A stretch of DNA of 64,000 nucleotides from Streptantibioticus cattleyicolor NRRL 8057 = DSM 46488. GTDB taxonomy: Bacteria; Actinomycetota; Actinomycetes; Streptomycetales; Streptomycetaceae. This document shows positions 1 to 64,000 of this stretch, one piece after another (the stretch's first letter is position 1; the number at the start of each line of letters is the position of its first letter). The notes beneath the pieces were generated by a model, which searched no databases, was not told where the DNA came from, and saw only the letters and a program-made list of their open reading frames with translations. The stretch lies in NCBI RefSeq assembly GCF_000240165.1, contig NC_017585.1:744001-808000 (forward strand), in the 5' to 3' direction. The translations under genes were made by a program, and so were the position numbers.

Positions 1-777
1 GCCGATCTGCCCGGCCAGGTGACCGCGGTCGTGGCGCTGGCCGCCCTGGTGGCCTGGCTCATCGAGGGCGGTCCGCTCGGCTGGACGGCGCCGGTGCCGC
101 TGGCACTGCTGGCCGTCGCCGTGGCGGCGGCGGTCGGGTTCGTCGTCGTCGAGCTGCGGTCGGCCCATCCGATGCTGCCGCCGGCCATCTTCCGCCGGGC
201 CGCGTTCACCGCGTCGGTCGCGGCCGGTTTCGCGCTCCAATTCGGCGGCTACGGGCTCCAGTTCATGCTGGCGCTCCACCTCCAGCGGAGCTGGGGGCTG
301 GGGGCGTCGGCGACGGGGGTGTACCTGCTGCCGTTCTCGGCCGCCTGGGTATTCGGGACGATCGTGGTCAACCGCCGTCTGGTGGGCCGTGGTCCGCGGT
401 TCCTGCTGTGGACGGGGGCGGCGGTGTCGTTCGCGGGGGCGTTGCTGTTGCTCGCCATGACGGGGCCGGGCGCCTGGCCGTGGGAGGTGGTGGGCACCGC
501 GCTCGCCGGGCTGGGCTGCGGTGTCTTCTCCCCCAGCCTCAACGCCTCGGCGTTGCAGGCCGTGGACCCGGCGTACGCCGGTCTGGGGTCGGCGGTGCTC
601 AACACCGCGCGGCAGGTGGGCATGGCGCTGGGGGTCGCGCTGCTCGGTACGTTCGTGGCGCTGCCGGACGCGCTGCTCGGGCTGCGGATCGACGTGGCGC
701 TGGTGGCGTCGTGCTTCCTCGCCGTCGTCGTGCTGAGCCTGCGCTACCTCCCGCGGGGGATCGCGGCACGCCGCTGA
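1..777 (+). CDS. MFS drug exporter, C-terminal part (5' end outside window)
   Basis: The reading frame is open from the first base of the window, so this is the 3' part of a longer gene. The visible 259 residues contain about seven hydrophobic segments and the spacing typical of the C-terminal half of DHA2-type (EmrB/QacA, 14-helix) proton-driven drug exporters, including a segment ending in SAVLNTARQVGMALGVALLG that resembles the conserved late-helix motif of that family. It would sit in the cytoplasmic membrane and export hydrophobic compounds. Substrate cannot be told. Family assignment is good; the missing N-terminal half prevents checking of motif A. Confidence 0.85.
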   Translation, partial: ADLPGQVTAVVALAALVAWLIEGGPLGWTAPVPLALLAVAVAAAVGFVVVELRSAHPMLPPAIFRRAAFTASVAAGFALQFGGYGLQFMLALHLQRSWGLGASATGVYLLPFSAAWVFGTIVVNRRLVGRGPRFLLWTGAAVSFAGALLLLAMTGPGAWPWEVVGTALAGLGCGVFSPSLNASALQAVDPAYAGLGSAVLNTARQVGMALGVALLGTFVALPDALLGLRIDVALVASCFLAVVVLSLRYLPRGIAARR

Positions 778-918
778 CCGGGGCCGGATCGCGTACGGAA
801 TACGACGCCGGGCGGCGGGTACCCGAGGCTCACGTGGGCGTTCAGGGGTCCGTACGCCACCGGCCGCGCGGCGCGTACGTGGCCGGGGCGGGCGGCCGGC
901 CGTGCTGGGAGGTGGGCG

Positions 919-1788
919 GTGTCCGTGGCCAAGTGGCTGGGCGCGTTGGGGCTGGCCGCGGCCGGCGTGGGCGGGGTGTGGGCGGCGCGGCGGCTGCCGG
1001 TCGCGGCGGAGGTGTCGCGTACCGCGAGGGCCGTGGCGGCGGACGGGCTGCGGCGGATGCGTCTCCCGCGCGGTGCCGTCGGCCCCCACGCCTCGGGCCC
1101 CCGGGTCAGCCGTCCCCGTGGCCTGCCACGCCGTGCGCCCGCCGCCGTACCGCGCCCCGCTTCCGTGGCCGGGGTCTGCCTGGGCGCGCTGGCCCGCTGG
1201 GACGGGCACGCCGTACCGTCGTGCCACGGTACGGATCCGCGACGGGCGGCCCGGCTCGCCAAGGCGGCGCTGACCGCAGCGCTCGGCGGGTACGCGGCGC
1301 TGACGGCGTTCGGCAACGTCACCGATCCGGCGCCCAACCGGGAGTTCGTGCGCCACGTGCTCACCATGGACGACCGCGCGCCGGAACTGGCGGAACTGAG
1401 CCGGAACGGCTCCCGGGCGATCCACCGGCCGTGGGTGTGGCGGGCGGCCTACGGATGCGTCATCGGCGGTGAGGCGCTGGTCGGCGGGTTGTGCCTGGTG
1501 TCGTCGTGGCGGCAGGTCCGGGCGGCGGGCGCGGCGCACGACCACTTCGCACGGGCCGCCTCGACCGGGATCGCCGGGGCGGCGGGCGCCTTGCTGCTGT
1601 GGTTCCTCGGCTTCCAGACGGTGGGCGGCGAGTGGTTCGGCATGTGGATGAACCAGCACTGGAACGGCCTGGACAGCGCGGCCCGGGTGTGTGGTTACGC
1701 CGGTGTGGTGCTGCTGTTGTTGTGTCTGCCGGAGGAGGCGGACGTGCCGGGTCGTGCGGTACGGGAGGTCCGCCGGCCGTCCAGGTGA
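919..1788 (+). CDS. DUF2165-type integral membrane protein
   Basis: Residues from about 110 onward match the DUF2165 family of small integral membrane proteins: a helix ending ALTAFGNVTDPAPNREFVRHVLTMD, then HRPWVWRAAYGCVIGGEALVGGLCLV, and a last pair of helices with GGEWFGMWMNQHWNGLDSAARV. Function of the family is unknown. The family is usually about 165 residues, so the first 80-110 residues here, a hydrophobic N-terminus followed by an Arg/Pro-rich stretch, are either a real extension or a mis-set start. An in-frame GTG at 1165 is the obvious shorter alternative. No partner genes are evident. Confidence 0.65.
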   Translation: MSVAKWLGALGLAAAGVGGVWAARRLPVAAEVSRTARAVAADGLRRMRLPRGAVGPHASGPRVSRPRGLPRRAPAAVPRPASVAGVCLGALARWDGHAVPSCHGTDPRRAARLAKAALTAALGGYAALTAFGNVTDPAPNREFVRHVLTMDDRAPELAELSRNGSRAIHRPWVWRAAYGCVIGGEALVGGLCLVSSWRQVRAAGAAHDHFARAASTGIAGAAGALLLWFLGFQTVGGEWFGMWMNQHWNGLDSAARVCGYAGVVLLLLCLPEEADVPGRAVREVRRPSR

Positions 1789-1857
1789 GGTCACGCGGTG
1801 CGCGTGGTCCCACCGGCTGTGAACGCCGCGCTCCCGGGCGCCGGTCGTCCCACCCGG

Positions 1858-2829
1858 TCAGGGGCGCAGCACGATCCGGCCGCGTACGGAGGCGTCGGCG
1901 AGCAGGCGGTGGGCGTGGGCCGCTTCGGAGAGCGGGAGGCGGTCGGTGACGCGGGGGCGCCAGGTGGTGGTGCGCAGCAGGTGGGGGACGGCGGTCGCGG
2001 CGGTGGCGAGGTCGGCGGTGGTGGCGTTGCTGATGGCGAAGCCGACGATGCGGGCGTCGCGGGTGTAGAGGGCGCCGACCGGCAGGCCCACGATGTCGTG
2101 CAGCCCGGCCATCAGCACCATGCGTCCGCCGTGCGCCAACAGCGGTACGGCGACGGCTGGTTGGCCGTGGCCGGAGGTGTCGAGGTGGACGTGGTAGCCG
2201 TCGGGCGCGGCGGTACGGAGGCGTTCGGGGAGGTCGGTGCCGTGGTAGTCGTAGACGTCGGCGGCGCCCCACGCGCGGACCCGGTCGAAGTCGTCCGGGC
2301 GTGCGGTGGCCACCACGCGTGCCCCGGCCGCGTTCGCCAGCGCGACGGCGGCCGAGCCGACGTTTCCGGCGGCGCCGCCGACGTACACCGTCTGCCCGGC
2401 GCGCAGCCTGCCGTGCCGGAAGAGCGCGAGCCAGGCGGTGGCGGCGGGGTGCGCGGCGGCGACCAGTTCCTCCGGGTCGACGTCCGGGGGCGCGGGGTAG
2501 AGGCGGTCGGCGGCCACGGTCGCGTACTCGGCGAAGGAGCCCTGGCGTCCGCCGTGTCCGAGGCTGTTGCACCACACCGCCTGGCCCGGGGTGAAGCCCA
2601 CGGCGCCGGGGCCGGTGGCGGCCACCTCGCCGACCAGGTCGCGCCCGATGACGAACGGCGCGGGTATCGGCGTGCGATAGGCGCCGGAACGCACCAGGGC
2701 GTCCACCGGGTCGACGGCCACCGCGCGCACCCGGACCAGGACGTCGGTGGGGCCGGTGGCGGGCAGTGGCAACTCGCCGTAGCGGATGGCGTCCGGCGGT
2801 CCGGGCTCGGTGACGTAGGCCGCGCGCAT
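1858..2829 (-). CDS. NADPH:quinone oxidoreductase family (zinc-independent MDR)
   Basis: A 323-residue medium-chain dehydrogenase/reductase. The N-terminus MRAAYVTEPGPPDAIRYGEL is the standard opening of quinone-oxidoreductase-type MDRs. It carries the GroES-like segment DVLVRVRAVAVDPVDALVRSGAY, the VGEVAATGPGAVGF turn, and the nucleotide-binding segment VYVGGAAGNVGSAAVALA. The cysteines of the structural zinc site of alcohol dehydrogenases are absent, as expected for the zinc-free branch. It probably reduces a quinone or enone with NADPH in the cytosol. The reading frame extends upstream to 2937, but the ATG at 2829 gives the family-typical N-terminus. No clear ribosome binding site precedes it. 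Confidence 0.85.
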   Translation of the reverse strand: MRAAYVTEPGPPDAIRYGELPLPATGPTDVLVRVRAVAVDPVDALVRSGAYRTPIPAPFVIGRDLVGEVAATGPGAVGFTPGQAVWCNSLGHGGRQGSFAEYATVAADRLYPAPPDVDPEELVAAAHPAATAWLALFRHGRLRAGQTVYVGGAAGNVGSAAVALANAAGARVVATARPDDFDRVRAWGAADVYDYHGTDLPERLRTAAPDGYHVHLDTSGHGQPAVAVPLLAHGGRMVLMAGLHDIVGLPVGALYTRDARIVGFAISNATTADLATAATAVPHLLRTTTWRPRVTDRLPLSEAAHAHRLLADASVRGRIVLRP

Positions 2830-3028
2830 CGTGGCGGGGAGGGAAATCCGCGCTCCCGTGGGTGGCTGGGGGACGGGGTGGTCGGCCACGATAGTGCGCG
2901 GACCGGCGGGTGGCGGGCAGCGCGGCGCCATGGGCATGTCGGATCGGCCCCGGCGGTGCGGTGCTTCAGCGGTACTTCAACGGTGCTTCAGCTGACGGGG
3001 CGTCGCCCGCGTGGTGCACCATGGTCGG

Positions 3029-3511
3029 GTGCCGATCATCCGACGAACGCCACTGTCGCCCGTGGACACCGACGACCCGCTGCTCGCTCTGGCCCTGGAG
3101 GACCTGGCCTGGTACGAGCGACAACGCGACCGGGCCCGCCGGTGGCACTGGGCCACCGAGTTGAGCGCCCTGGTCACCGGGGGCACCACGGTGGTGGCCG
3201 CCGGCATCCAGGCACCGGCGGCGGTCACCGCCACCATCGCCGGGGCCACCGTCTTCATCGGCGGCTTCCGCCAGGTCTTCAACCACGCGGAGCGCCACGT
3301 CGTGGCGGCCGAGGCGTGGTCCCGGCTGCGCCAGGCGGTCCGCCGCTACCAGTTGGTGCCCGAACCCCGGCGCGGCGCCGAGGTACGCCAGCGCCTGCTG
3401 GACGAGGTGGAGGCGGTGGGGTCGGCGGAGTTGGAGAACTGGGCCGCCGGCCGCCGGAGCAGGCAGTCCGCCACGCCGTCCGGCCCGCCCTCGGTGCTGG
3501 ACGCGCGGTGA
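3029..3511 (+). CDS. DUF4231/SLATT-type two-helix membrane protein
   Basis: About 160 residues. A charged amphipathic helix, DLAWYERQRDRARRWHWATE, is followed by two adjacent hydrophobic helices (ALVTGGTTVVAAGIQAPAAVTATIAGATVFIGGF) and a soluble helical tail. This is the architecture of DUF4231/SLATT proteins, which comparative genomics has linked to nucleotide-signalling and conflict systems, where they are predicted to be pore-forming effectors. No nucleotidyltransferase or SLOG gene lies next to it, so an immune role is not supported here. In-frame GTGs at 3011, 3014 and 3029 are all possible starts, and none has a strong ribosome binding site. Confidence 0.65.
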   Translation: MPIIRRTPLSPVDTDDPLLALALEDLAWYERQRDRARRWHWATELSALVTGGTTVVAAGIQAPAAVTATIAGATVFIGGFRQVFNHAERHVVAAEAWSRLRQAVRRYQLVPEPRRGAEVRQRLLDEVEAVGSAELENWAAGRRSRQSATPSGPPSVLDAR

Positions 3512-3550
3512 ACGCCCTTACGGCATAGGCGAATCGGCCCCGTCGGCACC

Positions 3551-4339
3551 TCAGCGTGGCGGTGACCAGATGTACGGCGTCGTGGTGGTCACCGCCGTGA
3601 ACCCCAGGCGGCGCAGGATGGGCGCGCTGTCGTCGGAGGCGTCCACCTGGAGGTAGCGGACGCCGCGCTCCACGGCGAGCCGGGCCCGGGCGGCGACGAG
3701 CGCGCGGTAGACGCCCCGGCCGCGCCACTCGGGGAGCGTCGATCCGCCCCACAGCGAGGCGAACGGGGTGCCCGCCCGGTGGACCAGCCAGGCGGCGCAG
3801 ACCGGGTGCCCGCCGGCCTCCGCGACCAGGACGGCGATCTCCTCCGGGGCGACCGCCACCCGGCCGATCAGATCCTCCGCGAGCCAGCCGAGGTCGAGGC
3901 CCCACACGGCGGACTCCAGGGCGGCGACGCGGCGCATGTCGGCGTCGGCGGTCACGCGGCGCAGTACGACACCGGGCGGCGGCACCGGTTCCGTGGCCAT
4001 CCGCTCGGCGCGGCCGATCAGCACGGTTTCCTCGTCCTCGGGCTCGAAGCCCGCGGCACGCAGCCGGTCCGGCAGGTCGGCCGGCAGGTCGTGGCCGCGG
4101 GTCTTCCACTCCACCGCCTCCCCACGGGCGGCGAAGTAGTCGCGCTGCCGTGCGATCAGCCGGTCCAGCTCGGCACCGCGCAACCCGGTGTCGCGCGGCG
4201 CGGTGACCAGGCCGCGCGGCCGGCCGACGATCCGCAGCACCGGCCCGTCCCACTCGTGGCGCACGTCCGCGGGCGGGGTGGGCGGGGCTCCACGCATGTG
4301 CTCGTCGTAGGCCGCGAGCAGGGTTTCGGCTTCGTTCAC
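3551..4339 (-). CDS. GNAT-family N-acetyltransferase
   Basis: 262 residues with a C-terminal GNAT domain. The acetyl-CoA-binding motif A is seen as GGSTLPEWRGRGVYRALVAARARLA (Q/RxxGxG/A type), followed by VRYLQVDASDDSAPILRRLGF, the usual motif B. The N-terminal 100 residues form a linker/helical region containing RQRDYFAARGEAVEWKTRGHDLP, seen in actinobacterial GNATs of unknown substrate. It would transfer an acetyl group from acetyl-CoA to an amine in the cytosol. It stands alone, convergent with the preceding gene. Confidence 0.85.
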   Translation of the reverse strand: MNEAETLLAAYDEHMRGAPPTPPADVRHEWDGPVLRIVGRPRGLVTAPRDTGLRGAELDRLIARQRDYFAARGEAVEWKTRGHDLPADLPDRLRAAGFEPEDEETVLIGRAERMATEPVPPPGVVLRRVTADADMRRVAALESAVWGLDLGWLAEDLIGRVAVAPEEIAVLVAEAGGHPVCAAWLVHRAGTPFASLWGGSTLPEWRGRGVYRALVAARARLAVERGVRYLQVDASDDSAPILRRLGFTAVTTTTPYIWSPPR

Positions 4340-4497
4340 AGTTCCGCAGCCTACGACCGGGGCGCAACCGGTTTTCTCCCGTGCCCGGGTCCGTGCCTCC
4401 CGGCGTACGGCTCAGACAGCGTTGGGTAAGTGATCAACTCCGGGGTGTGCTGCCCTCGCGGTGATCTTCGCGGTCGGGGTCGGCGGAGATCACCGCC

Positions 4498-5150
4498 ATG
4501 TGTGTCTGTTCGTGCAAGCCTTCCAGCGACTCGTCGTTGACGGACGCTCAGTGGGCGGTGATCGGGCCGCTGCTGGCGGAGCGGGATCCGTGCCGGGGCG
4601 GCCGTCCGCTGGAGTTCCCTCGCCGGCTGGTCGTGGACACCGTGCTGTACGCGCTGGTCAGCGGGTGTGCGTGGCGACTGGTTCGGCATGATCTGGTGCC
4701 GTGGGACGCGGCCTGCCGGTGGTTTCTTGCCTGGACTGTGGACGGGACCTGGGGCCGGGTCCACGACGCGTTGCGCGAGCGGGTCCGGGCGGCGGACGAC
4801 CGGGACCCGCAGCCTTCGGCGGCGGTGTCGCACTCGCCGTCGGCCCGCAGCCACCAGGGCGGGCAGGCGATCGGCCACGACGCGGGCAAGCGTGTCCGGG
4901 GCCGCAAGCGGCACCTGCTCGTGGATACCTGCGGACGTGTGCTGCGTACGGTCGTGCACCCGGCCTCGATGCGCCATGGGTGGAGTCTGCTGCGCCTGCG
5001 GCCGGGCGGTCCCCTGGCTGACGGGGGCCGGCAAGCGGCTGACCGGCCCAGTCTCAACCGCGGTTTCGGGACAGCCCTTTGTTCCAGCCGCGCTGGGTGG
5101 CCTTCAGCCGGGCTCGCAGCGGCTGTCGCCGGGCCGGCACTCGTCAAACC
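4498..5150 (+). pseudogene. IS5-family transposase remnant
   Basis: The N-terminal part reads SLTDAQWAVIGPLLAERDPCRGGRP and VVDTVLYALVSGCAWRLV, then SHQGGQAIGHDAGKRVRGRKRHLLVDT, all characteristic of IS5-group DDE transposases. After about residue 160 (near 4980) the similarity breaks. The remaining C-terminal half, which should contain the second Asp and the Glu, is scrambled, so the gene looks frameshifted and internally deleted. No clear terminal inverted repeats were found. It is a decayed insertion sequence between the GNAT gene and the next hypothetical gene. Confidence 0.8.
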
Positions 5151-5282
5151 GGTGACGGGATCAGCGCGCCGCTCGCGCGGGTGCTCGCCGCCCTGCCCGG
5201 CTGGTCCCCGGTGCCACCGCCCGGCAGCCGGTAGGCTGCGGAAGGCAGCGCGGGGGCGTCCAGAGTGGGGGAGTTGAGCCGC

Positions 5283-6557
5283 ATGTCCCAGGAGGCGCGG
5301 GAGCGGATGGGCCTCACCGAGCCCTCCGCCGGGGAGCGGGAGCTGCGCACGCGGATGCTGGACCAGCAGCGGGCCCTGAACCGAGCCCTCGCCGAGGCCG
5401 CCCGACGCCACCGCCGCGGCCATCCCTTACCGGTGGCCGTCGACCCGGCGCGGCTGTACCCGGTGCTGCTGCCCGCCGGCGAGGAGGCGAGGGCGATCGA
5501 CCCGGATGCCCCTTCGCCCACCCCGGCCCTGCGGGAGGTGCTCTGCCTGCGCTGCGAGTACGGGTTCCAGGTGCTCAACCGGGCGGACCTCACCCGTCAC
5601 GGGCACGAGCCCATGCTGCGCGGCCGGGCCCTGGACAACCTCGCCGCGCTGCCCGCCGAAGGGCAGCTGATCCTCAAGGTCCGCGACGGGTACTGGCACC
5701 ACGTCAGCGCAGTGAGCCCGCTGACGAGCAGTCACCTGCTCGAACTGCCCCACTACTACGAGCGGTTCAGCGGCGGCAAGAAGCTCCCGCCGGAGGGCGC
5801 CCTGGTCGTCGTCCCCGCGCCCCAGCAGATCCTCCTCTCCAGCCTCGAGCGGCCGTTCAGCTACCACATCCTCCCCGACCTGGCGGAGTACGAGCCCAGC
5901 CAGTGGGGCCAGCCGCTCGACCCGCTCTCGCCGCACGTCTACTGGTGGCTCGACGGGCGGCTCATCGAGGTCACCAAGCGGCGCGAGAACGGCGAGCTGC
6001 GCGTCGACCTCCCGGACGACCTTCGTTACCTGATCGACCGGCTGGTCGCCCCGCCCGACGTGCGGCTGATGCACTACCAGTTCGGGCACCGCACGATTCC
6101 CGATCTGGCCGTGGAGGCGGAGGGGAAGCGTGAAGAGGTCTTCAGCAAGGAGTTCGGGCTCGGCCTCCTCGGGCTCTGGCGCAGCGAGCACGGGCGGCCG
6201 CAGTACGCACCGAACCCCCTCCCCGTCGACGGACTACGGGCGGAGCTGGCCTGGCTCGACAACCGCCACCGACTGCTGCTCTTCGCCTTTCCCAAGCCGC
6301 TCCACGACAAGGAGGTCTTCTTCACCGCGCTCGCCCGCCGGGACGGAGTGGGTGAGCTGCGCTACTTCCTCCTCGAGCACAACGTGGTGGACGGCGAACA
6401 GAAGCCCCGGCTGACCGAGCGGCGGCTGGGGAGTTGGGAGGAGGTCGAGCTCCGGGTCGGAGTCAAGGCCACCAAGCGGGCTTTCTTCAACGCGATCGCC
6501 CTCCAGTTCCTCACCGAGCGCGGCCCCGGCCGGCTCCTCCGCCGATTCTTCCGCTGA
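5283..6557 (+). CDS. conserved-looking protein of unknown function, about 424 aa
   Basis: Not recognised as a named family. The protein is soluble, with a charged N-terminal helical region (residues 1-50), then a globular part with many aromatic residues such as VRDGYWHHVSAV, LPHYYERFSGGKK and HVYWWLDGRLIEVTKR. There is no signal peptide or membrane helix. The ATG at 5283 follows a GGGGGAG at a normal distance and is preferred over the upstream GTG at 5265. A TTA leucine codon, rare in Streptomyces and read by the developmentally controlled bldA tRNA, occurs at 5427-5429. The gene lies directly after a dead IS element and before a truncated ORF, so the neighbourhood looks rearranged. Confidence 0.7.
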   Translation: MSQEARERMGLTEPSAGERELRTRMLDQQRALNRALAEAARRHRRGHPLPVAVDPARLYPVLLPAGEEARAIDPDAPSPTPALREVLCLRCEYGFQVLNRADLTRHGHEPMLRGRALDNLAALPAEGQLILKVRDGYWHHVSAVSPLTSSHLLELPHYYERFSGGKKLPPEGALVVVPAPQQILLSSLERPFSYHILPDLAEYEPSQWGQPLDPLSPHVYWWLDGRLIEVTKRRENGELRVDLPDDLRYLIDRLVAPPDVRLMHYQFGHRTIPDLAVEAEGKREEVFSKEFGLGLLGLWRSEHGRPQYAPNPLPVDGLRAELAWLDNRHRLLLFAFPKPLHDKEVFFTALARRDGVGELRYFLLEHNVVDGEQKPRLTERRLGSWEEVELRVGVKATKRAFFNAIALQFLTERGPGRLLRRFFR

Positions 6558-6574
6558 CCCGGGGGTACGAGCCC

Positions 6575-6838
6575 GTGCCGGACCGCGTCCTACTGATCGG
6601 CCTCGACGACACCCTGATCCCCGACGGCGCGGTGGACACGGTGATCGGCGCCGTCCGGGCAGTCCGGCGGGCCGGCCCGTGGCGGGCGGACCCGGAGCTC
6701 CTGCCGCTCAGTTCCTGGGAGGCGCTCAGGCCGGCCTTCGAGGTGATCCCGCTGCCGGCGGAGGCCCGGCCGGCGCCGGCCGGGCACGATCGCCGGGCCT
6801 GGCGGGCGGTCCTCGCCGCGATCGATCCTGACGCTTCC
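6575..6838 (+). pseudogene. truncated small ORF of unknown function
   Basis: A GTG at 6575, 18 bases after the preceding stop, opens a frame reading VLLIGLDDTLIPDGAVDTVI and then ELLPLSSWEALRPAFEVIPL, which looks like real protein. From about 6839 the frame simply runs antisense through the DinB-like gene on the other strand without a stop of its own, so the original 3' end appears to have been lost. The family was not recognised. It may have formed an operon with the preceding gene before truncation. Confidence 0.4.
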
Positions 6839-7423
6839 TCAGGCGCCCACCGTGCCGTCGATGCCTTCGCGCAGGAAGTCGGCGTGGCCGTTGTGGCGGG
6901 CGTATTCGAGCAGGACGTGGAGCATGACCATGCGCAAGGAGACCTCGGCGTCGTCCCAGCGGGGCTGGCGGCCGGTGATGTCGAGGGAGGCGGCGGCGCG
7001 TTCGATGCGGCGGGAGTGCTCGACCTCGGCCCGCCAGGCGGCGAAGGCTTCGGAGCGGGTGGAGTCCGCGCTGTCGTAGGCGGCTTGGAAGTCGCCCTCG
7101 TCGGACCAGACCAGCGGGACGTCCTCACCGTTGATCGCGCGGCGGAACCAGGCGCGTTCCACCTCGGCCATGTGGCGCACCAGGCCGAGCAGGGAGAGCG
7201 TGGAGGGCGGCATCGACCGGGTGCGCAGTTCCTCGTCGGTGAGGCCTTCGCACTTCATGGCGAGGGTGGCCCGGTGGAAGTCGAGGAAGGCGCGCAGCAT
7301 CTCGCGTTCGTCCGCGATGACGGGCGGGCCGATACGTTCGACACCGGCGCTTTCGTCGTCGGTGCGTTCTTCGGTGGTGCGTTCTTCGGTGGTGCGTTCT
7401 TCGGTGGTGCGTTGGGTGGTCAC
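6839..7423 (-). CDS. DinB/DUF664-type protein
   Basis: 194 residues. The segments REMLRAFLDFHRATLAMKCEGLTDEEL, LSLLGLVRHMAEVERAWFRRAI and MLHVLLEYARHNGHADFLREGIDG match DUF664, a branch of the DinB four-helix-bundle superfamily with a conserved metal-binding histidine triad (here the His of RHMAEVE and the two His of HNGHAD). Members are often thiol-dependent transferases or hydrolases; the substrate is unknown here. The N-terminus carries three perfect TTEER repeats, encoded by 15-bp tandem repeats. Confidence 0.85.
   Translation of the reverse strand: MTTQRTTEERTTEERTTEERTDDESAGVERIGPPVIADEREMLRAFLDFHRATLAMKCEGLTDEELRTRSMPPSTLSLLGLVRHMAEVERAWFRRAINGEDVPLVWSDEGDFQAAYDSADSTRSEAFAAWRAEVEHSRRIERAAASLDITGRQPRWDDAEVSLRMVMLHVLLEYARHNGHADFLREGIDGTVGA
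7366..7410. repeat. three perfect 15-bp tandem repeats in the DinB-like gene
   Basis: The unit gttcttcggtggtgc occurs three times head to tail at 7366, 7381 and 7396. It encodes repeated acidic/Thr pentapeptides at the N-terminus of the DUF664 protein, outside the conserved domain, so copy number changes would keep the frame. Confidence 0.9.
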
Positions 7424-7482
7424 TGTGGTGTCGTTCCTTCCCCGTTCCGGCCGCCGGGGTGTCCGGGCGGCGGGGCATCACC

Positions 7483-8391
7483 CTACGGCGTGGGTCGCGG
7501 CCGTGTCGTGAGGTGTGCCTGGGCCGCCTTGCGGAAGGCGGAGACCAGCGGCCTGCGGTCGCCGGCCCGGGTGACCAGGACGACGTGGGCCGGGTCGACA
7601 CCGCGCAGGGGGACCGTGGTGAGGTCGGGGCGCAGGCCGTGTTCGGCGAGGCCGGCCGGGACGATGGCCACCGCCTGCCCGGCGGCGACGACTTCGAGCT
7701 TGTCCTCGACGACCTGGACCAACGGGCCGTCGGGGGCCGGGCTTCCGTCGGGCCGGGGATCGATGCGCCAGTAGGCGTTCCAGGCGGGGTCGGGCGACCG
7801 GGGCATCGGCTCGTCGGCGATGTCGTCGAGGGTGACGGACTCCCGGCCGGCCAGCCGGTGGCCGACCGGGAGCAGCAGCACCCGGGGCTCGGAGTGGAGG
7901 ACGGTCACCTGGAACTGGTCGGTGGGGAACGGCAGTCGGGTCACCACGGCGTCCACCCGGTGCCCGAGCAGGGCCGCGCGGGCCTCGTTCCAGCGCAGGT
8001 GGAGGGTGTGCACCTCGGCCTCCGGGTGGCGGTCCCGCAGTTCGCGCACGGCCGGGGTGACGATGAGGTCGGTGACGTGGCCGATGGTGATGCGTCCGGA
8101 GCGGACGGCGGCCCGGGCCTCGGCCGCCGCCTCGGTGGCCGAGCGCAGCAGTGCCTTCGCGCGCGGCAGGAACGCCGCCCCGGCCTCGGTGAGCCGGGTG
8201 CCCTGCGGGGTGCGGTCCAACAGGCGCACCCGCATCTGTTCTTCGAGCCGCTGGATCTGCCGGCTCAGCGACGGCTGCGCGAGATGGAGGGCGGCGGCGG
8301 CACGGCCGAAGTGCAGGTGTTCGGCGACCACGGTGAAGTACCGCACCACACGCAGATCCAGGTCCGCCGGCGGGAGGGACGATTCGGGCAC
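7483..8391 (-). CDS. LysR-family transcriptional regulator
   Basis: About 302 residues. The N-terminal winged helix is clear: DLRVVRYFTVVAEHLHFGRAAAALHLAQPSLSRQIQRLEEQ, followed by LLDRTPQGTRLTEAGAAFL. The C-terminal periplasmic-binding-protein-like effector domain follows. The GTG at 8391, preceded by GAGAG, puts the start just before the HTH; an ATG at 8457 would add 22 residues of poor conservation. It is transcribed away from the SDR gene starting at 8716 and probably controls it, as is common for divergent LysR pairs. Confidence 0.88.
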   Translation of the reverse strand: MPESSLPPADLDLRVVRYFTVVAEHLHFGRAAAALHLAQPSLSRQIQRLEEQMRVRLLDRTPQGTRLTEAGAAFLPRAKALLRSATEAAAEARAAVRSGRITIGHVTDLIVTPAVRELRDRHPEAEVHTLHLRWNEARAALLGHRVDAVVTRLPFPTDQFQVTVLHSEPRVLLLPVGHRLAGRESVTLDDIADEPMPRSPDPAWNAYWRIDPRPDGSPAPDGPLVQVVEDKLEVVAAGQAVAIVPAGLAEHGLRPDLTTVPLRGVDPAHVVLVTRAGDRRPLVSAFRKAAQAHLTTRPRPTP

Positions 8392-8715
8392 CTCTCGACT
8401 GTAGCCGCTGAAACCGCACCGACGACACCCCCTCGTACCATCGCCACCTGTGGTCATGTCTGATCGGTATCGCCCGTTGCGGAACAGGCCTTGGACGTCA
8501 CGCGTCCGTTGCCCGCACTGTGGAGACACCCCGCTCGGCGGCGCTCGTCCGTACCTGGCGAGGCACCCGTGACCTGCGGCGTTATGCCACTCCGCCGCCG
8601 CGTCGGGCCACCCGGCGGAACGGCGGGGTACGCGGTGCCTTCGTCCGGCGCCGTGCCGGGTTCCGGACGGACCGGTATCCCATCGGTCCGCCACATTTAC
8701 CGAGGTGATTGACTC
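8392..8715. other. divergent intergenic region between LysR and SDR genes
   Basis: This 324-base gap separates two divergent genes and should hold both promoters and the LysR binding site. No confident -10/-35 pair or inverted repeat was picked out by eye, and no coding frame in it looks real. Confidence 0.4.
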
Positions 8716-9612
8716 ATGCGCGTATTCGTCACCGGTGCGACCGGATTTGTCGGGAGTGCGGTCGTCCGCGAACTGCTCGACGCGGGGCACGAGGTCGTCG
8801 GCCTGGCGCGTTCCGCAGCCGCCGAGGCGTCGCTGGCGGCGGCCGGGGCGCGGGCACACCCGGGCGCGCTCGACGACCCGGTGAGTCTGCGCGACGGCGC
8901 GAAGGCGGCTGACGGGGTGATCCACACGGCGTTCGTCCACGACTTCTCGGACTACTCCGGTGCCGCCCACACCGATCTGCGCGCCGTCGAGACGCTCGGC
9001 GCCGCGCTCGCCGGATCCGGCCGGCCCCTCGTCGTCACCTCCGCGATCGCCGTGCTCACGGCGGGCCGGATCGGCACGGAGGACGACGCCCCCGACCCCA
9101 CCGCGCTCTCCGCGCCCCGCATCCCCTCGGAACGGGCGGCGCTCGCGGCGGCCGAGAACGGGGTACGCGCCTCGGTGGTACGGCTGCCGCCGTCGGTGCA
9201 CGGCGCCGGCGACCGCGCCTTCGTACCGACGCTCATCGGCATCGCCCGCGCCACGGGCGTTTCCGGGTACCCGGGCGACGGGTCCAACCGCTGGGCAGCC
9301 GTGCACCGTTGGGACGCCGCGCGTCTGTACCGGCTGGCCCTGGAGTCGGCCCCGGCCGGTTCCCGGCTGCACGCGGTCGCCGAGGAGGGCGTTCCGCTGC
9401 GGGAGATCGCCGAGGCCGTCGGTGGTCGTCTCGGGCTGCCCGCGCTCCCCGTGGCGGCCGAGGAGGCGGAGGGCCACTTCGGCTGGCTGACCCCGTTCGT
9501 CTCGGCCGATACCGCGGCCTCGGCGGCGCTGACCGCGCGGCGGCTGGGGTGGCGCCCGGAGGGGCCGGGGCTGGTCGCGGACCTGGCGGTGGGTGGGTAC
9601 GTCAACGGATAG
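8716..9612 (+). CDS. atypical SDR / NAD-dependent epimerase-dehydratase family protein
   Basis: 298 residues. It begins with the Rossmann motif MRVFVTGATGFVGSAVVRELL (TGxxGxxG), followed by an extended-SDR core. The usual YxxxK is not obvious, as in atypical SDRs; SERAALAAAENGVRASVVRLP occupies its place. The late segment RWAAVHRWDAARLYRLALE is the conserved His-Val-Asp-Asp-Ala-like region of epimerases. A cytosolic NAD(P)-dependent oxidoreductase or sugar epimerase is likely; the substrate is unknown. The divergent LysR gene is its probable regulator. Confidence 0.85.
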   Translation: MRVFVTGATGFVGSAVVRELLDAGHEVVGLARSAAAEASLAAAGARAHPGALDDPVSLRDGAKAADGVIHTAFVHDFSDYSGAAHTDLRAVETLGAALAGSGRPLVVTSAIAVLTAGRIGTEDDAPDPTALSAPRIPSERAALAAAENGVRASVVRLPPSVHGAGDRAFVPTLIGIARATGVSGYPGDGSNRWAAVHRWDAARLYRLALESAPAGSRLHAVAEEGVPLREIAEAVGGRLGLPALPVAAEEAEGHFGWLTPFVSADTAASAALTARRLGWRPEGPGLVADLAVGGYVNG

Positions 9613-9726
9613 ACAGGGGCGGGCGGCCGGACGGGGACGGCCCGCAGGGCTCAGTTGTGTCACATCGTGGGCAACCGGCGGCGAAAAGCGGGCTCGGCCC
9701 CCTGGTCGTCCGCTTACCGTGGGGCC

Positions 9727-10602
9727 ATGATCCAGACCAACGTGCTGGGCGAGTATCTGCGCGCCCGGCGTGATCTGTTACGTCCGGAGGACGTCGGACT
9801 GCCTTCGGGCGGCCGACGCCGCGTGCCCGGACTGCGCAGGGAGGAAGTGGCGTTGCTGGCCGGGATTTCCTCCGAGTACTACCTGCGCCTGGAACAGGGG
9901 CGCGACCAGCACCCCTCCGCCCAGGTGCTCCAGGCGCTGGCCCGGGTACTGATGCTCGACGCGGACGCCACCGCACAGCTGACCCGCCTCGCCCGCCCCC
10001 GGCCGCGCCGCCCGCACCGGCGCTCCCCGGAACGCGTCGGCGACGGCCTGCGACGCCTGGTGATGGGCCACACCACGATGCCCGCCTTCGTCCACGGCCG
10101 CTACCTCGACGTCCTCGCCGCCAACCCGATGGCCACCGCGCTCTCCCCCAGTCTGCGGCCCGGTGCCAACCTGCTGCGGGCGGTCTTCCTCGACGCCGGG
10201 TTCCGCGCCCTGCACGACGACTGGCGGCGCGCGGCGGGCGACGCGGTGGCCGCGGTACGCCGGCTGGCCGGGCCGGAGACGCTGGACGCCCGACTGACCG
10301 AGCTGGTCGGCGAGTTGGCGGTGCGCAGCGAGGAGTTCCGCCGGTGGTGGGCGCGTCCGGAGGTACGGATGCGCAACGGCGGCGTGGTACGGATGCGGCA
10401 CCCGCAGGTCGGTCCGCTGGAGCTGGACTGCCAGCGGCTGGCGGCCATGGGCGCCGAGGGACAGGTGCTCGTGGTGTATCACGCCGCGCCCGGCGGTGAC
10501 TCGGCCCAGCGGTTGAGCCTGTTGGCCCATCTGGCGGCGGGGGACGCGCCCGTGGCGGCGGCGAGCGCGGGCCCCGCCGGCCCGTCCGCGCCGCACGTCT
10601 GA
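9727..10602 (+). CDS. XRE-family regulator with MmyB-like ligand domain (TTA codon)
   Basis: 291 residues from the ATG at 9727. The N-terminal HTH reads RRRVPGLRREEVALLAGISSEYYLRLEQGRD, the signature of the large actinobacterial XRE/MmyB group. The C-terminal half (HTTMPAFVHGRYLDVLAANPMATAL and FLDAGFRALHDDWRRAAGDA) matches the MmyB-like ligand-binding domain, which can bind fatty acids. Codon 18 is TTA (9778-9780), so translation should depend on the bldA leucyl-tRNA in Streptomyces. The frame extends back to 9655, but those residues are not family-like. Family members are often divergent from or next to SDR genes, and here it follows one. Confidence 0.88.
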   Translation: MIQTNVLGEYLRARRDLLRPEDVGLPSGGRRRVPGLRREEVALLAGISSEYYLRLEQGRDQHPSAQVLQALARVLMLDADATAQLTRLARPRPRRPHRRSPERVGDGLRRLVMGHTTMPAFVHGRYLDVLAANPMATALSPSLRPGANLLRAVFLDAGFRALHDDWRRAAGDAVAAVRRLAGPETLDARLTELVGELAVRSEEFRRWWARPEVRMRNGGVVRMRHPQVGPLELDCQRLAAMGAEGQVLVVYHAAPGGDSAQRLSLLAHLAAGDAPVAAASAGPAGPSAPHV

Positions 10603-10737
10603 CCACGTCATCCGGTGCCTGCCGGGTGACCGGCGGCCCGGCCGCTCGTCTACCATGAGCCCTTCGTCCCGCGGTACGGCCTGGTCCCGTACCCGCCAGG
10701 GGTGGGGCGGACAGCGCGGCGTGGTAAGGAGTCACCG

Positions 10738-12579
10738 GTGGCGGGCGGATCCCCCGACAGCTCGGAACGGAACGTTTCTGCGGAAACGGCCCCGGAACCC
10801 AACGCGCCGACCGCGCCCGACACCGGTGCCGACACCGGCGCCGCGAGCCGGCCCACCGACGCCTCCGCCGACGAGCCGCCCTCCGAGGAGAACGCCGAGC
10901 CCGCCCCCGACCCCATGCCGGAACCGGACTCCGGCACCGGCACGCCCTCGGAACCGGAGCCCGAGGCCGAGGCCGAGCCGGAACCCGAGGCCGGGACCGA
11001 CGACGCCCCGGAACCGGACGTCGAAGCCGACGCCGACGCCGACGCCGAAGACACCTCGGCCCCGGACGCCGACACCGAAGACACCCCCGACCCGGACACC
11101 GACACCAACACCGAGGACGCCTCGACGCCCGAACCCACACCCGCAGCCGACCCCGAACCCGAACCCAATTCCACCCCCGAACCCGAACCCACCAGCCACT
11201 TCGTCCCCCTCAAACCGCTCGACGAGCCCCGCGGGGAGCGGGTGGCCGAGCCGGTCGGGGCGGAGGACGAGGGGCGGCCGGCGCCCGAGCCGCTGGGATT
11301 GTTCGCCGATGTCACGGTGGTGTCGGCGGCGGCGCGGTGGCGGGCGGCGGCGCGGCGGCCGTTGGTCTGGGCGCCGTTGGTCGTGGTGCTGGTGGTGATG
11401 GTGGCGTTCGTGGTGGCGCGGGTGACGCGTCCGCTGCCGGCGCCGGTGCTGTCGCAGGAGGTGGCGAAGGGGTACACCTTCCCGGGGTCGTACCGGGTGC
11501 CGTGGCCGGCCGGGGGCCAGGGGGCGGCCGAGGTCGTCGGGGTGGGCTCGCTGGGCGGTACGGGCGCGGGGACGCCGGTGCCCACCGCGAGCACCGCCAA
11601 GGTGATGACGGCCTACGTCGTCCTCAAGGACCACCCGTTGCGCGGTGGCGACCAGGGACCGCGGATCACGGTGGACGAACTCGCGGAGAAGCAGGCGACC
11701 GCCCCCGGCGAGTCCACGGTGTATCTGACGAAGGGTCAGGTCTTCACCGAGTACCAGATGCTCCAGATGCTGATGCTCAACTCCGGCAACAACGTCGCCC
11801 GGTTGCTGGCCCGTTGGGACGGCGGCGGTGACCAGCGCGCGTTCGTCGCGAAGATGAACGCCGAGGCGAAGGCGTTGGGCATGGCCGACACGGTCTACAC
11901 CGACCCCAGCGGTCTGGACGCCACCACCAGGAGCACCCCCGCCGACCAGGTGAGGCTGGCCGGAGAAGTCATGCGCGACGACGTCTTCCGGCGGATCGTC
12001 GCCACCACGGACGCCACGGTCGACGGGTTGGCCCAGCCGTTGTCCAACACCAACACGCTGTTGCGGCAGGACCCCGGCGTGAAGGGCATCAAGACCGGCA
12101 ACAGCAGCGCGGCGCACGGTGCGTTCGTGTGGGCCGCCTACCGGACGGTCGCGGGCCGGCCCTGGCTCGTCCTGGGCGCGCTGATGGAACAGCGCTCACC
12201 GTTGAAGGGCGTCGACTCCACCGAGGACCTGCGGACCGCGCTGGCCAACAGCAAGGCGGTCATCGACAGCATCGGCGACCACCTCACCGCCGCGACCGTG
12301 GTCAAGAAGGGCCAGGTCGTCGGAGACCTCGACGACGGGATGGGCGGCCGGGTCGCCGTGGTGGCCGCGTCGGACCTCACCGTGGCGGGCTGGCCCGGCC
12401 TGGAGCTGCGGGTCTCGGTGGACGCCGGCCGCGTCCCGCTGCCGCACTCCGCCAAGGCCGGCACCCGCGTCGGCACCATCACCGTGGGCACCGGATCCGC
12501 CGCCCACCGGGTACCCGCCCAACTCGCCGCCGACCTGCACGCCCCGTCCTTCGGCACCCGGCTCTTCGGGACCGGCTGA
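10738..12579 (+). CDS. membrane-anchored D-alanyl-D-alanine carboxypeptidase (peptidase S11)
   Basis: 613 residues from a GTG preceded by AAGGAG. The first 150 or so residues are a cytoplasmic low-complexity Pro/Glu/Asp/Ala region. One membrane helix follows (WAPLVVVLVVMVAFVVARV). The extracellular penicillin-binding domain then shows the three active-site motifs: S-T-A-K with the nucleophile at about Ser285, S-G-N at about 349 and K-T-G at about 452. Such enzymes remove the terminal D-Ala of peptidoglycan stem peptides. The long acidic N-terminal region is of a kind seen in streptomycete low-molecular-weight PBPs and may bind a cytoplasmic partner. It is a single gene with no operon partners. 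Confidence 0.9.
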   Translation: MAGGSPDSSERNVSAETAPEPNAPTAPDTGADTGAASRPTDASADEPPSEENAEPAPDPMPEPDSGTGTPSEPEPEAEAEPEPEAGTDDAPEPDVEADADADAEDTSAPDADTEDTPDPDTDTNTEDASTPEPTPAADPEPEPNSTPEPEPTSHFVPLKPLDEPRGERVAEPVGAEDEGRPAPEPLGLFADVTVVSAAARWRAAARRPLVWAPLVVVLVVMVAFVVARVTRPLPAPVLSQEVAKGYTFPGSYRVPWPAGGQGAAEVVGVGSLGGTGAGTPVPTASTAKVMTAYVVLKDHPLRGGDQGPRITVDELAEKQATAPGESTVYLTKGQVFTEYQMLQMLMLNSGNNVARLLARWDGGGDQRAFVAKMNAEAKALGMADTVYTDPSGLDATTRSTPADQVRLAGEVMRDDVFRRIVATTDATVDGLAQPLSNTNTLLRQDPGVKGIKTGNSSAAHGAFVWAAYRTVAGRPWLVLGALMEQRSPLKGVDSTEDLRTALANSKAVIDSIGDHLTAATVVKKGQVVGDLDDGMGGRVAVVAASDLTVAGWPGLELRVSVDAGRVPLPHSAKAGTRVGTITVGTGSAAHRVPAQLAADLHAPSFGTRLFGTG

Positions 12580-12680
12580 CCCCCAGGCCCTGTCGTCAAA
12601 TCCCGCCTGCCCCGCGGCGCGCGGCGCGGGAACACCTGTGGCCGGCCGGGGCGTCCCAACCGGCCACGGGTGCGGGGTGA

Positions 12681-13181
12681 CTACTTGAGGGCGGCGACGG
12701 CCGCGTCGTAGTCGGGCTCCTCGGTGATCTCGCCGACCAGGCCGGCGTGGAGCACCGTGTCGTTCTCGTCGAGCACGACGACGGCACGGGCGGCGAGGCC
12801 GGCCAGCGGGCCGGTCTCCATGGCCACGCCGTAGTCGGTGAGGAAGTCACGGCCGCGCATGGTGGAGAGGGTGACCACGTTCTCCAGGCCCTCGGCGCCG
12901 CAGAAGCGGGCCTGCGCGAACGGCAGGTCGGCGGAGACGCAGAGCACCACGGTGTTCTCCAGGGCCGCCGCCAGCTCGTTGAACTTGCGGACCGAGGCGG
13001 CGCAGACCCCGGTGTCCACGCTCGGGAAGATGTTGACCACCTTGCGCTTGCCGGCGAAGTCGGCGAGCGAGACGTCCGCGAGGTCCTTGCCGACCAGACG
13101 GAACCCGGGGGCGGTCCGGCCGGGCTCGGGGAAGGTGCCGCCGACGGTGACCGGGTTGCCCTTGAAGCTGACGTCGGACAT
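12681..13181 (-). CDS. tpx: thiol peroxidase Tpx
   Basis: 166 residues, full length for atypical 2-Cys peroxiredoxins of the Tpx type. The peroxidatic cysteine is Cys60 in [17 protein letters not shown] and the resolving cysteine is Cys94 in [12 protein letters not shown]. The N-terminal [11 protein letters not shown] and the C-terminal [16 protein letters not shown] are typical. It reduces hydrogen peroxide and alkyl hydroperoxides in the cytosol using thioredoxin. No OxyR-like gene is adjacent. Confidence 0.96.
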
Positions 13182-13325
13182 GGGGTAATCGCCTCCTGAC
13201 GAGTGCGCTGGACCAGGACACCGGCCGTCCGCAGCGCTCGGACGGCTGTCGTGATCCTATCCGCGCGGGGCCCGCCGTCACCGTTCCGCCCGGACCGGGC
13301 GGCCGGAAGCCTGCCTGACGGGTCG

Positions 13326-14894
13326 TCAGGTCGCCGGAGTCCCGAACCAGCGGGAGAGCGCCTCCGGCAACTGGTGCACCGGCCTTTCCGTGGCGTCGGT
13401 GGCGGCGGCCCAGGCGACGAAGCCGTCGGGGCGTATCAGCAGCGCCGCGAGGTCCGGCCGGGCGGGGCAACTGGCGGTGACGGCGTCCACCCGGTCACCG
13501 TAGCCGTCGGCGAGGGCCTTGACGGCGGGGTCGCCGGTGAGGTCGAGCAGCAGGCCCCGGCCGCCGTGCAGCAGGTCGGCGAGGCGGCGGCCGTCGGCCA
13601 GTTCGAGGTCGGGGGCGCTCGCGCCGGTCAGCGGGTGGTCGCCGGGCAGGTCGTAGCGCTGCCAGACGCCGGAGATCCTGCGGGTGAAGTAGGAGGCGCC
13701 GGTGGTCGTCGCCACCAGGTCGCCGACGACCCGGCGCAGCGCGTCGGCACGCGGCTCGGGACGCATCAGCAGGATCTGCGCCCGCGTCCACTCCAGCACC
13801 CAGGCGCCGATGGGGTGGCGTTCTGCGGTGTAGGTGTCGAGGAGGGACGGCTCGGCCCGGCCGCGTACCACGGCGGCGAGCTTCCAGCCGAGGTTCAGCG
13901 CGTCGCCGATGCCGAGGTTGAGCCCCTGGCCGCCGAAGGGCGAGTGGACGTGGGCGGCGTCCCCGGCGAGCAGCACTCGGCCCCGGCGGTAGGAGGTGAC
14001 CTGGCGGGCGTTGTCGGTGAAGCGGGTGGCGGTGTGCACCGCGGTGACGGTGACGTCCGCCCCGGAGACCCGGCGCAGGCTGGTCTCCAGTTCCGCGGCG
14101 GTGACGGGGGTGTTGCGGTCGGCCGGCGGGCCGTCGAACTCGACGGTGAGGATGCGGCCGGGCAGCGGCCCGTACGCGTAGACGCCGGTGTCGGTGCGGT
14201 TCCAGCCGGTGTTGAGCGCCTCGGCGCCGGTGAGGTCGACGAGCGCCTGGTGGCCGGTGATCAGCGGGTCGGTGCCGGGGAAGTCGAACCCGGCGAGCTT
14301 GCGGACGAGGCTGCGTCCGCCGTCGCAGCCGACGAGCCAGCCGGACCGGATCGCGCCGGCCGGACCGCCGTCGGAGGCGGCCAGGTGGACGGTGACCCCG
14401 TCGGCGTCCTCGTCGAACCCGGTGAGTTCGACGCCGCGGCGCACGGTGACCCCGAGTCCGGCGGCGCGGGCGGCGAGTATGCGCTCGATCTCCTGCTGGG
14501 GTACGAGGCCGACCTCGCCGGCCGGGCCGACGTCGGCGAAGGCCGGGTCGTCGGGGTCGACCAGGTCGGCGCGGAGCATCAGGCCGGCGAAGTGGCCGGC
14601 GAACCGCGGTGCCATCCGCACCGGTTCGCCCTTGTCGGGGGCGGCTTCCCGGCGGTCGCGGACGAAGGCGTCGAACCCTTCGAACGTGCGCCGCTGCGCC
14701 TCGGCGAGTCGGGGCAGCAGGCCGCGCCGGTCCAGGGCCTGCGCGGTCGGGATGTTGATCGACCCCGCCTTGATCGTGGGGTCCGGTTCGGTCAGCCGCT
14801 CCACCACGACCACCCGGGCGCCCCCGAGGGCGAGTTCGCAGGCGGTCATCAGTCCGGCCGGGCCGGCGCCGGCCACCGTCACGTCGTAGTCCAT
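13326..14894 (-). CDS. FAD-dependent aromatic monooxygenase (PHBH / UbiH class)
   Basis: 522 residues from the ATG at 14894. The FAD-binding motif MDYDVTVAGAGPAGLMTACEL (GxGxxG) opens the protein. GWLVGCDGGRSLVRKLAG is the DG motif, and GRVLLAGDAAHVHSPFGGQGLNLGIGDALNLGWKL is the GD motif of class A flavoprotein monooxygenases. A thioredoxin-like C-terminal domain follows, as in tetracycline/anthracycline-type and phenol hydroxylases. It uses NAD(P)H and O2 to hydroxylate an aromatic or polyketide-like compound. The divergent TetR gene and a palindromic site between the two genes suggest substrate-inducible expression. Confidence 0.9.
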   Translation of the reverse strand: MDYDVTVAGAGPAGLMTACELALGGARVVVVERLTEPDPTIKAGSINIPTAQALDRRGLLPRLAEAQRRTFEGFDAFVRDRREAAPDKGEPVRMAPRFAGHFAGLMLRADLVDPDDPAFADVGPAGEVGLVPQQEIERILAARAAGLGVTVRRGVELTGFDEDADGVTVHLAASDGGPAGAIRSGWLVGCDGGRSLVRKLAGFDFPGTDPLITGHQALVDLTGAEALNTGWNRTDTGVYAYGPLPGRILTVEFDGPPADRNTPVTAAELETSLRRVSGADVTVTAVHTATRFTDNARQVTSYRRGRVLLAGDAAHVHSPFGGQGLNLGIGDALNLGWKLAAVVRGRAEPSLLDTYTAERHPIGAWVLEWTRAQILLMRPEPRADALRRVVGDLVATTTGASYFTRRISGVWQRYDLPGDHPLTGASAPDLELADGRRLADLLHGGRGLLLDLTGDPAVKALADGYGDRVDAVTASCPARPDLAALLIRPDGFVAWAAATDATERPVHQLPEALSRWFGTPAT

Positions 14895-14900
14895 GCGACT

Positions 14901-14924
14901 CACTATAGTCACTAAAACTATGTG
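14901..14924. promoter_or_regulatory. candidate TetR operator between monooxygenase and TetR genes
   Basis: CACTATAGT at 14901-14909 and ACTATGTG at 14917-14924 form an imperfect inverted repeat in the 47-bp divergent gap. The gap is unusually AT-rich for this DNA and should hold both promoters. The likely binder is the adjacent TetR protein; this is inference. Confidence 0.5.
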
Positions 14925-14941
14925 GTCGATATAATTTCCTC

Positions 14942-15619
14942 ATGAGTGAGGGACGACACGACCCCGGGCGCCCCGCGGAGCGGACACCGGGCGGGAAGAA
15001 GCCGACGCTGCGCGAACGCAAGAAGCGCGAGACCCGGCAGCGGATCTCCGACGTGGCCACCGAGCTGATCGTCGAGCGCGGCTTCGACAACGTCACCGTG
15101 GCCCAGATCGCCGAGGCCGCCGACGTCTCGGCGATGACCGTCTTCAACCACTTCCCGCGCAAGGAGGACCTGTTCATCGACCGGATCCCGGAGGCGATCG
15201 AGCTGTTCACCGGCGCGGTACGCGACCGCGCGCCGGACGAGGGTCCGCTGGCCGCGCTGCGCCGCCTGGCGTGCGACCTGGCCGAGCGGCACCACCCGCT
15301 CGGCGCGGTCGACGACGACTTCCCCGACTTCTGGCGGATCGTCCTCGCCTCCCCCGCGCTGCGCGCCCGGGCCCGGGAGGCCGTCGAGGAGCTGGAGACC
15401 GCGCTGGCCACCGCGATCGCGGAGACCACCGGCCAGGCCCCCGGCTCGCCCGCCCCCGGCCTCGTCGCGGCCCTCGTCGTCGCCGCCTACCGCACGGTCT
15501 ACCTGGCCACCGCCGGCCGGCTGCTCGCCGGTGAGCGCGCCGCCGACCTCGCCGACGACCACCGCGCCCGGATGCACGCCGCGTTCGACGCCCTGGAGCA
15601 CGGCCTGCCCGCGCTGTAG
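14942..15619 (+). CDS. TetR-family transcriptional regulator
   Basis: 225 residues. After a charged 30-residue lead comes the HTH RQRISDVATELIVERGFDNVTVAQIAEAADVSAMTVFNHFPRKEDLF, a textbook TetR DNA-binding domain. The C-terminal ligand domain is not specific enough to predict the inducer. It is divergent from the FAD monooxygenase gene and probably represses it. Confidence 0.92.
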   Translation: MSEGRHDPGRPAERTPGGKKPTLRERKKRETRQRISDVATELIVERGFDNVTVAQIAEAADVSAMTVFNHFPRKEDLFIDRIPEAIELFTGAVRDRAPDEGPLAALRRLACDLAERHHPLGAVDDDFPDFWRIVLASPALRARAREAVEELETALATAIAETTGQAPGSPAPGLVAALVVAAYRTVYLATAGRLLAGERAADLADDHRARMHAAFDALEHGLPAL

Positions 15620-15828
15620 CCGCCCGGCGCACCGCCTCATCCGTTCGGCCCAGCCCCGTTGCGCGTCCCCGGACCCCGCCGCGACCTGCCGGTTCGCCCG
15701 TCCCCGCGGCGTTCCGGCGGCCCGGACCCGGGTGCCGGGCGGCGGGCGGGACGGCAGGGTGGGCGCGGGGTTGCCGCCGGGGCGTCCGGGCGGTGTGCCC
15801 GCGGACGGCGGAGGAAGGCAGGGCCGGC

Positions 15829-16053
15829 ATGAGGCTTGTCGTCGATCTCAACCGCTGCCAGGCGTACGCCCAGTGCGTCTTCCTGGCGCCGGAGGTCTTC
15901 TCGCTCCACGGCGAGGAGGCGCTGCTGTACGAGCCGCGGGTGGCCGAGTCCCGCCGGGAGGACGTACTGCGGGCCGCCGCGGCCTGTCCGGTGCAGGCGA
16001 TCCTCGTCGACCCCGCGCGGCGGCCGGAGGAGGCGGGCTCCGATGGCCGGTGA
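15829..16053 (+). CDS. [3Fe-4S] ferredoxin, P450 redox partner
   Basis: 74 residues. Three cysteines, Cys10, Cys16 (C-X5-C) and Cys53 followed by Pro, are the ligand pattern of the small single-cluster ferredoxins that feed actinobacterial P450s. It overlaps the next gene by 11 bases, so the ferredoxin, reductase and P450 are translationally coupled. It would carry electrons from the reductase to the P450. Confidence 0.92.
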   Translation: MRLVVDLNRCQAYAQCVFLAPEVFSLHGEEALLYEPRVAESRREDVLRAAAACPVQAILVDPARRPEEAGSDGR

Positions 16054-17437
16054 CGACGCCGTACGGGCGCTCCGCCGCGACGGCCGCATCGTGATCGTCG
16101 GCGCCTCGCTGGCCGGGCTGCGCGCCGCCGAGCAGTTGCGCGACGAGGGGTTCACCGGCTCGCTGACCGTGATCGGCGACGAGCCGTACGAGCCGTACGA
16201 CCGGCCGCCGCTCTCCAAGCAGGTGCTGCTCGGCCGGGTGCGCCCGGAGGACACCGGGCTGCCCCGGCGGCGTCCGGTGGACGCCCACTGGCGGCTCGGG
16301 GTGGCCGCCACCGGCCTGGACCTGGACGGCAAGCGGGTGCTGCTCGCCGACGGTGACGCGGTGGAGTTCGACCGGCTGCTGATCGCCACCGGGGTCCGCT
16401 CCCGCCCCTGGCCGCACGAGACCGAGGCCGCGCTCGACGGGGTGCACGTGCTGCGTACCCGGGACGACGCGGCGCGGCTGACCCGGCGGCTGGCCGGACG
16501 GCCGCGCCGGGTGCTGGTCATCGGGGCCGGTTTCACCGGTTCGGAGATCGCCTCGGCGTGCCGGGAACGCGGGGTGGCGGTCACCGTGGCGGAGCGCGGC
16601 GCGGCCCCGCTGGTGGGGGCGCTCGGCGGGGTGGTCGGCGCGGTCGCCGCGGACCTCCAGCGCGACCACGGGGTCGACCTGCGCTGCGGGATCATGGTGA
16701 CCGCGCTGGAGGGCGACCCGGCCGGGCGGCTGCGCCGGGCCCATCTGTCGGACGGCACGGTGCTCGACGTGGACGTGGCCGTGGTGGCCCTCGGCGCAGT
16801 GCGCAACACCGCGTGGCTGGCCGGGTCGGGGCTGGCGGCGGGTCCGCGCGGCATCGCCTGCGACGCCGGCTGCCGCGCCTTCGACGTGCACGGCATCGTC
16901 ACCGACGACGTCTTCGCCGCCGGTGACGTGGCCCGCACCCCGCATCCGCTCTTCGGCTACCAGTTCATCTCGCTGGAGCACTGGGGCAACGCGGTGGAGC
17001 AGGCCGCGATCGCGGCGCACAACATGGTGAGCCCGGGCCCGGAGCGCCGGCCGCACCTGTGGATGCCGGCGTTCTGGTCCTCGCAGTTCGGGGTGAACAT
17101 CAAGTCGGTCGGGGTGCCCTCGATGGCCGACGAACTCCTCGTCACCCAGGGCTCGTTGGCCGAGCGCCGGTTCGTCGCCGCGTACGGGTACCGGGGGCGG
17201 GTGATCGCGGCGGTCGGCTTCGACCACGCCAAGTGGATGGGGTTCTACGCCAAGCTCATCGAGGAGGCGGCGCCGTTCCCGCCGGAGTTCCCCGCCGTGG
17301 ACCGGCGGCCGGAGGGGCTGCGGCCGGTGCCGGCCGGCTTCCCCGACCCGGCGCTGCCCACGCACGGCGCCAGCGTCACCCTGACCGGTCACTCGCCCAG
17401 CGAGCGGCGGGTCGTCTTCACCCCGTCCCGGGCCTGA
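16043..17437 (+). CDS. FAD-dependent ferredoxin reductase
   Basis: 464 residues. The first dinucleotide-binding motif is IVIVGASLAGLRAAEQL, then DEPYEPYDRPPLSKQVLLG, the conserved signature of putidaredoxin-reductase-type enzymes. The NAD(P)H motif is RVLVIGAGFTGSEIASACRE, and DDVFAAGDVARTPHPLFG is the third FAD motif. A reductase C-terminal domain follows. It takes electrons from NAD(P)H and passes them to the ferredoxin encoded just upstream. Start chosen at 16043, inside the ferredoxin stop region. Confidence 0.92.
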   Translation: MAGDDAVRALRRDGRIVIVGASLAGLRAAEQLRDEGFTGSLTVIGDEPYEPYDRPPLSKQVLLGRVRPEDTGLPRRRPVDAHWRLGVAATGLDLDGKRVLLADGDAVEFDRLLIATGVRSRPWPHETEAALDGVHVLRTRDDAARLTRRLAGRPRRVLVIGAGFTGSEIASACRERGVAVTVAERGAAPLVGALGGVVGAVAADLQRDHGVDLRCGIMVTALEGDPAGRLRRAHLSDGTVLDVDVAVVALGAVRNTAWLAGSGLAAGPRGIACDAGCRAFDVHGIVTDDVFAAGDVARTPHPLFGYQFISLEHWGNAVEQAAIAAHNMVSPGPERRPHLWMPAFWSSQFGVNIKSVGVPSMADELLVTQGSLAERRFVAAYGYRGRVIAAVGFDHAKWMGFYAKLIEEAAPFPPEFPAVDRRPEGLRPVPAGFPDPALPTHGASVTLTGHSPSERRVVFTPSRA

Positions 17438-17462
17438 CCGACCATCCGAGGAGTCCGTCCCC

Positions 17463-18695
17463 ATGCCGTCCTCCAGCCCGGTGCAGCGGATCACCGACTA
17501 CGCCAACCGCGCCGACCCGTACCCGGTGTACGCCGGGCTGCGCCACACCCCGGTGGTGCGCGACGAGGAGACCGGGATCTTCCTGGTGACCACCTACTGG
17601 GCGGTGCGCGAGCTGCTGCACGACCCGAGGATCAGCTCCGACGCCCGCAATCTGGCGCCCGGCGCCAACCCGTTGCTCGCCTCGGACACCGAGGAGTCCA
17701 CCCTGCCGCCCAGCTTCATCCGGCTCGATCCGCCCGACCACGACCGGCTGCGGCGGCTGGCGATGCGTCCGTTCGGCCCGCCGCACAGCCCCCGGCGGAT
17801 CCACGACATGCGGGGCGAGCTCTCCCGGATCGTCACCGGACTGGTCGACGGCCTGGCCGGGCGGGGCGAGTTCGACGTGGTGGACGACTTCGCCTACCCG
17901 TTCCCGGTGACGGTGATCTGCCGGCTGCTGGGGGTGCCCAAGGAGGACGAGCCGCGTTTCCGCGGGCTGGTGGACGCCGTGGTGGCCGGGCTGTCACCGG
18001 CCGAGGACGCGGCCGAGCAGCGGCGTTCGGTGCGACGCAGCCGCCTGGAGCTGGGCCAGTACCTGGCCGGGCTGATCGAGGAGCACCAGCGCCACCCCGG
18101 CGACGACATGCTCTCCCAACTCGCCACCGACGAGGGGCCGGAGGGACGGCTGTCGCTGGTCGAGCTGATCAGCACCGCGGTGCTGCTGCTGATCGCCGGC
18201 CACGAGACCACCGTCAACCTGATCACCAACGGCATGCTCACCCTGCTGCGCCACCCCGAGGAACTGCGACGGTTGCGCGAGGACCCGGGGACGGCCCCGG
18301 GGCTGGTGGAGGAGTTGCTGCGGTACGAACCCCCGGTGCACGTGCTGCCGCAGCGCACCACGCTGGCCGAGATCGAGCTGGCCGGCACGGTGATCCCCAA
18401 GGGGGCCGCGGTGTGGCTGCTGCTCGCCTCGGCCAACCGGGACGCGGAACGCTTCGCCGACCCCGACCGCTTCGACCCGGCGCGCCCCGACAACCAGCAC
18501 CTGGGGTTCGGCTTCGGGGTGCACGCCTGCTTCGGCGCGCCGCTGGCCCGGCTGGAGGCGCAGACCGCGCTCAGCGAGCTGGTCCGGCGGCTGGAGAACC
18601 CGCGGTTGGCGGAGGACCCGCCGCCGTACCGGCCGAGTCCGGTGCTGCGGGGGCCGCGCCATCTGCGGGTGGCTTTCGACGGGTTGGCGGGGTAG
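17463..18695 (+). CDS. cytochrome P450
   Basis: 410 residues, typical of soluble bacterial P450s. The I-helix oxygen-binding motif is LLIAGHETTVNLI, the K-helix ExxR is EELLRYEPPVH, and the heme-ligand loop is FGFGVHACFGAPLAR with the axial Cys at about 356. The gene begins 25 bases after the reductase stop, completing a ferredoxin-reductase-P450 electron chain in one operon. The substrate is unknown. The stop codon lies inside the first unit of a 22-bp tandem repeat. Confidence 0.95.
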   Translation: MPSSSPVQRITDYANRADPYPVYAGLRHTPVVRDEETGIFLVTTYWAVRELLHDPRISSDARNLAPGANPLLASDTEESTLPPSFIRLDPPDHDRLRRLAMRPFGPPHSPRRIHDMRGELSRIVTGLVDGLAGRGEFDVVDDFAYPFPVTVICRLLGVPKEDEPRFRGLVDAVVAGLSPAEDAAEQRRSVRRSRLELGQYLAGLIEEHQRHPGDDMLSQLATDEGPEGRLSLVELISTAVLLLIAGHETTVNLITNGMLTLLRHPEELRRLREDPGTAPGLVEELLRYEPPVHVLPQRTTLAEIELAGTVIPKGAAVWLLLASANRDAERFADPDRFDPARPDNQHLGFGFGVHACFGAPLARLEAQTALSELVRRLENPRLAEDPPPYRPSPVLRGPRHLRVAFDGLAG

Positions 18696-18760
18696 CGGGG
18701 CCCCGTTCGCGGGGTAGCGGGGCCCCGTTCGCGGGGTAGCGGGGCCCCGTTCGCGGGGTG
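18688..18760. repeat. 22-bp tandem repeat (3 perfect copies plus a partial) at the P450 stop
   Basis: Units at 18688, 18710 and 18732 are identical and a partial fourth follows. Each contains the self-complementary GGGGCCCC flanked by GTAGC and GTTCG. The first unit contains the P450 TAG stop. The repeated GGGGCCCC can fold into hairpins and might act as a transcription end, but no U-tract is present. Confidence 0.9.
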
Positions 18761-19067
18761 GCCGGGCGCCCCGCGCGGCCATGACGGGGTCATGTCGCAT
18801 GACGGTGGCCTTGACAACCGGATGATGACGGGGACACGACAAAGAATCTCCGGGGCGGCCCTTGTCCTCTCACGGTGGCCGTGCATCAATGACAGGGCCC
18901 CGGTTGGCTGACTGCCCGTCAGCGAAGGGCCCCGACCACGCGTTCCCGCCGAGCCGTTCGTCCGGCGGGAGGAGCGGCCCCCTCGCGGTACCACGGCTCG
19001 TGACGCATCCGCACGGCAGTCGGCGTCGCCGGTCCCTGCACCCCCGTGAACCGGAAGGGATCCCGTC
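18761..19067. other. intergenic region, nothing coding seen
   Basis: About 300 bases between the P450 repeat and the secreted-protein gene. It contains a TTGACA at 18811-18816 but no matching -10 at a normal distance. The leader of the next gene should be here; the GGAAGGGATCCC just before 19068 supplies a ribosome binding site. Confidence 0.4.
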
Positions 19068-19538
19068 ATGCGATCAGGCACCTTAGGCATCGGCGCGGCG
19101 CTCGGCGTCGGCGCCATCGCGTTGGCCATGGCACCGCTCGCCGCCGCGGCGGCGCCCGCGGTGACACCGACCACGGCCACCATCTCCTTCGACTGCGGCG
19201 CGTACGGCTCCGGTTCGGCGACGCTGACCGCCACCCAGGACGGCACCTCGGCCACCATCTCCCTGTCCACCTCGGCGATCACCGCGCCCATCCCCATCTC
19301 GGCGGGCTCGGTCAGCTCGGTGCTGACGATGACCAACGCCGACTCGAGCACGGTGACCTTCAGCGGCGACTCCAACCCCGACATCCCGGCCGGCTCCGCG
19401 GTCTCCACCGGCCCGCTGGCCGGCACCGTGCAGTCCGGGGACAGCCTCCAGGCCAGCTCGCTCCAGGTCACCGTCTTCGGCGTGACGGCCACCTGTACGG
19501 CCACCTCGGCGCAGTCCCCCGGCCCGTTCGTGTTCTGA
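19068..19538 (+). CDS. small secreted protein of unknown function
   Basis: 156 residues. A Sec-type signal peptide (MRSGTLGIGAALGVGAIALAM and an Ala-rich cleavage region around residue 27-29) is followed by a Ser/Thr-rich beta-type domain starting ATISFDCGAYGSGSATLTAT. Two cysteines (in FDCGAYG and ATCTAT) could form a disulfide. It resembles small exported streptomycete proteins without assigned function. A GGAAGGGA ribosome binding site precedes the ATG. Confidence 0.75.
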   Translation: MRSGTLGIGAALGVGAIALAMAPLAAAAAPAVTPTTATISFDCGAYGSGSATLTATQDGTSATISLSTSAITAPIPISAGSVSSVLTMTNADSSTVTFSGDSNPDIPAGSAVSTGPLAGTVQSGDSLQASSLQVTVFGVTATCTATSAQSPGPFVF

Positions 19539-19675
19539 CGGGCGCCTTCCCGGGCCCTGACGCCCGAGGTCACCGGCCGCCCGGACCGTCGCGCGCGACG
19601 CGCCCGGTCCGGGTGGCCGCCGCCTCGTCCTGGGACGTACCGACCGATCGCCCGCCCCTGTCGCCGGGGCCGGGC

Positions 19676-20742
19676 TCACAGGGTGGGGTAGTCGGTGTAC
19701 CCCTTGTCGTCGCCGCCGTAGTAGGTCGCCCGGTCCGGTGTGTTGTAGGGTCCGCCGGCGCGCAGGCGGGCGGGGAGGTCGGGGTTGGCGAGGAAGAGCG
19801 CGCCGAACGACAGCATGTCGGCGGTGCCGTCCTCGACGAGTGACAGGGTGTCTTCGCCGGTGAAGCCCGGGGTGGCGGGGGCGGCGGGGTTGAGGATGAA
19901 GGTGCCGTGGAACTCCTTGCGCAGGACGTCGGTCAGGTCGCGGGAGCCTTCGACGAGGTGCAGATAGGCCAGGCCGAGGTCGTCGAGCCGGCGGACCAGG
20001 TGGGTGGAGACGGGCTCGGCGTCGGGCTCGTGGGTTCCGTTGTACGGGGTCCCGGGCGAGAGGCGCATCCCCGTCCGCCGCGCGCCGATGGCGGCGGAGA
20101 CGGCCGCGGCCACCTCCACGGCGAACCGGGCGCGGCCCTCCACCGAGCCGCCCCACTCGTCGGTGCGCAGGTTGGTGTTGGGGGCGAGGAACTGGTGGAT
20201 CAAGTAGCCGTAGGCGCCGTGCAGTCGACGCCGTCGAACCCCGCGTCGACGGCGTTGCGCGCGGCGGTGACGAAATCCGCGATCGTCTCACGCACTTCCC
20301 GCGAGGTCAGTTCACGCGGGGTGCGGAAGTCCCGCATCCCGTCCTTGGTGAACACCTGGCCGGGCGCGGCGACGGCCGACGGCGCGACGTGCGCCAGGCC
20401 GTCGGGCAGGAGGGCGGGGTCGCCGACCCTGCCGACGTGGGAGAGCTGGGCGAAGATCGTCCCGCCCTCGGCGTGCACGGCCTCGGTGACCCGGCGCCAG
20501 GCGGCGACCTGCCGCGCGGTGTGCAGCCCCGGGGTGTCCGGGAACCCCTGACCGACCACGGAGACCTGTGAGGACTCGGTGATGATCAAGCCCGCCGTGG
20601 CGCGTTGCGCGTAGTACTCGGCCATGGAGTCGGTGGCCGTGTTACCCGGTCCGTACGCCCGGGCACGTCCCATCGCGGGCATGACGATGCGGTTGCGCAG
20701 GCGGGTCCCCGCGAGGTCGATCGGGTCGAAAGCACTGGTCAC
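19676..20742 (-). pseudogene. old yellow enzyme (NADH:flavin oxidoreductase), single frameshift
   Basis: The 5' part, from a GTG at 20742 with GAGGAG upstream, reads FDPIDLAGTRLRNRIVMPAM to [14 protein letters not shown]. The 3' part, in another frame, resumes at [20 protein letters not shown] and runs to the end. In intact family members these join as a GFDGV-[E/D][13 protein letters not shown] segment. The DNA near 20222-20228 is exactly one base short of that, so a single-base deletion (real or from sequencing) breaks the gene. An intact protein would be an FMN enzyme of the OYE/NemA family reducing enones or nitro compounds with NADPH. The divergent MarR gene is its likely regulator. Confidence 0.8.
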
Positions 20743-20795
20743 AGCGGCTCCTCTCGGCTGCGGCGGGCACGGGTGCGGCACACCGCCAGCAATCA

Positions 20796-21209
20796 TTGGT
20801 CGGCCAACGGGTCTCCCGCCTGCACCGGCTGTCCGGCAGCCGGCTGCTGCGCCCCACCAGCCTCTGCTCCGGCCAGGAGTTCATGATGATGGCCCTGTGG
20901 GACGCGGGCCCGGTGCGCCAGTCCGAGCTGACGAAGATGCTCGACCTCGACCCGTCCACCGTGGCCCTGATGCTGCGGCGACTGGAGCAGAGCGGGCACG
21001 TCACACGCGAACGCGACCCGCACGACCGGCGGGTCCTGCTGGTCGAGGCATCGGCGGAGAGCTACGCCCTGCGCCCCCACGTCGCCAAGGCGTGGGGGCA
21101 GTTGAAGGAGCAGACGCTGAAGGGTCTGGACGAGGCCGAACGCGAGGAGTTCGCGCGGATCCTGTCGAAGGTGGAGAGGAACCTGGCGCAGCGGCCCGAC
21201 ACCCGGTGA
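20796..21209 (+). CDS. MarR-family regulator
   Basis: 137 residues. The winged helix reads RQSELTKMLDLDPSTVALMLRRLEQSGHVTRERDPHDRRVLLVEAS, clearly MarR. No ATG or GTG is available for the full N-terminal dimerisation helix; a TTG at 20796 is the first usable start and lacks a clear ribosome binding site. It is divergent from the OYE gene by 53 bases and probably regulates it. Confidence 0.82.
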   Translation: MVGQRVSRLHRLSGSRLLRPTSLCSGQEFMMMALWDAGPVRQSELTKMLDLDPSTVALMLRRLEQSGHVTRERDPHDRRVLLVEASAESYALRPHVAKAWGQLKEQTLKGLDEAEREEFARILSKVERNLAQRPDTR

Positions 21210-21242
21210 GCGCCCAGGAGTTGGCACCGGCCGCAGCCGCCG

Positions 21243-21992
21243 TCACGTCACGGCGTCGGCGACCATCGAGGCGGCCACGGCCAGCAGGACCACCGCGAAG
21301 ACGCGCTGCAACCGGGGCCCGGCGACCTTCGCGGCCACGCGCTTGCCGTCCCAGGCGCCCAGGATCGCGGCGGCGATGAACGGGCCGATCACCGCCCAGT
21401 CGAGCGAGGCGGCGGCGCCGCGGCGAGTGGCCAGCGAAGCCAGGGAGTTGGCGGTGATGACCAGCAGGCTGGTACCGACCGCCGCCTCCATCTCGAAGGC
21501 CAGGACGGTGACCAGGGCGGGGACGGCGAGGAAGCCGCCGCCCACACCGAGCAGCCCGGTCAGCGTGCCCAGTCCGGCACCGACCCCGGCCGCCCTGCCC
21601 GGCCGCACCTCACCGCTTCCACGGCGGGCGGTGCCGGCGGGCCGCAGCATGGTGACGGCGCACAGCACGGCTGTCATGGCGAAGGCGATGGTGAGGACGG
21701 CTTGGGGCACGTGGGCGGTGAGGGCTCCGGCGGCAGCCGCCGGGAGGATCCCGGCGGCTGCGAACGCCGCTCCGGCCTTCCACCGCACCGTCCCGGCCCG
21801 GGCGTGCGCGTACAGCGCGGTCACGGAGGTGACGGTGACGATGATCAGGCTGGCGGTGGTCGCCGCGGCGGGGGTGAAGCCGAGCAGGTAGATCAGCGCG
21901 GGCACCGCCAGCACACTTCCGCCGCCGCCGAGCGCGCCGAGCGCCAGGCCCACGACGGCCCCCGCGATCAGGGCCAGGATCAGCGCGGTCAC
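21243..21992 (-). CDS. TauE/SafE-family sulfite/sulfonate exporter
   Basis: 249 residues with about eight membrane helices. It contains the two repeat signatures of the family, GLALGALGGGGSVLAVPALIYLLG and TGLLGVGGGFLAVPALVTVL. TauE/SafE proteins export sulfite or organosulfonates. It lies 294 bases downstream of the persulfide dioxygenase gene on the same strand, which fits removal of sulfite produced by sulfide oxidation. The intervening stretch shows no convincing gene. Confidence 0.9.
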   Translation of the reverse strand: MTALILALIAGAVVGLALGALGGGGSVLAVPALIYLLGFTPAAATTASLIIVTVTSVTALYAHARAGTVRWKAGAAFAAAGILPAAAAGALTAHVPQAVLTIAFAMTAVLCAVTMLRPAGTARRGSGEVRPGRAAGVGAGLGTLTGLLGVGGGFLAVPALVTVLAFEMEAAVGTSLLVITANSLASLATRRGAAASLDWAVIGPFIAAAILGAWDGKRVAAKVAGPRLQRVFAVVLLAVAASMVADAVT

Positions 21993-22286
21993 GACATCCG
22001 CCCACGGTGCCGACCGCCGCCGGCCGCGTGGAGCCGGACGGCACGCCGCACGCCGTGCCGACGCCGCTCGCCCGGTATCGCGCCGGGGCCTATCGGCGCG
22101 AGGGCGAAGCGCTGCGCGCCGTGGAGCGTGCGGCCCGCCACTCGGGGGTCGTCCGGACGTCCGGCGGCAACGGTGGGGCCGTCGACGACTCGGGAGGGAT
22201 GGGCCTGTTCGAGGGCCGGGCGGCCGGAACCGTGGCGGGAGGACAGGGGGAACATCGCGTGCCTTCTGTGCGGGTGGGGCGGGGGT

Positions 22287-23651
22287 TCACGGCCGGGTGA
22301 CGCGCAGGCCCGCGTCGGCGGCGGCCTCGAAGGCGTCGTCGACGGCGACGACCTTCCGTCCGGCCGCGTCCAGCAGGGAGGCGGCGATCGCCGCGCGCAT
22401 ACCACCGGCGCAGTGCACCCACACCGTGCCGTCCGGCACCTCGCCGGAGCGGCCGTGCAGTTCGTGGAGCGGGATGTGCGCCGAGCCCTCGACGAAGCCG
22501 CCCGCGCGCTCGGAATCCCGGCGCACGTCGAGCACCACCACGTCCTCGCCGCGTTCGTACGCGTCGGCGAGGTCGGCGAAGCGGGCCCGGGGGAACGAGG
22601 CGAGGTGTTCGCCCTCGCGGACCCAGGTGACGGGATCCCCGGTGGCGGCGGCGGTCGGGCGGTCGATGCCGACCCGGGCCAACTCCCGCTGCGCGGCGGC
22701 GATCCGCTCGGGGGTCTCGGCGAGCAGGGTGACCGGCTTGCCCCACGGGATCAACCAGGCCAGATAGGTGGCCAGTTTGCCGGTGCCCTCGAAGTTGAAC
22801 GACCCGGCGACATGGCCGGCCGCGAAGGCGACCCGGCTGCGCAGGTCCACCACCCACTCGCCCGCCGCCAGCCGTTCGGCGATCCGCGCGGCGTCGGCGG
22901 GTTCGGGCGGGGTCAGGTCGACCGGCACGGGGCCGGCGGCGTTGGCCGGGCCCATGTGCGTGTAGTAGGCGGGGACGTCCTCCAGTCCGGCCAGGATCCG
23001 TTCGACGAAGGTGTCCACGTCCAGGGTGAGGGCGTCGTTGCCGGCGCGTTCCCTGCCGATCGTGGTCGCGTCGCCCTCGGCCTGCGAGGAGGAGCAGAAG
23101 CTGCCGAAGCCGTGCGTGGGCAGCACGGGCACCTCGTCGTCGAGGGTTGCCGCCAGCCGGTGGGCGGAGGCGTGCTGCGCGCGGGCCAGGTGCTCGGTCA
23201 GCCGCGGGTCCACCAGGTCCGGACGTCCCACGGTGCCGATCAGCAGCGAGCCGCCGGTGAAGGCCGCCACCGCGCGGCCGCCCTCCTCCAGCGCGTACGA
23301 GGTGTGGTGCGGGGTGTGGCCGGGGGTGGCGATCGCCCGCAGCACCAGGTCCTCGTCCACCTCGCGGATGTCGCCGTCGGTGACGGGGGTGCGGGCGAAG
23401 GAGACGTGGGCGTCGGCGGGGACCAGGTAGCGGGCGCCGGTCAGGCGGGCCAGTTCCAGCCCGCCGGTGACGTAGTCGTTGTGCAGGTGCGTCTCGGCCA
23501 CGTAGGCGATGCGCACCCCTCGCCGGGCGGCGAGGGCGATCACCTGGTCGACGTCGCGCGGCGGATCGATGGCGACCGCCGCCTTTCGGCCGCCGGCCAG
23601 GTAACTGCGGTTGCCCAGGCCCTCGAACTCCAGGGTGTCGATGAAGAACAC
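22287..23651 (-). CDS. persulfide dioxygenase-like MBL-fold protein with rhodanese domains
   Basis: 454 residues. The N-terminal metallo-beta-lactamase domain has THLHNDYVTGG (THxHxDH variant with Asn in place of the second His), ATPGHTPHHTSY and PTHGFGSFC, the pattern of ETHE1/PDO-type enzymes. Two rhodanese-like domains follow. The first (WVVDLRSRVAFAAGHVAGSFN) lacks an active-site Cys; the second ends in TVWVHCAGGMRAAIAASLL with a catalytic Cys. The product likely oxidises glutathione- or other low-molecular-weight persulfide to sulfite and moves sulfane sulfur. It is co-directional with the ABM-rhodanese gene upstream (54-base gap) and TauE downstream. Confidence 0.9.
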   Translation of the reverse strand: MFFIDTLEFEGLGNRSYLAGGRKAAVAIDPPRDVDQVIALAARRGVRIAYVAETHLHNDYVTGGLELARLTGARYLVPADAHVSFARTPVTDGDIREVDEDLVLRAIATPGHTPHHTSYALEEGGRAVAAFTGGSLLIGTVGRPDLVDPRLTEHLARAQHASAHRLAATLDDEVPVLPTHGFGSFCSSSQAEGDATTIGRERAGNDALTLDVDTFVERILAGLEDVPAYYTHMGPANAAGPVPVDLTPPEPADAARIAERLAAGEWVVDLRSRVAFAAGHVAGSFNFEGTGKLATYLAWLIPWGKPVTLLAETPERIAAAQRELARVGIDRPTAAATGDPVTWVREGEHLASFPRARFADLADAYERGEDVVVLDVRRDSERAGGFVEGSAHIPLHELHGRSGEVPDGTVWVHCAGGMRAAIAASLLDAAGRKVVAVDDAFEAAADAGLRVTRP

Positions 23652-23705
23652 GGGGTGGCTCCTTACGTTGTAGGTGGGTTGGTTTCCTTTCCGGGAAGGT
23701 CCGGC

Positions 23706-24380
23706 TCAGCGGGCGGCGGTTCCGGCGCCGTCGCCGTCGTCCACCGCGTCCTGGCGGCCGGGGCGGGTGACCGGCAGCCCTGCCGCCTCCCATGCCGCGA
23801 GGCCGCCCGCCACGTTGTGGACAAAGGACCGGCCCGCGCGGATCGCCTGCTCGCCGGCCCGCACACTGCGCGCGCCCGTGCGGCAGATGAAGGCCAGCGG
23901 GCCGCCGGGCAGTTCGGACAGCGAGGCCGGCAACGTGCCGAGCGCGGTGTGGACGGCGCCGGCCGGGTGACGCGCTGCCCATTCGTCGTCCTCGCGGACA
24001 TCGACCAGCGTGAGTTCCCCGGCCACGACGCGGCGGTGCGCCTCGGCCGGGGACAGGTCGGCGGGCGTGCGGGCGTCGTGCCGTGTGGCGGGCAGCACCG
24101 TCCGGATCGCCTCGTAGTTCGAGGCGTGGGCGACGGCTATCGTCTGCCCCATCATCGGGCAGACGTCCATCGCCTCCTCCCAGTGCGCGGTGGACTCCCA
24201 TTCCGCCACGTTGACCAGGGCGAACCTGCTGCCCGGGACGATCGTGCGGAACATGTACGTGCGGATGAAACCGGGTTGGGCCGCCATCACCTCGGCGGCG
24301 GCCTGCCAGGCGTCGAGATACGCCTCTTCCCTCTCCTCGTCGATCTCGATCGGAATGATCACGACGTGCCGGTTGTCCAT
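23706..24380 (-). CDS. ABM-domain / rhodanese fusion protein
   Basis: 224 residues from the ATG at 24380, preceded by AAGGGG. Residues 1-100 form an antibiotic-biosynthesis-monooxygenase (dimeric ferredoxin-like) domain with FIRTYMFRTIVPGSRFALVN and EWESTAHWEEAM. Residues 115-205 form a rhodanese domain with LTLVDVREDDEWAARHPAGAVH and the active-site loop FICRTGARS, Cys present. The fusion suggests sulfur transfer combined with a small oxygenase or heme/quinol-binding module. It is the first gene of the sulfide-handling operon. Confidence 0.88.
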   Translation of the reverse strand: MDNRHVVIIPIEIDEEREEAYLDAWQAAAEVMAAQPGFIRTYMFRTIVPGSRFALVNVAEWESTAHWEEAMDVCPMMGQTIAVAHASNYEAIRTVLPATRHDARTPADLSPAEAHRRVVAGELTLVDVREDDEWAARHPAGAVHTALGTLPASLSELPGGPLAFICRTGARSVRAGEQAIRAGRSFVHNVAGGLAAWEAAGLPVTRPGRQDAVDDGDGAGTAAR

Positions 24381-24421
24381 CTGCCGCCCCTTCTGCCAGG
24401 TAACGCGCTTGCGAACCGCAG

Positions 24422-24449
24422 GTACCAACTCCTCGCCAGGAGTCGGTAC
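24422..24449. promoter_or_regulatory. 12-bp inverted repeat upstream of the ABM-rhodanese gene
   Basis: Arms at 24422-24433 and 24438-24449 match at 11 of 12 positions with a 4-base loop. It lies 42 bases upstream of the start codon, so it may be an operator for a sulfide-responsive repressor or a stem-loop in the leader of the operon. Confidence 0.65.
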
Positions 24450-24497
24450 TTGCTGAGACGCAGCCTGCGCGCACGCGCTCAGGAGCGGCAATCAACC

Positions 24498-24512
24498 TTG
24501 CTGAAACAGCAA
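24498..24512. promoter_or_regulatory. short palindrome TTGCTG-AAA-CAGCAA
   Basis: A perfect 6-bp inverted repeat with a 3-base centre, between the sulfide operon and the ABC-F gene. It could be an operator for either direction. No regulator gene is adjacent. Confidence 0.5.
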
Positions 24513-24601
24513 ATCAGACCGCGGCCGACAGCTCCCCGGCCCCGGTGCCGTCACGCCGTAATTCGGCTGCGCCCGCCCGACGGCGCCGTTACCCTGGCCG
24601 C

Positions 24602-24625
24602 ATGTCTACACCCCGGATTTCCTAG
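24602..24625 (+). CDS. putative leader peptide MSTPRIS upstream of ABC-F gene
   Basis: An ATG at 24602 opens a 7-codon ORF ending in TAG, 58 bases before the ABC-F start. A -10-like TACCCT at 24590-24595 ends six bases before the ATG, which suggests a leaderless transcript. Short ribosome-stalling leaders are established regulators of antibiotic-resistance ABC-F genes in Gram-positive bacteria, so attenuation is plausible. Functionality is inference from position only. Confidence 0.5.
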   Translation: MSTPRIS

Positions 24626-24683
24626 CTGAGGACCCGCTTCCACGCCACCCGTGTGTCCTTGAGCTGTTCCGGAGTGTCATCAC

Positions 24684-26285
24684 ATGATCACCGTTCGCGG
24701 TGTCGACGTGCGTGTCGGCGCGCGTCTGTTGTTGTCCGATCTGTCGTTCCATGTCGCCCCGGGTGACCGTGTCGGTCTGGTGGGCCGTAACGGTGCCGGG
24801 AAGACGACGTTGCTCGACGTGCTGGCGGGCCGGTCGCGTCCGGCGGCGGGCGAGGTGCGGGCCACCGGGTCCGTGGGTCATCTGCCGCAGGATTCCCGGG
24901 CGGCCGATCCCGCGGTGACGGTCACCGACCGCGTCCTGTCGGCCCGGGGACTCGACCGGGCTGTCAAGGAGTTGCGCGCGGCCGAGGAGCGGATGGCCGC
25001 CGCTCCGGCCGGTGCGGCGCAGCGCCGGGCCATGGCGGCGTACGTGCGCGCGGAGGCCGCGTTCCAGGCCGCCGGGGGCTATCCGGCCGAGGCGGAGGCG
25101 GCCCGGGTCGCGGCCGGGCTCGGGCTGCCGCAGCGGGTGCTGGACCAGCCGCTCGGCACCCTCTCCGGCGGTCAGCGCCGCCGGGTGGAGCTGGCCCGCA
25201 TCCTCTTCGCCGACCACGGCACGCTGCTGCTGGACGAGCCCACCAACCACCTGGACGCCGACTCCGTCGCCTGGCTGCACACCTTCCTGGCCAGCCGTTC
25301 CGGCGGCCTGGTGATCGTCAGCCACGACACCGGGCTGCTGGCGCGGACCGTCAACCGGGTCTTCCACCTCGACCCGCGGCGCGCCGTGATCGACGTCCAC
25401 AACACCGGCTGGGACGCCTACCTCGCCCAGCGCGCCGCCGACGACCGGCGCCGCGCCCGGATGCGGGCCAACGCCGAACGCAAGGCCGCCGCGCTCCACG
25501 CCCAGGCCGACCGGGCACGGGCCAACGTGGCCACCGCGGTGGCCGCCAGGAACATGGCCCGCCGCGCCGACCGCATGCTGGCCGAGACCGAACCGGTGCG
25601 CCGCGCCGAGCGGACCGCCCGGATCCGGCTGCCCGAACCCGTACCGTGCGGCCGGATCCCGCTGGGCGCGGTCGCCCTCACCAAGTCCTACGGCGACCAC
25701 CGGGTGCTCGACGGCGTCGACCTCGCCGTGGACCGCGGCAGCCGGCTGGTCGTCCTGGGCCACAACGGCGCCGGCAAGACGACCCTGCTGCGTCTGCTGG
25801 CCGGCCACGAGACCCCCGACTCCGGCCGGGTGGTCGCCGGTCCGGGGCTGCGCCTGGGCTACTTCGCGCAGGAGCACGAGACGCTGCGGGCGGACCGTAC
25901 GGTGCGGGAGAACCTGGCGGTGGCCGCGCCGCGCCTGAGCGACCACGAGGTGCGGCAGGTGCTCGGCGCGTTCCTGTTCTCCGGGGACGACGCGGGGAAG
26001 CCTGCCGGGGTGCTCTCCGGCGGCGAGAAGACCCGGCTGGTGCTGGCCGGGCTGGTGCACTCCGGGGCCAACGTGCTGCTGCTGGACGAGCCGACCAACA
26101 ACCTCGACCCGGCCTCCCGGGACGAGGTGCTGGCGGCGATGGCCGGCTATCCGGGGGCGATCGTGCTGGTCAGCCACGACCCGGGGGCGATCGGGGCGCT
26201 GCGCCCGGACCGGGTGCTGCTGCTGCCGGGCGCCGACGAGGACGTGTGGAGCGAGGACTACCTGGAGCTGGTGCGGCCGGCCTGA
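24684..26285 (+). CDS. ABC-F family ATPase, ribosomal protection type
   Basis: 533 residues with two ATP-binding cassettes and no membrane helices. The first Walker A is GLVGRNGAGKTTLLDVLAG with signature TLSGGQRRRVELARIL and Walker B TLLLDEPTNHLD. The second is VLGHNGAGKTTLLRLLAG, signature VLSGGEKTRLVLAGL and Walker B VLLLDEPTNNLD. The linker between them is charged and helical (residues about 250-320). ABC-F proteins bind the ribosomal E site and dislodge antibiotics or assist translation. The leader ORF upstream suggests inducible resistance. Confidence 0.93.
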   Translation: MITVRGVDVRVGARLLLSDLSFHVAPGDRVGLVGRNGAGKTTLLDVLAGRSRPAAGEVRATGSVGHLPQDSRAADPAVTVTDRVLSARGLDRAVKELRAAEERMAAAPAGAAQRRAMAAYVRAEAAFQAAGGYPAEAEAARVAAGLGLPQRVLDQPLGTLSGGQRRRVELARILFADHGTLLLDEPTNHLDADSVAWLHTFLASRSGGLVIVSHDTGLLARTVNRVFHLDPRRAVIDVHNTGWDAYLAQRAADDRRRARMRANAERKAAALHAQADRARANVATAVAARNMARRADRMLAETEPVRRAERTARIRLPEPVPCGRIPLGAVALTKSYGDHRVLDGVDLAVDRGSRLVVLGHNGAGKTTLLRLLAGHETPDSGRVVAGPGLRLGYFAQEHETLRADRTVRENLAVAAPRLSDHEVRQVLGAFLFSGDDAGKPAGVLSGGEKTRLVLAGLVHSGANVLLLDEPTNNLDPASRDEVLAAMAGYPGAIVLVSHDPGAIGALRPDRVLLLPGADEDVWSEDYLELVRPA

Positions 26286-26326
26286 CCGGTCGGTGCGGGC
26301 GGCCGTCCCCGGTGGACGGCCGCCCG

Positions 26327-27088
26327 TCAGGCCGGTTTGCGGGCCTCGATCAGGAACCGGGTCGAGTGGGCCACGAAGGGTCCGTCGCGCTCGATGCGTT
26401 CGTGCAGCTCGCGCAGCCGGTCGCGGTGGCGCTCCACGGTGAACCCGGGGACCATCCAGATCACCTTGCGCAGGAAGTAGACGACGGCGCCGACGTCGAA
26501 GAACTCGGTACGCAGCCGTTCGAAGCGCAGATCGACGACGCGCAGCCCGGCCGCCTCGGCCGCGGCGCGTTCGTCGTCGGGGTGGCGGGCGCGGCGGACC
26601 TCCTCCGGCTGCGGTCCGAGGAAGAACTCGACCAGCTCGAACACGCTGGAATGGCCGACGTGTTGGGCGAGGTAGGTGCCGCCGGGACGCAGCACGCGGG
26701 CGATCTCGGACCACCACGCGGTGACCGGGTGCCTGCTGGTGACCAGGTCGAACGCCTCGTCCGCGAAGGGCAGCGGGGGTTCGTCGGGGTCGGCGACGAC
26801 GATCGCGCCGCGCGGGTGGAGCAGCTCGGTGGCCTTGGCGACGTTGGGCGGCCAGGACTCGGTGGCGACCATGGCCGGCGGCAGCCGGGCGGCGCCGGCC
26901 AGCACCTCCCCGCCTCCGGTCTGGACGTCCAGCGCCGCCGACACGGTCGCCAGCCGGTCGCTCATCAGCTGCTGGTACCCCCACGACGGCCGTTCCTCGG
27001 TGGCCCGCCCGTCCAGCCAGGAGAAGTCCCACCCGGCGACGGAGACCTCCTCGGCCTCCGCCAGCAGCTCCTCGAAGGTTCGTGACAT
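26327..27088 (-). CDS. class I SAM-dependent methyltransferase
   Basis: 253 residues from the ATG at 27088. The SAM-binding region is present (LDVQTGGGEVLA with acidic PPNVAKATELLHPRGAIVVAD), followed by FDLVTSRHPVTAWWSEIARVLRPGGTYLAQHVG, the usual post-motif region of Methyltransf_11 proteins. It is convergent with the ABC-F gene. The substrate is unknown. Confidence 0.88.
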   Translation of the reverse strand: MSRTFEELLAEAEEVSVAGWDFSWLDGRATEERPSWGYQQLMSDRLATVSAALDVQTGGGEVLAGAARLPPAMVATESWPPNVAKATELLHPRGAIVVADPDEPPLPFADEAFDLVTSRHPVTAWWSEIARVLRPGGTYLAQHVGHSSVFELVEFFLGPQPEEVRRARHPDDERAAAEAAGLRVVDLRFERLRTEFFDVGAVVYFLRKVIWMVPGFTVERHRDRLRELHERIERDGPFVAHSTRFLIEARKPA

Positions 27089-27157
27089 AACGGCATCATC
27101 GCCGCGAATCGCCGGAACCGGCAACCGAATACCGGCCGGGCCCGCCCGCCGCCGTAC

Positions 27158-27385
27158 TCACGGCGCGTCCGCCGCGTCGTACCCGTACCGCACCGGTCCG
27201 GTGTCCGCCCCCGGGGCGCGGCGGTAGAGATACGTCGTCCTCCCGGCCGTCCCGGCCGCCTCGACGGGGCGGGGCTGCGTCACCTCGATGACCGGTGGCC
27301 GGCCCACCACCTTGACCCGCAGCCCGTCGGCGGGGCCTCCGTGCAGGACCGCCGTCTCCCACCCCGTGCCGTCTTCTCCCGCCAT
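27158..27385 (-). CDS. small hypothetical protein (75 aa)
   Basis: 75 residues beginning MAGEDGTGWETAVLHGGPADG, with a beta-rich C-terminus TTYLYRRAPGADTGPVRYGYD. It resembles short conserved streptomycete proteins of unknown role. There is no signal peptide and no membrane helix. Start taken at 27385; a further Met three codons upstream is possible. Confidence 0.6.
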   Translation of the reverse strand: MAGEDGTGWETAVLHGGPADGLRVKVVGRPPVIEVTQPRPVEAAGTAGRTTYLYRRAPGADTGPVRYGYDAADAP

Positions 27386-27460
27386 AGGCAGCACTCTAGG
27401 CAGGGCGCCGGCCCTGGCAGGGGTGGGAAACCGGCCAACGGGCCGACGGCGGCGTGCGGG

Positions 27461-28876
27461 TCAGGCCAGGGCGCGCGGCACCACCGCGGTCATCTCCTCC
27501 GAAGTGGCCGGTGCGCGGCGGGGGTTGCGTTCCTCGTGGGTGATGCGGCCGGCCGCGTCGCTCAGTTTGACCAGGACGGCGACGAGCAGCCAGTTGGCGA
27601 GGGTGGAGGAGCCGCCCTTGGCGAGGAACGGCAGCGCCTTGCCGGTGAGCGGCAGCAGCCCGGTCACGCCGCCGGTGACCACGAAGACCTGGAGGGCGAT
27701 GGTGGCGGAGAGCCCGACCGCCAGCAGCTTGCCGAACGGGTCGGTGAGCACCAGGGCGGTGCGCAGGCCGCGTTCGACCAGCAGCAGGTAGAGCAGCAGC
27801 ACGGCGAAGACCCCGGCGAGCCCGAGTTCCTCGCCGACCGTGGTGAGGATGAAGTCGGTCCGCCCCGCGAAGCCGATCAGGTAGGGGTGGCCCTGGCCGA
27901 GGCCGGTGCCGGTCACGCCGCCGCTGCCGAAGCTGAAGAGCGCCTGCGCGGCCTGGTCGGAGATGAGCCCCGGCGGGCGGCGGTCCGGCGGCAGGAAGAT
28001 GTCCATCGGGTGCAGCCAGGCGACCACGCGTCCGCGCACGTGCGGCGCGAGCGAGCCGACCACCCCGGCGCCGACGGTCGCCATCACCAGGCCGAGCACC
28101 ACCCAGCTGGTGCGTTCGGTGGCCACGTACAGCATCACGATGAACACCCCGAAGAAGATCAGCGAGGTGCCCAGGTCGTTCTCGAAGATCAGCACCATCA
28201 GGCTGATCGCCCAGACCACCAGGATCGGGCCGACGTTGCGTCCGCGCGGCAGGTTCATCCCCCACACCCGGCGGCCGGCCAGCGCCAGCGCGTCGCGGTT
28301 GGCCATCAGGTAGCCGGCGAAGAAGATGGCGATGGCGATCTTCACGAACTCGTCCGGCTCCAGGGAGAGCGGCCCGAGGAAGATCCACCGCTTGGCGCCG
28401 AAGGTGTCGCCGGGGAAGAACGCCGGGGCCAGCAGCAGCACCAGCGCGCCGGACATGGTCACGTACGAGTAGCGCTGGAGCACCCGGTGGTGTTTGAGCG
28501 CCACGGTGACCACGATGAAGGCGACACCGGCGATGGCGAACCACATCGTCTGCCCGGGGGCGTCCGGCCGGCCCGGCGAGGAGTGCGGGTACTCGGCCTT
28601 GTACGAGATGTCGAGCCGGGCGATGAGCATCAGGCCGAGCGCGGAGAGCAGCACCGCCAGCGGGAGGATCAGCGGGTCGGCGTAGGGGGCGAAGCGGCGC
28701 ACGGCCAGGTGGGCCAGGAGCGCCAGGGCGCCGAGTCCGCCGCCGGTGGCGAACAGCGAGCCGGGCACCGTGCCGTTCAGCGCCAGCGTCGCCCCGGCAT
28801 AGCCGAACATGCCCAGCGCCAGGGCCCCGACTATGAGCACCAGCTCGGTGTTCCTGCGACGTGTCACGGTGGACAC
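27461..28876 (-). CDS. FtsW/RodA/SpoVE-family peptidoglycan glycosyltransferase
   Basis: 471 residues with about ten membrane helices. Family marks include GAKRWIFLGPLSLEPDEFVKIAIAIFFAGYL, FENDLGTSLIFFGVFIVMLYVATER and GRTDFILTTVGEELGLAGV, all classical SEDS motifs. SEDS proteins polymerise lipid II together with a class B PBP in elongation, division or sporulation. Streptomyces carry several paralogues. No PBP gene is adjacent, so which process it serves is open. Confidence 0.92.
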   Translation of the reverse strand: MSTVTRRRNTELVLIVGALALGMFGYAGATLALNGTVPGSLFATGGGLGALALLAHLAVRRFAPYADPLILPLAVLLSALGLMLIARLDISYKAEYPHSSPGRPDAPGQTMWFAIAGVAFIVVTVALKHHRVLQRYSYVTMSGALVLLLAPAFFPGDTFGAKRWIFLGPLSLEPDEFVKIAIAIFFAGYLMANRDALALAGRRVWGMNLPRGRNVGPILVVWAISLMVLIFENDLGTSLIFFGVFIVMLYVATERTSWVVLGLVMATVGAGVVGSLAPHVRGRVVAWLHPMDIFLPPDRRPPGLISDQAAQALFSFGSGGVTGTGLGQGHPYLIGFAGRTDFILTTVGEELGLAGVFAVLLLYLLLVERGLRTALVLTDPFGKLLAVGLSATIALQVFVVTGGVTGLLPLTGKALPFLAKGGSSTLANWLLVAVLVKLSDAAGRITHEERNPRRAPATSEEMTAVVPRALA

Positions 28877-29070
28877 CTCAAAGCACCATCCTCACTGCGC
28901 GGTGGCCGCGCGTCGTCCGGCAGGGGCGTTCGCCGCGGTCACGTACGTTTCCCCCGTGGTCGCCGCATTGTTGCATGATTGCGCAATCTTCCGGGGCGAC
29001 GGGTGACCGTTACGGCACGCGGTCGCGGGGCCGCGCCGCGCATTGCATCGGTGAGTTATATAATTAAGAA

Positions 29071-29529
29071 ATGTATTCTTCGTCGACGCCCGACGAGCAG
29101 CGGATCGAGCGCGCCGCCAGAGGCCTGCTCAGCGGCATCAACCGGCTCTCCCGCACCCTGTTCCAGACCGGCGACTTCGGCCTGCCACGCAGCGCCGCGA
29201 CGGCGCTCGACGCGCTGGAGGACCACCCGCGCCGGGTCACCGAGCTGACCTCGTACACCGGGCTGACCCAGCCCCGGGTCACCGTGGTCCTCCAGGAACT
29301 GGAGGAGCGCGGGCTGGTGGAACGCCGGCGGTGCGCCGAGGACCGGCGGGCGATCATGGCCCACATCACCCCGCGCGGCCGGGAACTGCTGGAGCAGGCC
29401 CGGCAGCGGATGGCCGCGGCGCTGCTCGACGCGCTGCGGGCAGGCGTCGACGATCCCGAGCACACCGTGGCAGTCGCCCGTGAAGCCGTCTGCACCCTGC
29501 TGAACGCGTTGGAACCGGAGGCCAGTTGA
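29071..29529 (+). CDS. MarR-family regulator
   Basis: 152 residues. The winged helix RVTELTSYTGLTQPRVTVVLQELEERGLVERRRCAEDRRAIMAHITPRG is typical of MarR. Its stop overlaps the start of the FUSC exporter gene by four bases (ATGA-type coupling at 29526-29529), so it most likely regulates that exporter and itself. The upstream AT-rich stretch TTATATAATTAA at 29056-29067, just before the ATG, is a probable promoter/operator. Confidence 0.9.
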   Translation: MYSSSTPDEQRIERAARGLLSGINRLSRTLFQTGDFGLPRSAATALDALEDHPRRVTELTSYTGLTQPRVTVVLQELEERGLVERRRCAEDRRAIMAHITPRGRELLEQARQRMAAALLDALRAGVDDPEHTVAVAREAVCTLLNALEPEAS

Positions 29530-31782
29530 CCACGCCCGCGACCCGAACCGCCGCGACGACCGCCGCCCCCGGGCGGCCCGGCCCGTCCGCCCGCCCGCTC
29601 ACCCCCCGCCGCGTCGGCGGGCCGAGACGCTGGTGGGACTGGGTGCTCGCGGCCGACCCGGGTCTCGGCCACCTCCAGGCCGGGTGGCGCGCGCTGGTCT
29701 CGATGTCGGTGTCGCTGGCCGTCGGGTACGCGATGTCCCACGTGGTGCAGGTACCCGCCATGCTCGCCATGATGGTCGGCGGCATGATGGGCATGATGAG
29801 CTCCTTCGCGGTGGCCGAGAACACCGCGCCGCGACTGGCCAAGGCCATCTTGTGGATGCCGGTGCCCTACTCCGCCGCGCTCCCCGTCGCCGCCTGGCTC
29901 CACCCGGACCGCACGCTCGAACTGAGCCTGATGGTGGTGGCACTCGCGGTCGCGTTCTTCCTCGTCCGGTTCGGCACGCTGGGGCTGCTGGCCGGGATGA
30001 TGATGTTCAACGCCTTCATGGTCGGGGTCATGGCGAACGTGCCGCTGGCGTTGTGCGGGTGGCTCTTCGTGGTCGCCGTGGTGACCTCGGCGGCCGTGCT
30101 CGCCGCGCGGCTGCTGCTGTGCTACCCCCGGCCGCGGGCCGATCTGCTGCGCACCCAGCGGGCGTTCGTGGTCGAGGCGCGCCGGGTCGCCGACGCCGCC
30201 GCCACCGCCCTCGACCCGGACGCCGACCAGCAGGTGGCGGTGGCCCGGATGCGGCGCGCGCTGCGCCGGCTCAACGTCACCACGGTCACCATCGACGGCT
30301 GCCTCGCCCAGCCCGAGGTGGCCGCCGACCCCGAGGTCGCCGAGCTGCTGCACCAGTACCTCTTCGACGCCGAACTCGCCCTCCAGGGCATCGGCCAGGC
30401 GGTCCGCCGGATGACCACCCGGCACGTGCCGACGAGCCTGCGGGAGGCCATGGTGGTCGGCCTGGTCGTCGCCCGCGACACGCATCTGGGCGAGGCCGAC
30501 GCGCTGCGCCCGGCCGCCGAGCTGATCCGCCGCCAGGCCGCGCAGGCCCCCGCCGCCGTCAGCGCCGACGAGGCCGAGGTACGCGCCCTGGCCCGCCGGG
30601 TCGGCGACCTCCTCGACTCCCTCGCGGACGCCCTCGCCCACTGGCTGGGCCTGGGCTGGAACTCCTCCACCGCCCGCGCCAAGGTGCCCTTCCAGCCCAC
30701 CGTCGCGCTGGAACGCAACCGTCCGGCCGGCACCGGACCGGCCGCGCGGCGCCTGGCCGACCAGGGCGGCAGCGGCTGGCGGCGCGCGGTGCCGTACCTG
30801 CGCGCCCCGCTGCACGCCGGGATCGCCGCCGCGATCGTCTGCCCGATCGCCGACGCCCTCAACGCCCAGCGCTTCTACTGGGGCCTGATCGGCGTCATGA
30901 TCACCCTGTTCGGCACCAACACCACCCACGAACGACTGCGCAAGCTGGGCCACCGCGTCGTCGGCACCGTCGTCGGCGCGGTGATCGGCATCACGCTGCT
31001 GCGGCTGATCGGCCCCGGACACGTCTACTGGACGCTGCTGGTCATCGTGGCCGGGCTGACCTTCGGCTCCTGGGGCATCCAACGCCAGTACGCGTACTGG
31101 GTGGTGGGCCTGGTCACCGCGCTGGTGCAGCTGTACGGGCTCACCACGCCGTACCCGAAGATGGACTGGCTGCTCACCGAGCGCCTGATGGACAACGCGC
31201 TGGGCATCGTGGTGGCCACGGCCTGCGCCGCCGTCGTCTTCCCGGTGTCCACCCGGAAGGTCGCGCGGGAGGCGGAACGCGGCTACCTGGCCGCCCTGGA
31301 GCAGTTGGTCACCCAGGTCGCCGAGCGCTGGCGGGACCCGGAGGCCCCGGTCCGGCTGCGCGGCGCCGCCCGCGCGGTCGACGCGGCGCTGCTCCAGGTG
31401 CGGAGCGTGGTCCGGCCGCTGGTGCGGATGCCCGGGGTCCGCGGACGTGCCGGGGACAACCTGCTGGCGCTGCTGGGTACCGCCACCCGGCACGCCCACG
31501 AGCTGGCCGTGGCGGCCGACGTCGACATCGACCTCGCACCGCCGCTGCGCGCCCGGATGGAACGCGTCACCGAGGTCCTCACCGAGTCGCTGCGCGCCCT
31601 GGACCGCCAGGTGGCCTGCGGGGAACGCGGCGGCACCTGGGTGCGGGTGAGCCCGGCCGTCCACGAACTGGAGTCGGCGCTGCACGGCCCGGCCGGCCCC
31701 CGGGCGGACCGGCTGCGCACCGCGCTACGTGAACTGGCCGCGCTGGACGAGGTGTTGGCCGGACTCGCCGACACCCGGGGGG
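29526..31782 (+). CDS. FUSC-family membrane transporter (frame runs on past the expected end)
   Basis: About 752 residues up to 31782. Two blocks of membrane helices (residues about 55-200 and 425-580) are each followed by a soluble helical domain, the layout of FUSC/aromatic acid exporter (PET family) proteins. The second block contains FYWGLIGVMITLFGTNTTHERLRKLGHRVVGTVVGAVIG, the FUSC signature. It probably exports small aromatic or amphipathic compounds. The frame has no stop until 32534, overlapping the next gene out of frame for 750 bases. A run of six G at 31777-31782 suggests an indel, after which the protein would continue into the next domain. Confidence 0.85.
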
Positions 31783-32247
31783 ATGACGACCACCACCGTG
31801 CCGGTCACCCCGGCGACCCCGGCCCCCGCGTCCGCCCCGGCCGCCGGCGCCCCGAGCAGCCCGGCGGCCCGCCGGACGCACGCCGCGCTCGCCGCCTGGG
31901 CCGCCCACACCCGGGGCGGCGCCCGGCCCGCGCCCCGTACCACCGGCTCCCCCGCCACGGCCGGCCAGGCGTCCGGCGCCCGCGCGACGTCCACCGTCGG
32001 CGGCACCCTGAGCTGCCCGCGCCACCCGGACGGCTGCGAGGCGTGGATCACCGTGGTCACCGACCGCGGCAACCGCCGGCCCCCGGTGCGGGCGGTCGGC
32101 GGCCGTTACCGTATCCCCGGGCTGGCACCGGGCGGCTACACCCTGATCGCCTCCAGCGCGGCGCACGCGCCGCGCGCCGAGTTCCTGCTGGTGGACCGGG
32201 CCGGGGACGACGTACGGCACGACATCACGCTGGACCCGGTCGGCTGA
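31783..32247 (+). CDS. carboxypeptidase-regulatory-like (Ig-fold) domain, separate or fused to FUSC protein
   Basis: 154 residues from an ATG right after a G-run. Residues 1-75 are an Ala/Pro/Thr-rich linker. The rest (GGTLSCPRHPDGCEAWITVV, then GRYRIPGLAPGGYTLIASSAAHAP) is a beta-sandwich of the carboxypeptidase-regulatory or MSCRAMM type. In streptomycetes such domains are found as C-terminal extensions of exporters. Removing one G from the 31777-31782 run would fuse it in frame to FUSC, which I think is at least as likely as a separate gene. Confidence 0.6.
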   Translation: MTTTTVPVTPATPAPASAPAAGAPSSPAARRTHAALAAWAAHTRGGARPAPRTTGSPATAGQASGARATSTVGGTLSCPRHPDGCEAWITVVTDRGNRRPPVRAVGGRYRIPGLAPGGYTLIASSAAHAPRAEFLLVDRAGDDVRHDITLDPVG

Positions 32248-32251
32248 CGGG

Positions 32252-33106
32252 TCACGACGCCGACGCCCCGCCGTCGGCCGCGCGGAGCCGGGCGACCACC
32301 AACTCGGCGTCCGCCCGGCCGAGTTCGACGCCGAAGACGTCCCGGCACACCTCGGGGACCTCGTGCGGGGCCAGTTCCCGTACGGTCGCGGGGTGCGGGG
32401 AGTGCGGGCGCGTGGTGGTCAGCGTGCGGCCGTCGAGCTGTTCGAGGCGGTCCGGGAAGAGGCGCTGGAGGAACGGACGGCGGTTGAACGGCGAGTGGTC
32501 GCCGGTGGCGACGAAGTGGTTGCCCATGGCGTAGTCGGCCGGGTACTGCGGGTCCAGGGTGAAGGTGTGGCGGACCATCCAGCCGCCGTCGGGGCCGGGC
32601 TGGTGGAGCGCCCAGCCACGGGCACCCGGGGTGACCTCCTGCTCGCGCAGCAGCAGCCGCCAGCCGTCGGCCTCGCTGCCGGCGCCGTCCACCAGCTCCA
32701 GCGGCTCCAGCGGACTGGCGCCGAAGCCCACGTCGCTCAGCCAGCGGCCCCCGTCGGCCTCCACCACCAGCATCGCGTGGGTGGCCGGACGGATCTTGTC
32801 CGAACCCATCAGGACCCGCCCCTGCACCCCGGTGAAGCGGAAGCCGAGGCGTTCCAGGGCGGCGGCGTGGAGCAGCACGTGCTCGAAGCAGTAGCCGCCC
32901 CGGCCCCGGCGCACCAGCTTGTCCTGGATGTCACCGAGGTCCAGGGAGACCCGGCCGCGCAGGATCACGTCCAGGTTGTCCCAGCGCAGGGTGAGCACGT
33001 GGGCCCGGTGCAGCGCCCGCAACGTCGCCAGGCCCGGGGTGCGGTCGCCGTCGTACCCCAGGCGGTCCAGGTAGGCGTCCAGGTCGAGTCGCTCGCCGTT
33101 CCACAT
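32252..33106 (-). CDS. arylamine N-acetyltransferase
   Basis: 284 residues from the ATG at 33106. The catalytic triad is visible: Cys73 in RGRGGYCFEHVLL, His110 in RPATHAMLVVE and Asp125 in WLSDVGFG. Length and order fit NAT enzymes, which transfer acetyl groups from acetyl-CoA to arylamines or arylhydrazines. Related enzymes release ansamycin chains as amides, but no polyketide synthase lies nearby, so a xenobiotic role is more likely. Convergent with the FUSC region. Confidence 0.93.
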   Translation of the reverse strand: MWNGERLDLDAYLDRLGYDGDRTPGLATLRALHRAHVLTLRWDNLDVILRGRVSLDLGDIQDKLVRRGRGGYCFEHVLLHAAALERLGFRFTGVQGRVLMGSDKIRPATHAMLVVEADGGRWLSDVGFGASPLEPLELVDGAGSEADGWRLLLREQEVTPGARGWALHQPGPDGGWMVRHTFTLDPQYPADYAMGNHFVATGDHSPFNRRPFLQRLFPDRLEQLDGRTLTTTRPHSPHPATVRELAPHEVPEVCRDVFGVELGRADAELVVARLRAADGGASAS

Positions 33107-33193
33107 GGGGTTTCCGTACCGCCTCGTCACTGTCCGGGTGTCGCTGTCCGGAGGGTGGACAACAGGGGCCCCGGGTCCGTTATTCCCCCGTCC

Positions 33194-33772
33194 TCACCAC
33201 ACACCGGGCACCAGCCGCCGGGTCCGGGCGGCGTACGAGCGGTACTCCTCGCCCAGCGCGTCGAGCAGCATCCGCTCCTCCACGCGGATCCGGTACCCCA
33301 CCGCGACCAACGCGCACACCGCGAACAGCAGCCAGGAAGCGCCGTTGCCCAGCAGCACGGCGAAGGCCGACCCGGCCAGCAGCAGACCGCTGTACGCCGG
33401 GTGCCGCACCCACCGGTAAGGGCCCGAGGTGACCACCCGGTGGCCCTGCTGGATGTGCACCGTGCCCCGGAAGAACCGGCCCAGCGCCACGATCGCCCAC
33501 AGCCGCAACGCGATCCCGGCCCACGCCACCACCAGCACCGTCACCCGCAGCACCGGTCCGTGCGCCGGATACGACACCGCGGGCACCGCGTCCCCGACCG
33601 GCCCGGCGAGGGCGACCCCGCCGCCGATGAGCACGGCGAACAGCGCGAAACTGAGCCACTCGGTGCGCTCGGTACGCGCGCTGTGCCGCCACTGGCGGGC
33701 CTGGAGCAGGAACTCCGCGGCCACCCAGACCCACAACGTCCAGGTGAGGGCGGTGTCCACGACATGACGCAT
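33194..33772 (-). CDS. isoprenylcysteine carboxyl methyltransferase (ICMT) family protein
   Basis: 192 residues with five hydrophobic helices. The C-terminal signature HIQQGHRVVTSGPYRWVRHPAYSGLLL and the EERMLLDALGEEYRSYAARTRRLVPGVW end are diagnostic of the ICMT/PEMT membrane methyltransferase fold. It uses SAM. The bacterial substrate is unknown, since isoprenylated proteins are not expected. Start taken at 33772; the frame extends upstream without family-like sequence. Confidence 0.88.
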   Translation of the reverse strand: MRHVVDTALTWTLWVWVAAEFLLQARQWRHSARTERTEWLSFALFAVLIGGGVALAGPVGDAVPAVSYPAHGPVLRVTVLVVAWAGIALRLWAIVALGRFFRGTVHIQQGHRVVTSGPYRWVRHPAYSGLLLAGSAFAVLLGNGASWLLFAVCALVAVGYRIRVEERMLLDALGEEYRSYAARTRRLVPGVW

Positions 33773-33911
33773 GGGACGGACCTCCACGGCTGCGCTGCGC
33801 GCCCCGCGCACCTCGTCGCGGGGCGTCCTCGCCCCCCACGATGGCACCGCCGCCGGGTGGAGCGGCTCCACCCGTGGCTGGAGGCCCGGGTGGAGACTTC
33901 GGCCGGGCCCG

Positions 33912-34829
33912 TCACTTGCGGTCGATGCGCCCCAGCGGTTCACCGGCCGCGGTCAGGGTGCGACGGACGGCGGGCCACGCGTCGTCGAGGCCCACCGCGG
34001 TCCGCAGATACGCCAAGGTGGCGCGCTGGACGAGGGCGACGCGCTCGGGGCTTTCGTCGGTGGTCCGCGTGTCGTGGGCGCCCTGGATGCCGCCGAGTCC
34101 GTGTTCCGCGCCGAACAGGGTCAGCAGGTCGGTGGCGCCCGGACTCAGGTGGTAGCCGTCGGTGAACCAGTCGGGGCCCCGCACCGTCAGCGGGGACTGG
34201 TCCCGGTCACCGGCGACCACCAGGCTCGGTGCCTTCAGTTCGGCGAAGTCCGGGTTCATGAACGGGAAGTGCTCGGCCGCGAGCGGGCTCAGGTCGGCGC
34301 CGCCGGTTCCGGGCAGACAGAGCAGCACGGCCGCCCTGACGCGAGGGTCGGCCATGCTCGCACCGGGGGTGCCGTCGGCGTCGAGGACCCGTGCGCCCAC
34401 GAGTGTGCTGGCGGTCTGCGCACCCCACGAGTGCCCGGCGACCGCGACGCGGTCGTGGTCGACGCGTCCGGCCAGCCCCGGCACCTCGGCTTCGACGGTG
34501 CCGAGCTGGTCCAGGACGCCGGTCAGATCGTCGGCCCTGATCCGCCATGTGCGCGGCGCGCGCGGGTCGTCGGGCGGCAGGCCCAGCGAGTCGAGGTGGG
34601 TCGGCTGCACGACGACGAACCCGTGCGAGGCCCAGAAGCCGGCCAGGGGCGCGTAGTCGTCCATGGTCAGCGTCGCGCCGTGCGAGAAGAGGACGACGGG
34701 CAGGTCACGTCCGGTCGTCGGCGCCGTGACCCGTACCTGCAGGTCGTGGCCGCGGCCGGGGGCGGGGAGGGTGACCGGCCGGACGGCGACGGTCGGGGAG
34801 GCGGGGGCGTCCGTGGTGGTGTCGTACAT
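33912..34829 (-). CDS. alpha/beta hydrolase (PAF-acetylhydrolase/chlorophyllase-like)
   Basis: 305 residues. The oxyanion segment LPVVLFSHGATLTMDDYAPLAGFWASHGFVVV and nucleophile elbow VAVAGHSWGAQTAS place it in the dienelactone hydrolase-like/chlorophyllase group. No signal peptide is seen. It is divergent from a TetR gene and the gap carries two palindromic operators, so it is probably induced by a TetR ligand that may be its substrate. Confidence 0.87.
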   Translation of the reverse strand: MYDTTTDAPASPTVAVRPVTLPAPGRGHDLQVRVTAPTTGRDLPVVLFSHGATLTMDDYAPLAGFWASHGFVVVQPTHLDSLGLPPDDPRAPRTWRIRADDLTGVLDQLGTVEAEVPGLAGRVDHDRVAVAGHSWGAQTASTLVGARVLDADGTPGASMADPRVRAAVLLCLPGTGGADLSPLAAEHFPFMNPDFAELKAPSLVVAGDRDQSPLTVRGPDWFTDGYHLSPGATDLLTLFGAEHGLGGIQGAHDTRTTDESPERVALVQRATLAYLRTAVGLDDAWPAVRRTLTAAGEPLGRIDRK

Positions 34830-34895
34830 GAGGTGACGACCTTTCTGGACGGGCGTCGGGGCCCGTGCGGCGCGGTGAGCTGCCATACTGGAAAT

Positions 34896-34945
34896 ACGGA
34901 GCATCGCTCCGCATCACGAGACCACGATACGGAGCGACGTTCCGT
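34896..34945. promoter_or_regulatory. two similar palindromic operators in the hydrolase/TetR gap
   Basis: CGGAGCATCGCTCCG at 34897-34911 and ACGGAGCGACGTTCCGT at 34929-34945 share the pattern ACGGAGCnnCGnTCCG and have a centre-to-centre distance of 33 bp. They lie between divergent genes and are the probable binding sites of the TetR protein encoded at 34969. Confidence 0.75.
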
Positions 34946-34968
34946 TTCACAAGCAGGGGGTGTCCTCG

Positions 34969-35553
34969 ATGTCCATGGACGAAACGCCGCCGCCCTCCAC
35001 CGGCCGACGCAAGCGGTCCGACGTCCGCCGGAACGAGCAGATGCTCCTGGACGCCGCCGCGGCCGTGTTCGTCCGTGCGGGGGTGGACGCCCCCGTACGG
35101 GAGATCGCCGCCGAGGCCGGGCTCGGCATGGGCACCATCTACCGTCACTTCCCCACCCGGGCGGACCTGGTGGTCGCGGTCTTCCGGCACCAACTCGGCG
35201 CGCTCGCCGCCGCCGCGGACACTCCCCCCGCCGCCGACACCCCGTACGAGGCCCTGCGGCTGTGGGTCCACCAGTTCGCCGACTTCCTGGTGACCAAGCA
35301 CGGCCTGGCCGAGGCGATGCGTTCGGACCAGGCCGGGTTCGAGAGCCTGCACGCCGAGTTCGTCGAGCGCCTGCTGCCCGTACTGGAGCAGTTGCTGACG
35401 GCGTCCGCCGCCGCCGGCCACACCCGCGCGGACGTACGCGCCTACGACCTCATGCTCGCCATCGGCAACCTGTGCATCGGGGTCGGCACCTTCCCCGACT
35501 ACCAGGCCCGTCACATGATCGACCTGCTGCTCGCCGGCCTCGCGCGGCGTTAG
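34969..35553 (+). CDS. TetR-family transcriptional regulator
   Basis: 194 residues. The HTH reads LLDAAAAVFVRAGVDAPVREIAAEAGLGMGTIYRHFPTRADLVVAVF. The C-terminal domain (AEAMRSDQAGFESLHAEFVERLLPVLEQLL) is of the SbtR-like type common in actinobacteria. The ATG at 34969 follows AGGGGG. It probably autoregulates through the two operators upstream and represses the divergent hydrolase gene. Confidence 0.92.
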   Translation: MSMDETPPPSTGRRKRSDVRRNEQMLLDAAAAVFVRAGVDAPVREIAAEAGLGMGTIYRHFPTRADLVVAVFRHQLGALAAAADTPPAADTPYEALRLWVHQFADFLVTKHGLAEAMRSDQAGFESLHAEFVERLLPVLEQLLTASAAAGHTRADVRAYDLMLAIGNLCIGVGTFPDYQARHMIDLLLAGLARR

Positions 35554-36326
35554 CGCACCTTCGCCACGTCCGCCACGATCCGGTCGACCACCTGCCACGT
35601 GTCGTGCCGGAAGTAGAAGTGGTCGCCGGGGCTGAGCCGCAACCCCAGGTAGCGCTCGGTGTGGCCGGCCCATTCGGCGAGCCGCTCGGGCCGTACGACG
35701 ATGTCCTGTTCGCCGCCGAAGACGGTGACCGGCACCGGGAGCTTCGGGGTGCCGGGGGCCGGCCGCCAGGTCTCGGCGAGCCGGAAGTCGTTGCGCAGCA
35801 GCGGTTCGAGCATGGCCCACCAGCCCGGGTCGGCGAGCACCTCCGGCGGGGTGCCGCCCATCGCGCCGACCACGCGGCGCAGTTCGTCGTCGGACAGCAG
35901 ATGGCGCTGGACGACGTCCTGGTGCCCGTCGGCACGGGGCGCCCCGCGCGCCGAGAGCCCCAGCCACACCGGGAGCGGCAGCCCCTCGGCCATCAGCCGC
36001 AATGTCAGCTCGTAACCGAGCAGGGCGCCCATGCTGTGCCCGAACACCGCGAACGGCCGGTCGAGCCAGGGCCGCAGATCCTCCAGGAAGAACGTGACGA
36101 CCTGCTCCGCGGTGGGCAGCACCGGCAGGTCGGCCAGCCTCCCCCGCCCCGGCGCCTCCAGCAGGCACACCTCCCAGTCGGCCGGGAACAGCGCCGGCCA
36201 GTCGCGGTACGCCAGATGCGATCCCCCCGCGTGGTGCAACAGGAAGATCCGCAACGCCGCATCCGGCACCGGCCGCGGACACACCACGGAACGCCTCTGG
36301 ACCACTTGAGTCTTCACGCCGCCCAT
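35550..36326 (-). CDS. type II thioesterase (GrsT family), orphan
   Basis: 258 residues. The start of the hydrolase fold is RIFLLHHAGGSHLAYRDWPALFP, and the nucleophile motif is FAVFGHSMGALLGYEL. The acid and His lie in the C-terminal VFGGEQDIVVRPERLAEW and LRLSPGDHFYFRHDTW segments, as in editing thioesterases of NRPS/PKS systems. These remove stalled acyl groups from carrier proteins. No synthase is present in the window, so it is either a stray from a lost cluster or acts in trans. It overlaps the TetR gene convergently by four bases. Confidence 0.9.
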   Translation of the reverse strand: MGGVKTQVVQRRSVVCPRPVPDAALRIFLLHHAGGSHLAYRDWPALFPADWEVCLLEAPGRGRLADLPVLPTAEQVVTFFLEDLRPWLDRPFAVFGHSMGALLGYELTLRLMAEGLPLPVWLGLSARGAPRADGHQDVVQRHLLSDDELRRVVGAMGGTPPEVLADPGWWAMLEPLLRNDFRLAETWRPAPGTPKLPVPVTVFGGEQDIVVRPERLAEWAGHTERYLGLRLSPGDHFYFRHDTWQVVDRIVADVAKVR

Positions 36327-36501
36327 CCAACACACCCCCGCCGCCGCTGATCAACCGCCTTCCGCCGGCGGACCGTCGGGTGTGGGCAAGGCAACATGGG
36401 TCCGCCGTGGCGCGCTGTCCACGCCGATGCCGCGGATTGGCCCCCGTCCCGCCGGGGCAGGACGATGGGCGCGGGGCGGCGAGGGCGACGGAGGGCGATT
36501 T

Positions 36502-37257
36502 GTGCAGGCGTGGGGCATGGCAGCCGTCGGTGTCGCCGGTGTGGCGGCGGGCGGGATCAACGCGGTGGTCGGGTCGGGGACGCTGATCACGTTTCCCACG
36601 CTGCTGGCGCTGGGGTGTCCGCCGGTGGCGGCCAATGTGGCCAACAACATCGGGTTGGTGCCGGGGGTGATCGGCGCGGTCCACGGGTACCGGCGGGAGT
36701 TGGCCGGGCAGCGGCGCAGGGCGGTGCGGTTCGGTGTGGCGTCGCTGGTGGGCGGGGTGGCCGGGGCGCTGCTGTTGCTCCGGTTGCCCGCCGGGACGTT
36801 CAAGGCCGTGGTGCCGGTGCTGATCGTCATCGCCTGCGTGCTCGTCCTCCTCCAGCCCCGGCTCAACCGCTGGACGGCCCGCCGCCAGGGCGAGGGCGGG
36901 GCCGACGGCGGCGTACCGCTGTGGCTCGGCGTGCTGTGCACCGGGGTGTACGGCGGCTACTTCGGGGCCGCGCAAGGCGTCCTGCTGATGGGGTTGCTGG
37001 GCAGCTTCCTGCGGGACCACGTGCAGCGGCTGAACGCGGTGAAGAACGTCCTGACGGCGACCGTCAACGGCGTGGCGGCCGTGGTCTTCGTCCTGACCAC
37101 CCGGGTGGACTGGCCGGTGGCCGGGGTGATCGCGGCCGGGTCGACGGTCGGCGGGGTGGTGGGCGCCCGGATCGGCCGCAGGCTCCCGCCGAACGTGCTG
37201 CGCGGCGTGATCTTCGTGGTCGGCGTGACCGCGGCCGTGGTGACGATCGTCCGCTGA
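36502..37257 (+). CDS. TauE/SafE-family permease (second copy)
   Basis: About 251 residues with eight hydrophobic segments. The signatures VAGVAAGGINAVVGSGTLITFPTLLALG and VYGGYFGAAQGVLLMGLLG are those of TauE/SafE/YfcA permeases. A GTG at 36502 with GGAGGG upstream is the preferred start; the frame extends further upstream without membrane character. Only distantly similar to the first TauE at 21243 and not next to sulfur genes. Confidence 0.88.
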   Translation: MQAWGMAAVGVAGVAAGGINAVVGSGTLITFPTLLALGCPPVAANVANNIGLVPGVIGAVHGYRRELAGQRRRAVRFGVASLVGGVAGALLLLRLPAGTFKAVVPVLIVIACVLVLLQPRLNRWTARRQGEGGADGGVPLWLGVLCTGVYGGYFGAAQGVLLMGLLGSFLRDHVQRLNAVKNVLTATVNGVAAVVFVLTTRVDWPVAGVIAAGSTVGGVVGARIGRRLPPNVLRGVIFVVGVTAAVVTIVR

Positions 37258-37323
37258 CCCACGGGCGCGGGCCGTGCCGTCGTGCTCTTTCCCACGGCCC
37301 GCCCGGACCATAAGGTCCGGCAC

Positions 37324-38058
37324 ATGCTGAGGCATATCGAATTCGAGCGGCTGCACAACTTCCGCGACATGGGCGGCTACCGCACCTCGGACGGCCGCCG
37401 GGTGCGCCGGCAACGGCTGTACCGGTCGGACTCGCTGGGCAAGCTCCAGGGCGAGGACTGGCAGCGCTACCTGGCGCTCGGCGTGCGTACGGTGATCGAC
37501 CTGCGGTATCCGTGGGAGATAGCGGCCCGTGGCCGGGTCCCCGACTACCAGGGGCTCGAGTACCACAACCTGAGCATCGAGCACCGCCCCTACGACCAGG
37601 CGGAGATCGACCCCGGGGTCGATCCGTGGCGGTATCTGGCCGACCGCTTCGCCGAGGTGGCCGCGGACGGCACCGCCGAGATCCGGCAGGCGCTGGAGAC
37701 GGTCGCCGCCGCCCCGCCGGCCCCGGTGGTGATCCACTGCGCCTCCGGCAAGGACCGCACCGGGCTGCTCGCCGCACTGCTGCTCGCCCTGCTCGGGGTC
37801 GGTGAGGACGACATCCTGGCGGACTTCGCCCTCACCGAACTGGCCAGTGAGCGCCTGGTCGCCGACTGGCGCACCGCCAACCCCGAACGCACCCTGAAAT
37901 GGCCCGCGTTCGGCCGCGCCCCGGCCAAGGTGATGCGGCTCGTCCTGGACGACCTGGCCGCCGTCTACGGCTCCGTCCACGACTACGCCGTCAAGGAGGC
38001 CGGGGTCCGCGAGGAGGTGATCGAGACGTTGCGCGCCCGCTACCTGGTCCGCGAGTGA
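37324..38058 (+). CDS. tyrosine-protein phosphatase (DSP/MptpB-like)
   Basis: 244 residues. N-terminal ERLHNFRDMGGYRTSDGRRVRRQRLYRSDSLG is typical of the atypical phosphatases related to Mycobacterium PtpB. The catalytic loop is HCASGKDRTGLLAA with Cys139 and Arg145 (CX5R). It removes phosphate from phosphotyrosine, phosphoserine/threonine or phosphoinositides. It lacks a signal peptide. Confidence 0.92.
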   Translation: MLRHIEFERLHNFRDMGGYRTSDGRRVRRQRLYRSDSLGKLQGEDWQRYLALGVRTVIDLRYPWEIAARGRVPDYQGLEYHNLSIEHRPYDQAEIDPGVDPWRYLADRFAEVAADGTAEIRQALETVAAAPPAPVVIHCASGKDRTGLLAALLLALLGVGEDDILADFALTELASERLVADWRTANPERTLKWPAFGRAPAKVMRLVLDDLAAVYGSVHDYAVKEAGVREEVIETLRARYLVRE

Positions 38059-38104
38059 GCGCCACCGGGCCGGCGGGGACGGACCCCGCCGGCGTACCGG
38101 GCGG

Positions 38105-38509
38105 TCACCCGGCGACGAGCGCCAACGCCTCGGCCTCCAGCAGCAGTCCGGGCCGGAAGAGCGCCGCCACCTGCACGGCGCTGCTGGCGGGCGGACGCGT
38201 GGTGTCCACGAACTCGTCCCGCGCCGCGCGGATCGCGGGCAGGTGGGCCACGTCGGTGACGAAGTAGGTGAGCTTGACGACGTCGTCGAAGGTGGCACCG
38301 GCGGCGGCCAGAGCGCGGCGCAGGTTCTCGAAGACCTGACGGGCCTGGGCGGCGGGGTCGTCCGCGCCGACGATCTCGCCGTGCGCGTCGAGCGCCACCT
38401 GCCCGGAGACCACGACCAGCCGCCCGGTGCCGGTGACCACGTGCGCGTACCCGTTGCCCGGGGCGATGCCCTCCGGTGCCGTGATGTGGGTGATGCGTTG
38501 CTCGTTCAT
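38105..38509 (-). CDS. RidA family protein
   Basis: 134 residues from the ATG at 38509. LVVVSGQVALDAHGEIVG, QVFENLRRALAAAGATFDDVVKLTYFVTD and the RPPASSAVQVAALFRPGLLLEAEALAL end are the RidA/YjgF trademarks. RidA deaminases hydrolyse reactive enamine/imine intermediates of PLP enzymes. The usual catalytic Arg lies in the segment before PPASSAVQV. Confidence 0.92.
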   Translation of the reverse strand: MNEQRITHITAPEGIAPGNGYAHVVTGTGRLVVVSGQVALDAHGEIVGADDPAAQARQVFENLRRALAAAGATFDDVVKLTYFVTDVAHLPAIRAARDEFVDTTRPPASSAVQVAALFRPGLLLEAEALALVAG

Positions 38510-38615
38510 GACGGGCATCCTCGTGCATGGCCGACGACCGCCGCGGCCGGGGGCCTCGTTCACCCGAACGGAGTAGCCGACGTACGGTGACGCGCGCCGC
38601 GTTGGTGCCGCCGTG

Positions 38616-39326
38616 TCAAAGGTGGAGCATCGGCGAGGCCGCCGCCGGGCATGGTTCTCCTGCGGCGCCGTCCTCCTCGCCGCAGCCGCGGTCGCCGCCG
38701 CCCGGGCCGGAGCGCGCCCGGGCGAGCAGCGCCTCGGTCTCCGGCCGGGCCTGGAGCGACGGCAGCAGCAGCCGCCACAGATCGGCGAGGCGGTCCTCGA
38801 TCGCGTCCCGGCCGTCGAGCGCGTCGGAGACGGTGTGCAGTCCGAAGAAGGCGCACACGATGCCGTGCGCGGCGCTCGCCGGCTCGATGTGCGCCGCCAG
38901 TTCCCCCTGCTCCCGCGCCCGGCGCAACGCGCGCCGCACCACGTCCACCCAGCCGACGAACGGCACCGGCAGCGGGGCGTCGATGGCCTTGCGCTCGGCC
39001 CACAGCCGGGATCCGGCGCTGACCACGATGTCGTCCCGGAACGCCCGGGCCACCTCGAAGCTCAGCCCGACCAGCCGGTCCAGGGCGGGCCGGCCGGTGG
39101 TGGCCGCGTACCGCTCCACCAGCGCGGGCCAGGTGGCGAAGTGCGCCTCGACGATGGCCAGGGCGAGGTTCTCCTTGTTGCCGTAGTGGAAGTAGATGGC
39201 GCCGCTGGTGCGTCCGCTACGCTCGCTGATGTCACTGATGCTGGTGCCCGCGTACCCTCGTTCGTTGAACAGTTCCGCCGCCGCCAGCAGTACGGCCCTG
39301 CGTGTGGTCTCCGCCCGCTCCTGCAC
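38616..39326 (-). CDS. gamma-butyrolactone receptor-like TetR regulator (ArpA/ScbR type)
   Basis: 236 residues. The HTH segment RRAVLLAAAELFNERGYAGTSISDISERSGRTSGAIYFHYGNKENLALAIVEAHF is very close to ArpA/ScbR/BarA-type receptors, which bind gamma-butyrolactone signals and release DNA. It is divergent from an afsA homologue with a 111-bp gap, the classical arrangement of a receptor next to the gene for signal synthesis. The C-terminal 30 residues are low-complexity. Confidence 0.9.
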   Translation of the reverse strand: MQERAETTRRAVLLAAAELFNERGYAGTSISDISERSGRTSGAIYFHYGNKENLALAIVEAHFATWPALVERYAATTGRPALDRLVGLSFEVARAFRDDIVVSAGSRLWAERKAIDAPLPVPFVGWVDVVRRALRRAREQGELAAHIEPASAAHGIVCAFFGLHTVSDALDGRDAIEDRLADLWRLLLPSLQARPETEALLARARSGPGGGDRGCGEEDGAAGEPCPAAASPMLHL

Positions 39327-39437
39327 CTGTCTCCCCGCTTGCTCGGTGTTCCGCCTGAATGGGGGAATCTAGCGGTTCGGCACGCCTTCGCCGGGTGTGC
39401 GCATGCATGTCGGACCAAGTTGATATCTCCTGTTCGT

Positions 39438-40649
39438 ATGGATGGCCGCAACGGCATCGCGCAGGCGCCGCTGAGCTGGTCCCGGACGGTCGCGCGGGAA
39501 CTGGTGCACCGGGTCTCGGTGGCGGAGGTGCTCCTGACCGACGTACGGGCGCTGGGCGGGGACCGGTTCGTCGCGGCGGCGCAGTGGCCGCGTTCCCATC
39601 CGACGTTCACCCGCGGCGCGGACGACCTGCACAGCCCGTTGCTGCTGGTGGAAACGGTGCGGCAGCTCGGCATCTACATCCCGCTGCTGCACTACTCCGT
39701 GCCGTCCGACGCCCACTTCGTCATCCGGGACGTCGCCTTCGAACTCGACCCGGAGGCGGAGCCGCGGGCCGGTTACGGCGCCACCGAGATCACCTGTGCC
39801 GTGACGGTCCGCGCGCTGCGCCCGATGGCGCCCGCGACGGCGCCCGGCGCATCCGCCGGAGCGCGTACGACGGCGAACACACCGACGGAGGCACGCGGAC
39901 ACACCATGGCGCGCGGAACACTCCGCGCTCCGGAGCGCACCCCCTCACCCGGGCGCGCACACCCCGTCCCGGGCAACGGCGCACACCCCGCCACCCCGCC
40001 CCTGGCCGCGCTCCGGATGCAGGTACGGTTCCAGGCCGGGAACCGTACCTTCGCCCGCGCGGACGGCGGCGCCCGATTCATCGACCCCGAGCGTTACCGC
40101 GAGATGCGCCGCTTCTCCGCCCCCGCACACCAAGTGGACCCAGCCTCCCGGCGGCTGGCCTCCGCGCACCGGCTCTCCCCCGCCCCCGACCGCCACCACG
40201 GCCCCGGCCACCCCGCCTCCCCGGCCGCCCACACCACGCACCGGGTACGCCGTGCCGTGCTGCGCGAGAGCGTGCTGCAGAACCACGCCCGCCCCTCCCC
40301 CGACCTGGTCGGCGTGGCCACCCCGCACGACGTGATGCTGGCGTTCACCGGCGCCGACGGCGGGCTGCGGGTGGATCCGGCGGACGCCCGGCACCCGTTC
40401 TTCTTCGACCACGGCAGCGACCACGTGCCCGGGATGGCGCTGCTGGAGGCGGGGCGCCAGGCGGTCGCGGTACGCAGCAACGGGCTGCTGCGGCGGCCGG
40501 TGGCGGGGCGGATGCGGGCGCTGCGGTTCACCGAGTCCGACCCGGCCGCGCTGGTGGAGACCGGGTTGCGCGGCCCCCGTTCCCTGTTCCGGATCCGGCA
40601 GGGTGGCGTGGTCACGGTGATCGGCACCCTGCGGTACGCGTCGCGCTGA
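39438..40649 (+). CDS. AfsA-family gamma-butyrolactone synthase homologue
   Basis: 403 residues from the ATG at 39438. Two AfsA hot-dog repeats are seen: residues 20-128 (ELVHRVSVAEVLLTDVRALGGDRFVAAAQWPRSHPTF and LLLVETVRQLGIYIPLLHYSVP) and residues 270-403 (DARHPFFFDHGSDHVPGMALLEAGRQAVA). AfsA condenses dihydroxyacetone phosphate with a beta-ketoacyl-ACP in A-factor-type signal synthesis. The protein is about 100 residues longer than usual. Residues 129-189 are a Pro/Ala/Thr-rich insertion in the middle of the first repeat, with a second loose stretch at about 225-260. The divergent receptor gene should control it. Confidence 0.9.
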   Translation: MDGRNGIAQAPLSWSRTVARELVHRVSVAEVLLTDVRALGGDRFVAAAQWPRSHPTFTRGADDLHSPLLLVETVRQLGIYIPLLHYSVPSDAHFVIRDVAFELDPEAEPRAGYGATEITCAVTVRALRPMAPATAPGASAGARTTANTPTEARGHTMARGTLRAPERTPSPGRAHPVPGNGAHPATPPLAALRMQVRFQAGNRTFARADGGARFIDPERYREMRRFSAPAHQVDPASRRLASAHRLSPAPDRHHGPGHPASPAAHTTHRVRRAVLRESVLQNHARPSPDLVGVATPHDVMLAFTGADGGLRVDPADARHPFFFDHGSDHVPGMALLEAGRQAVAVRSNGLLRRPVAGRMRALRFTESDPAALVETGLRGPRSLFRIRQGGVVTVIGTLRYASR

Positions 40650-40758
40650 CGGCCGGTCCGTTCCGTTCCGTGCCGACACCGCTCCGTTGCCGCCCGGTGG
40701 CCGTTTCCGCACCCGCTGACGGACCGCCAGGCCACCTTGTGTCACCCAAAGGGCGGTA

Positions 40759-40798
40759 TTGACTACCCTCTGTGCCGGACGTAACGTATCGATCGTTA
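40759..40798 (+). promoter_or_regulatory. promoter for HAD gene with overlapping palindrome
   Basis: TTGACT at 40759-40764 and TAACGT at 40782-40787 are separated by exactly 17 bp, a good vegetative-type promoter. The -10 is the left half of an inverted repeat TAACG (40782-40786) and CGTTA (40794-40798), so a repressor bound there would block it. The gamma-butyrolactone receptor is a possible binder. Transcripts would have a leader of about 170 bases before 40966. Confidence 0.6.
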
Positions 40799-40965
40799 TG
40801 TTCCGGGCGAAGGCGACTGTGCCCACCGGAGTTTGCTGTGCCTGCCGGAGTCGGCATCCGGAAAGGCGCGAACCCCCGCCTCGTGGCATCCCCTGCTGAC
40901 CGCACTTGCGTGCCACCCGGCACCGACGCCGAGCCGGACACTCCTACCAGAGGAACGGCAGACGC

Positions 40966-41703
40966 ATGACAGCAGAACGCATCCTCGAATCCACCCCCGC
41001 CGCCGTCGTCTTCGACTGCGACGGCACCCTGATGGACACCGAACGGCACTGGGAGGACGCCCGCGAACTGGTGCTCCGCAGCTACGGCTTCGAGGCCGAC
41101 GCGGAGTTCGCCGAGCGCAGCAGAGGCCTGCACTACGCCGACTGCGGCCGGCTGATGGCCGAAGCGTCGGGCCACCCCGAACTCGCCGCCGAGATGACCG
41201 GCCGGCTGCTGGAGATGTTCCGCAAGCTGGTCGCCGACGACCCGGTCACCATGCCGGGCGCGGTGGAGTTCGTCCACCGCACCGCCGAGTTCGCGCCGCT
41301 CGCCGTGGCCAGCAACTGCCCGCGTGACGTGGTGGACTCCTCACTCGCCCACGCCGGGCTGCGCCAGCTCTTCCGCCACATCGTCGTCCCCGAGGGCGAC
41401 ATGGCGCCCAAGCCGCGCCCCGACGTCTACCTCACCGCCGCCCGCCTGCTGGGCGCCGAACCGGCCGAGTGCCTGGCCGTGGAGGACTCCGACTGCGGTG
41501 TGCGCGCCGCCGTCGCCGCCGGACTGCGGGTACTGCGGGTCGGCCCCCGCCCGCCCACGGAAGACAGCGGCGACGCCGACCTGTGGGTCCCCAGCCTCGA
41601 CCACAGCAAGCTGCTGGCCTGGGCGGACAGCCGCCCCTCCCGGCGCACCCTGCGGCACCCCGCCCCCACCCCCGGCCCCGCGACCTACCGGGCCACCGGA
41701 TGA
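40966..41703 (+). CDS. HAD-family phosphatase, candidate in butyrolactone synthesis
   Basis: 245 residues. Motif I is VVFDCDGTLMDTERHW, motif II is LAVASNCP, the motif III Lys is in MAPKPRPDVYL, and motif IV is CLAVEDSDCGVRAAVAAGL. This is a beta-phosphoglucomutase-like HAD hydrolase. GAGGAA precedes the ATG. Next to afsA, a phosphatase is expected, since A-factor biosynthesis includes removal of the phosphate derived from dihydroxyacetone phosphate. HAD genes accompany afsA homologues in other streptomycetes. The role here is inference. Confidence 0.88.
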   Translation: MTAERILESTPAAVVFDCDGTLMDTERHWEDARELVLRSYGFEADAEFAERSRGLHYADCGRLMAEASGHPELAAEMTGRLLEMFRKLVADDPVTMPGAVEFVHRTAEFAPLAVASNCPRDVVDSSLAHAGLRQLFRHIVVPEGDMAPKPRPDVYLTAARLLGAEPAECLAVEDSDCGVRAAVAAGLRVLRVGPRPPTEDSGDADLWVPSLDHSKLLAWADSRPSRRTLRHPAPTPGPATYRATG

Positions 41704-41782
41704 CCCGGACCCCGGGGCCGCGTCCCGTGAAGAAACGGTACGGCCCGCGAACCGTCCAACACACCCAAGAACTGATGTTGTG

Positions 41783-42472
41783 TCAGTTCTGAACGGCGGG
41801 CTGCGCACCCCGCGGCACGAACGGGGCCAGCGACGCCACCGGCCGCCCGGCCGAGGCGAACAGCAGCCCCACACCGACCGCACCCGGATCGGGCACCCCC
41901 ACCGCACGGTCGCCGAGGTAACTCGCCCGGCCCCGGCGCGCCCGCAACCGGGCGGTACGCAGCACCCCCTCCCACGCCCCGTCGGCCGCGGCCCGCAACG
42001 CGCACCCCGGCGGTGCCTGCGCCCCGCTGCGCTGAAGGCGTTCGACGGCCGGGGTGAGCGCGTCCACCAGCGTCTTGTCGCCGGGCACCGCCTCGCCGAC
42101 CCGCTGCACGGCCGCCAGCCCGGCCGCCGTACCCGCCGTCAGCGCGGCGGTGGTCAGCCGCGGACCCACGTCCGCGGCGGCCACCGCCAACTCCTGGAGC
42201 ACCAGCCCGAACAGCGGCCCGCTCGTGCCGCCCACGTCGTCCAGGAAGACCCCGGCCGCCGCCTCCAGCGGCGCCGCCGCGGGCCACTGCCCCGACGGCA
42301 CCGGCAGCGCGTCGAGCGCGGCCACCACCGAGGAGAGCCCCGTCGTCAGATTGATGCCGAAGTCACCGTCGCCCACCTGCTGGTCCAGCGCGGTCAGTTC
42401 GGCCCGCGTCGCCTCCGCCGAGGCCGCGAACCGCCGCATCCACCCCGCCGTGAAACCACCGTCGAACTCCAT
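41783..42472 (-). CDS. dhaL: dihydroxyacetone kinase ADP/ATP-binding subunit DhaL
   Basis: 229 residues. DQQVGDGDFGINLTTGL carries the metal-binding aspartates of DhaL (LDxxxGDGDxG type), and GGTSGPLFGLVLQEL and GDKTLVDALTPAVERL are diagnostic. DhaL donates the phosphate to dihydroxyacetone bound on DhaK. It is co-directional with dhaK upstream (82-base gap). No DhaM phosphocarrier gene is in the window. Confidence 0.93.
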   Translation of the reverse strand: MEFDGGFTAGWMRRFAASAEATRAELTALDQQVGDGDFGINLTTGLSSVVAALDALPVPSGQWPAAAPLEAAAGVFLDDVGGTSGPLFGLVLQELAVAAADVGPRLTTAALTAGTAAGLAAVQRVGEAVPGDKTLVDALTPAVERLQRSGAQAPPGCALRAAADGAWEGVLRTARLRARRGRASYLGDRAVGVPDPGAVGVGLLFASAGRPVASLAPFVPRGAQPAVQN

Positions 42473-42554
42473 GCGACCACCACCTCATCCCGTCGGCGCC
42501 GGGCCCACCGGTCCGGGGCACGGTCACAACTCGGAGCCCGCTCGGCCCCGCCCC

Positions 42555-43565
42555 TCACGGCTCCAGCCCCGAATACCAGGCCGCGGTACGGGCCGGGGCG
42601 TCGAACAACTCGATCGTCCGGTCGTCCCCGGCCAGCAACGACAGCGAGAAACCCCGCATGTCCAGCGCGGTGGTGAAGTCACCCACCTTGCTGCGCGCAA
42701 CCGTCACCCCGCGCTCCGACAGCACCCGCGCCACCTCGTGGAAGACCGCGTACAACTCCAGCCGGGTCACCGCCCCCAGACTGTTGACCAGCACCACCAA
42801 CGGGGTGTCCGGCGTCGGCGCCAACGCGTCCAGCAGCGCCCCCGCCATCCGCTCCAGCAGCTCGCGCAGGGGCTCCTGGCCGATCGAACGGTCCGCCCGC
42901 TCACCGTGGATGCCCACCCCGTACTCCAGCACCCCGGGCGGCAGGGTGAACGCCGGCTCGCCCGTGGTCGGCGAGGTGTGTGCCCGGGAGGCCACCGCGA
43001 TCGTCCGGCACCGTGAGGTCAGCGAGGCGCCCAGCGCCGCCAGGTCCTCCAGACCGCCGCCCTTGTCGGCAGCCGCCCCGAGGACCTTCTCGATCAGCAC
43101 GGTCGCCGCCGTCCCCCGCCGTCCCACCGCGATGTCCTCCGACTGTGAGGCCAGGTCGTCGTCGACGAGCACCCGGGCGCACGGTATGCCGCGGTGCGCG
43201 AGGCGTTCCGCCGCGATACCGAAGTTGATGCGGTCACCGGTGTAGTTCTTGACGATGTGCAACACACCGTCGGGCCCGGCCACCTCGCAGGACGCCTCGA
43301 AGATCTGCCTGTTGTGCGGCGAGGCGAAGATCCTGCCCGGACACGCCGCGTCCAGCATCCCCTCACCGACGAACCCCAGGTGCATCGGCTCGTGCCCCGA
43401 ACCGCCCCCGGACACCAGCCCCACCCGCCGCGACGCCGATCGTCGCCGCGCGTACACATACCCCTGCCGGGCATCGTGCACCACAAGTTCGTGATGGGCC
43501 TCGGCGAACCCCGCCAAGGCATCGTCCACCAGGGGATCTGTGGCATTCGCGAAGTACGGGCCCAT
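42555..43565 (-). CDS. dhaK: dihydroxyacetone kinase substrate-binding subunit DhaK
   Basis: 336 residues from the ATG at 43565. VGLVSGGGSGHEPMHLGFVGEGMLDAACPG is the DhaK signature, and His220 in YGVGIHGERA is the residue that covalently binds dihydroxyacetone as a hemiaminal. With DhaL it forms dihydroxyacetone phosphate, which is also the AfsA substrate encoded 2 kb away. That link is suggestive but unproven. Confidence 0.94.
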   Translation of the reverse strand: MGPYFANATDPLVDDALAGFAEAHHELVVHDARQGYVYARRRSASRRVGLVSGGGSGHEPMHLGFVGEGMLDAACPGRIFASPHNRQIFEASCEVAGPDGVLHIVKNYTGDRINFGIAAERLAHRGIPCARVLVDDDLASQSEDIAVGRRGTAATVLIEKVLGAAADKGGGLEDLAALGASLTSRCRTIAVASRAHTSPTTGEPAFTLPPGVLEYGVGIHGERADRSIGQEPLRELLERMAGALLDALAPTPDTPLVVLVNSLGAVTRLELYAVFHEVARVLSERGVTVARSKVGDFTTALDMRGFSLSLLAGDDRTIELFDAPARTAAWYSGLEP

Positions 43566-43746
43566 GGCGGCTCCTGAAGGTACGTGGCGTCCGGACAGCG
43601 GAAGCCATACCTCTCTCCCGCAACACATCCTCCGGCCGTCCCGGCCCACCGGCAACTCGCTCACCCCCCGCCCCACCGGAGCCCGGCCCCGTCCATAACA
43701 CATCCCTCCGCCCCACGCACCCGGCCGGACCCCCGGTGACCCCGGA

Positions 43747-46479
43747 TCACCGCGCCGAGGCGGCCGGACGCCCGGCACGCAGCGCCGCCCGGACCCGGTC
43801 CGCCTGGCGGGCGTAACGGTCGGGCTCGGACGCGTCCGTGGCCGTGGCGGCGCGCTGTGCGGTGATCCGCGCCTCCAGCAGGTGGCGGGCGGTACGGGAC
43901 CGGGCGGCGTCGGCCTGCCGCTGGGCTTCGGCGAGCGCCTGCGCCCGGCGTACCCCGGGGGCGCGCAGGGCGGTCTCGTACGCCCGGCGGGCCTCCGCTT
44001 CCGCCTCCGGCGCGCGGGCCAGCAGCGCCAGCGCCGTCCGGCGGTACTCCGCCGCGGCCAGCTCCGCGGTGAGCCGCGCCTGGACGGCGAGCCCTTCCGG
44101 GGTGCCGCCGGCCGCGGCCATCGCGGCGCATTCGCGCTCGATGCGGGCGCGCAGGTTGGCCTCGGTCAACTCGGCGGTACGCCGCCCGGCCGCGCTGTCG
44201 CCCGGCTCGGTGGAGGCCGCCACGACCAGGGCGACGGCCCGTTCCACCACCGCGTGCACCGCGCGGCGCCCGGTGCACGCCGCACACCGGCCCGCCGACC
44301 GTTCGGCGCCGCAGTCCGCGCAGGCGAGCGCCTGCCGGGCCCGTTCGGCGGCCTCGGCCTCCGCCCTGCGCCGCGCCGCCTCCGCCTCACGCGCCGCCCG
44401 CCGCCGAAGGTCCTGCTCCCGGCGTACGGCGGCCTGCCGCGCGTCCTGCCGGGTACGGGCGGCCAGGCGGCGTTCGGTCTCGGCGCGGCGCTCCGGCTCG
44501 GGGGCGTGCGCCATGCCCGCGGTGACCTCCTCGGCGACCACGCGCCGTAGCGTGCGCCGGTCGGCGACCCGCAGCGCGCAAGCCGGGCACGTCGCGCCGG
44601 TGTCCATGCGCACCCCGTCGTCGCACCGGACGTCCCCGCATGCGCCCCGACGCGGCAGCCCGCGCCCCAGCAGCCACCCCACCGGGTCCGCCACCGCCTG
44701 GGGCCCGCCCTGCTCGCACAGCCGCCGGGTCAGCCGCTCGGCCAGCATCCGCGCGGCCGGATCCACCCCGGTCACCCCCGCGATCCGGGCCAGCTCGTCC
44801 CGCGCCGCCCGGGCCACCCGGATCCGGGCCCCCGCCCGGTCCAGCCGCGCCCACACCGCCGCCACCGGCGCCAGCGCCTCCCGCAGATCCCTCGGCGGCG
44901 CCGACACCGCGAAAGCGGCCAGCGGATCGGCGCCACGCGAGCGTTCGGCACGGGCGGCGGGGATCTGTGGCCGTTCCCCGCGCAGCGGGCGTCCGGCACC
45001 ACGCCGGACGGAACGCTTCCCGACGGGCTTGACCCCGGCGGCACGGGCCCCCTCGCGCGCATCCGCGCGCTCCGGCCGACCACCGGACCCCCGACCGGCT
45101 ACGCCGGAAAAGCGGGAACGAACGGTGACATGTGGCGAAACCTGGGTTGGTGAAGGGTGGTTGGGGTGAAGTGGGACAGCAGCGGGGTGCTCTGGAACCT
45201 CGCTGTCCGAATGCTGTGAGACCACCCCGATCCCATGGGCGGTACGGGTTCCGTCGGCCCCCTCCGCACCGGGTCCCCCGGGTGCAGCAGCGGGGCTGCG
45301 GAGTTCGGCACGGTCGGCGAGGTCGTCGAAGGACGCCTGCGCCCAGCCGTCGCCCGCCAACTCCCCGTTCTCCTCGGCCTGATGAGCTTCCTGAGCGCCA
45401 TCGGGACCACCGTCGTGACCGTGACGGCAGCAGTCGCAGAGGATCACCCGATCGGGGGAGGGCTGCGTTTCCTCCTCGTTGACGGAGGAGACCTCGGAGG
45501 CCGGGAACATCTCGTCGAACTCGTCGTCGTCCTCGAACGGTTCGTCCCACGAGGACTCGTCCGCCGAACCGTCGCCGCTCCGCCCGTTGGCCGCCGCGAC
45601 CGCGGGGACCACCAGCCGGGTCTTGCCGAAGAGCCCGGAACTGGTCTTCACCGGCACGGTGACGACGGCCTCCAGCCGCTTGAGCCGGGCCAGCACCTTG
45701 CTGCCGCCGGAGATCGAACACCCCAGGGCCCGGGCCACCGTCGCCGCCGCGCGCCCCCGTCCGTCCGGCAGCGAGCCGCCCACCAGCCGCACCCGCCCGT
45801 CCGAGCCGGCCTGGAGCACCAGCAGCAGCAGCGCGAGCCGGTCCGTGGCCGCCCCCCTCCCCCGCTGCCCCGCCAGCAGCCCGGCGGGCGTCGCGCCCTT
45901 GCCCCACCCCGGTGCGAACAGCGCCTCCAACAGGCGCAGCAACGTGACCAGTTCCTTCTTGGACAGCGCCAGCGGATGGCCGACGTCACCACGGCGCCGG
46001 GCCTGCCACAACGGCATGACCACGCACTCCAGCCCGGTGGTACGCCCGGAATCCGTCCTGGTGGTACGCCGGGTCACCGCCCGGGACTCCTTGAGGGAGG
46101 GCAGCACGGTGTGGTCGACCATCGACTCCGACATCCCGATCCAGCGCCCGAGTTCACCGGCGCGGATACGGGTGCGGCAGGTCCGGTGATCGGCCTTGGC
46201 CATCAGCACCACGGCACTGAGCCGGGCCGCATCCGTCAACCCGACGAGCGGCTGTTCATCCAGCAGGGTCCGTACGGCGGTGTAGAGGCGCCGACGCATC
46301 CCGGGCCCGAGGTGCAACGGATCCCCAGGACCCCGCATCGGAGCGGGTCCGGCCTGGTCAGCGGCGGTACGAGCACGCTGCCGGGGAGCACGGGAACGGG
46401 GTGGACGGACGGTCGCAGGCGCGTCGTCTGCGGTGGGTGGGGTCGACTCCGGTGGCGCGCCATCACCTGTTTGAGGCAA
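43747..46479 (-). CDS. candidate plasmid replication initiator: tandem winged-helix and zinc-ribbon protein
   Basis: 910 residues. Residues about 75-160 (LTDAARLSAVVLMAKADH, then LGRWIGMSESMVDHTVLPSLKESRAV) and about 205-295 (DRLALLLLVLQAGSD, then VARALGCSISGGSKVLARLKRLEAVV) look like two winged-helix modules, the architecture of many plasmid initiators. After an acidic linker, residues 614-634 form a zinc ribbon (C-X4-C-X11-C-X2-C), then an Arg/Glu/Ala-rich coiled coil (about 660-720), a second zinc ribbon at 720-735 (C-X2-C-X8-C-X2-C) and a helical tail. No helicase or primase motif is seen. The initiator role is inferred from architecture and from the adjacent partition loci and repeats; a large transcription regulator is the alternative. 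Confidence 0.6.
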   Translation of the reverse strand: MPQTGDGAPPESTPPTADDAPATVRPPRSRAPRQRARTAADQAGPAPMRGPGDPLHLGPGMRRRLYTAVRTLLDEQPLVGLTDAARLSAVVLMAKADHRTCRTRIRAGELGRWIGMSESMVDHTVLPSLKESRAVTRRTTRTDSGRTTGLECVVMPLWQARRRGDVGHPLALSKKELVTLLRLLEALFAPGWGKGATPAGLLAGQRGRGAATDRLALLLLVLQAGSDGRVRLVGGSLPDGRGRAAATVARALGCSISGGSKVLARLKRLEAVVTVPVKTSSGLFGKTRLVVPAVAAANGRSGDGSADESSWDEPFEDDDEFDEMFPASEVSSVNEEETQPSPDRVILCDCCRHGHDGGPDGAQEAHQAEENGELAGDGWAQASFDDLADRAELRSPAAAPGGPGAEGADGTRTAHGIGVVSQHSDSEVPEHPAAVPLHPNHPSPTQVSPHVTVRSRFSGVAGRGSGGRPERADAREGARAAGVKPVGKRSVRRGAGRPLRGERPQIPAARAERSRGADPLAAFAVSAPPRDLREALAPVAAVWARLDRAGARIRVARAARDELARIAGVTGVDPAARMLAERLTRRLCEQGGPQAVADPVGWLLGRGLPRRGACGDVRCDDGVRMDTGATCPACALRVADRRTLRRVVAEEVTAGMAHAPEPERRAETERRLAARTRQDARQAAVRREQDLRRRAAREAEAARRRAEAEAAERARQALACADCGAERSAGRCAACTGRRAVHAVVERAVALVVAASTEPGDSAAGRRTAELTEANLRARIERECAAMAAAGGTPEGLAVQARLTAELAAAEYRRTALALLARAPEAEAEARRAYETALRAPGVRRAQALAEAQRQADAARSRTARHLLEARITAQRAATATDASEPDRYARQADRVRAALRAGRPAASAR

Positions 46480-46669
46480 GAGTGAGCCGACCCTTGTGCG
46501 GGTAGCTATGATTTACTCCGGTAAGTGAGACAGAGGGGGAGGCCCCTCCACCTAGCTCGGAACTCTGAATGGCATGGGAACCAGATGAAGGCCGCGTAGG
46601 GTGGAAACGACCTTCAGTCAGAGCTGGACGACGAGTTCAGTAGAGGCTGGATGTCACCTCCTTCTCGAC

Positions 46670-46713
46670 AACGCGAGTGGCCCGGGAGTGCAGATCCCGG
46701 GCCACTCCGCGTT
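46670..46713. terminator. strong hairpin terminator between the small HTH gene and the initiator-like gene
   Basis: Arms at 46675-46687 and 46695-46707 are a perfect 13-bp inverted repeat (GAGTGGCCCGGGA and its complement) with a 7-base loop. The stem extends outward by about five pairs with one bulged C. It lies 145 bases beyond the stop of the 46852-47325 gene, on the way to the initiator-like gene. No long U-tract follows on either strand. Confidence 0.75.
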
Positions 46714-46851
46714 TCGCGGCTGTGTCTGTGGCCCCGCTGCACCGACTGGGGCTGAGCCCAGGGGAAGGCCGCGGGTAAGACATCGCTGAGTCGGTCGCTG
46801 GACCAGCCGCCCCGCGGGCGTGACCCGTCCGATCGGTGAGCACCTGCCCGG

Positions 46852-47325
46852 TCAGGCCGCAGACTTGGGGTTCTGCGGACGACGGCGGCGGTGCTTGAGA
46901 TTCGCTATGGCGTCCGGAAGCTCGGAGACCCACAACCCGACCGGGATCCTGAAGGCCACCCGTCCACCGAGGTGCTCCAGATCGAAGGCGGCCCGCTTCG
47001 CCGGGGTGGTGACCAGGTGGACGGAGTCCTCCAGCACCCACAGCGCCGTGTCCGGCGTGGTGTTGGGGTCCGAGGCCGCCTCCCGGGCGGCCTCCACCGC
47101 GCTGGACTGCCACAGCTCCAGCTCCTGGCGTGCGCTGCGCGGCCGGCGTACCCCGGGCCAGACGATCTGGGACACGAACGCATAGACGCGCAGCGCCACC
47201 ACGGAGTCCTCGAAATGCGGCTCGTAGAGGACGCCCTGGTCGCGCGCCTTCCAAGCCCACGACTCGCTCAGACCGGCCGCGATGGCGACGGCGCTGGTGC
47301 TGAGTTGATTGCTGGTCAGCGACAT
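46852..47325 (-). CDS. small protein with N-terminal HTH-like region, unknown
   Basis: 157 residues from the ATG at 47325. The N-terminal stretch LSTSAVAIAAGLSESWAWKARDQGVLYEP resembles a MerR-like or other helix-turn-helix start. The middle has RRPRSARQELELWQSSAVEAAREAASDP and the C-terminus is basic (KHRRRRPQNPKSAA). It was not recognised as a named family. Its position, directly downstream of a phased iteron array and between partition and initiator-like genes, suggests a replicon maintenance role such as copy control. Confidence 0.65.
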   Translation of the reverse strand: MSLTSNQLSTSAVAIAAGLSESWAWKARDQGVLYEPHFEDSVVALRVYAFVSQIVWPGVRRPRSARQELELWQSSAVEAAREAASDPNTTPDTALWVLEDSVHLVTTPAKRAAFDLEHLGGRVAFRIPVGLWVSELPDAIANLKHRRRRPQNPKSAA

Positions 47326-47497
47326 GGTTTCGCATCTCCGATGAGCAAGGTGTCGATCGTGATGCACACCATAGCGCAAATTGGCCGAGCGTTTCTTGGG
47401 TCACTAGACGTTCGGCGTGTCATTTCCGCCGCAACGTTTCTGCGAACGCCCGATTTCTAGGGGTTGTTGACGCGAAGTTCGTGCCTTCGTTAGGTCG

Positions 47498-47509
47498 CAC
47501 GCTCTAGTG
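47498..47509. promoter_or_regulatory. CACRCTCTAGTG motif, copy 1
   Basis: CACGCTCTAGTG, 173 bases upstream of the 157-aa gene. The same 12-mer with one change occurs upstream of parA1 (50165-50176). On the minus strand both read CACTAGAGYGTG, containing a -10-like TAGAGY. It is either a shared promoter element or a common operator. Confidence 0.45.
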
Positions 47510-47579
47510 TCGCAGAGATCGTGAGATCGCTCGAATGCTCGTCAGTTTGTGTGCGTGTTCGTGCTGGTGTTGGTTCTAG

Positions 47580-47663
47580 CGTTGCAACAACCGTTGTAGT
47601 TGGTGTTGTAGTAAGCGTTGCAGATGGCGTTGTATGGAACGTTGTAGAGGGCGTTGCAGCCGT
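47580..47663. repeat. array of seven 12-bp-phased GTTGYA iterons (array 1)
   Basis: The hexamer GTTGCA or GTTGTA begins at 47581, 47593, 47605, 47617, 47629, 47641 and 47653, exactly 12 bp apart each time, mostly preceded by C. The bases between hexamers are not conserved. A degenerate eighth unit precedes at 47568. Constant 12-bp phasing with a conserved hexamer indicates cooperative protein binding, as at plasmid centromeres or iteron origins. It lies between the end of parB1 and the 157-aa gene. Confidence 0.92.
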
Positions 47664-47687
47664 TCTGTCATAGAGGGGTCATGAAAA

Positions 47688-47743
47688 ACGGGTGGGGCGG
47701 GTGGTTCCGGCGTCGATGTGCCGGAACCACCCGCCCCACCCGT
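47688..47743 (-). terminator. intrinsic terminator of the parA1-parB1 operon
   Basis: A perfect 24-bp inverted repeat (arms 47688-47711 and 47720-47743, 8-base loop). On the minus strand the stem is followed directly by TTTTT, making a textbook rho-independent terminator 72 bases after the parB1 stop. Confidence 0.95.
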
Positions 47744-47814
47744 GGAAGGACGACAACTCCCCCGGTGATCGAGGGGAGGGATCCCCCGGTGGCTTCAGGG
47801 GAGGAGGACGGGGG

Positions 47815-49137
47815 TCAGGTGCCCGTACCGGGCCCCGCCTTGCGGACGCGTTGCGGTCGCTGGAGCGGACCCTCCTCGTCCATCGCCTGGAGGAAGCGTT
47901 CGATGACGGCCGAGACCACAGAGGTGCCCCGCCGCCCGAACCCGGCTTCCTGCAAAGCCAGGTTGAGACTGGAGATGAAGGCGAGCACCTGCTCCCCCAC
48001 CCGGTACGTCGACGGCTGGGTCCGTTCCAGGTCCCACATCCGGTCGTCCTCGAAGGCCCGCGCCATGGCGATCTGCTCTTCGATGTCCTCCGGCACGTGA
48101 CGCAGCGCGGCATCCACGTAATGCCCCAGCGCCAGCCCGGAGTTGCCGGTGGTACGGCGATCCGCGTTCACCCGGTTCTTCAGCGCGGCCAGGACGTCCG
48201 GCGCGATCCGGAAGCCGTACCCCTGCCAACGCGTCGGATGCATCTTGGCGTCCGCGTAACTGGCGAACACCGCGGCATGGGCCCAGGACTGCCCCGGCCC
48301 ACCACGGCCGGCGCCGCCGGAACCACTCCTGGCGGACGGACTCGGCGCGACGGAGTGGGAGGGCGCGGATGCCGAAGCCGTCGGCGCGGCCGTGCCGGGG
48401 ACGGAATCGTCCCGGCGGGGTGCCGGTGCCGAGGCACCGTTGCGCTTGGCGGACTCCTTCGGACCGGTGTCCTTGCTCAGGTGCTTCGCGTTGGTGGACG
48501 TGTCGGTGTCGGTGTCGGTGTCGGTGTCCGCGTGGTCCGCGGTGTCGGCCGTGACGTTGTTCCGCTGAGCCGGTTCCGCGGTATCGGTCCGGGGCCTGCG
48601 CGGACGCGGCGCCGTCGTGGCACCGGGTGCGGGTACGCCGAGGCGGGCCGCCGGGTTCGGTGCTGCGGAGGCGGGCGCGGCCTGCGACAAGGGCGCGTCG
48701 TCGTACGTCGGCGGAGGCTGCGACGCGGGTACCGGTCTCGCCGCGGTGGCGGGGGGCGGCACAGGGGCGTCGTGCTCGTCGGCGGGGACGACGGTGTCGG
48801 ACACGGGGTTCGGCCTGGGCGTGACCGGCGCGGGTGACTCGGGCGCCGGGACCTGGCTTTCGTCACCCGGGATCGTCGTGGCATCGGTCGTCGGCCCGGT
48901 GGGGACCGGCGCTGACGGCGGCGGCCCCGCGGGGTCGTCGGCGACCGGCCGCGGAGCGGTGGGTACGGTGCCACCGCCGCCGAGGAACGAACGGCTGGCC
49001 ACGTCATCGGCACCGGCGATGAGACCCTGTACGAGAGCGGAGCCGGTGGGTTTGAAGTGGTTGGGGGCTCGCTTCTTCGCCTTGCCGGTCGCCTTGCCGC
49101 CCTGCCGTGAGCTGGACGGAGAGGACTTGTCGGTCAC
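47815..49137 (-). CDS. ParB-like centromere-binding protein with two tandem RHH-like modules (parB1)
   Basis: 440 residues. The start overlaps the parA1 stop (ATGA), so the two are co-translated. Residues 1-290 are disordered, Pro/Ala/Thr-rich, with a TD-dipeptide run near residue 205-220 and a basic N-terminus KGKAKKRAPNHFK-like region that could stimulate ParA ATPase. The C-terminus holds two beta-alpha-alpha units: about 307-350 (YGFRIAPDVLAALKNRV to GHYVDAALRHV) and about 376-420 (STYRVGEQVLAFISSLNLAL to TSVVSAVIERFLQAM). Both fit ribbon-helix-helix folds. No canonical ParB/Spo0J domain is present. This resembles type Ib partition partners but with two RHH modules in one chain. Fold assignment is by eye. 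Confidence 0.7.
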   Translation of the reverse strand: MTDKSSPSSSRQGGKATGKAKKRAPNHFKPTGSALVQGLIAGADDVASRSFLGGGGTVPTAPRPVADDPAGPPPSAPVPTGPTTDATTIPGDESQVPAPESPAPVTPRPNPVSDTVVPADEHDAPVPPPATAARPVPASQPPPTYDDAPLSQAAPASAAPNPAARLGVPAPGATTAPRPRRPRTDTAEPAQRNNVTADTADHADTDTDTDTDTSTNAKHLSKDTGPKESAKRNGASAPAPRRDDSVPGTAAPTASASAPSHSVAPSPSARSGSGGAGRGGPGQSWAHAAVFASYADAKMHPTRWQGYGFRIAPDVLAALKNRVNADRRTTGNSGLALGHYVDAALRHVPEDIEEQIAMARAFEDDRMWDLERTQPSTYRVGEQVLAFISSLNLALQEAGFGRRGTSVVSAVIERFLQAMDEEGPLQRPQRVRKAGPGTGT

Positions 49138-50015
49138 CGGAGGCCCTCACCGTCGATACGGTCCGGCGTCTCCCACTTCTGCGGAGGCTGCTCCATACGC
49201 CCGAGGATCTGCCACATCAGCTCGCCGTACATCTTGCCCGGAGGGTGGCTGGCGAAGCGGAGCACCGAGGGAACCCCGTGCGCGAACGAGTCGCTGATGC
49301 GCTCGTCACGGCGGATGTCGGTGAGGAAGGGCGCCAGCTTGGCGTCGAGCATGCCGTTGCGGATGTTGACCTCTTGGGCCTTCCACTTCGACGGCGGGTT
49401 GGAACGGTTGAGCACGGCCCCCAGGTACTGCGGGTCGCACTCGCCCCCCGTACGGTCCTTCACATAGCTGACCGTGCCTCGGGTGGCCACGGCGCCCTTG
49501 AGCGCGGGGTATTCGGGCACACAGACGGTGATCACATAGTCGCCGGCGGCGAGGGCGGTGGCGGAGAGGGAGGAGACCGCGGGCGGAGTGTCGATGAGGA
49601 CGTAGTCGAAGTGGTCCTGGAGTTCAAGGAGCATGCGCCGCAGGACCGGGGTCGACTGATACCCCTTCTTATGGATGAGGTCCTGCGCGGCCGTCATCGT
49701 CGATTCCTCGGAAGCCAGCAGGTGGAGGGTGCCCGCGTCCTCCCAATCGGCGAGGAGATCGCTGCGGTCGTACCAGATGCTCTCCAGCGGCATCCGCATC
49801 CCCTGGAGACGAGCCTGGAGAACCCAGCCCAAAGAGCGGGCGAGCTGGTCCTCTCCTGCTAGGTTGACCCCGAGCGCCGTGCCCGCTTGTGCCTGGGGAT
49901 CCAGGTCGACAACGAGGACGCGCGCTCCCCCGAGGGTCAGCGCGGCAGCTAGGTTGACCGTGGTGCTGGTCTTGCCGACCCCTCCCTTCTGCGTTGCGAC
50001 CGCGATGACTCTCAT
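49134..50015 (-). CDS. parA: ParA-family partition ATPase (parA1)
   Basis: 293 residues from the ATG at 50015. The deviant Walker A is QKGGVGKTSTTVNLAAAL, Walker A' is VLVVDLDPQAQAGTALGV, and Walker B is FDYVLIDTPPAVSSL. It has no N-terminal HTH, so it is of the small type Ib/chromosomal kind and would not repress its own promoter by itself. It forms a coupled operon with parB1. The ATG at 50015 follows GGAGAGGGG; seven further residues are possible upstream. Confidence 0.95.
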   Translation of the reverse strand: MRVIAVATQKGGVGKTSTTVNLAAALTLGGARVLVVDLDPQAQAGTALGVNLAGEDQLARSLGWVLQARLQGMRMPLESIWYDRSDLLADWEDAGTLHLLASEESTMTAAQDLIHKKGYQSTPVLRRMLLELQDHFDYVLIDTPPAVSSLSATALAAGDYVITVCVPEYPALKGAVATRGTVSYVKDRTGGECDPQYLGAVLNRSNPPSKWKAQEVNIRNGMLDAKLAPFLTDIRRDERISDSFAHGVPSVLRFASHPPGKMYGELMWQILGRMEQPPQKWETPDRIDGEGLR

Positions 50016-50164
50016 CGCCTGTTCGCCCCTCTCCACTCAAGTCAGTTGCCAGCGCGAAGCGCGTGTCACCAGGGCATGAACCAGGGCAATTCCCCGAGCC
50101 AAGCCGGAGGAAACGGGCCGTTTGGCCGCTTCGTCCTCTCTCGGCGCCGCGGAACCTTCCCCTC

Positions 50165-50176
50165 CACACTCTAGTG
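50165..50176. promoter_or_regulatory. CACRCTCTAGTG motif, copy 2 (parA1 promoter region)
   Basis: CACACTCTAGTG, 150 bases upstream of parA1, matching the copy at 47498-47509 at 11 of 12 positions. Flanking bases are also similar (GTGACACGGGATC against GTGTCGCAGAGATC). It is a candidate promoter or operator shared by the two minus-strand genes. Confidence 0.45.
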
Positions 50177-50299
50177 ACACGGGATCTTCGCGCATGACCA
50201 TAACAGGGTTGACGCCGGCGGGAGGCAAGACGCGCGGCATTGCGACACGCGAACCGAGCTGACTCTCCCCCAGCCCGCCCCCGGGTCTTTGTCAGGAGG

Positions 50300-51130
50300 G
50301 GGTGCGCGCGGGCGTGGCTTGGTTGCTTGGGAGGAGGGTTGGCGGGGCGGGCTGGTGGGTGGGGTCGTGGGTTCGTGGGTCGTGGGTTAGTGGGGTCATG
50401 GGTTGGGTTCGGTTGGTTTGGGCGGGTGTGAGGGGTGGATGCGTGGGTGGGTGTGCTGAGTGGGGGTGCGCGTCCGGCGCCTTTGGTGAGGCCAATGTCG
50501 TTGTGGGTGCGGCTGGGGTGAGTGCTGGCGGGGCGGAGTGGTCGGAGGGGCCGGCTTCGATCCGGGTTGCGGTCGGGCGGATGGGGTGGGTGGTTCGAAG
50601 TGAGGTCTGGCTGAGGCGCGGGGGCGACGGTGAGCGCGGGGTGGGTTCGCTGATGGCGTGATCGAGGGTTGGGTGGTCCGATCGTGTGCGCGGTGGTGCG
50701 GTGGTGCGGTGGTGCGGTGGTGCGGTGGTCCGTGGGTGGGTTCGGCGGTTGGACCGGGGGTGGGTTCGGACGTGGGTGGGTGCGTTGGATCGGTGGGTGG
50801 AGTGTGGGTGGGTGCGTGAGCGCGTGGGTGTGTTGGACCGGTGGTTCGGCGGTTCGGCGGTTCGATCGTGGGTTGGTGAGTTGGGGTGTGAGTTTGCGGG
50901 TTGGTGGGTGTGCGGGGTTGTTCGTTCGGTGGTTTGGGCGTTCGCGGGTGGGATGGTGTGTGGGTGCGTTGGACGGATCGTTCGTGTGGTGGGTAGTGCG
51001 TTGGTTCGGTGGTGCGTGTGTTGGCTGGAGTGTGGGTTAGCGCGAGCGATCGTTAGTTGGTTCGTTTGTTTGCGGGAGCGTAAGTGAGAGTGTTGGTTTT
51101 GTTGTTTGGTGTGGCGTAAGTTTCGTCGTT
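50300..51130. other. gene-free, strongly G+T-biased segment
   Basis: About 830 bases in which the plus strand is almost only G and T. In 50341-50400 there are 7 C and 2 A in 60 bases; in 50701-50760 there are 9 C and 1 A. It is made of irregular repeats such as GTGGTGCG and GTGGGTTCG, including four GTGGTGCG-like units in a row near 50695-50730. No reading frame looks like a real protein. It lies between parA1 and iteron array 2 and may be an origin-associated or R-loop-prone region. Confidence 0.8.
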
Positions 51131-51131
51131 C

Positions 51132-51424
51132 GTTGCAGCGTTGCAGGTTACGTAGTTGTAGTCGTAGCTCATTGCGTTGTATTGGTCGTTGTGCTTTCCG
51201 TTGCTATTTACGTTGCAGCCATCGTTGTGTCTCTCGTTGCAGGCGCGGAGGCTCGGCGGCCGTCCTGTTGTTGTAGCTTTCGTTGCATCCATCGTTGCAG
51301 CGATTAATGCTGGGCTGTCGGCGCGGAGCGTGCGGTGCTGTGTTGGGCGGTCGGGCCGCTCCAGGTTTGTAGCTGGCAGAGGCTCATCGTTGTACCCTTC
51401 GTTGCAGCGAGTGTTGTATGCCCA
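51132..51424. repeat. second GTTGYA iteron region (array 2), several 12-bp-phased blocks
   Basis: GTTGCA/GTTGTA or one-mismatch forms begin at 51176, 51188, 51200, 51212, 51224 and 51236 (12-bp steps). Further blocks are at 51270, 51282 and 51294, and at 51389, 51401 and 51413. Extra hexamers are at 51132, 51140 and 51155. Blocks are out of phase with each other. Same motif and same 12-bp spacing as array 1 on the other side of parA1-parB1. Confidence 0.9.
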
Positions 51425-51525
51425 GGTCAACACGGTTTCGCCGTTCAGGTCGGCTCTTGAGATTGACGTGAAGGGGTTGTCGGCCGTCGGAGGGCGCTCA
51501 GGACGGGCGCGTTCCACGGCTTGCC

Positions 51526-51629
51526 TCAGTGCGGATGTCCTGACGCCCGTCGCATGCCGTCGTTGCCGGCTGGTGGTTGAGCGGGGGTAGGGACGTTGCC
51601 CGAAGAGGCTCGCCGCGGTGCACCCTGAG
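51526..51629 (-). pseudogene. displaced 3' end of the MFS exporter gene
   Basis: When the IS element and one copy of its 3-bp target duplication are removed, the MFS frame ending ATVFLAR continues without a break into TQGAPRRASSGNVPTPAQPP and stops at 51526, giving a 427-residue protein. These 104 bases are therefore the severed C-terminus. Confidence 0.8.
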
Positions 51630-51703
51630 TTCTGAGCTGCACTGATCTTCGTGGAGTCCTTGAAGCCTGGGTTACGATCCAGGCGTAAGGAGAACCACCT
51701 GCA

Positions 51704-52015
51704 GTGCCAGCACCACGTAAGTACCCCGATGAACTCCGCGAGCGCGCCGTCCGCGAGGTCCGCTCGACCGGCCGCCCAGTGACGCATGTCGCCCGCGACC
51801 TCGGCATCCACAAGGAGGCCCTGCGGTCATGGGTTCGCCAGGCCGAGGCCGACGCCGGCGAGCGCGACGACCGCCTGACCAGCTCCGAGCTGGAGGAGCT
51901 GAAGCAACTCCGGAAAGAGAATGCCGAGTTGAGGCGGGCCAACGAGATTCTCAAGGCCGCCAGCGTGTTTTTTGCCCAGGAGATCGACCGTCCCCGGACG
52001 AGGCCGAGCAGGTGA
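51704..52015 (+). CDS. IS3-family transposase OrfA
   Basis: 103 residues. The HTH (YPDELRERAVREVRSTGRPVTHVARDLGIHKEALRSWVRQ) and the leucine-zipper-like helix (LEELKQLRKENAELRRANEILKAASVFFA) are typical of IS3 OrfA. A T6 run at 51968-51973 lies in the overlap. A -1 slip there joins OrfA to OrfB and yields the full OrfAB transposase. Confidence 0.95.
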   Translation: MPAPRKYPDELRERAVREVRSTGRPVTHVARDLGIHKEALRSWVRQAEADAGERDDRLTSSELEELKQLRKENAELRRANEILKAASVFFAQEIDRPRTRPSR

Positions 52016-52896
52016 TCGACCACCTGCGAGACAAGGGCCTCGGGGTCGATCCCGTCTGCCGGGTGCTGGGCTTGTCTCCCTCGACGTACTTCGCGCGCAA
52101 GACGCGACCGAAGTCCGCCCGCCGGTTGCGTGATGAAGAGCTGATTCCGCTGGTCACAGCCGCGTGGGAGGACTCCGGCCGCACCTACGGCGCCCGCCGG
52201 GTCACCCGCGCGCTGGTCCGCGCCGGCCACGCGGTGGCCCGCTGCACGGTCGAGCGGCTGATGCGGGAGCTCGGGATCGAGGGCGTCATCCGCGGGCAAC
52301 GTCGTCGCACCACGGTCCCCGAGCCGACCGCGCCGCGTCCGCCGGATCTGGTCAACCGGCGGTTCACCGCCGAGCGGCCGAACCAGCTGTGGTTGGCGGA
52401 CCTGACCTACATCCGCACGTGGTCGGGCTGGGTCTACGTGGCGTTCGTCCTGGACGCGTACTCCCGCCGGATCGTGGGCTGGCAGGCCGCCACCCACATG
52501 CGCACGGACCTGCCGCTGGACGCACTGGAGATGGCGCTGTGGCGGCAGCAGATCAAGAAGGACGCCGGCCTCATTCATCACAGCGACCGCGGGTCGCAAT
52601 ACGTGTCCATTCGCTATACGGAGCGATTGGCCGAGGCCGGCGCCTCCGCGTCCGTGGGCTCCGTCGCCGATTCGTACGACAACGCGATGGCCGAGGCCTT
52701 GAATGGCACATTCAAGGCCGAACTGATCGAGCATCAGGGCCCGTGGCGGGACTTCGACGAAGTCGAGCGGGCCGTCTTCCAGTGGGTCGCGTGGTACAAC
52801 GGTGAACGACTCCACTCCGCCCTCGGCTACCTGCCACCCGACGAGTACGAACAGGCGTACTGGGCGAGACCGGAGCAAGTCCCACAGACCGCTTGA
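52012..52896 (+). CDS. IS3-family transposase OrfB (DDE integrase domain)
   Basis: 294 residues from the GTG at 52012; the natural product is likely the OrfAB frameshift fusion. An N-terminal HTH_21 region (DEELIPLVTAAWEDSGRTYGARRV) is followed by the integrase core with QLWLADLTYIRTW (first Asp), HHSDRGSQYVSI (second Asp) and DNAMAEALNGTFKAELI (Glu). All three catalytic residues are present. Confidence 0.95.
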   Translation: MIDHLRDKGLGVDPVCRVLGLSPSTYFARKTRPKSARRLRDEELIPLVTAAWEDSGRTYGARRVTRALVRAGHAVARCTVERLMRELGIEGVIRGQRRRTTVPEPTAPRPPDLVNRRFTAERPNQLWLADLTYIRTWSGWVYVAFVLDAYSRRIVGWQAATHMRTDLPLDALEMALWRQQIKKDAGLIHHSDRGSQYVSIRYTERLAEAGASASVGSVADSYDNAMAEALNGTFKAELIEHQGPWRDFDEVERAVFQWVAWYNGERLHSALGYLPPDEYEQAYWARPEQVPQTA

Positions 52897-54115
52897 TCAC
52901 ACGATCGCGGACTCTACGAAAGTCGGGGCAGCTCATTCTGGCCAGGAAGACAGTGGCGGCCAGGGCGAGGACGCCGGCCACGCAGAGCTGTACTCGGTAG
53001 TCGAGGAGCGCGACCATGCCTGTCCCCAACAGCAGGGCGAGGCCGGTCGGGGCGAACATGAGGGTGTTGGCAGTGGCCGTGACCCGGCCCAGGAGTTCGT
53101 TGGGCGTTTGCCGTTGCAGCGCGGTCACCGATGCGACGAGGGGGCAGGGAAGTCCCAGCCCTATGGCTACGTGTCCGATGAGGACCACTGGCAGCCACGG
53201 TGTCGTGCGGGCCAGGATGCCGATGGCGAAGACGGACAGGCCCGCTGCGGCGAAGACCCGCTCGGGTATGCGCCGGAGGAACGCTCCTGCGGCGATCCCG
53301 ATGAGAACGGAACCGAGCCCTTGCGCCCACAACAGCGCTCCGGCAAACGTTGGCGGGCGGTGCAACCCGGTGTCCAGGAGCGCGAACGTCGCCGTGCTGC
53401 TGAGGCTGGAGGCCGCCATCGCCGTTCCGCCCGCGACCACCAGCTTCCGTAGGAGGCGTTGACGCCACAGAAAGCGACCTCCCGCGACGGCGTCCTTTCG
53501 CCACGATCCGTTCTGGCGAAGCTTCGGGGCCGGCTCCCGCCTTCGTACCCGGACGCATACGAACGCCGCCGCGGCGAAGAGGAAGGTGATGGAGTCCAGC
53601 AGCGCGACGGCGGAGCCGCCCAGCGCGCTGAAGAGTCCGGCCCCGGCCAGCGGGGCCAGGAGCTTCATGCTCTCCACTGCGGTACGCACCAAGCCGTTGA
53701 GGTCACCTCGCAGCTCGTCGGGGACAGCGGAGGTCATAAGTGCCGTCTCGGCCGACTCGGTAAGTACGGCACCTGTACCCACCAAGATCAGTACGGCGAA
53801 GAGCAACCAGATCTGCCGGCTCGAGTGAAGCACCAACGGTGTGGTCAGCGCGGCGGCCAGGGCCAGATTGGTGCCGACGAGCAATCGCCGTCGTGGAAAC
53901 CGGTCCGCCACCGCACCGATCAACGGCCCGGTCAGCGTGGGAAACCAGACGCAGAAGCCGGTGAAGGCGGCCAGACTGTCGGAGCCGCTGAGCGCCTTCA
54001 CCCAGATTCCGGCGGCCAACGACATCGCCGAGTCGCCGAATCCGGAGACCACCACCCCGCCCAAGTAGAACGCCGCATCGCGGTTTCGCAAGACCCGCAC
54101 CACGCCCCAGGCCAT
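52712..54115 (-). CDS. MFS exporter (enterobactin-exporter type), C-terminus replaced by IS sequence
   Basis: The frame gives 467 residues, but only the part from 54115 to 52936 (about 393 residues) is native. It has twelve predicted helices and the MFS motif GPLIGAVADRFPRRRLLVGTNL. From 52935 the frame reads backward through the IS3 element. The ancestral end lies at 51526. As the lost piece is only the post-helix tail, the protein could still work. It is divergent from an ArsR-type regulator across a perfect 10-bp inverted repeat, so export is likely induced by a ligand of that regulator. Confidence 0.88.
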   Translation of the reverse strand: MAWGVVRVLRNRDAAFYLGGVVVSGFGDSAMSLAAGIWVKALSGSDSLAAFTGFCVWFPTLTGPLIGAVADRFPRRRLLVGTNLALAAALTTPLVLHSSRQIWLLFAVLILVGTGAVLTESAETALMTSAVPDELRGDLNGLVRTAVESMKLLAPLAGAGLFSALGGSAVALLDSITFLFAAAAFVCVRVRRREPAPKLRQNGSWRKDAVAGGRFLWRQRLLRKLVVAGGTAMAASSLSSTATFALLDTGLHRPPTFAGALLWAQGLGSVLIGIAAGAFLRRIPERVFAAAGLSVFAIGILARTTPWLPVVLIGHVAIGLGLPCPLVASVTALQRQTPNELLGRVTATANTLMFAPTGLALLLGTGMVALLDYRVQLCVAGVLALAATVFLARMSCPDFRRVRDRVIKRSVGLAPVSPSTPVRTRRVAGSRGRSGVVHRCTTRPTGRRPARLRRSPATGPDARSVRP

Positions 54116-54147
54116 CCCCTCACCACCCCCTTCGCGGTGGCGTCACA

Positions 54148-54175
54148 CTACCTCCAACGATTTGCTTGGAGGTAG
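54148..54175. promoter_or_regulatory. operator: perfect 10-bp inverted repeat CTACCTCCAA / TTGGAGGTAG
   Basis: Arms at 54148-54157 and 54166-54175 with an 8-bp spacer, midway between the divergent MFS and ArsR-like genes. Size and position fit a site for the winged-helix regulator encoded at 54196. Confidence 0.8.
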
Positions 54176-54195
54176 CCCTCCCGCTCGACCACGTC

Positions 54196-54750
54196 ATGCG
54201 CTTAACTGACGCCGTGAGCGACACCGACCCCGTACTCCGAGCCCTCGCCCACCCTCTGCGGCTGCGCATGCTGACCCTCCTGTGGCCAGGGCCGATGTCC
54301 GCCGCCGAACTCGCACGCGAACTCGACATCTCCCACGCGCTGGCCAGCCAGCATCTACGGCGACTCGACGCGGTCGGCCTGGTCGAACTCGTCGAGGAAC
54401 GGATGCGGCGGGGCGGACGGGAGCGCCGCTACCGAACCGTTCACGGCTCGCCACTCTCCGACCAGACCGAGGGCGCGCCGCTACTGGCCGAGACCCTCGC
54501 CCACACCCTGCGCCAACGTGCCGCCCGCCGCGCCCCGCACAGCGCCGGCGTCACCGTCGACGCCGAACTCTGGCTCGACCCCGAGACCTGGGACGCCGCA
54601 CGGCAACGCCTCGCCGACCTCGCCGCCGACCTCCACGAAGCCGCGCGCCCGCCTCGTACACCGGGGACGGTACCGATCGGCCTGAGCATGATGGCGTTCC
54701 GGATGCGGGACGAACCGTCCGAGACGCGGAGCGAAGCAGAGCTGACATGA
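54196..54750 (+). CDS. ArsR-like winged-helix regulator (HTH_20)
   Basis: About 184 residues. VLRALAHPLRLRMLTLLWPGPMSAAELARELDISHALASQHLRRLDAVGLVEL is an ArsR/HTH_20 DNA-binding domain. The C-terminal part (AELWLDPETWDAARQRLADLAADLHEAARPP) matches regulators that pair with MFS exporters. The start is set at the ATG at 54196, as an upstream TTG at 54166 falls inside the operator. A GTG at 54214 is also possible. Confidence 0.88.
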   Translation: MRLTDAVSDTDPVLRALAHPLRLRMLTLLWPGPMSAAELARELDISHALASQHLRRLDAVGLVELVEERMRRGGRERRYRTVHGSPLSDQTEGAPLLAETLAHTLRQRAARRAPHSAGVTVDAELWLDPETWDAARQRLADLAADLHEAARPPRTPGTVPIGLSMMAFRMRDEPSETRSEAELT

Positions 54751-54978
54751 CGGAAGGCGGGATCCGGCATGGCGGAGAGCTGGTCCCGGTACGACGGAAT
54801 GTCGGTCCCGACGTGACGGAGGTCCGTTCCGGCACGACGAGGGATGGGCCCCGGCATGACGGAGGGTCGCTTCCGGCACCCGACGAAAGCCGGGCCTCAG
54901 CATGACGAAACGTCCCGGCATGACGAGGGATCCCCGGCATGACAAGGGTCCCGGCACGACGAAGGGCGGGACGCCAAC
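54747..54978. repeat. degenerate tandem repeats, about 17-24 bp units
   Basis: About ten units of the pattern AYGACGRAGG...CCGGC follow the ArsR stop directly. Examples begin at 54748, 54770, 54836, 54856, 54901, 54919 and 54938. Units vary in length and middle sequence. No open frame in it looks real. Confidence 0.65.
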
Positions 54979-55012
54979 CCACTGGCATCCCGCCCCACCA
55001 CTCACGGCCAAC

Positions 55013-55029
55013 CCATAACCCGGTTATGG
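55013..55029. repeat. ParB2-type palindrome, site 1 (central C)
   Basis: ATAACCCGGTTAT at 55015-55027, extended to a 17-bp palindrome CCATAACCCGGTTATGG. It lies 18 bases beyond the parB2 stop. Confidence 0.9.
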
Positions 55030-55046
55030 CCCGACCGCCTGCACCC

Positions 55047-56237
55047 CTATTCGTCCAACGCGTCGATCAGCGCCTCTGCCAACGCCTGCGACTCCTCACG
55101 ATCCAGCACCTCCAGGATCGCCTTGGCGAACGCCGGGATGTCATGCCAATCGGCCATGGTCAGCGCCGCCCCCCGCCGCTCGCGCTGCGCCGGCACCTCT
55201 GCCGCCACGTCGTCGTACGGCTCACCTTGCTCGTCCTCGCCGCACTGCTCGAACTCCTCGGCCCTTGGCGACTGCGCCGCCGTCCCCGTGGCCGCGCCGG
55301 AATCCGCCCACTCCCCGACACTCGCCGACGACCTCATGACGCCCTCACTCATAACCGGGTTATAGGTCGCCGAGTCGTCCTGCCCCATAACCGGGTTATA
55401 AATCGGGGCTTCTCCGTGGGTCCCCTGCGTTCCCGGTCGCTGCTGAACGGAACGGTAAGCGGCCAGCGTCGCCATGGCCATGTCGCTGCTATGCGCATGC
55501 TCGTCCTCGGGAACCGAGGGGGCAACAGCCAGCGCGGGCGTCACGGGCTCCGGGGGCGTCGGCGGTTCCAGGCTGCGCTGGTACGCGTCGACCTGGTCCT
55601 CGGTCGGCATGCGGGCGAAGGCGCGAGCGTCCTTCACCCCGAGTACGCCGGTGACGACGAGTTCCTGAAGCTCCGGTACGAGCTTGCGCAGCAGGAGCAT
55701 CTGGGAGATGTACGGCTGCGTGCGGCCGATCGCCTTGGCGACCTTCGCCTGCGACAGGCCCTTGCCGATCGGCGGCTTCTCCGTCAGCCGGTACAGCGCT
55801 TCGGCCTGCTGGATGGGGTTGAGATTCTGCCGCAGCCCGTTCTCGGCGAGAGCCCAGAGCAGCGGATCACGTGCGCCGGCGTCATCGATGAACCCCGGCA
55901 CGTCCGTCCGCTTGGCGATCCTCGCCGCGTGGACCCGGCGGTGGCCGGCGAGCAGAACGTACTTGGCGTCGGCGATGACGGCCCGGTGCTCGGGGTGGTG
56001 CCTCAGAAACGCTTCCGCGTTGCATACGGAGATCGGGCTCGTCACGCCGATCTCCGAAATGCTCTCGACGAGGCTGCGGAACTCATCGTCGCTCTCGTCG
56101 ATCTCGCCGCGCGGGTTCTCCGGATTGTCGGTGATCTCGGCGAGGGGAAGGTGGACGTCGGACTTGGGCGGCGCTTCGGTCGCCTCCTCCAGCGGCTCGC
56201 CGTCGAGCATGTCGGCGAGATTGACGCGGCGGCTCAC
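55047..56237 (-). CDS. parB: ParB/Spo0J-family partition protein (parB2)
   Basis: 396 residues from a GTG whose bases overlap the parA2 stop (GTGA). The N-terminal ParB domain includes LPLAEITDNPENPRGEID, SISEIGVTSPISV and KYVLLAGHRRVHAARIAKRTDVP (the GERR-type box, here GHRR). The HTH follows: LSQAKVAKAIGRTQPYISQMLLLRKLVPELQELVV. The C-terminal 150 residues are acidic and end in a short helix that may dimerise. Residues about 280-284 and 292-296 are both YNPVM, encoded by two copies of the 13-bp palindrome thought to be its own binding site. Confidence 0.93.
   Translation of the reverse strand: MSRRVNLADMLDGEPLEEATEAPPKSDVHLPLAEITDNPENPRGEIDESDDEFRSLVESISEIGVTSPISVCNAEAFLRHHPEHRAVIADAKYVLLAGHRRVHAARIAKRTDVPGFIDDAGARDPLLWALAENGLRQNLNPIQQAEALYRLTEKPPIGKGLSQAKVAKAIGRTQPYISQMLLLRKLVPELQELVVTGVLGVKDARAFARMPTEDQVDAYQRSLEPPTPPEPVTPALAVAPSVPEDEHAHSSDMAMATLAAYRSVQQRPGTQGTHGEAPIYNPVMGQDDSATYNPVMSEGVMRSSASVGEWADSGAATGTAAQSPRAEEFEQCGEDEQGEPYDDVAAEVPAQRERRGAALTMADWHDIPAFAKAILEVLDREESQALAEALIDALDE
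55351..55363. repeat. ParB2-type palindrome, site 2 (inside parB2)
   Basis: ATAACCGGGTTAT, central G. Read on the minus strand in frame it encodes YNPVM of ParB2. Confidence 0.92.
55387..55399. repeat. ParB2-type palindrome, site 3 (inside parB2)
   Basis: ATAACCGGGTTAT, central G, 36 bp from site 2 (12 codons), encoding the second YNPVM in the same frame. Confidence 0.92.
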
Positions 56238-56950
56238 TGCGAAGCTCCGTTCAGCGCGATCTCCAGCGCCAGCTTGTCGAAGTCCTGGCGTCCCTGCAGC
56301 GCGACCCGGTTGGCCGGGTACTGGGTGACGACGACACCCTCGGCGGACGCCCGGGCATGCAGCTTGTAGTGGCGGATCACCGTACGGGCCAGGTGACCGC
56401 AGCTCTTCTCCACGAACTCCTGCGTCTGCTTCAGGTCCACGTCCCCGTCGCGCGGATCCCAGTTGTTGATGACCACGGTGTACGGCAACTTCCGCGGTTC
56501 GACCACCCGCTTGATGGTCCGCAGGGTCGGCTTGAAGCCGAGAGGCTCGGGCTCGATCGGCAGGATCACGGAGTCCGCGTTGTCGAGCACGGCCCGCAGG
56601 ATCTCCGCGGCCCTGCCGTCCCCGAGCGGATCCGCTGACGAGTCGTCCTCTGACAGGTCCAGCCAACCCGGGGTGTCCACGAAGATGTGACGCACCCCCT
56701 TGACCTTGCTCAGCCGATTCAGACCGTCGAGGTCCTTGTGGGCCTGAGTGAAGAGGAACGGGAGTTCATCGCCCACGCGATCGGCCCACCAGGAGGTGGA
56801 GCCCTGCGGGTCGACCGAGACGGCGAGGACCGACGGGGTGCCGTCCGGCTGGGTGCCGATTGCTTCGGCGGTCACGGCGGCGAGATTCACGGTCAGCGTG
56901 GACTTGCCCACGCCGCCCTTCTGGTTCAGGACAACATGCACGTGTGCCAT
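56234..56950 (-). CDS. parA: ParA-family partition ATPase (parA2)
   Basis: 238 residues. Walker A is NQKGGVGKSTLTVNLAAV, the A' Asp is in LAVSVDPQGSTSWW, and Walker B is VRHIFVDTPGWLDL. It lacks an N-terminal DNA-binding domain. Only distantly similar to parA1. It forms a translationally coupled operon with parB2, whose promoter region carries the most extended copy of the 13-bp palindrome, consistent with autoregulation by ParB2. Confidence 0.94.
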   Translation of the reverse strand: MAHVHVVLNQKGGVGKSTLTVNLAAVTAEAIGTQPDGTPSVLAVSVDPQGSTSWWADRVGDELPFLFTQAHKDLDGLNRLSKVKGVRHIFVDTPGWLDLSEDDSSADPLGDGRAAEILRAVLDNADSVILPIEPEPLGFKPTLRTIKRVVEPRKLPYTVVINNWDPRDGDVDLKQTQEFVEKSCGHLARTVIRHYKLHARASAEGVVVTQYPANRVALQGRQDFDKLALEIALNGASQ

Positions 56951-57050
56951 GGGTTCCGTCTACTTCCCAATGGTGCTGGTACTTCGGACGCACACAGCAT
57001 TCCAGATGATCGCTTCTGACCTGGAATCGCCTCGCTGTCATATGCCGTGA

Positions 57051-57071
57051 CCCATAACCCGGTTATGGGTG
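57051..57071. repeat. ParB2-type palindrome, site 4, parA2 promoter (perfect 21-bp)
   Basis: The 13-bp core at 57055-57067 (central C) is extended by four matching bases on each side, making the longest palindrome of the set. It lies 101 bases upstream of the parA2 ATG. Confidence 0.92.
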
Positions 57072-57929
57072 GGAGGTGCGTCGCGTACCTGGCGGTTGCC
57101 TTCGGGGGTCGGGTTGTGGCCGGTGGCTCCGTGCGTGTCTGGCGGCGTGTTCGCGTTGGCTGCCGCGGTGTTCGGGGGCGCCTCGTGGGGGAGGGGGCGG
57201 GGTGCGCCCATGCAGGTCTTGAGGCGAAGTTACCTGCTGCGGCGTCGTCGCGTCCGATCGCGGACGTCTGTCGATGTGCTTGCGGCTGTCTGCTCCGCCG
57301 CTCCGCTTGCGGTGGGTGGTGACCGTCGCGGTGGTTGAGGAACATAGACGGGGCGTGCTGGCAACGTGGTGTGGTGGTGTGCGGTGTGGGTGGTCGGCGA
57401 GAGCTGGGCAGTGGGTGCCGTGTGTGCTGCCGCTGCTGCGTGGTGCGTGCCGCAGGTACACGCTTCGTACAGCGGACCGCGTACCGGGTGCTGTCCTCCG
57501 CATTTCCGCCGCTTTCCTGGCAACCAAGCTGCTGACGTTTCAGGCTGAGTCGGGCGGGGCCCGTTGAGGAGGGGCGGGCCGGGTAACCAGCCCGGGCCGT
57601 GGACACCTGACGCCCGTGCCGCCGGTCGACGAGTCGGCCGACGGCCGAGGTGGCGGCGGCTCCGGTGGCTCAGTGGCTGACTTGGTACGACCGGCGCGTC
57701 GAGTACGGCTTCCTGATCACTGTGCTCACGATGCCTCCGCATCGGTGTCGGTAGGGTCGTTGCTCGTGGCGGGTGAGGCCTTCGGCGAGTGATGCTGAGG
57801 GGAGGCGGGAGCTAGTGAACTGGTCAGTGGACCCTGGGAGGAACTGTCGAGGGCGGAGGGATGGAACTGGGGGAGGACACGGGGGCGATGGGGACAATGA
57901 GTGAGGGTAGGGTCGGCCGGGGGTCGGCC

Positions 57930-57942
57930 ATAACCCGGTTAT
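57930..57942. repeat. ParB2-type palindrome, site 5
   Basis: ATAACCCGGTTAT, central C, in the gene-poor stretch; flanks GGCC and AGGT are identical to site 7. Confidence 0.92.
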
Positions 57943-58066
57943 AGGTAGCCGGGGAACAGGTTGGCCGCCGAGGTGGCGCCGGAGGTCGCCTGGCCGACCA
58001 GTGCGGTCAGCGGTGGTGGGTACGAGAGTTCGGATGGTTCCGGGGGCTGAGGGCGGGGCGGTGGAT

Positions 58067-58079
58067 ATAACCGGGTTAT
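58067..58079. repeat. ParB2-type palindrome, site 6
   Basis: ATAACCGGGTTAT, central G, 137 bp from site 5. Confidence 0.92.
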
Positions 58080-58319
58080 GGCTCGGTGAGCGCGTTGTGG
58101 TTGGGAGATCGCGTTCTTGCGTGGCGACTCGTTGCGGAGGACAGGCCATGCCGGGTGAAGGGGCTGTCCACTCGTGTGCGATGACCTTGCCTCAGTCCGG
58201 CGTGATGCGGCTGGCGTCACTACGCACGGCTCAGGGAGTTGAGGCGATCAGGATGCTCTGCGAGCGATCTGTAGGAGCGCGTCGAAGCGGAGGCCACCGA
58301 GGCTGTCGGCGCCGTCCCG

Positions 58320-58624
58320 GGTGAATGCTGTCAACAGCACACGGCGTGGCGCAACGGCCACGGCGAGCGCCTGTCGACCACCAAGGCCGACGACCTGGAC
58401 CTGGAGATGTTCCACGCCGTGATCACGACGCGCTACTTCGGTGCTCACGGGCACGTTCCGCTGTGCGTGGCCCTGCGTCGGCCGCAGTGGCGGGCATCCT
58501 GCTCACCGCGCTGGCGGGCAGCGCGCGGATCACGCAGTTGCACGCGACCGCCCGCAAGCACCGCCGGGCCGACCCCAGGGCTGTGAACGCCGAAGCCAAG
58601 GACTCGTCGAAGGCCCGGCGGTAG
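58320..58624 (+). pseudogene. remnant of a coding region, unknown
   Basis: One frame reads WRNGHGERLSTTKADDLDLE and MFHAVITTRYFGAHGHVPL, then the protein-like character moves to another frame with ASAAVAGILLTALAGSARITQ and LHATARKHRRADPRAVNAEA. The break near 58465-58480 suggests a frameshifted or deleted gene fragment. The family was not recognised. Confidence 0.35.
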
Positions 58625-58630
58625 CCCGGA

Positions 58631-59641
58631 CTACCGGGAGCTCGCCACAGGGTGCGACTTGTAGAAGGACTCCTCCAGGTAGGCGGCCTCGTGCGGCTGG
58701 TAGGGCTCCTCCAGGTAGGCGGCCTCGTCCTCGTCGAGTTCGACATCTACCGCGGCGACCGCGTCGGCCAGCTGGGCCGGCTTGGTGACCCCGACGATGG
58801 GCGAAGTCACCACCGGGTTGCGCATGACCCAGGCGAGGGCGACCTGGGCCGGGGACAGACCCCGCTTGCCCGCGATCTCGTGGACGCGCTCGGCCACTGC
58901 CTGGTCCCCGTCGCGGTAGAGGATTTCGCTGCCCTTGTCGGTCTCGGCACGCGCCGTGGCGGTGTCCCGGGCCCGCGTCAGCCTGCCCCGCGCCAGCGGG
59001 CTCCACGGGATCACGCCGATGCCCTGGTCGACGCAGAGCGGGAGCATCTCCCGCTCTGCTTCTCGGTGGATGAGGTTGTAGTGGTCCTGCATCGACACGA
59101 ACCGGGTCCAGCCGTTCAGGTCAGCCAGGTACAGGGCCTTGGCGAACTGCCAGGCGTACATGGAAGAGGCTCCGATGTAGCGGACCTTGCCGGATTTGAC
59201 CGCGTCGTGCAGTGCCTCGAGGGTTTCCTCGATCGGGGTGTCGTAGTCCCAGCGGTGGATCTGGTACAGGTCGATGTAGTCGGTCCCCAGTCGCTTCAGG
59301 GAGGCGTCGAGCTCGGCGAAGATCGCCTTGCGGGACAGCCCGGCGCCGTTCGGGCCGGGGCGCATCCGCATCCAGACCTTGGTGGAGAGAACGACCTCCT
59401 CGCGCCGGGTGAAGTCCTTGACCGCCTGGCCGACGATCTCCTCGCTGCTTCCGGCGCTGTACCCATTGGCCGTGTCGAGGAAGTTGATGCCGCTCTCGAG
59501 GGCCTGCTTGATGATGACCCGGCTGGCGTCCGCGCCCAGCGACCAGGGCTCGCCGCCCCGGCCCGGCTCGCCGAAGCTCATGCAGCCGAGGGCGATGGCG
59601 GAGACTTCCAGCCCGGTCGTGCCGAGTTTGATGTATCGCAT
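58631..59641 (-). CDS. aldo/keto reductase with duplicated C-terminal segment
   Basis: 336 residues. MRYIKLGTTGLEVSAIALGC, FLDTANGYSAGSSEEIVGQAV (catalytic Asp and Tyr), VVLSTKVWMR (Lys), YIDLYQIHRWDYDTPIEETLEAL (His) and SPIVGVTKPAQLADAVAAVDVEL are all present, so it is a complete NADPH-dependent aldo/keto reductase of the YajO/AKR type. The C-terminus reads EAAYLEEPYQPHEAAYLEESFYKSHP in effect: the EAAYLEE segment appears twice because of an exact 23-nt direct repeat at 58670-58692 and 58706-58728. Substrate unknown. Confidence 0.93.
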   Translation of the reverse strand: MRYIKLGTTGLEVSAIALGCMSFGEPGRGGEPWSLGADASRVIIKQALESGINFLDTANGYSAGSSEEIVGQAVKDFTRREEVVLSTKVWMRMRPGPNGAGLSRKAIFAELDASLKRLGTDYIDLYQIHRWDYDTPIEETLEALHDAVKSGKVRYIGASSMYAWQFAKALYLADLNGWTRFVSMQDHYNLIHREAEREMLPLCVDQGIGVIPWSPLARGRLTRARDTATARAETDKGSEILYRDGDQAVAERVHEIAGKRGLSPAQVALAWVMRNPVVTSPIVGVTKPAQLADAVAAVDVELDEDEAAYLEEPYQPHEAAYLEESFYKSHPVASSR

Positions 59642-59819
59642 GCGTCCGAACCTAGGAGTTGACGTGCGCTCTAACGCAATACGTCTCACTCCGGGATTCG
59701 GAGGCGTGGGGCATGTGTGCCTTGTCAGGTTTCGATCGTTTCGGCCAGACGTACCGGAGAACCCAGTGGTAGCGAGTAACAAACTGTCCACTCTCGGCCG
59801 AGCGCGTGGGGGACTACTC

Positions 59820-61653
59820 AGCTTGACTCTGTCGGGGATCTTGGTTGCCGTCCTCTCAGCTGACGGCTCGCCAGGAACGTAGGCGCGGGATGCCTTGCTG
59901 GTCGAGGTGGTCCTGGAAGGCTGTCGGCGGTCGTGGGGGCGCGCTTTCGCCGGGGGCCTGCTTGCTGAGGCGTTCGACGTTGACGGCGATGGCGGTGAGT
60001 ACGTGCTGTAGGTGTGCCTTGGCCTGCCCGCGGTAGCGGCAGTGGCGCATGCCATGGCCGTGGGCGAACTCGCAGATGGTGCCCTCGATTCCGGAGCGGA
60101 CCGCATATCGCTTGTGCCAGGCCGGATCCTGCTGGTCGGCGCGGTTGCGCAACTGCAGTTCGAGCAGCTCGTGCGGAGGGAAGCCCACGGAGCGGTGGGC
60201 GTCGCGGGAACTGGTGCACTTGGCCCGGACCGGGCAGGGCTGGCACTGGCTCTTGGTGAAGCGGGCGATGATCAGTGGAGCGGCGGTCGGTGAGGAGGTC
60301 GGGTAGGGGCCGTGCCAGCCGGCGCTGACCTGGCCCTGCGGGCAGGTGACCTCCTTGCGGTCGAAGTCGATCCGGAAGTCGTCGCGGGCGAAGCCCTCGC
60401 CGCGGCGGTGCTGGCGGGTGGGGTTGCCCGGCAGTGGCCCGACGACGGTGACACGGTGTCCACGCTGGGCCTGTTCCAGGTGGGGCAGGGAGGTGTAGCC
60501 GCCGTCGACCAGATGCTCGTCGGGCAGCAGGCTCCGCCGCTCCAGCCGGCTGTGGATGCCGGGCAGGACCTCGGTGTCGGCGCTGGTCGCCGGCATAGTG
60601 GCCACGTCAGTGATCACATTGGGTCCGTCGTCGGAGCAGGTCTCGGTCACATGGGCGAGGAACCCCGTCCAGCGGGTGACCTGCCCGCGGCGTGCGTAGC
60701 GGGCCGTCGGGTCGTAGGGCGAGACGATCCGCTGGGCCGAGGGCGGCAGGCCGCTGGCGTCGTCATCGTCGCGCCAGCGCAGGCGCCCGACGGGGTCCCA
60801 GTAGTAGTTCTGCACCAGGATCTGCCGCAGGACCTGGACTTGGGGCCTGCCGAGCAGGGAGGGGTGGTTGCGGCCGAGGTGTTCGAGCAGGCGGCGGGCG
60901 TCGTCGCCGGTGGTGTTGATCCGGGTCTTGGGCCGGGTGGGGTTCTTGCCCAGGCGCACCGGTCGGCCGTAGCGGCGGCCCCAGTCCTCGCCGACCAGGC
61001 CGTCCAGCGCGTGGTCGGCGGTGCGGGCGAGTTCTTCCAGGGCCGCGCGCACGGCCTCGGTGACCAGTTCGAGGCGGGTCAGGTCGCGGACGGTGGCCAG
61101 GACGTGGGTGGAGTCCGTGCGCTGGGTGGTGCGCTCTCGGACCAGGCCAGCCCCTTTCAGTCGTGCCAGGGCGAGGTCGAGGAGGCGGTCCGCCCGGCCG
61201 TCCTGGAGCAGGCGGTCGCGGAAGTCGGTCAGCACGCTGTGGTGGAAGCCGGGGTCGTCCAGTTCGAGGCCAAGGGCGTATTTGAAGTCGATGCGGCAGC
61301 GCACGGCCTCGGCGGCATCGCGGTCGGACAGGCCCAGCACGAACTGCAGCACGCTCACCGTGGCCAACTGGGCCGGCGACAGCCCGGGCCTGCCGTCGCG
61401 CGGGTACCAGTCGGCGAAGTCCTCGTCCCGCCACAGGCCGTCGAGACGGTCACGCACCCACATCGCCGTCGTACCAACGGGGTTGCTGGCCCGCGCCATC
61501 CTCGCTGTCAAATCCGGGACCTCGGCACCCGGACGGGGACGGACCGACATCTCGCACTCCTCGGACATCTCGCGATCATCATGCACCCGCGAGACTGGCG
61601 CACCACCATGATCACCCGCAGCCGAACACCAAGATCCCCGACAGAGTCAAGCT
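59820..61653. mobile_element. IS1182-family insertion sequence, complete
   Basis: 1,834 bp with perfect 26-bp terminal inverted repeats at 59820-59845 and 61628-61653 (outer end AGCTTGACTCTGTCGGGG). It contains a single full-length transposase gene on the minus strand. No clear target duplication was identified. Intact ends and frame suggest a recent, possibly active element. Confidence 0.93.
59856..61550 (-). CDS. IS1182-family transposase
   Basis: 564 residues from the ATG at 61550 (GAGGAG upstream; a GTG at 61586 is the alternative). An N-terminal DUF772-like domain ([20 protein letters not shown] to [45 protein letters not shown]) is followed by the DDE core with [19 protein letters not shown] (first Asp) and [14 protein letters not shown] (second Asp). 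The C-terminal [21 protein letters not shown] carries the Glu. Cysteines in [11 protein letters not shown] form a probable zinc site. Confidence 0.95.
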
Positions 61654-62194
61654 CAGCCCCTGACGGCAAACCTCCTCGCGGGCCCGTCGCCACGACCGAT
61701 CGTCGCTCGATCACTAAGAGGTTCCGCTGGTCCGGGCGGCGGTATCGCGGCGCTCGTGACGGCGCCCCTACCTGCGGGATCTCTACGTTACCGGCGTCAG
61801 CGACGACGCTTTCCGGGCCGGTCGTGCGGACGTGTGTGGGTAAGCGCGTCTGCCCGTTGCATGAAGACGCCGATGGCCCCGCGCCGGTGAGTACGCCGGA
61901 GCCGGAAGCGGACGAAGCAGCCGCGGACGAGGCTGCCCTTGCCCGATTCCAGCACGTTACGCATAGCCGGTGGGAGGCTGCGAGACTTCCGAAACCATGT
62001 CGCCGGCGTGCCGTGATGTTGGCAGGAAGCACACCGACCTGCCCACGATGAAACCCTTCCGCCTGACCGGGCCCCTGGGGCTTCTCCCTCCCGGGCGAAT
62101 CACCGAGCCATCCCAGGGCGCGGGCGAAGTCCTCGCATGATCCGAATGCTCCGCCCGGTGCCTGACATCGCTTGCCGACGCCGACGAGTCCGCT
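61654..62194. other. intergenic region, no convincing gene
   Basis: About 540 bases between the IS1182 element and the DUF899 gene. A plus-strand frame around 61880-61990 looks weakly protein-like (acidic, Ala/Glu-rich) but has no recognisable family and no clear start. Possibly remnant sequence displaced by the IS. Confidence 0.4.
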
Positions 62195-63010
62195 TCAGTG
62201 GTGGTGGCCGTGTCGCCCGAGGGCCTGCACGGGCGTCGCGCCGGGGCGGGTCCACTGCGGCACGGGGCGGCTGGTCGGGCCCCAGGTGGCATTCCCGTCC
62301 GCGTCTGTTCGCCAGTACCAACAGGCTTGGCGGCCTTGGGACGGATACCCCTCGCGGCCATCGCCGATCACCGGTCGGCCCTCGGGGTGGTCCTCCCAAT
62401 CCTCGCCGCGGCCGTTGGGCGTCATGTCGAGCAGGCCCATGGACCCGTTGACCGGCTCGTTGCCACGGCCCGTCGTCGAGTAAGTGAGGAATACGCGGGC
62501 GCCGGCGCGCAGGAAACAGACGATGTGCCCCATGTTGCGGCCGACCGGCGCCTCCACGCCCCGTACCGAGTACCAGGGCTGGGCATATCCCATGAACTCG
62601 ACGTAGGGAGCCACCTCGTCCCACGGACCCGAGGTCAGGACGGCGAACGAGACGCCCCGCGCGTTGAGGTAGGCCGCGTCCTTCATGTGCCAGACCGTGG
62701 TGGTGCAACCTTCGCACTGCCCCTGATGGGGCGTGCCGTCGTACCACATGTGTTTGTAGGCCACGAGCTCGTCGCGACCCTCGAACAGGTCCAGGAACGG
62801 TACCGGGCCGTCGGCTCCGACGACCTCGACCGTTCCGTCCAGCTCCACCATCGGGAGTCGGCGGCGGGCGGCGGCGATGGCGTCGCCCTCACGGGTGTGG
62901 GCCTTCTCGCGGACCAGGAGCTCGTCTCGGGCGGCCTGCCAGGTGGCCAGGTCAACGATGGGCGGATGGCCGGGCAGGGCCGCGGTCGGGTCGTCCGGTG
63001 CAGCTGTCAT
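62195..63010 (-). CDS. DUF899-family thioredoxin-like protein
   Basis: 271 residues from an ATG preceded by GGAGG at five bases. WQAARDELLVREKAHTREGDAIAAARRRLPMVELD, FLDLFEGRDELVAYKHMWYDG and CEGCTTTVWHMKDAAYLNARGVSFAVLTSGP are hallmarks of DUF899, a thioredoxin-fold family with a CxxC-like pair (CEGC). Function is unproven; members are thought to be redox proteins. The C-terminal DWEDHPEGRPV region and the His-rich end are typical. Confidence 0.9.
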   Translation of the reverse strand: MTAAPDDPTAALPGHPPIVDLATWQAARDELLVREKAHTREGDAIAAARRRLPMVELDGTVEVVGADGPVPFLDLFEGRDELVAYKHMWYDGTPHQGQCEGCTTTVWHMKDAAYLNARGVSFAVLTSGPWDEVAPYVEFMGYAQPWYSVRGVEAPVGRNMGHIVCFLRAGARVFLTYSTTGRGNEPVNGSMGLLDMTPNGRGEDWEDHPEGRPVIGDGREGYPSQGRQACWYWRTDADGNATWGPTSRPVPQWTRPGATPVQALGRHGHHH

Positions 63011-63518
63011 GCTGTCCTCCGTGGTGTCTCGTGCTGGCAGCGTCGTATGACGCCGTACGACGGTCACTACTACAGACTCCCGACATGCCAGAAACTCATC
63101 GCGGCAGGAGTTTTGGGTTCCGTCCGCCGAGTCCGCACGGGCCAGGTTCCGCTGACGAGTGCACGCCCCAGGCCGCCCAACGTGCCAGGTGCCCTGACGA
63201 AGCCGACGGCATCCCACGCCATCGAGGTCCGCTTGGGCGCCTCGCCCACGACCCCGAGCCGACACAGGCCAAGCCAAGGGCCAGGCGGCGCAACCCCGTC
63301 GCAGCAGCAACGCGCTGCCCTAGCGAACGCACCGGACAAGGCCAGACACCCGGCACCGCTGCTGAGGGCAAGCACCGCACAGCCGAAGGGCAGAGGCGAC
63401 GCTCGGCGTGTGAGCCGACGACGAGGCGGAACAACGGAGCGCCGAGCCTCGGCTTGATGGGATCCCCAGGCGGCGCTTGGTGTACGGCACGGCAGACAAG
63501 CGGTTGTCGCCGTAGGCC

Positions 63519-63531
63519 ATAACCCGGTTAT
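63519..63531. repeat. ParB2-type palindrome, site 7
   Basis: ATAACCCGGTTAT, central C, flanks GGCC/AGGT as in site 5. It lies 5.4 kb from the previous site, beyond the IS1182 element and DUF899 gene. Confidence 0.92.
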
Positions 63532-63577
63532 AGGTCGAGCGGGGGCAAGCCCGGGCACCGTGTCGCTGCGGCTACCC

Positions 63578-63590
63578 ATAACCCGGTTAT
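63578..63590. repeat. ParB2-type palindrome, site 8
   Basis: ATAACCCGGTTAT, central C, 59 bp from site 7. Confidence 0.92.
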
Positions 63591-64000
63591 AACTGAGCCG
63601 TTCGCCATCGTTGATGACGGGGTAGGTCGGCGTGCGTGGGCCGGGGAGGAGGCGTCGTCGCGCCTAGGCATCGGTTGCTATGGCTTTGCCGGTGAGCGGT
63701 TGCTGCTCTGCGATAGGGGAGGCACTCCGCGGGGATGTCGGCGGGCGGTCTTGAGGCATCGAGACGGGTTGGTGGCCGAGCACAACGAACGCGATCGTCT
63801 TCGTGGCCGAGCCGCAGTTGGGTACGCGCCGAAACTGGTTGGCGGTGGTCGTTCCGGACGGTGCGTTTGACCAACGACCCATGCCCAAAGGGCCGGCTCG
63901 TCTGACGGGGTGGTCGCAAGTGGCGGAACTGCGATTCACGGATTCGTGGGTCGCCCGAACCGGTGACAGGATGTCGCGCGAACGTCGCCGAGCCCCTACC

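Follow-up and report, generated by a model that had tools for sequence, protein, structure and literature searches.

What does a protein that joins an ABM domain to a rhodanese domain do at the head of a row of sulfur genes? The question is raised by a 64-kb stretch of the megaplasmid pSCAT of Streptantibioticus cattleyicolor, referred to here as the window. On its minus strand, an ABM-rhodanese fusion gene is followed by genes for an MBL-rhodanese-rhodanese protein with the layout of a persulfide dioxygenase (PDO) and for a TauE exporter (Table 1), an arrangement already described in an earlier note and borne out by the coordinates and Pfam domains. We consider it reasonably probable that the group represents a rewired sulfane-sulfur removal circuit, in which the fusion replaces a small rhodanese and CsoR control has been swapped.

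Gene layout and relation to known sulfur circuits

Table 1. Features of the fusion locus (positions in the window)
Feature	Position	Strand	Properties
ABM-rhodanese fusion gene	23706..24380	-	224 aa; ABM 1-97, rhodanese about 105-205, loop CRTGARS, Cys166
MBL-rhodanese-rhodanese gene, type III PDO layout	22287..23651	-	454 aa, GTG start; H55, H112, G134; Cys414 in second rhodanese
Probable relic of small-rhodanese gene	21989..22255	-	open frame without active-site loop; DNA similarity to L011 spacer
TauE/SafE-family exporter gene	21243..21992	-	249 aa, GTG start; PF01925 E 3.7e-44
Candidate operator, palindrome TTGCTGTTTCAGCAAG	24497..24512	-	same position class in 7/7 fusion genes
Candidate promoter TTGCCG, 18 bp, CAGGCT	24462..24491	-	by eye; CAGGCT-like block kept in fusion loci
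Second imperfect inverted repeat, tentative	24421..24450	-	by eye, between candidate promoter and start codon; poorly conserved

The fusion and PDO-like genes are separated by 54 bp, the PDO-like and TauE genes by 294 bp, and the three would be cotranscribed. No terminator-like site was detected between them, which is weak evidence because the scan of 20700-24700 gave no site at all (0.7 expected in shuffled sequences). The candidate promoter was missed by a consensus promoter scan. Among the open reading frames between or adjoining the three genes, none encodes an SQR. The Asp-to-Gly exchange at the iron site of the PDO-like protein, the rhodanese relic and the upstream palindrome are observations that go beyond the earlier note.

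The three genes represent a variant form of the sulfane-sulfur circuit published for Streptomyces (ScCsoR, PDO, TauE, Rhod). In Streptomyces coelicolor, sulfane sulfur is kept under control by a ScCsoR-regulated set of PDO, TauE and rhodanese genes; the circuit comprises SCO0618 (PDO), SCO0619 (TauE), SCO0620 (CsoR) and SCO0621 (Rhod) (PMC7533328). The reported gene order equals that of locus L143 in our collection (PDO, TauE, CsoR reversed, Rhd), the orthology resting on gene order. Both systems share a PDO-like MBL-rhodanese, TauE and a rhodanese, with PDO and TauE adjacent; in the window, however, the ABM fusion replaces the plain rhodanese and sits upstream, CsoR gene and operator are absent, and a new palindrome is present. 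The proposed role in sulfur handling gains support from this correspondence and from the 71-82% identity of the window PDO to its nearest homologues in other Streptomycetaceae. The cst operon of Staphylococcus aureus (TauE, CstR, CstA, CstB, SQR; PMC5480029) likewise combines a PDO-sulfurtransferase, a multidomain sulfurtransferase and TauE, whereas the window group lacks SQR and a CstR-type repressor; moreover, CstA is not ABM-based, and CstB-type proteins keep the Asp ligand discussed below.

In the ordinary circuit, the small rhodanese would shuttle sulfane sulfur to or from the PDO-like protein, TauE would export what is presumably an oxidised sulfur product, and CsoR would activate these genes in response to rising sulfane sulfur. 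In the fusion lineage, the rhodanese encoded between PDO and TauE would have decayed, and the fusion protein, first in the operon, would have taken over sulfur transfer with Cys166 as persulfide carrier.

Distribution of the fusion and fate of the small rhodanese

A domain search found ABM and rhodanese in one frame in at least seven species among the matches listed, all of them Streptomycetaceae, and the pairing was rightly called unusual. Other phyla were covered by the contig pattern scan alone (595 stretches, 546 relatives, best 80 kept), in which distant fusions may be missed. No publication combining "ABM domain" and "rhodanese" was found in a literature search with thin coverage of subscription papers; in PMC11267869, an antibiotic biosynthesis monooxygenase and a rhodanese appear as separate genes. 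The seven fusion sequences are closely related, and counts of seven out of seven given below do not stand for seven independent events.

The five complete fusion operons formed one clade in the PDO tree (5 of 36 tips, support 0.998), placed inside the ordinary circuits, and likewise in the TauE tree (5 of 27 tips, support 0.993). Sister to this clade is an ordinary circuit (L101/L132) whose small rhodanese carries Trp instead of the active-site Cys. In the rhodanese tree the fusion fell near the circuit rhodaneses with weak support (0.55, 0.24, then 0.83).

Ordinary relatives carry a small rhodanese gene between PDO and TauE; in the five complete fusion operons it is a decayed relic or deleted, and in the window group no separate small rhodanese gene is present, the fusion standing in its place. 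The relic was directly recognisable in L011, whose spacer scored 28.1 bits against the standalone-rhodanese profile, a value reached by none of 500 shuffles. The spacers of the window, L010 and L161 matched the L011 spacer at the DNA level (E 3e-13 to 5e-16; window, 71.6% identity over 155 bp, E 3e-13), and on this similarity they probably contain the relic as well; their protein-level scores were reached by 31, 112 and 9 of 500 shuffles, respectively, and are not convincing alone. In L161 the spacer also matches the beginning of the L138 rhodanese gene at 20 of 20 bases (E 2.7e-6). In L009 the spacer is reduced to about 17 bp.

Alternatively, the fusion might share no more than a promoter with the sulfur genes and act in a different pathway, of quinone, thiol-disulfide or antibiotic chemistry. 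In one species (L012) the fusion comes with the palindrome, but the roughly 6 kb examined downstream contain neither PDO nor TauE, and the fusion can thus exist apart from the circuit; in three of seven species (L008, L010, L161) the divergent gene codes for a flavoprotein that resembles thioredoxin reductase, carries a CxxC motif and is closest to the solved 4ntd and to DepH-type dithiol oxidases. Against this reading, PDO adjoins the fusion in six of seven species (the L008 copy breaks off after about 31 codons), TauE is present in five of seven, and decay of the small rhodanese is confined to fusion-bearing loci or the sister locus. We regard it as unlikely.

The iron site of the PDO-like protein and the ABM half of the fusion

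The PDO-like protein consists of a Lactamase_B domain and two rhodanese stretches, the first without a loop Cys and the second with CAGGMR. The MBL domain with C-terminal rhodanese and a THxHxD motif, in which Tyr or Phe takes the place of the third His, agrees with the motif rule for type III persulfide dioxygenases (PMC6060420). Human ETHE1 binds iron through Asp154 (PMC4383860); Gly134 of the window protein aligns with this residue, leaving the 2-His-1-Asp set incomplete, and Gly occupied the position in 34 of 36 related sequences examined, also in ordinary circuits without ABM. The matching change D130A inactivated the Acidithiobacillus caldus enzyme (PMC6060420). Since Gly134 replaces the iron ligand and D130A is inactivating, dioxygenase activity and sulfite production or export are unsafe inferences. 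SCO0618 was reported to oxidise persulfide to sulfite in an O2-dependent manner with GSSH (PMC7533328). Of the earlier description as a persulfide dioxygenase with two rhodanese domains, the layout holds and the activity and sulfite product do not follow; the idea that sulfite leaves through TauE lacks support as stated. The nearest solved relative is the Alicyclobacillus MBL-rhodanese 3tp9 (residues 8-432, E 8.8e-57), which has FSGD at the iron site versus FTGG in the window protein; the second is 3r2u (E 1.8e-34), which we take to be CstB. AlphaFold models of the fusion and the PDO (mean pLDDT 54.8 and 39.5) were too poor for structural use.

In the fusion protein, Pfam assigned ABM (PF03992) to residues 6-69 (E 9.9e-9, 35.7 bits versus a gathering cut-off of 23.1) and Rhodanese (PF00581) to residues 110-200 (E 4.4e-13, above the gathering score). 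The rhodanese Cys lies in a six-residue loop, as expected of a single-domain rhodanese, and the active loop with Cys166 was found in seven of seven fusions. The fusion is probably a sulfurtransferase that acts as a dimer in place of the small rhodanese of the circuit; its ABM half would most likely mediate dimerisation and offer a small binding pocket.

Among solved structures, the standalone ABM protein 2ril matched the ABM half best (profile, E 1.2e-21). Asn57 and Trp61 are invariant in the fusions and kept in four aligned standalone relatives; their spacing presumably resembles that of the Asn/Trp pair of ActVA-Orf6/SnoaB. In contrast to standalone proteins such as 2ril, the fusion has Phe44 for the His of "LHR", an attached rhodanese, and Cys74, which is invariant in all fusions and has no Cys opposite it in the four standalone relatives. 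The axial heme ligand of MhuD-type ABM proteins is a His; Thr80 of the fusion aligned opposite this residue of Rv3592 (3hx9), which rules against a heme-degrading IsdG/MhuD-type protein. A sulfur oxygenase reductase was likewise discarded, since none of the 17 solved ABM relatives retrieved at E 0.01 was such an enzyme. The earlier suggestion that the ABM half is an oxygenase, or binds a cofactor, and acts on sulfane sulfur found no support; Asn57/Trp61 are kept and Cys74 is invariant, and the ABM half may or may not be catalytic.

It is improbable that the ABM half is catalytic, namely an oxygenase that works without a cofactor on sulfane sulfur received from Cys166, perhaps via Cys74, oxidises it and so offsets a PDO without its iron ligand. 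The invariant Asn57/Trp61 pair and Cys74 would fit such a role, as would the stronger conservation of the ABM half (87-88% identity to the window protein among fusions, against 78-85% for the rhodanese half) and the missing iron ligand of the PDO; yet the Asp-to-Gly PDO of circuits without ABM and the missing sulfur oxygenase reductase relatives speak against it, and ABM proteins are known to act on quinols, anthrones and heme rather than on sulfur. Its most explicit form, metal-free oxygenation, by means of Asn57/Trp61, of a persulfide taken from Cys166 via Cys74, beside an MBL protein that has lost an iron ligand and acts mainly as sulfurtransferase or carrier, appears more doubtful still.

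Regulation and meaning of the proposed exchange

No CsoR gene was found in the eight fusion-locus records or the 64-kb window, and a CsoR-type operator (≤2 mismatches) lay upstream of none of the seven fusion genes; in the window, the 300 bp upstream of the fusion contain no ATACC-N6-GGTAT site within 2 mismatches. A CsoR-like site with 1 mismatch occurs in the fusion-to-PDO spacer of L010, one of five such spacers. Among 20 ordinary loci, hand-picked from the homologue list and mostly best matches, CsoR was present in 14 (one a weak 41-aa match) and a CsoR-type operator upstream of PDO in 15, with PDO starts approximated in six of the 20.

Exact TTGC-N7-GCAA was found upstream of all seven fusion genes versus none of the 20 ordinary circuits even at 1 mismatch; the ordinary loci contain two exact copies in 237,264 bp (0.0025 per 300 bp). 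The palindrome, a candidate operator, is kept while the remaining upstream region diverges. Genome-wide, the pattern gave four sites at ≤1 mismatch versus two for the reversed control, and with so few other sites a regulon finds no backing. One pair of these sites adjoins a TetR/FAD-monooxygenase region.

A regulator gene common to the fusion loci was not found, and the neighbouring MarR gene at 20796-21209 was set aside as the possible regulator, the other fusion loci lacking a common regulator. Two CsoR-family genes lie on the genome's other contig, one near a second PDO-like gene beside a copper ATPase and one, remote from the window, at C2:2704395; neither was linked to the window operon. 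The relic rhodanese, the broken L008 PDO and the lost iron ligand could mark the group as a decaying plasmid passenger of little function, but this is very improbable given three intact genes, 76-89% identical between species, with invariant active-site cysteines and a palindrome kept amid diverging sequence. In the rewired circuit that we favour, CsoR control would have been lost and another regulator would act at TTGC-N7-GCAA.

In S. coelicolor, both sporulation and the production of antibiotics are influenced by the sulfane-sulfur circuit. If our reading is true, the fusion loci would be a natural swap experiment, in which an ordinary sulfurtransferase gene decays, a rare fusion replaces it and the regulator changes, and the function of the fusion would be testable by exchange with an ordinary Rhod. 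Furthermore, the MBL "persulfide dioxygenases" of the Streptomyces circuit mostly lack the ETHE1 Asp ligand, as did all but two of our sample, which would imply that the circuit relies either on another kind of metal site or on another chemistry.

Location, gene order and distribution of the ABM-rhodanese fusion

The window corresponds to G000:C1:744001-808000 of the studied genome (8.1 Mb, two contigs). A 7.7-kb stretch around the operon showed 100% identity to plasmid pSCAT of Streptantibioticus cattleyicolor NRRL 8057 (NC_016113.1, 1.81 Mb), indicating that the operon sits on this megaplasmid. As claimed in the earlier note, the genes for the ABM-rhodanese fusion, a putative persulfide dioxygenase with two rhodanese domains (PDO) and a TauE/SafE-family exporter (TauE) lie in a row on one strand, here the minus strand (24380-21243).

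Features of the operon and its neighbours (window coordinates)
Feature	Position	Strand	Length	Remarks
ABM-rhodanese	24380-23706	minus	224 aa	
MBL-Rhd-Rhd (PDO)	23651-22287	minus	454 aa	
TauE	21992-21243	minus	249 aa	
MarR-family gene	20796-21209	plus		convergent with TauE; adjoins split flavin oxidoreductase gene; one cysteine
Oxidored_FMN gene (N-ethylmaleimide reductase-like)	20796-19676	minus		split near 20203 into two frames: 20796-20203 encodes the N part, 20203-19676 the C part; frameshift genuine or sequence error
ABC-F protein, ribosomal protection type	24684-26285	plus		divergent from operon; 351.6 bits, below cut-off 380

Matches over both domains were obtained in 2 of 297 family genomes (E 1e-30), and the window's own was the only one among 396 phylum genomes, where three passed E 1e-18 and the two besides the window matched on the rhodanese alone. 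The species-level contig collection yielded at least five such matches among the best 80 loci kept; plasmid records gave two in 72,556, one being pSCAT itself, and phage records none in 50,697. A profile check of all frames of the 161 collected loci identified both domains in at least 13 loci from at least seven species: the window, S. malaysiense (L008), S. rugosispiralis (L009), S. macrolidinus (L010, counted together with L005 and L094), Streptomyces sp. NRRL S-340 (L011), S. longispororuber (L012) and the Streptomyces sp. SAT1 plasmid (L161). The ABM half alone found relatives in six further genomes of the 396, and the profile check revealed no rhodanese domain in any of their frames. The family, phylum, contig and plasmid searches and the profile check bear out that the combination is unusual. 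In S. malaysiense, only about 31 codons of the PDO gene (L008:6943-7230) are followed before the sequence becomes unrelated; the stretch ahead of the gene is 98.4% identical to the SAT1 plasmid over 3.4 kb.

Domains of the fusion and the iron site of PDO

The top solved match of the ABM half was 2ril (E 1.2e-21, profile of eight sequences). Asn57 and Trp61, a pair presumably linked to ActVA-Orf6/SnoaB catalysis, were invariant across the fusions and four standalone ABM relatives, and Thr80 aligned opposite the His of MhuD-type heme oxygenases. Specific to the fusions were Cys74 and a Phe44 instead of His in 'LHR'. The other fusions shared 87-88% identity with the window in the ABM half and 78-85% in the rhodanese half. 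The latter carries the loop CRTGARS and clustered with circuit rhodaneses in a tree, with weak support.

The loop Cys is missing from the first rhodanese domain of PDO; the second domain contains CAGGMR. The nearest solved structures were 3tp9 (E 8.8e-57) and 3r2u (E 1.8e-34). The iron ligands given for hETHE1 are His79, His135 and Asp154 (PMC4383860). In the alignment with 3tp9 and 3r2u, FTGG of the window PDO stood opposite FSGD, with both His kept and Asp replaced by Gly134. Of 36 distinct motif stretches from all loci available to this comparison, 34 had Gly at the third ligand position (GG) and two had Asp (GD; L064, L136), making Gly the residue of almost every Streptomycetaceae circuit member sampled. 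A report on the Acidithiobacillus caldus enzyme describes the D130A variant as inactive and also mentions weak iron binding through two ligands (PMC6060420). SCO0618 from S. coelicolor is described to oxidise GSSH at 1.19 μmol O2/min/mg (PMC7533328), whereas the A. caldus enzyme, assayed under different conditions, is listed with 111.5 U/mg. The genome that contains the window harbours a second MBL-rhodanese gene of the Gly type (L092:5903-7768, G000:C2 about 2.882 Mb; 49% identity), with a two-domain rhodanese on one side and a copper-ATPase/CsoR pair on the other. Because the match stops at residue 341, this protein seems to lack the active second rhodanese.

Control regions of ordinary and fusion loci

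In S. coelicolor, ScCsoR is reported to repress PDO, TauE and Rhod and to release on persulfidation, with Scpdo and SctauE co-transcribed (PMC7533328). Relatives of the window PDO (E 1e-60) occurred in 43 of 121 family genomes, the closest being 71-82% identical. Among 20 fetched regions with this ordinary circuit, CsoR was present in 14 (query L132 CsoR; one match weak), and a small rhodanese lay between PDO and TauE in eight (L132, L134, L136, L138, L139, L141, L142, L146). A scan of 300 bp upstream for ATACC-N6-GGTAT (≤2 mismatches; shuffled control 3.5%) identified a CsoR-type operator ahead of PDO in 15 of these 20 loci and ahead of none of the seven fusion genes. Of the five spacers between fusion and PDO, that of L010 had a CsoR-like site with 1 mismatch.

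All seven fusion genes were preceded by an exact TTGC-N7-GCAA palindrome 110-195 bp ahead of the start. Apart from it and a CAGGCTGCGT-like block, their upstream regions have mostly diverged. At ≤1 mismatch the palindrome was found upstream in none of the 20 ordinary loci (shuffled control 5% at 1 mismatch), which held two exact copies in 237,264 bp; the whole-genome scan gave four sites at ≤1 mismatch versus two in the control. The fusion loci had no regulator gene in common. In three of the seven species (L161:10647-11696, L008, L010), the palindrome is located between the fusion gene and a divergent gene for a thioredoxin-reductase-like flavoprotein with CxxC, near 4ntd and DepH.

Descent and proposed role of the fusion operon

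In a tree of 36 PDO sequences, the five complete fusion operons (window, L009, L010, L011, L161) formed a clade (support 0.998) with L101/L132 as sister (0.942); the TauE tree (27 sequences) agreed (0.993 and 0.72, respectively). In the sister locus L132, the circuit is of the ordinary kind and includes CsoR and two operators for it, and the small rhodanese (L132:7033-7404) has IWRSG versus ICRSG or VCRSG elsewhere, the active-site Cys being replaced by Trp. Judged by sequence, the fusion operon derives from the ordinary circuit.

The PDO-TauE spacers measure 294 bp (window), about 17 bp (L009), 138 bp (L010), 548 bp (L011) and 145 bp (L161). Against a profile of eight standalone circuit rhodaneses, with 500 dinucleotide shuffles as control, the L011 spacer scored 28.1 bits (E 1.8e-9, 0/500 shuffles). 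Its alignment ran from the start codon through a DVRE-like block and did not include the active-site loop. The others were unconvincing alone (window 4.1 bits, 31/500; L161 4.4, 9/500; L010 2.0, 112/500). Their DNA matched the L011 spacer with 71.6% identity over 155 bp (window, E 3e-13), 75% over 97 bp (L010, E 5e-16) and 76% over 90 bp (L161, E 2e-14). At its start, the L161 relic also has 20 bases in common with the beginning of the L138 rhodanese gene, all identical. We read the spacers as a putative single ancestral rhodanese gene decaying within the fusion clade and lost by deletion in L009.

It appears rather likely that the fusion stands in for the ordinary small rhodanese. Its Cys166 would then carry sulfane sulfur, as the small rhodanese does, and either deliver it to the PDO-like protein or receive it from there, and TauE would export an anionic sulfur product. 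As ABM proteins dimerise through their beta-barrel, two rhodaneses and a pocket would be displayed by the fusion. The earlier interpretation is partly supported: the genes fit sulfane-sulfur handling as in the published circuit, and Gly134 at the Asp ligand position weakens the idea of sulfite from the dioxygenase leaving through TauE. The fusion operon represents a modified version of that circuit, not a new system.

Follow-up and report, generated by a model that had tools for sequence, protein, structure and literature searches.

Phased 12-bp arrays and a 4-bp lattice around a parAB operon of a linear Streptantibioticus cattleyicolor megaplasmid: a probable centromere

What purpose is served by seven evenly spaced hexamers that lie beside a partition operon on the linear megaplasmid (1.8 Mb) of Streptantibioticus cattleyicolor, and which protein reads them? 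The hexamers, GTTGYA, were recognized in a stretch of 64,000 nucleotides (the window, to which all coordinates refer), at a locus near the middle of the plasmid, and the initial annotation offered two readings, a new class of centromere or an iteron origin for a nearby 910-aa protein. The reported hexamer starts (47581, 47593, 47605, 47617, 47629, 47641 and 47653) are confirmed, all on the plus strand and exactly 12 bp apart. Chance phasing, which that annotation had thought implausible, is a very poor explanation, with 10 GTTGYA pairs at 12-bp spacing found in the window vs. 0.01 expected from shuffles. Markov-2 resampling of the gap gave a maximum of 3 hexamers per register (≥4 in 0 of 20,000 resamples), compared with the 7 observed. 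Taken by column, the repeat unit is (C/T)GTTG(C/T)A plus unconstrained bases. A scan of the whole 8.1-Mb genome finds runs of three hexamers at 12-bp steps nowhere but in this array (array 1) and in a second array zone. Array 1 and its immediate surroundings comprise:

47517-47561, plus strand: twelve Gs at exact 4-bp steps, leading into array 1 and in register with its hexamers
47581-47658, plus strand: array 1, the seven GTTGYA hexamers, exactly phased with a 12-bp step
47688-47743, strand not assigned: perfect 24-bp hairpin that separates array 1 from the parB stop and probably terminates parAB

Several relatives have hairpins at the position equivalent to the last of these features.

Array 1 belongs to a larger element that also includes the lead-in Gs, a lattice of phased Gs and a second array, the latter two located beyond parA:

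50652-51096, plus strand: 4-bp lattice, a G at each fourth base, 112 times with zero exceptions
51091-51246, plus strand: array 2, 13 consecutive 12-mers, each CGTTGYA-like and beginning YGT, sharing the register of the lattice
51270-51299, plus strand: array 2b, a hexamer triplet at 12-bp steps
51389-51418, plus strand: array 2c, a hexamer triplet at 12-bp steps

The run of 112 consecutive Gs compares with ≤18 in Markov-1 resamples, and 4-bp Fourier power reaches 34.8 at 50701-51100 vs. ≤6.6 at unrelated window positions. The interval from parA to array 2 is G/T-rich with a strong skew, and the lattice is non-repetitive (92% of its 12-mers are distinct). The lattice shares its mod-4 register with the hexamer cluster that comes first in array 2, and four additional GTTGYA pairs at 12-bp spacing lie at 51270-51418, within the second array zone. 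An IS3-type transposase gene (HTH_21, rve; 51829-52896, plus strand) is present just past array 2; transposases are also found upstream of parA in three related loci (L009, L010, L024).

All genes of the module (parA, parB, x175 and x910) are on the minus strand, with array 1 following parB and the hairpin:

43747-46479, minus strand: x910, a 910-aa protein, replication-protein candidate
46852-47325, minus strand: x175, predicted MerR-type winged-helix protein, 157 aa from ATG or 175 aa from TTG
47400-47408, plus strand: operator-like GTCACTAGA, upstream of the 157-aa gene (x175)
47502-47513, plus strand: operator-like CTCTAGTGTCGC, upstream of the same gene
47815-49137, minus strand: parB, 440 aa, with a long low-complexity N-terminal part and a predicted C-terminal tandem-RHH domain (about aa 285-430)
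49134-50036, minus strand: parA, a 300-aa Walker ATPase (AAA_31 match from residue 8; KGGVGKT motif)
50170-50180, plus strand: operator-like TCTAGTGACAC, about 140 bp upstream of parA

ParA has no N-terminal DNA-binding extension. Searches of Pfam and NCBIfam gave no match for ParB, x175 or x910; in particular, neither the ParB_N CTPase nor the HTH_ParB domain was found by Pfam in the 440-aa ParB, while both occur in the neighbouring parB2. A search restricted to the chromosomal-type parS (GTTTCACGTGAAAC) found none in the window at ≤3 mismatches. An AlphaFold model of the ParB domain, based on ten aligned relatives, contains two RHH units in one chain (order H-E-H-H-H-E-H-H; pLDDT 88). Among PDB structures it most closely resembles F TraY chains (Foldseek prob 0.97), with Z 7.1-7.6 (VIA) and rmsd 3.7-3.9 over about 100 residues, although a TraY match at Z < 8 can mean a common arrangement only. 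DndE and VirC2 rank lower; we did not accept kinship to VirC2 (2rh3, VIA Z 2.4) or 6oaw (Z 4.8). ParB is thus predicted to be an RHH DNA-binding protein with two RHH units per chain. The x175 model (pLDDT 81) is MerR-type, matching CvkR at Z 9.7 over 124 residues and several MerR proteins at Z 5-6.7, with RacA and phage Xis among the further matches; the ATG start (157 aa) is conserved in relatives. The x175 and parA promoters have in common a clade-specific operator whose core is TGACA or TGTCA.

Other features of the window include a second partition operon, of the HTH/CTPase type (55047-56950, minus strand), about 5 kb from the RHH-type parAB:

55047-56666, minus strand: parB2 (ParB_N + HTH_ParB)
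56234-56950, minus strand: parA2

An HTH-type ParB gene likewise lies close to the RHH-type genes in four related loci (L009, L010, L011, L012), and therefore dual type-I systems recur. An AfsA (A-factor biosynthesis) hotdog-domain protein is encoded at 38613-40649 (plus strand), and a perfect 15-bp tandem repeat, GGTGCGTTCTTCGGT, is present in 3.5 copies at 7361-7413. An almost perfect 15-bp tandem repeat also occurs in the parB linker of NBC_00073 (L015:5509-5928), where it encodes PAAEA repeats.

The parA-parB-MerR-like gene set is found on dozens of Streptomycetaceae replicons. Relatives of ParB occur in 37 plasmid records and in 21 of 395 Streptomycetaceae genomes (8 of 17 genera), whereas a 395-genome sample of the class yielded just one genome from beyond the family; viral contigs searched with ParB and x175 contained no relative. 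For comparison, about 50 parAB loci were oriented. The initial annotation had suggested looking for the phasing beside parA on other plasmids, and the 12-bp period does recur there; GTTGYA itself, identical at both array places, is a property of close relatives, and other loci carry different motifs. Across loci the motif drifts (CGTTGYA, ATCGGTA, ATCCCTACRG; ATCCCTACRGRS in pFRL3 and pSCL3, ATCGGTA in NBC_01431) with both places and the 12-bp period kept. Exact hexamer searches consequently failed to recover the homologous arrays of pFRL3, pFRL6, pSCL3 and others, for which period analysis is needed. A conserved class defined by GTTGYA is therefore too narrow; what is kept is the 12-bp period, the 4-bp lattice and their placement.

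Summed autocorrelation over 36 non-redundant parB-x175 gaps has peaks at lags 12 (z 18.8), 24 (z 14.2) and 36 (z 12.6). In the 900 bp upstream of parA (37 loci), peaks occur solely at multiples of 4 (z 19-26), and at 900-1600 bp upstream (37 loci) they are at lags 12 (z 20.8) and 24 (z 21.3). The arrays, and the conservation of their place and period, are results of the computation, as are the shared operators and the predicted tandem-RHH fold. In 35 of 44 loci, Fourier power at 4 bp is above 10 in the region upstream of parA, and the longest exact runs of Gs at 4-bp steps number 181 (L023), 75 (L011) and 51 (L066); the longest seen is upstream of parA on a Streptomyces globisporus plasmid (L023, NZ_CP108665.1). 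The lattice is absent from three loci (L022, L050, L063) despite the presence of ParA and ParB. Runs of ≥25 Gs at 4-bp steps occur in 227 of the 395 Streptomycetaceae genomes, mostly as G-rich tandem repeats, and a lattice-first search (25 Gs, 4-bp steps) was dropped as a locus finder for this lack of specificity. The G-every-4 repeats that we inspected elsewhere are short, have far weaker 4-bp power and are not beside a tandem-RHH parAB; six inspected matches had no ParB relative. Given how widespread short 4-bp-phased repeats are in these genomes, we claim a special status solely for the long, non-repetitive lattice found with parAB.

The same 12-bp spacing beside the same partition genes on dozens of giant linear plasmids indicates that the arrays are probably a centromere ‘handle’, by which an undescribed kind of segregation machine probably grips these linear plasmids. 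We consider it fairly probable that the two 12-bp arrays and the 4-bp lattice together form the centromere of a type-I (ParA) partition system, coated by the single-chain tandem-RHH ParB. The earlier proposal of a centromere beside the partition operon is thereby supported, based on the conservation of position and period with parA-parB, the predicted RHH domain and the independence of the arrays from x910. Counting against this reading are the HTH-type parAB only 5 kb away and the loci in which ParA and ParB come with no lattice. We infer the identity of the array-binding protein, its stoichiometry and the segregation function from these comparisons. Having two RHH units in one chain, one ParB molecule would bind one asymmetric site in a fixed orientation, and successive molecules would stack head to tail along the direct repeats, with one molecule for every 12 bp. 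Unlike a homodimer, a single-chain pseudo-dimer is directional, which could explain why asymmetric hexamers are arranged in head-to-tail repeats. The lattice would provide many weaker in-register ParB sites, and therefore a long ParB coat around parAB. ParA, via the long N-terminal part of ParB, would then move the coated plasmid over the nucleoid, and the MerR-like x175 probably represses parAB and its own gene through TCTAGTGACAC-type operators.

The strongest competing explanation is that x175 binds the 12-bp arrays head to tail, in the manner of Xis- or BldC-type relatives on direct repeats, as a regulator or a second centromere protein. The resemblance of its model to MerR-type proteins, including RacA and phage Xis, is consistent with this role, and the parB-x175-gap array sits upstream of the x175 gene and occurs only where x175 is present. 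We retain this explanation, although as an unlikely one, since that array is missing from all 10 loci without x175. Loci that share both the x175 recognition segment and the operator (the window vs. L011 and L075) nevertheless have different array motifs, and the separate short operator common to the x175 and parA promoters suits x175 better. Once x175 is controlled for, array-zone similarity tracks ParB identity (partial r 0.118, p 0.01, a weak correlation uncorrected for phylogeny), compared with a partial r of 0.003 (p 0.44) for x175 given ParB. Furthermore, most Embleya-type loci (four of six), all of which lack x175, still have the lattice.

Less probable again is the iteron origin of the initial annotation, in which the 910-aa protein would bind the arrays as replication iterons and the locus would be the plasmid origin. 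Relatives of x910 are indeed widespread on Streptomyces linear plasmids (189 plasmid records), the locus is near the plasmid middle, and a central origin has reportedly been published for the S. cattleyicolor plasmid (Li et al. 2022, Microbiol Res 257:126975), a work that may have described some of the element before. Nevertheless, the arrays follow parAB and not x910. The gap adjacent to x910 (x175-x910) has no autocorrelation peak at 12, loci with no detectable x910 relative (L060, L064-L069, L075) keep arrays or lattice, and L087 encodes a 910-aa relative with a different ParA and no array; no DnaA-box cluster was found near the arrays. An origin by slippage, with the arrays as simple repeats that have no function, is highly improbable: 4-bp-phased tandem repeats are common in Streptomycetaceae, but dozens of loci have the same two positions and period with different motifs, and the lattice runs through 112 steps without exception despite its largely distinct 12-mers.

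If ParB does read the arrays, the consequences extend to very large replicons. A 2026 survey that used similarity-based detection reported RHH-type systems to be enriched on plasmids <50 kb, with HTH-type systems only above 1 Mb and about half of plasmids without a recognized system (PMC13245405). A tandem-RHH ParB family, invisible to Pfam, would put a ParA/tandem-RHH system on linear replicons of up to several Mb. On the secondary chromosome of Embleya, parA was found near dnaN and parB was not found (PMC13152386). In each of the three Embleya genomes that we checked, a tandem-RHH ParB gene is located 6-9 kb from a dnaN copy, making it a candidate for the missing parB. Five Embleya or Embleya-like loci (L016, L055, L056, L059, L062) encode ParA with a tandem-RHH ParB, and Embleya-type loci, which have neither x175 nor x910, keep the lattice in 4 of 6 cases. 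Our broader proposal is a tentative one, which we hold to be somewhat less probable than not: that a non-repetitive lattice with G at every fourth base and in-register 12-bp arrays, read by a single-chain tandem-RHH ParB coating several hundred bp, constitute a new centromere class on replicons ranging from 0.2 to 5.7 Mb, among them the second chromosome of Embleya. The lattice raises a sharp, easily tested question, namely how one protein would read a 4-bp register.

Several features of the locus are those of type-Ib systems: a ParA-family Walker ATPase lacking the N-terminal extension, a short-repeat array beside the operon and, by prediction only (pLDDT 88, TraY best match), an RHH DNA-binding domain in the ParA partner. 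The small homodimeric one-RHH ParB of that type is replaced by a 440-aa protein with two predicted RHH units per chain. The ParB_N CTPase and HTH_ParB domains of HTH/CTPase ParABS systems are lacking, the association and adjacency of array and putative initiator gene (x910) expected of an iteron origin are not observed, and x175 is predicted to have the winged-helix N-terminal domain of MerR-type proteins. The pBtoxis TubZRC centromere consists of seven 12-bp direct repeats, although its motor is tubulin-like and its TubR is a winged-helix protein, in place of ParA and a predicted RHH protein. VirC1/VirC2 of Ti plasmids likewise pair a ParA-like ATPase with an RHH-fold partner (the VirC2 2rh3 match to our model is weak, Z 2.4), but function in T-DNA transfer rather than partition, and are not known to have comparable arrays. 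SCP1, a Streptomyces linear plasmid, has dual type-I partition systems (ParABS1/2), which differ in using HTH/CTPase ParBs and inverted parS sites of 13 and 19 bp (PMC13245405). F TraY, like the predicted ParB, has an RHH dimer fold in one chain, and three monomers line up on DNA, two of them as direct repeats (PMC12117103); this relaxosome protein differs in serving conjugation without a ParA, at three sites only. Known type-I systems with RHH ParBs bind arrays of short repeats (PMC9499535, PMC7308502), and by analogy the S. cattleyicolor system may work alike. In pSM19035, ParA acts with an RHH centromere protein (omega/ParB) on contiguous short repeats (PMC9499535); these are 7-bp heptads bound by a small homodimer, whereas the S. 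cattleyicolor locus has a register of 12 bp and 4 bp and a 440-aa ParB predicted to carry both RHH units in a single chain. TP228 ParF-ParG-parH combines a ParA-type motor with a centromere of degenerate tetramer boxes and spacers (PMC7308502), but ParG is a small homodimer, and neither >100 in-register tetramers nor separate 12-bp arrays are described there. The S. cattleyicolor system thus departs from type-I RHH systems in lacking a small homodimeric ParB and in its new combination of 12-bp and 4-bp register.

Follow-up and report, generated by a model that had tools for sequence, protein, structure and literature searches.

A 4-bp DNA lattice flanking a parAB operon as the probable two-part centromere of a giant linear plasmid in Streptantibioticus cattleyicolor

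A DNA lattice with a strict 4-bp step flanks the parA1-parB1 operon of S. cattleyicolor on both sides. The two sides share a motif, the motif turns over between lineages of related loci, the spacing is conserved and the lattice stays linked to the operon; the second protein of the operon, ParB1, is predicted to fold into two ribbon-helix-helix (RHH) modules in one chain. At roughly three chances in four, we consider the two parts of the lattice (arrays 1 and 2) to be flanking parts of one centromere coated by this tandem-RHH ParB1; from these patterns we infer DNA binding by ParB1, activation of ParA1 and segregation of the plasmid. The DNA analyzed, hereafter the window, is a stretch of 64,000 nucleotides that belongs to megaplasmid pSCAT (NC_016113.1), with which it agrees letter for letter over 5.5 kb about the operon; the replicon is linear and 1.81 Mb in size.

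Results

The lattice at parA1-parB1

The original prediction placed a second, larger set of GTTGYA hexamers with a 12-bp step beyond parA1. All of its positions were borne out and the 12-bp step is kept within the blocks (Table 1), except that only three of the six members of block 1 are exact, the others reading GTTGTG (51188), GTTGCT (51200) and GTTGTG (51224). Array 2 holds 12 GTTGYA within 340 bp, with four pairs at 12 bp; neither value was reached in 5,000 Markov sequences per model (maxima nine sites and two pairs), the models being of orders 1–2 trained on the region itself and of orders 2–3 trained on the surrounding GT-rich DNA. When 12 sites were placed at random, at least four pairs at 12 bp arose in 33 of 100,000 trials. 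Three phased GTTGYA in a row occur seven times in the 8.1-Mb genome, every time in arrays 1 and 2, and no such triple was found on the other strand of the whole genome.

The hexamer interval is real, and the element runs about 0.6 kb further towards parA1 than had been proposed. Between the hexamer blocks and parA1 lies a lattice of ~0.7 kb with a strict 4-bp step: read as tetramers, 112 consecutive units (50652–51096) carry G at the same phase. Markov models of orders up to 4, fitted to the array 2 segment itself, produced no run longer than 22, and in 20 control stretches of this genome, each of 20 kb, one base recurred at a 4-bp step up to 16 times in a row. The lattice score reaches 29.9 at array 2 and exceeded 8 in none of 99,020 control windows of this genome; within the window it exceeded 8 at 47445–47712 and 50561–51260 only. 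A run of 21 G at the 4-bp step occurs at a single place in the whole genome, 50652–51096. Array 1 has the structure of array 2 in shorter form: G stands mostly at one phase in 47481–47580, and seven exact GTTGYA at a 12-bp step (47581–47658) continue that register. A model with a 12-bp step only was dropped because lags of 4, 8, 16, and 20 bp are raised too; the 12-bp step is present in the blocks, but as one multiple of a 4-bp lattice. The three blocks have no common register (first-G positions modulo 4 are 0, 2, and 1): the exact hexamers of block 1 begin in the register of the lattice G of array 2; blocks 2 and 3 do not share it, nor does the hexamer at 51155.

A scan of 43500–58000 against Rfam gave no match. 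Transposase genes (HTH_Tnp_1; rve integrase core) lie at 51704–52896, beginning 0.3 kb past array 2.

Table 1. Coordinates of the features discussed (positions in the window unless stated otherwise)
Feature	Position	Strand	Description
Large protein, Rep candidate	43747–46479	-	910 aa; syntenic; putative Rep role
Small protein, HTH-like N-terminus	46852–47379	-	175 aa; syntenic; flanked by array 1 and the Rep-like gene
Array 1	47453–47692	.	LLR>10 segment; 4-bp lattice, then exact GTTGYA hexamers
parB1	47815–49137	-	440 aa; no Pfam, NCBIfam or PHROGs family
ParB1 RHH module 2 (predicted)	47872–48012	-	aa 376–422; AlphaFold2 E112–116, H118–133, H137–158
ParB1 RHH module 1 (predicted)	48103–48225	-	aa 305–345; AlphaFold2 E41–45, H49–66, H73–81 of fragment
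ParB1 N-terminal conserved segment	48976–49056	-	aa 28–54; candidate ParA contact
parA1	49134–50036	-	Deviant Walker ATPase, 300 aa; Pfam AAA_31, E 2.2e-33
Array 2 core lattice	50561–51260	.	G at one phase on + strand; LLR>8 segment; takes in hexamer block 1
Extra hexamers	51132–51160	+	51132 and 51140 (8 bp apart), 51155
Hexamer block 1	51176–51241	+	Six GTTGNN, 12-bp step: 51176, 51188, 51200, 51212, 51224, 51236
Hexamer block 2	51270–51299	+	Three GTTGYA, 12-bp step: 51270, 51282, 51294; register shifted by 2
Hexamer block 3	51389–51418	+	Three GTTGYA, 12-bp step: 51389, 51401, 51413; register shifted by 1
ParB2 ORF	55047–56666		Pfam ParB_N and ParB HTH domains
C-anchored run of locus L027	-1205 to -485 from HMM start of parA		181 tetramers; the L027 lattice extends to about 1.8 kb

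Lattices beside related operons

The C-terminal part of ParB1 has matches in 37 plasmid records, in 21 of 394 genomes of the family and in five contigs of another collection. A parA gene adjoins the ParB1 gene in 47 of the 48 loci examined, the single miss being a weak match, and 45 loci were kept. Runs of 21 G at the 4-bp step did not serve as a family-wide test of specificity, since they also turned up in 17 of 20 family genomes that lack a ParB1 match; loci were therefore scored by phase-specific composition in 200-bp windows, with matched controls. Of the 45 loci, which span 602 kb, 40 have a segment with LLR>9 upstream of parA and 24 have one downstream. Nine further such segments, in eight loci, lie beside the same parAB on one or other side: six, all in Embleya-type loci, stand 5.2 to 6 kb past the start of parA, two are farther upstream (L031, L064) and one is downstream (L076). 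The same scoring gave no segment in 400 kb of the plasmid's own genome and two weak ones (maximum 9.9) in 800 kb from four genomes without a ParB1 match. Two loci (L025 and L068) have both ParB1 and ParA, and no lattice was found there at LLR>9. Lattices on both sides of parAB were found in 30 of the 45 loci, which upholds that part of the original prediction which saw a paired element flanking one par operon.

A de novo search led to the same spacing. Upstream of parA, 12-bp arrays were found in 40 of 45 loci and a 16-bp period in 38, as compared to two to eight loci for periods of 9, 10, 11, 13, 14, and 15 bp; downstream of parB the corresponding counts (z>3) were 34, 19, and zero to four. 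Lags that are multiples of 4 showed more 4-mer identity than other lags, by a factor of 2.9 upstream of parA (44 loci) and of 2.4 downstream (45 loci), where the excess was less even. This periodicity does not decay to 60 bp, and other lags are near background upstream of parA. The same ratio is 1.08 in parAB coding DNA, which shows multiples of 3 instead. The longest run seen is that of locus L027, where C keeps one phase through 181 consecutive tetramers upstream of parA. The top lattice score of all loci, 56.1, comes from the upstream side of L072, with the consensus C-K-A-G; the first ribbon of the L072 ParB is aberrant (GVKL).

Shared motifs and conserved spacing

Lattice motifs vary by lineage (TGCAAC, GTAGG, TACCGAT, TGCATGGC). 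A motif derived from the downstream array recovers a matching one on the upstream side, both within its own plasmid and among plasmids of its group (19 of 23 loci; four without a downstream array were left out of this first grouping by 12-bp motif). Compared in the same orientation, the 5-mer spectra of the two sides of one locus gave 0.19 vs. 0.075 for off-diagonal pairs (permutation p = 5e-5); Embleya-type loci carry their two lattices inverted relative to each other (0.36 to 0.43). Covariation of array pairs had been set beforehand as a test, and it was observed: sides match within a plasmid, and the motif changes between plasmids.

The spacing appears to be under selection, as had been argued from the hexamers. 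Between orthologous lattices (alignments below 60% identity were skipped), every indel measures 8, 12, 16 or 24 bp, always a multiple of 4, and the anchor phase carries fewer substitutions than the freest phase in the comparisons of L009/L010/L011/L034 and of L013/L032; such a deficit is not clearly seen in L020/L021, so that the support comes from most pairs and not from all. Slippage of 4-, 8- or 12-bp units, leaving decayed microsatellite DNA without function, would likewise yield indels in multiples of 4. The 21-G runs in genomes without a ParB1 match are consistent with it: many of the places listed consist of poly-G or of 8- to 20-bp simple tandem repeats, some of which are irregular. 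We nevertheless regard this explanation as very improbable: neighboring tetramers of the pSCAT lattice are no more alike than permuted ones (6 identical vs. 6.6; lag 2 is borderline, p 0.05), the anchor phase is the rarest or near-rarest in substitutions in the two sets just named, and lattices with a shared motif stand on both sides of one operon in two-thirds of the loci.

Predicted structure of ParB1

ParA1 scores below the family cut-off of NCBIfam ParA_partition. ParB1 contains neither the ParB_N nor the ParB HTH domain of a canonical HTH ParB (CTPase) acting with parS; it matches no Pfam family at all. The Pfam RHH models gave no match in the ParB C-termini of 23 members, with chance-level hits only, and a sequence search of the PDB returned nothing meaningful (best E 1.5). 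AlphaFold2, run on six sequences, predicts two RHH modules in one ParB1 chain (pLDDT 82.7), and the RHH assignment comes from this predicted structure only. In VIA-align, F relaxosome chains, which in our reading are TraY, gave the best structural match (Z 7.4, rmsd 3.8, 102 residues), followed by DndE (Z 6.7); the tool itself rates a Z of 7.4 as middling. Foldseek gave no match to the model at E <0.001 (best E 0.19). At the other end of the protein, a segment like ParB1 aa 28–54 occurs in several of 20 ParBs compared and is followed by a low-complexity linker.

A deviant Walker ParA adjoining a predicted DNA-binding protein, with a repeat array beside the operon, agrees with a type I partition system. 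Classical type Ib RHH systems have a small ParA and a small ParB; the pair was not filed among them because its proteins have 300 and 440 aa.

Proteins that track the lattice motif

Distances between lattice motifs correlate with those between ParB ribbon residues (0.48), whole ParBs (0.46), small proteins (0.40), and ParAs (0.39); the values for ribbons and whole ParB differ little, and lineage is a confounder. These Mantel tests covered 24 of the 45 loci, those dropped having a weak downstream array or no small homologue, or being close duplicates. The partial correlation is 0.32 for the ribbons given the small protein and 0.15 for the small protein given the ribbons. Of the nine loci whose ribbons read [AP]FRF, eight have the GTAGG motif, which is absent from the remaining 36 (L073 and L075, two of the eight, are outside the set that gave the motif groups). 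A counter-example is provided by L012 and L013/L032, which have nearly identical ParB ribbons but different lattice motifs; they form a natural pair for locating further specificity residues. Taken as comparisons of sequence, these results suggest that the lattice motif tracks the ParB1 ribbons better than the neighboring HTH protein or Rep.

The same data bear on the possibility that the arrays are iterons of the megaplasmid replication origin, bound by the Rep-like protein or by the small HTH-like protein. The HTH of the latter was read by eye, and neither protein matches a family in Pfam, NCBIfam or PHROGs. The arrays lie near mid-plasmid, most relatives keep both genes in synteny, the sign of the GC skew changes from minus to plus at about 44–48 kb of the window, and the title of a published study refers to a central replication origin of pSCATT. 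However, motif distance shows no correlation with Rep distance (r 0.08, p 0.2; 136 pairs), and the HTH-like segment of the small protein is nearly invariant across plasmids with different motifs (pSCAT, L009, L012, L032, L033, L034). Repeats of an iteron origin should depend on a linked Rep gene, whereas in five Embleya-type loci (L017, L018, L062, L064, L067) no homologue of the small or Rep-like protein was found and lattices still flank parAB. We therefore hold an iteron origin to be unlikely, and the origin-centromere pair offered in the original prediction beside a two-part centromere is not favored for the arrays because the lattices persist where the neighboring Rep and HTH genes are absent; an origin may still lie nearby. 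The origin of pSCATT is described as unique, and the plasmid as present at one copy per chromosome (PMC13152386).

The second par pair

A second, canonical par pair is located 5 kb from parA1-parB1, its ParA-like gene at 56234–56950; near this pair (55047–56950) no 4-bp lattice above threshold was found. ParB2, with its ParB_N and HTH domains, might be the main system, in which case the lattice would be a ParB1 operator for autoregulation only and the canonical pair at 55–57 kb would segregate the plasmid. Plasmids with two par systems are described as common (PMC13245405), and ParG is reported to repress its own operon as well (PMC7308502). Against an operator stand the position of the upstream lattice in pSCAT, which is removed from parA1 by about 0.5 to 1.2 kb, the presence of another lattice part downstream of parB1, and the length of both elements, which far exceeds what an operator needs. 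We judge this the least probable of the alternatives, slightly behind a microsatellite.

Discussion

Our results favor a centromere in two flanking parts, and a mechanism can be proposed for it. ParB1, with two RHH modules in one chain, would be a built-in dimer that coats a long lattice with units every 4 bp, its sites lying 8, 12, 16 or more bp apart. Binding would be static, with neighbors at 8 or 12 bp; at one molecule per 12 bp, the two pSCAT lattices could hold an estimated 80 molecules or so. The flexible N-terminal arms of ParB1 would thereby gather a large number of ParA1-activating segments in one spot, enabling ParA1 to move or tether the 1.8-Mb linear plasmid. More specifically, we propose, at somewhat less than even odds, a new centromere architecture in which a continuous 4-bp code split over both sides of parAB is read by a single-chain tandem-RHH ParB in a long static filament. 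If true, such a filament would stand in for spreading driven by CTP on giant linear replicons, among them the secondary replicons of Embleya (3.1 and 5.7 Mb).

The boxes of TP228 parH have 4-bp spacers, and thus an 8-bp step. A centromere of this box-and-spacer type does not describe array 2, in which G stands in 112 consecutive tetramers and lag 4 is raised. ParA1-ParB1 nevertheless appears to work like an RHH type I partition system, the nearest being ParFG-parH, which likewise combines a ParA-type ATPase, an RHH centromere protein with flexible N-terminal arms and, as described, a centromere of degenerate tetramer boxes (PMC7308502). The parH boxes are reported to be parted by AT-rich spacers, whereas the pSCAT register is continuous for hundreds of bp, GC/GT-rich and present on both sides of the operon; and ParB1, unlike ParG, has 440 aa with two predicted RHH modules in one chain. 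In the Delta-Omega-parS system of pSM19035, an RHH protein similarly binds contiguous short repeats at several sites per plasmid, at least four contiguous repeats being needed according to the account cited (PMC9499535); its repeats are 7-bp heptads with one consensus, whereas lattices of the pSCAT type advance in 4-bp steps, their units are degenerate and their motifs differ from lineage to lineage. The best structural match, TraY of the F relaxosome, is reported to have the fold of an RHH dimer within a single polypeptide and to occupy DNA in trains of molecules (PMC12117103); it is, however, a conjugation protein at oriT with no ParA partner, and its identity with ParB1 is about 9%.

Among Streptomyces plasmids, SCP1 with its dual ParABS and SCP2 with ParA-ParT offer parallels in plasmid partition and in the presence of two par systems. 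They differ in their sites, which are short in comparison with the long coded array at parA1-parB1: SCP1 is reported to use HTH ParB, inverted-repeat sites of 13 to 19 bp and CTP-dependent sliding (PMC13245405), and SCP2 an 18-bp parS with CTP-independent diffusion (PMC12260392). RHH systems are characterized in the former source by static binding to centromere repeats, unlike CTP sliding (PMC13245405, NAR 2026). We found no description of a 4-bp lattice in the literature searched, whose scope did not extend to the pSCATT origin (Li et al. 2022) or the parH papers.

The DNA helical repeat does not by itself account for the 4-bp register, which therefore provides a sharp test: an insertion of 4 bp should be tolerated, and one of 2 bp should not. 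The parallel turnover of the motif on both sides also supplies many natural pairs of protein and DNA specificity.

A 2026 survey names HTH-ParB as the only known partition type on PLSDB plasmids larger than 1 Mb (PMC13245405); the ParB1 system would add RHH-type partition on replicons of 1.0, 1.2, 1.8, 3.1, and 5.7 Mb. For the secondary chromosome of Embleya (relative EEC1), no ParB is reported to have been recognized (PMC13152386). The 3.1- and 5.7-Mb Embleya replicons (L017, L018) carry ParA-ParB1 with inverted lattices on both sides, and this could be the unrecognized partition locus, the ParB1 system suggesting both a partition protein and a centromere for the secondary chromosome. In S. 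cattleyicolor, the two-sided lattice is probably a docking strip that lets the cell hand down its giant linear plasmid.
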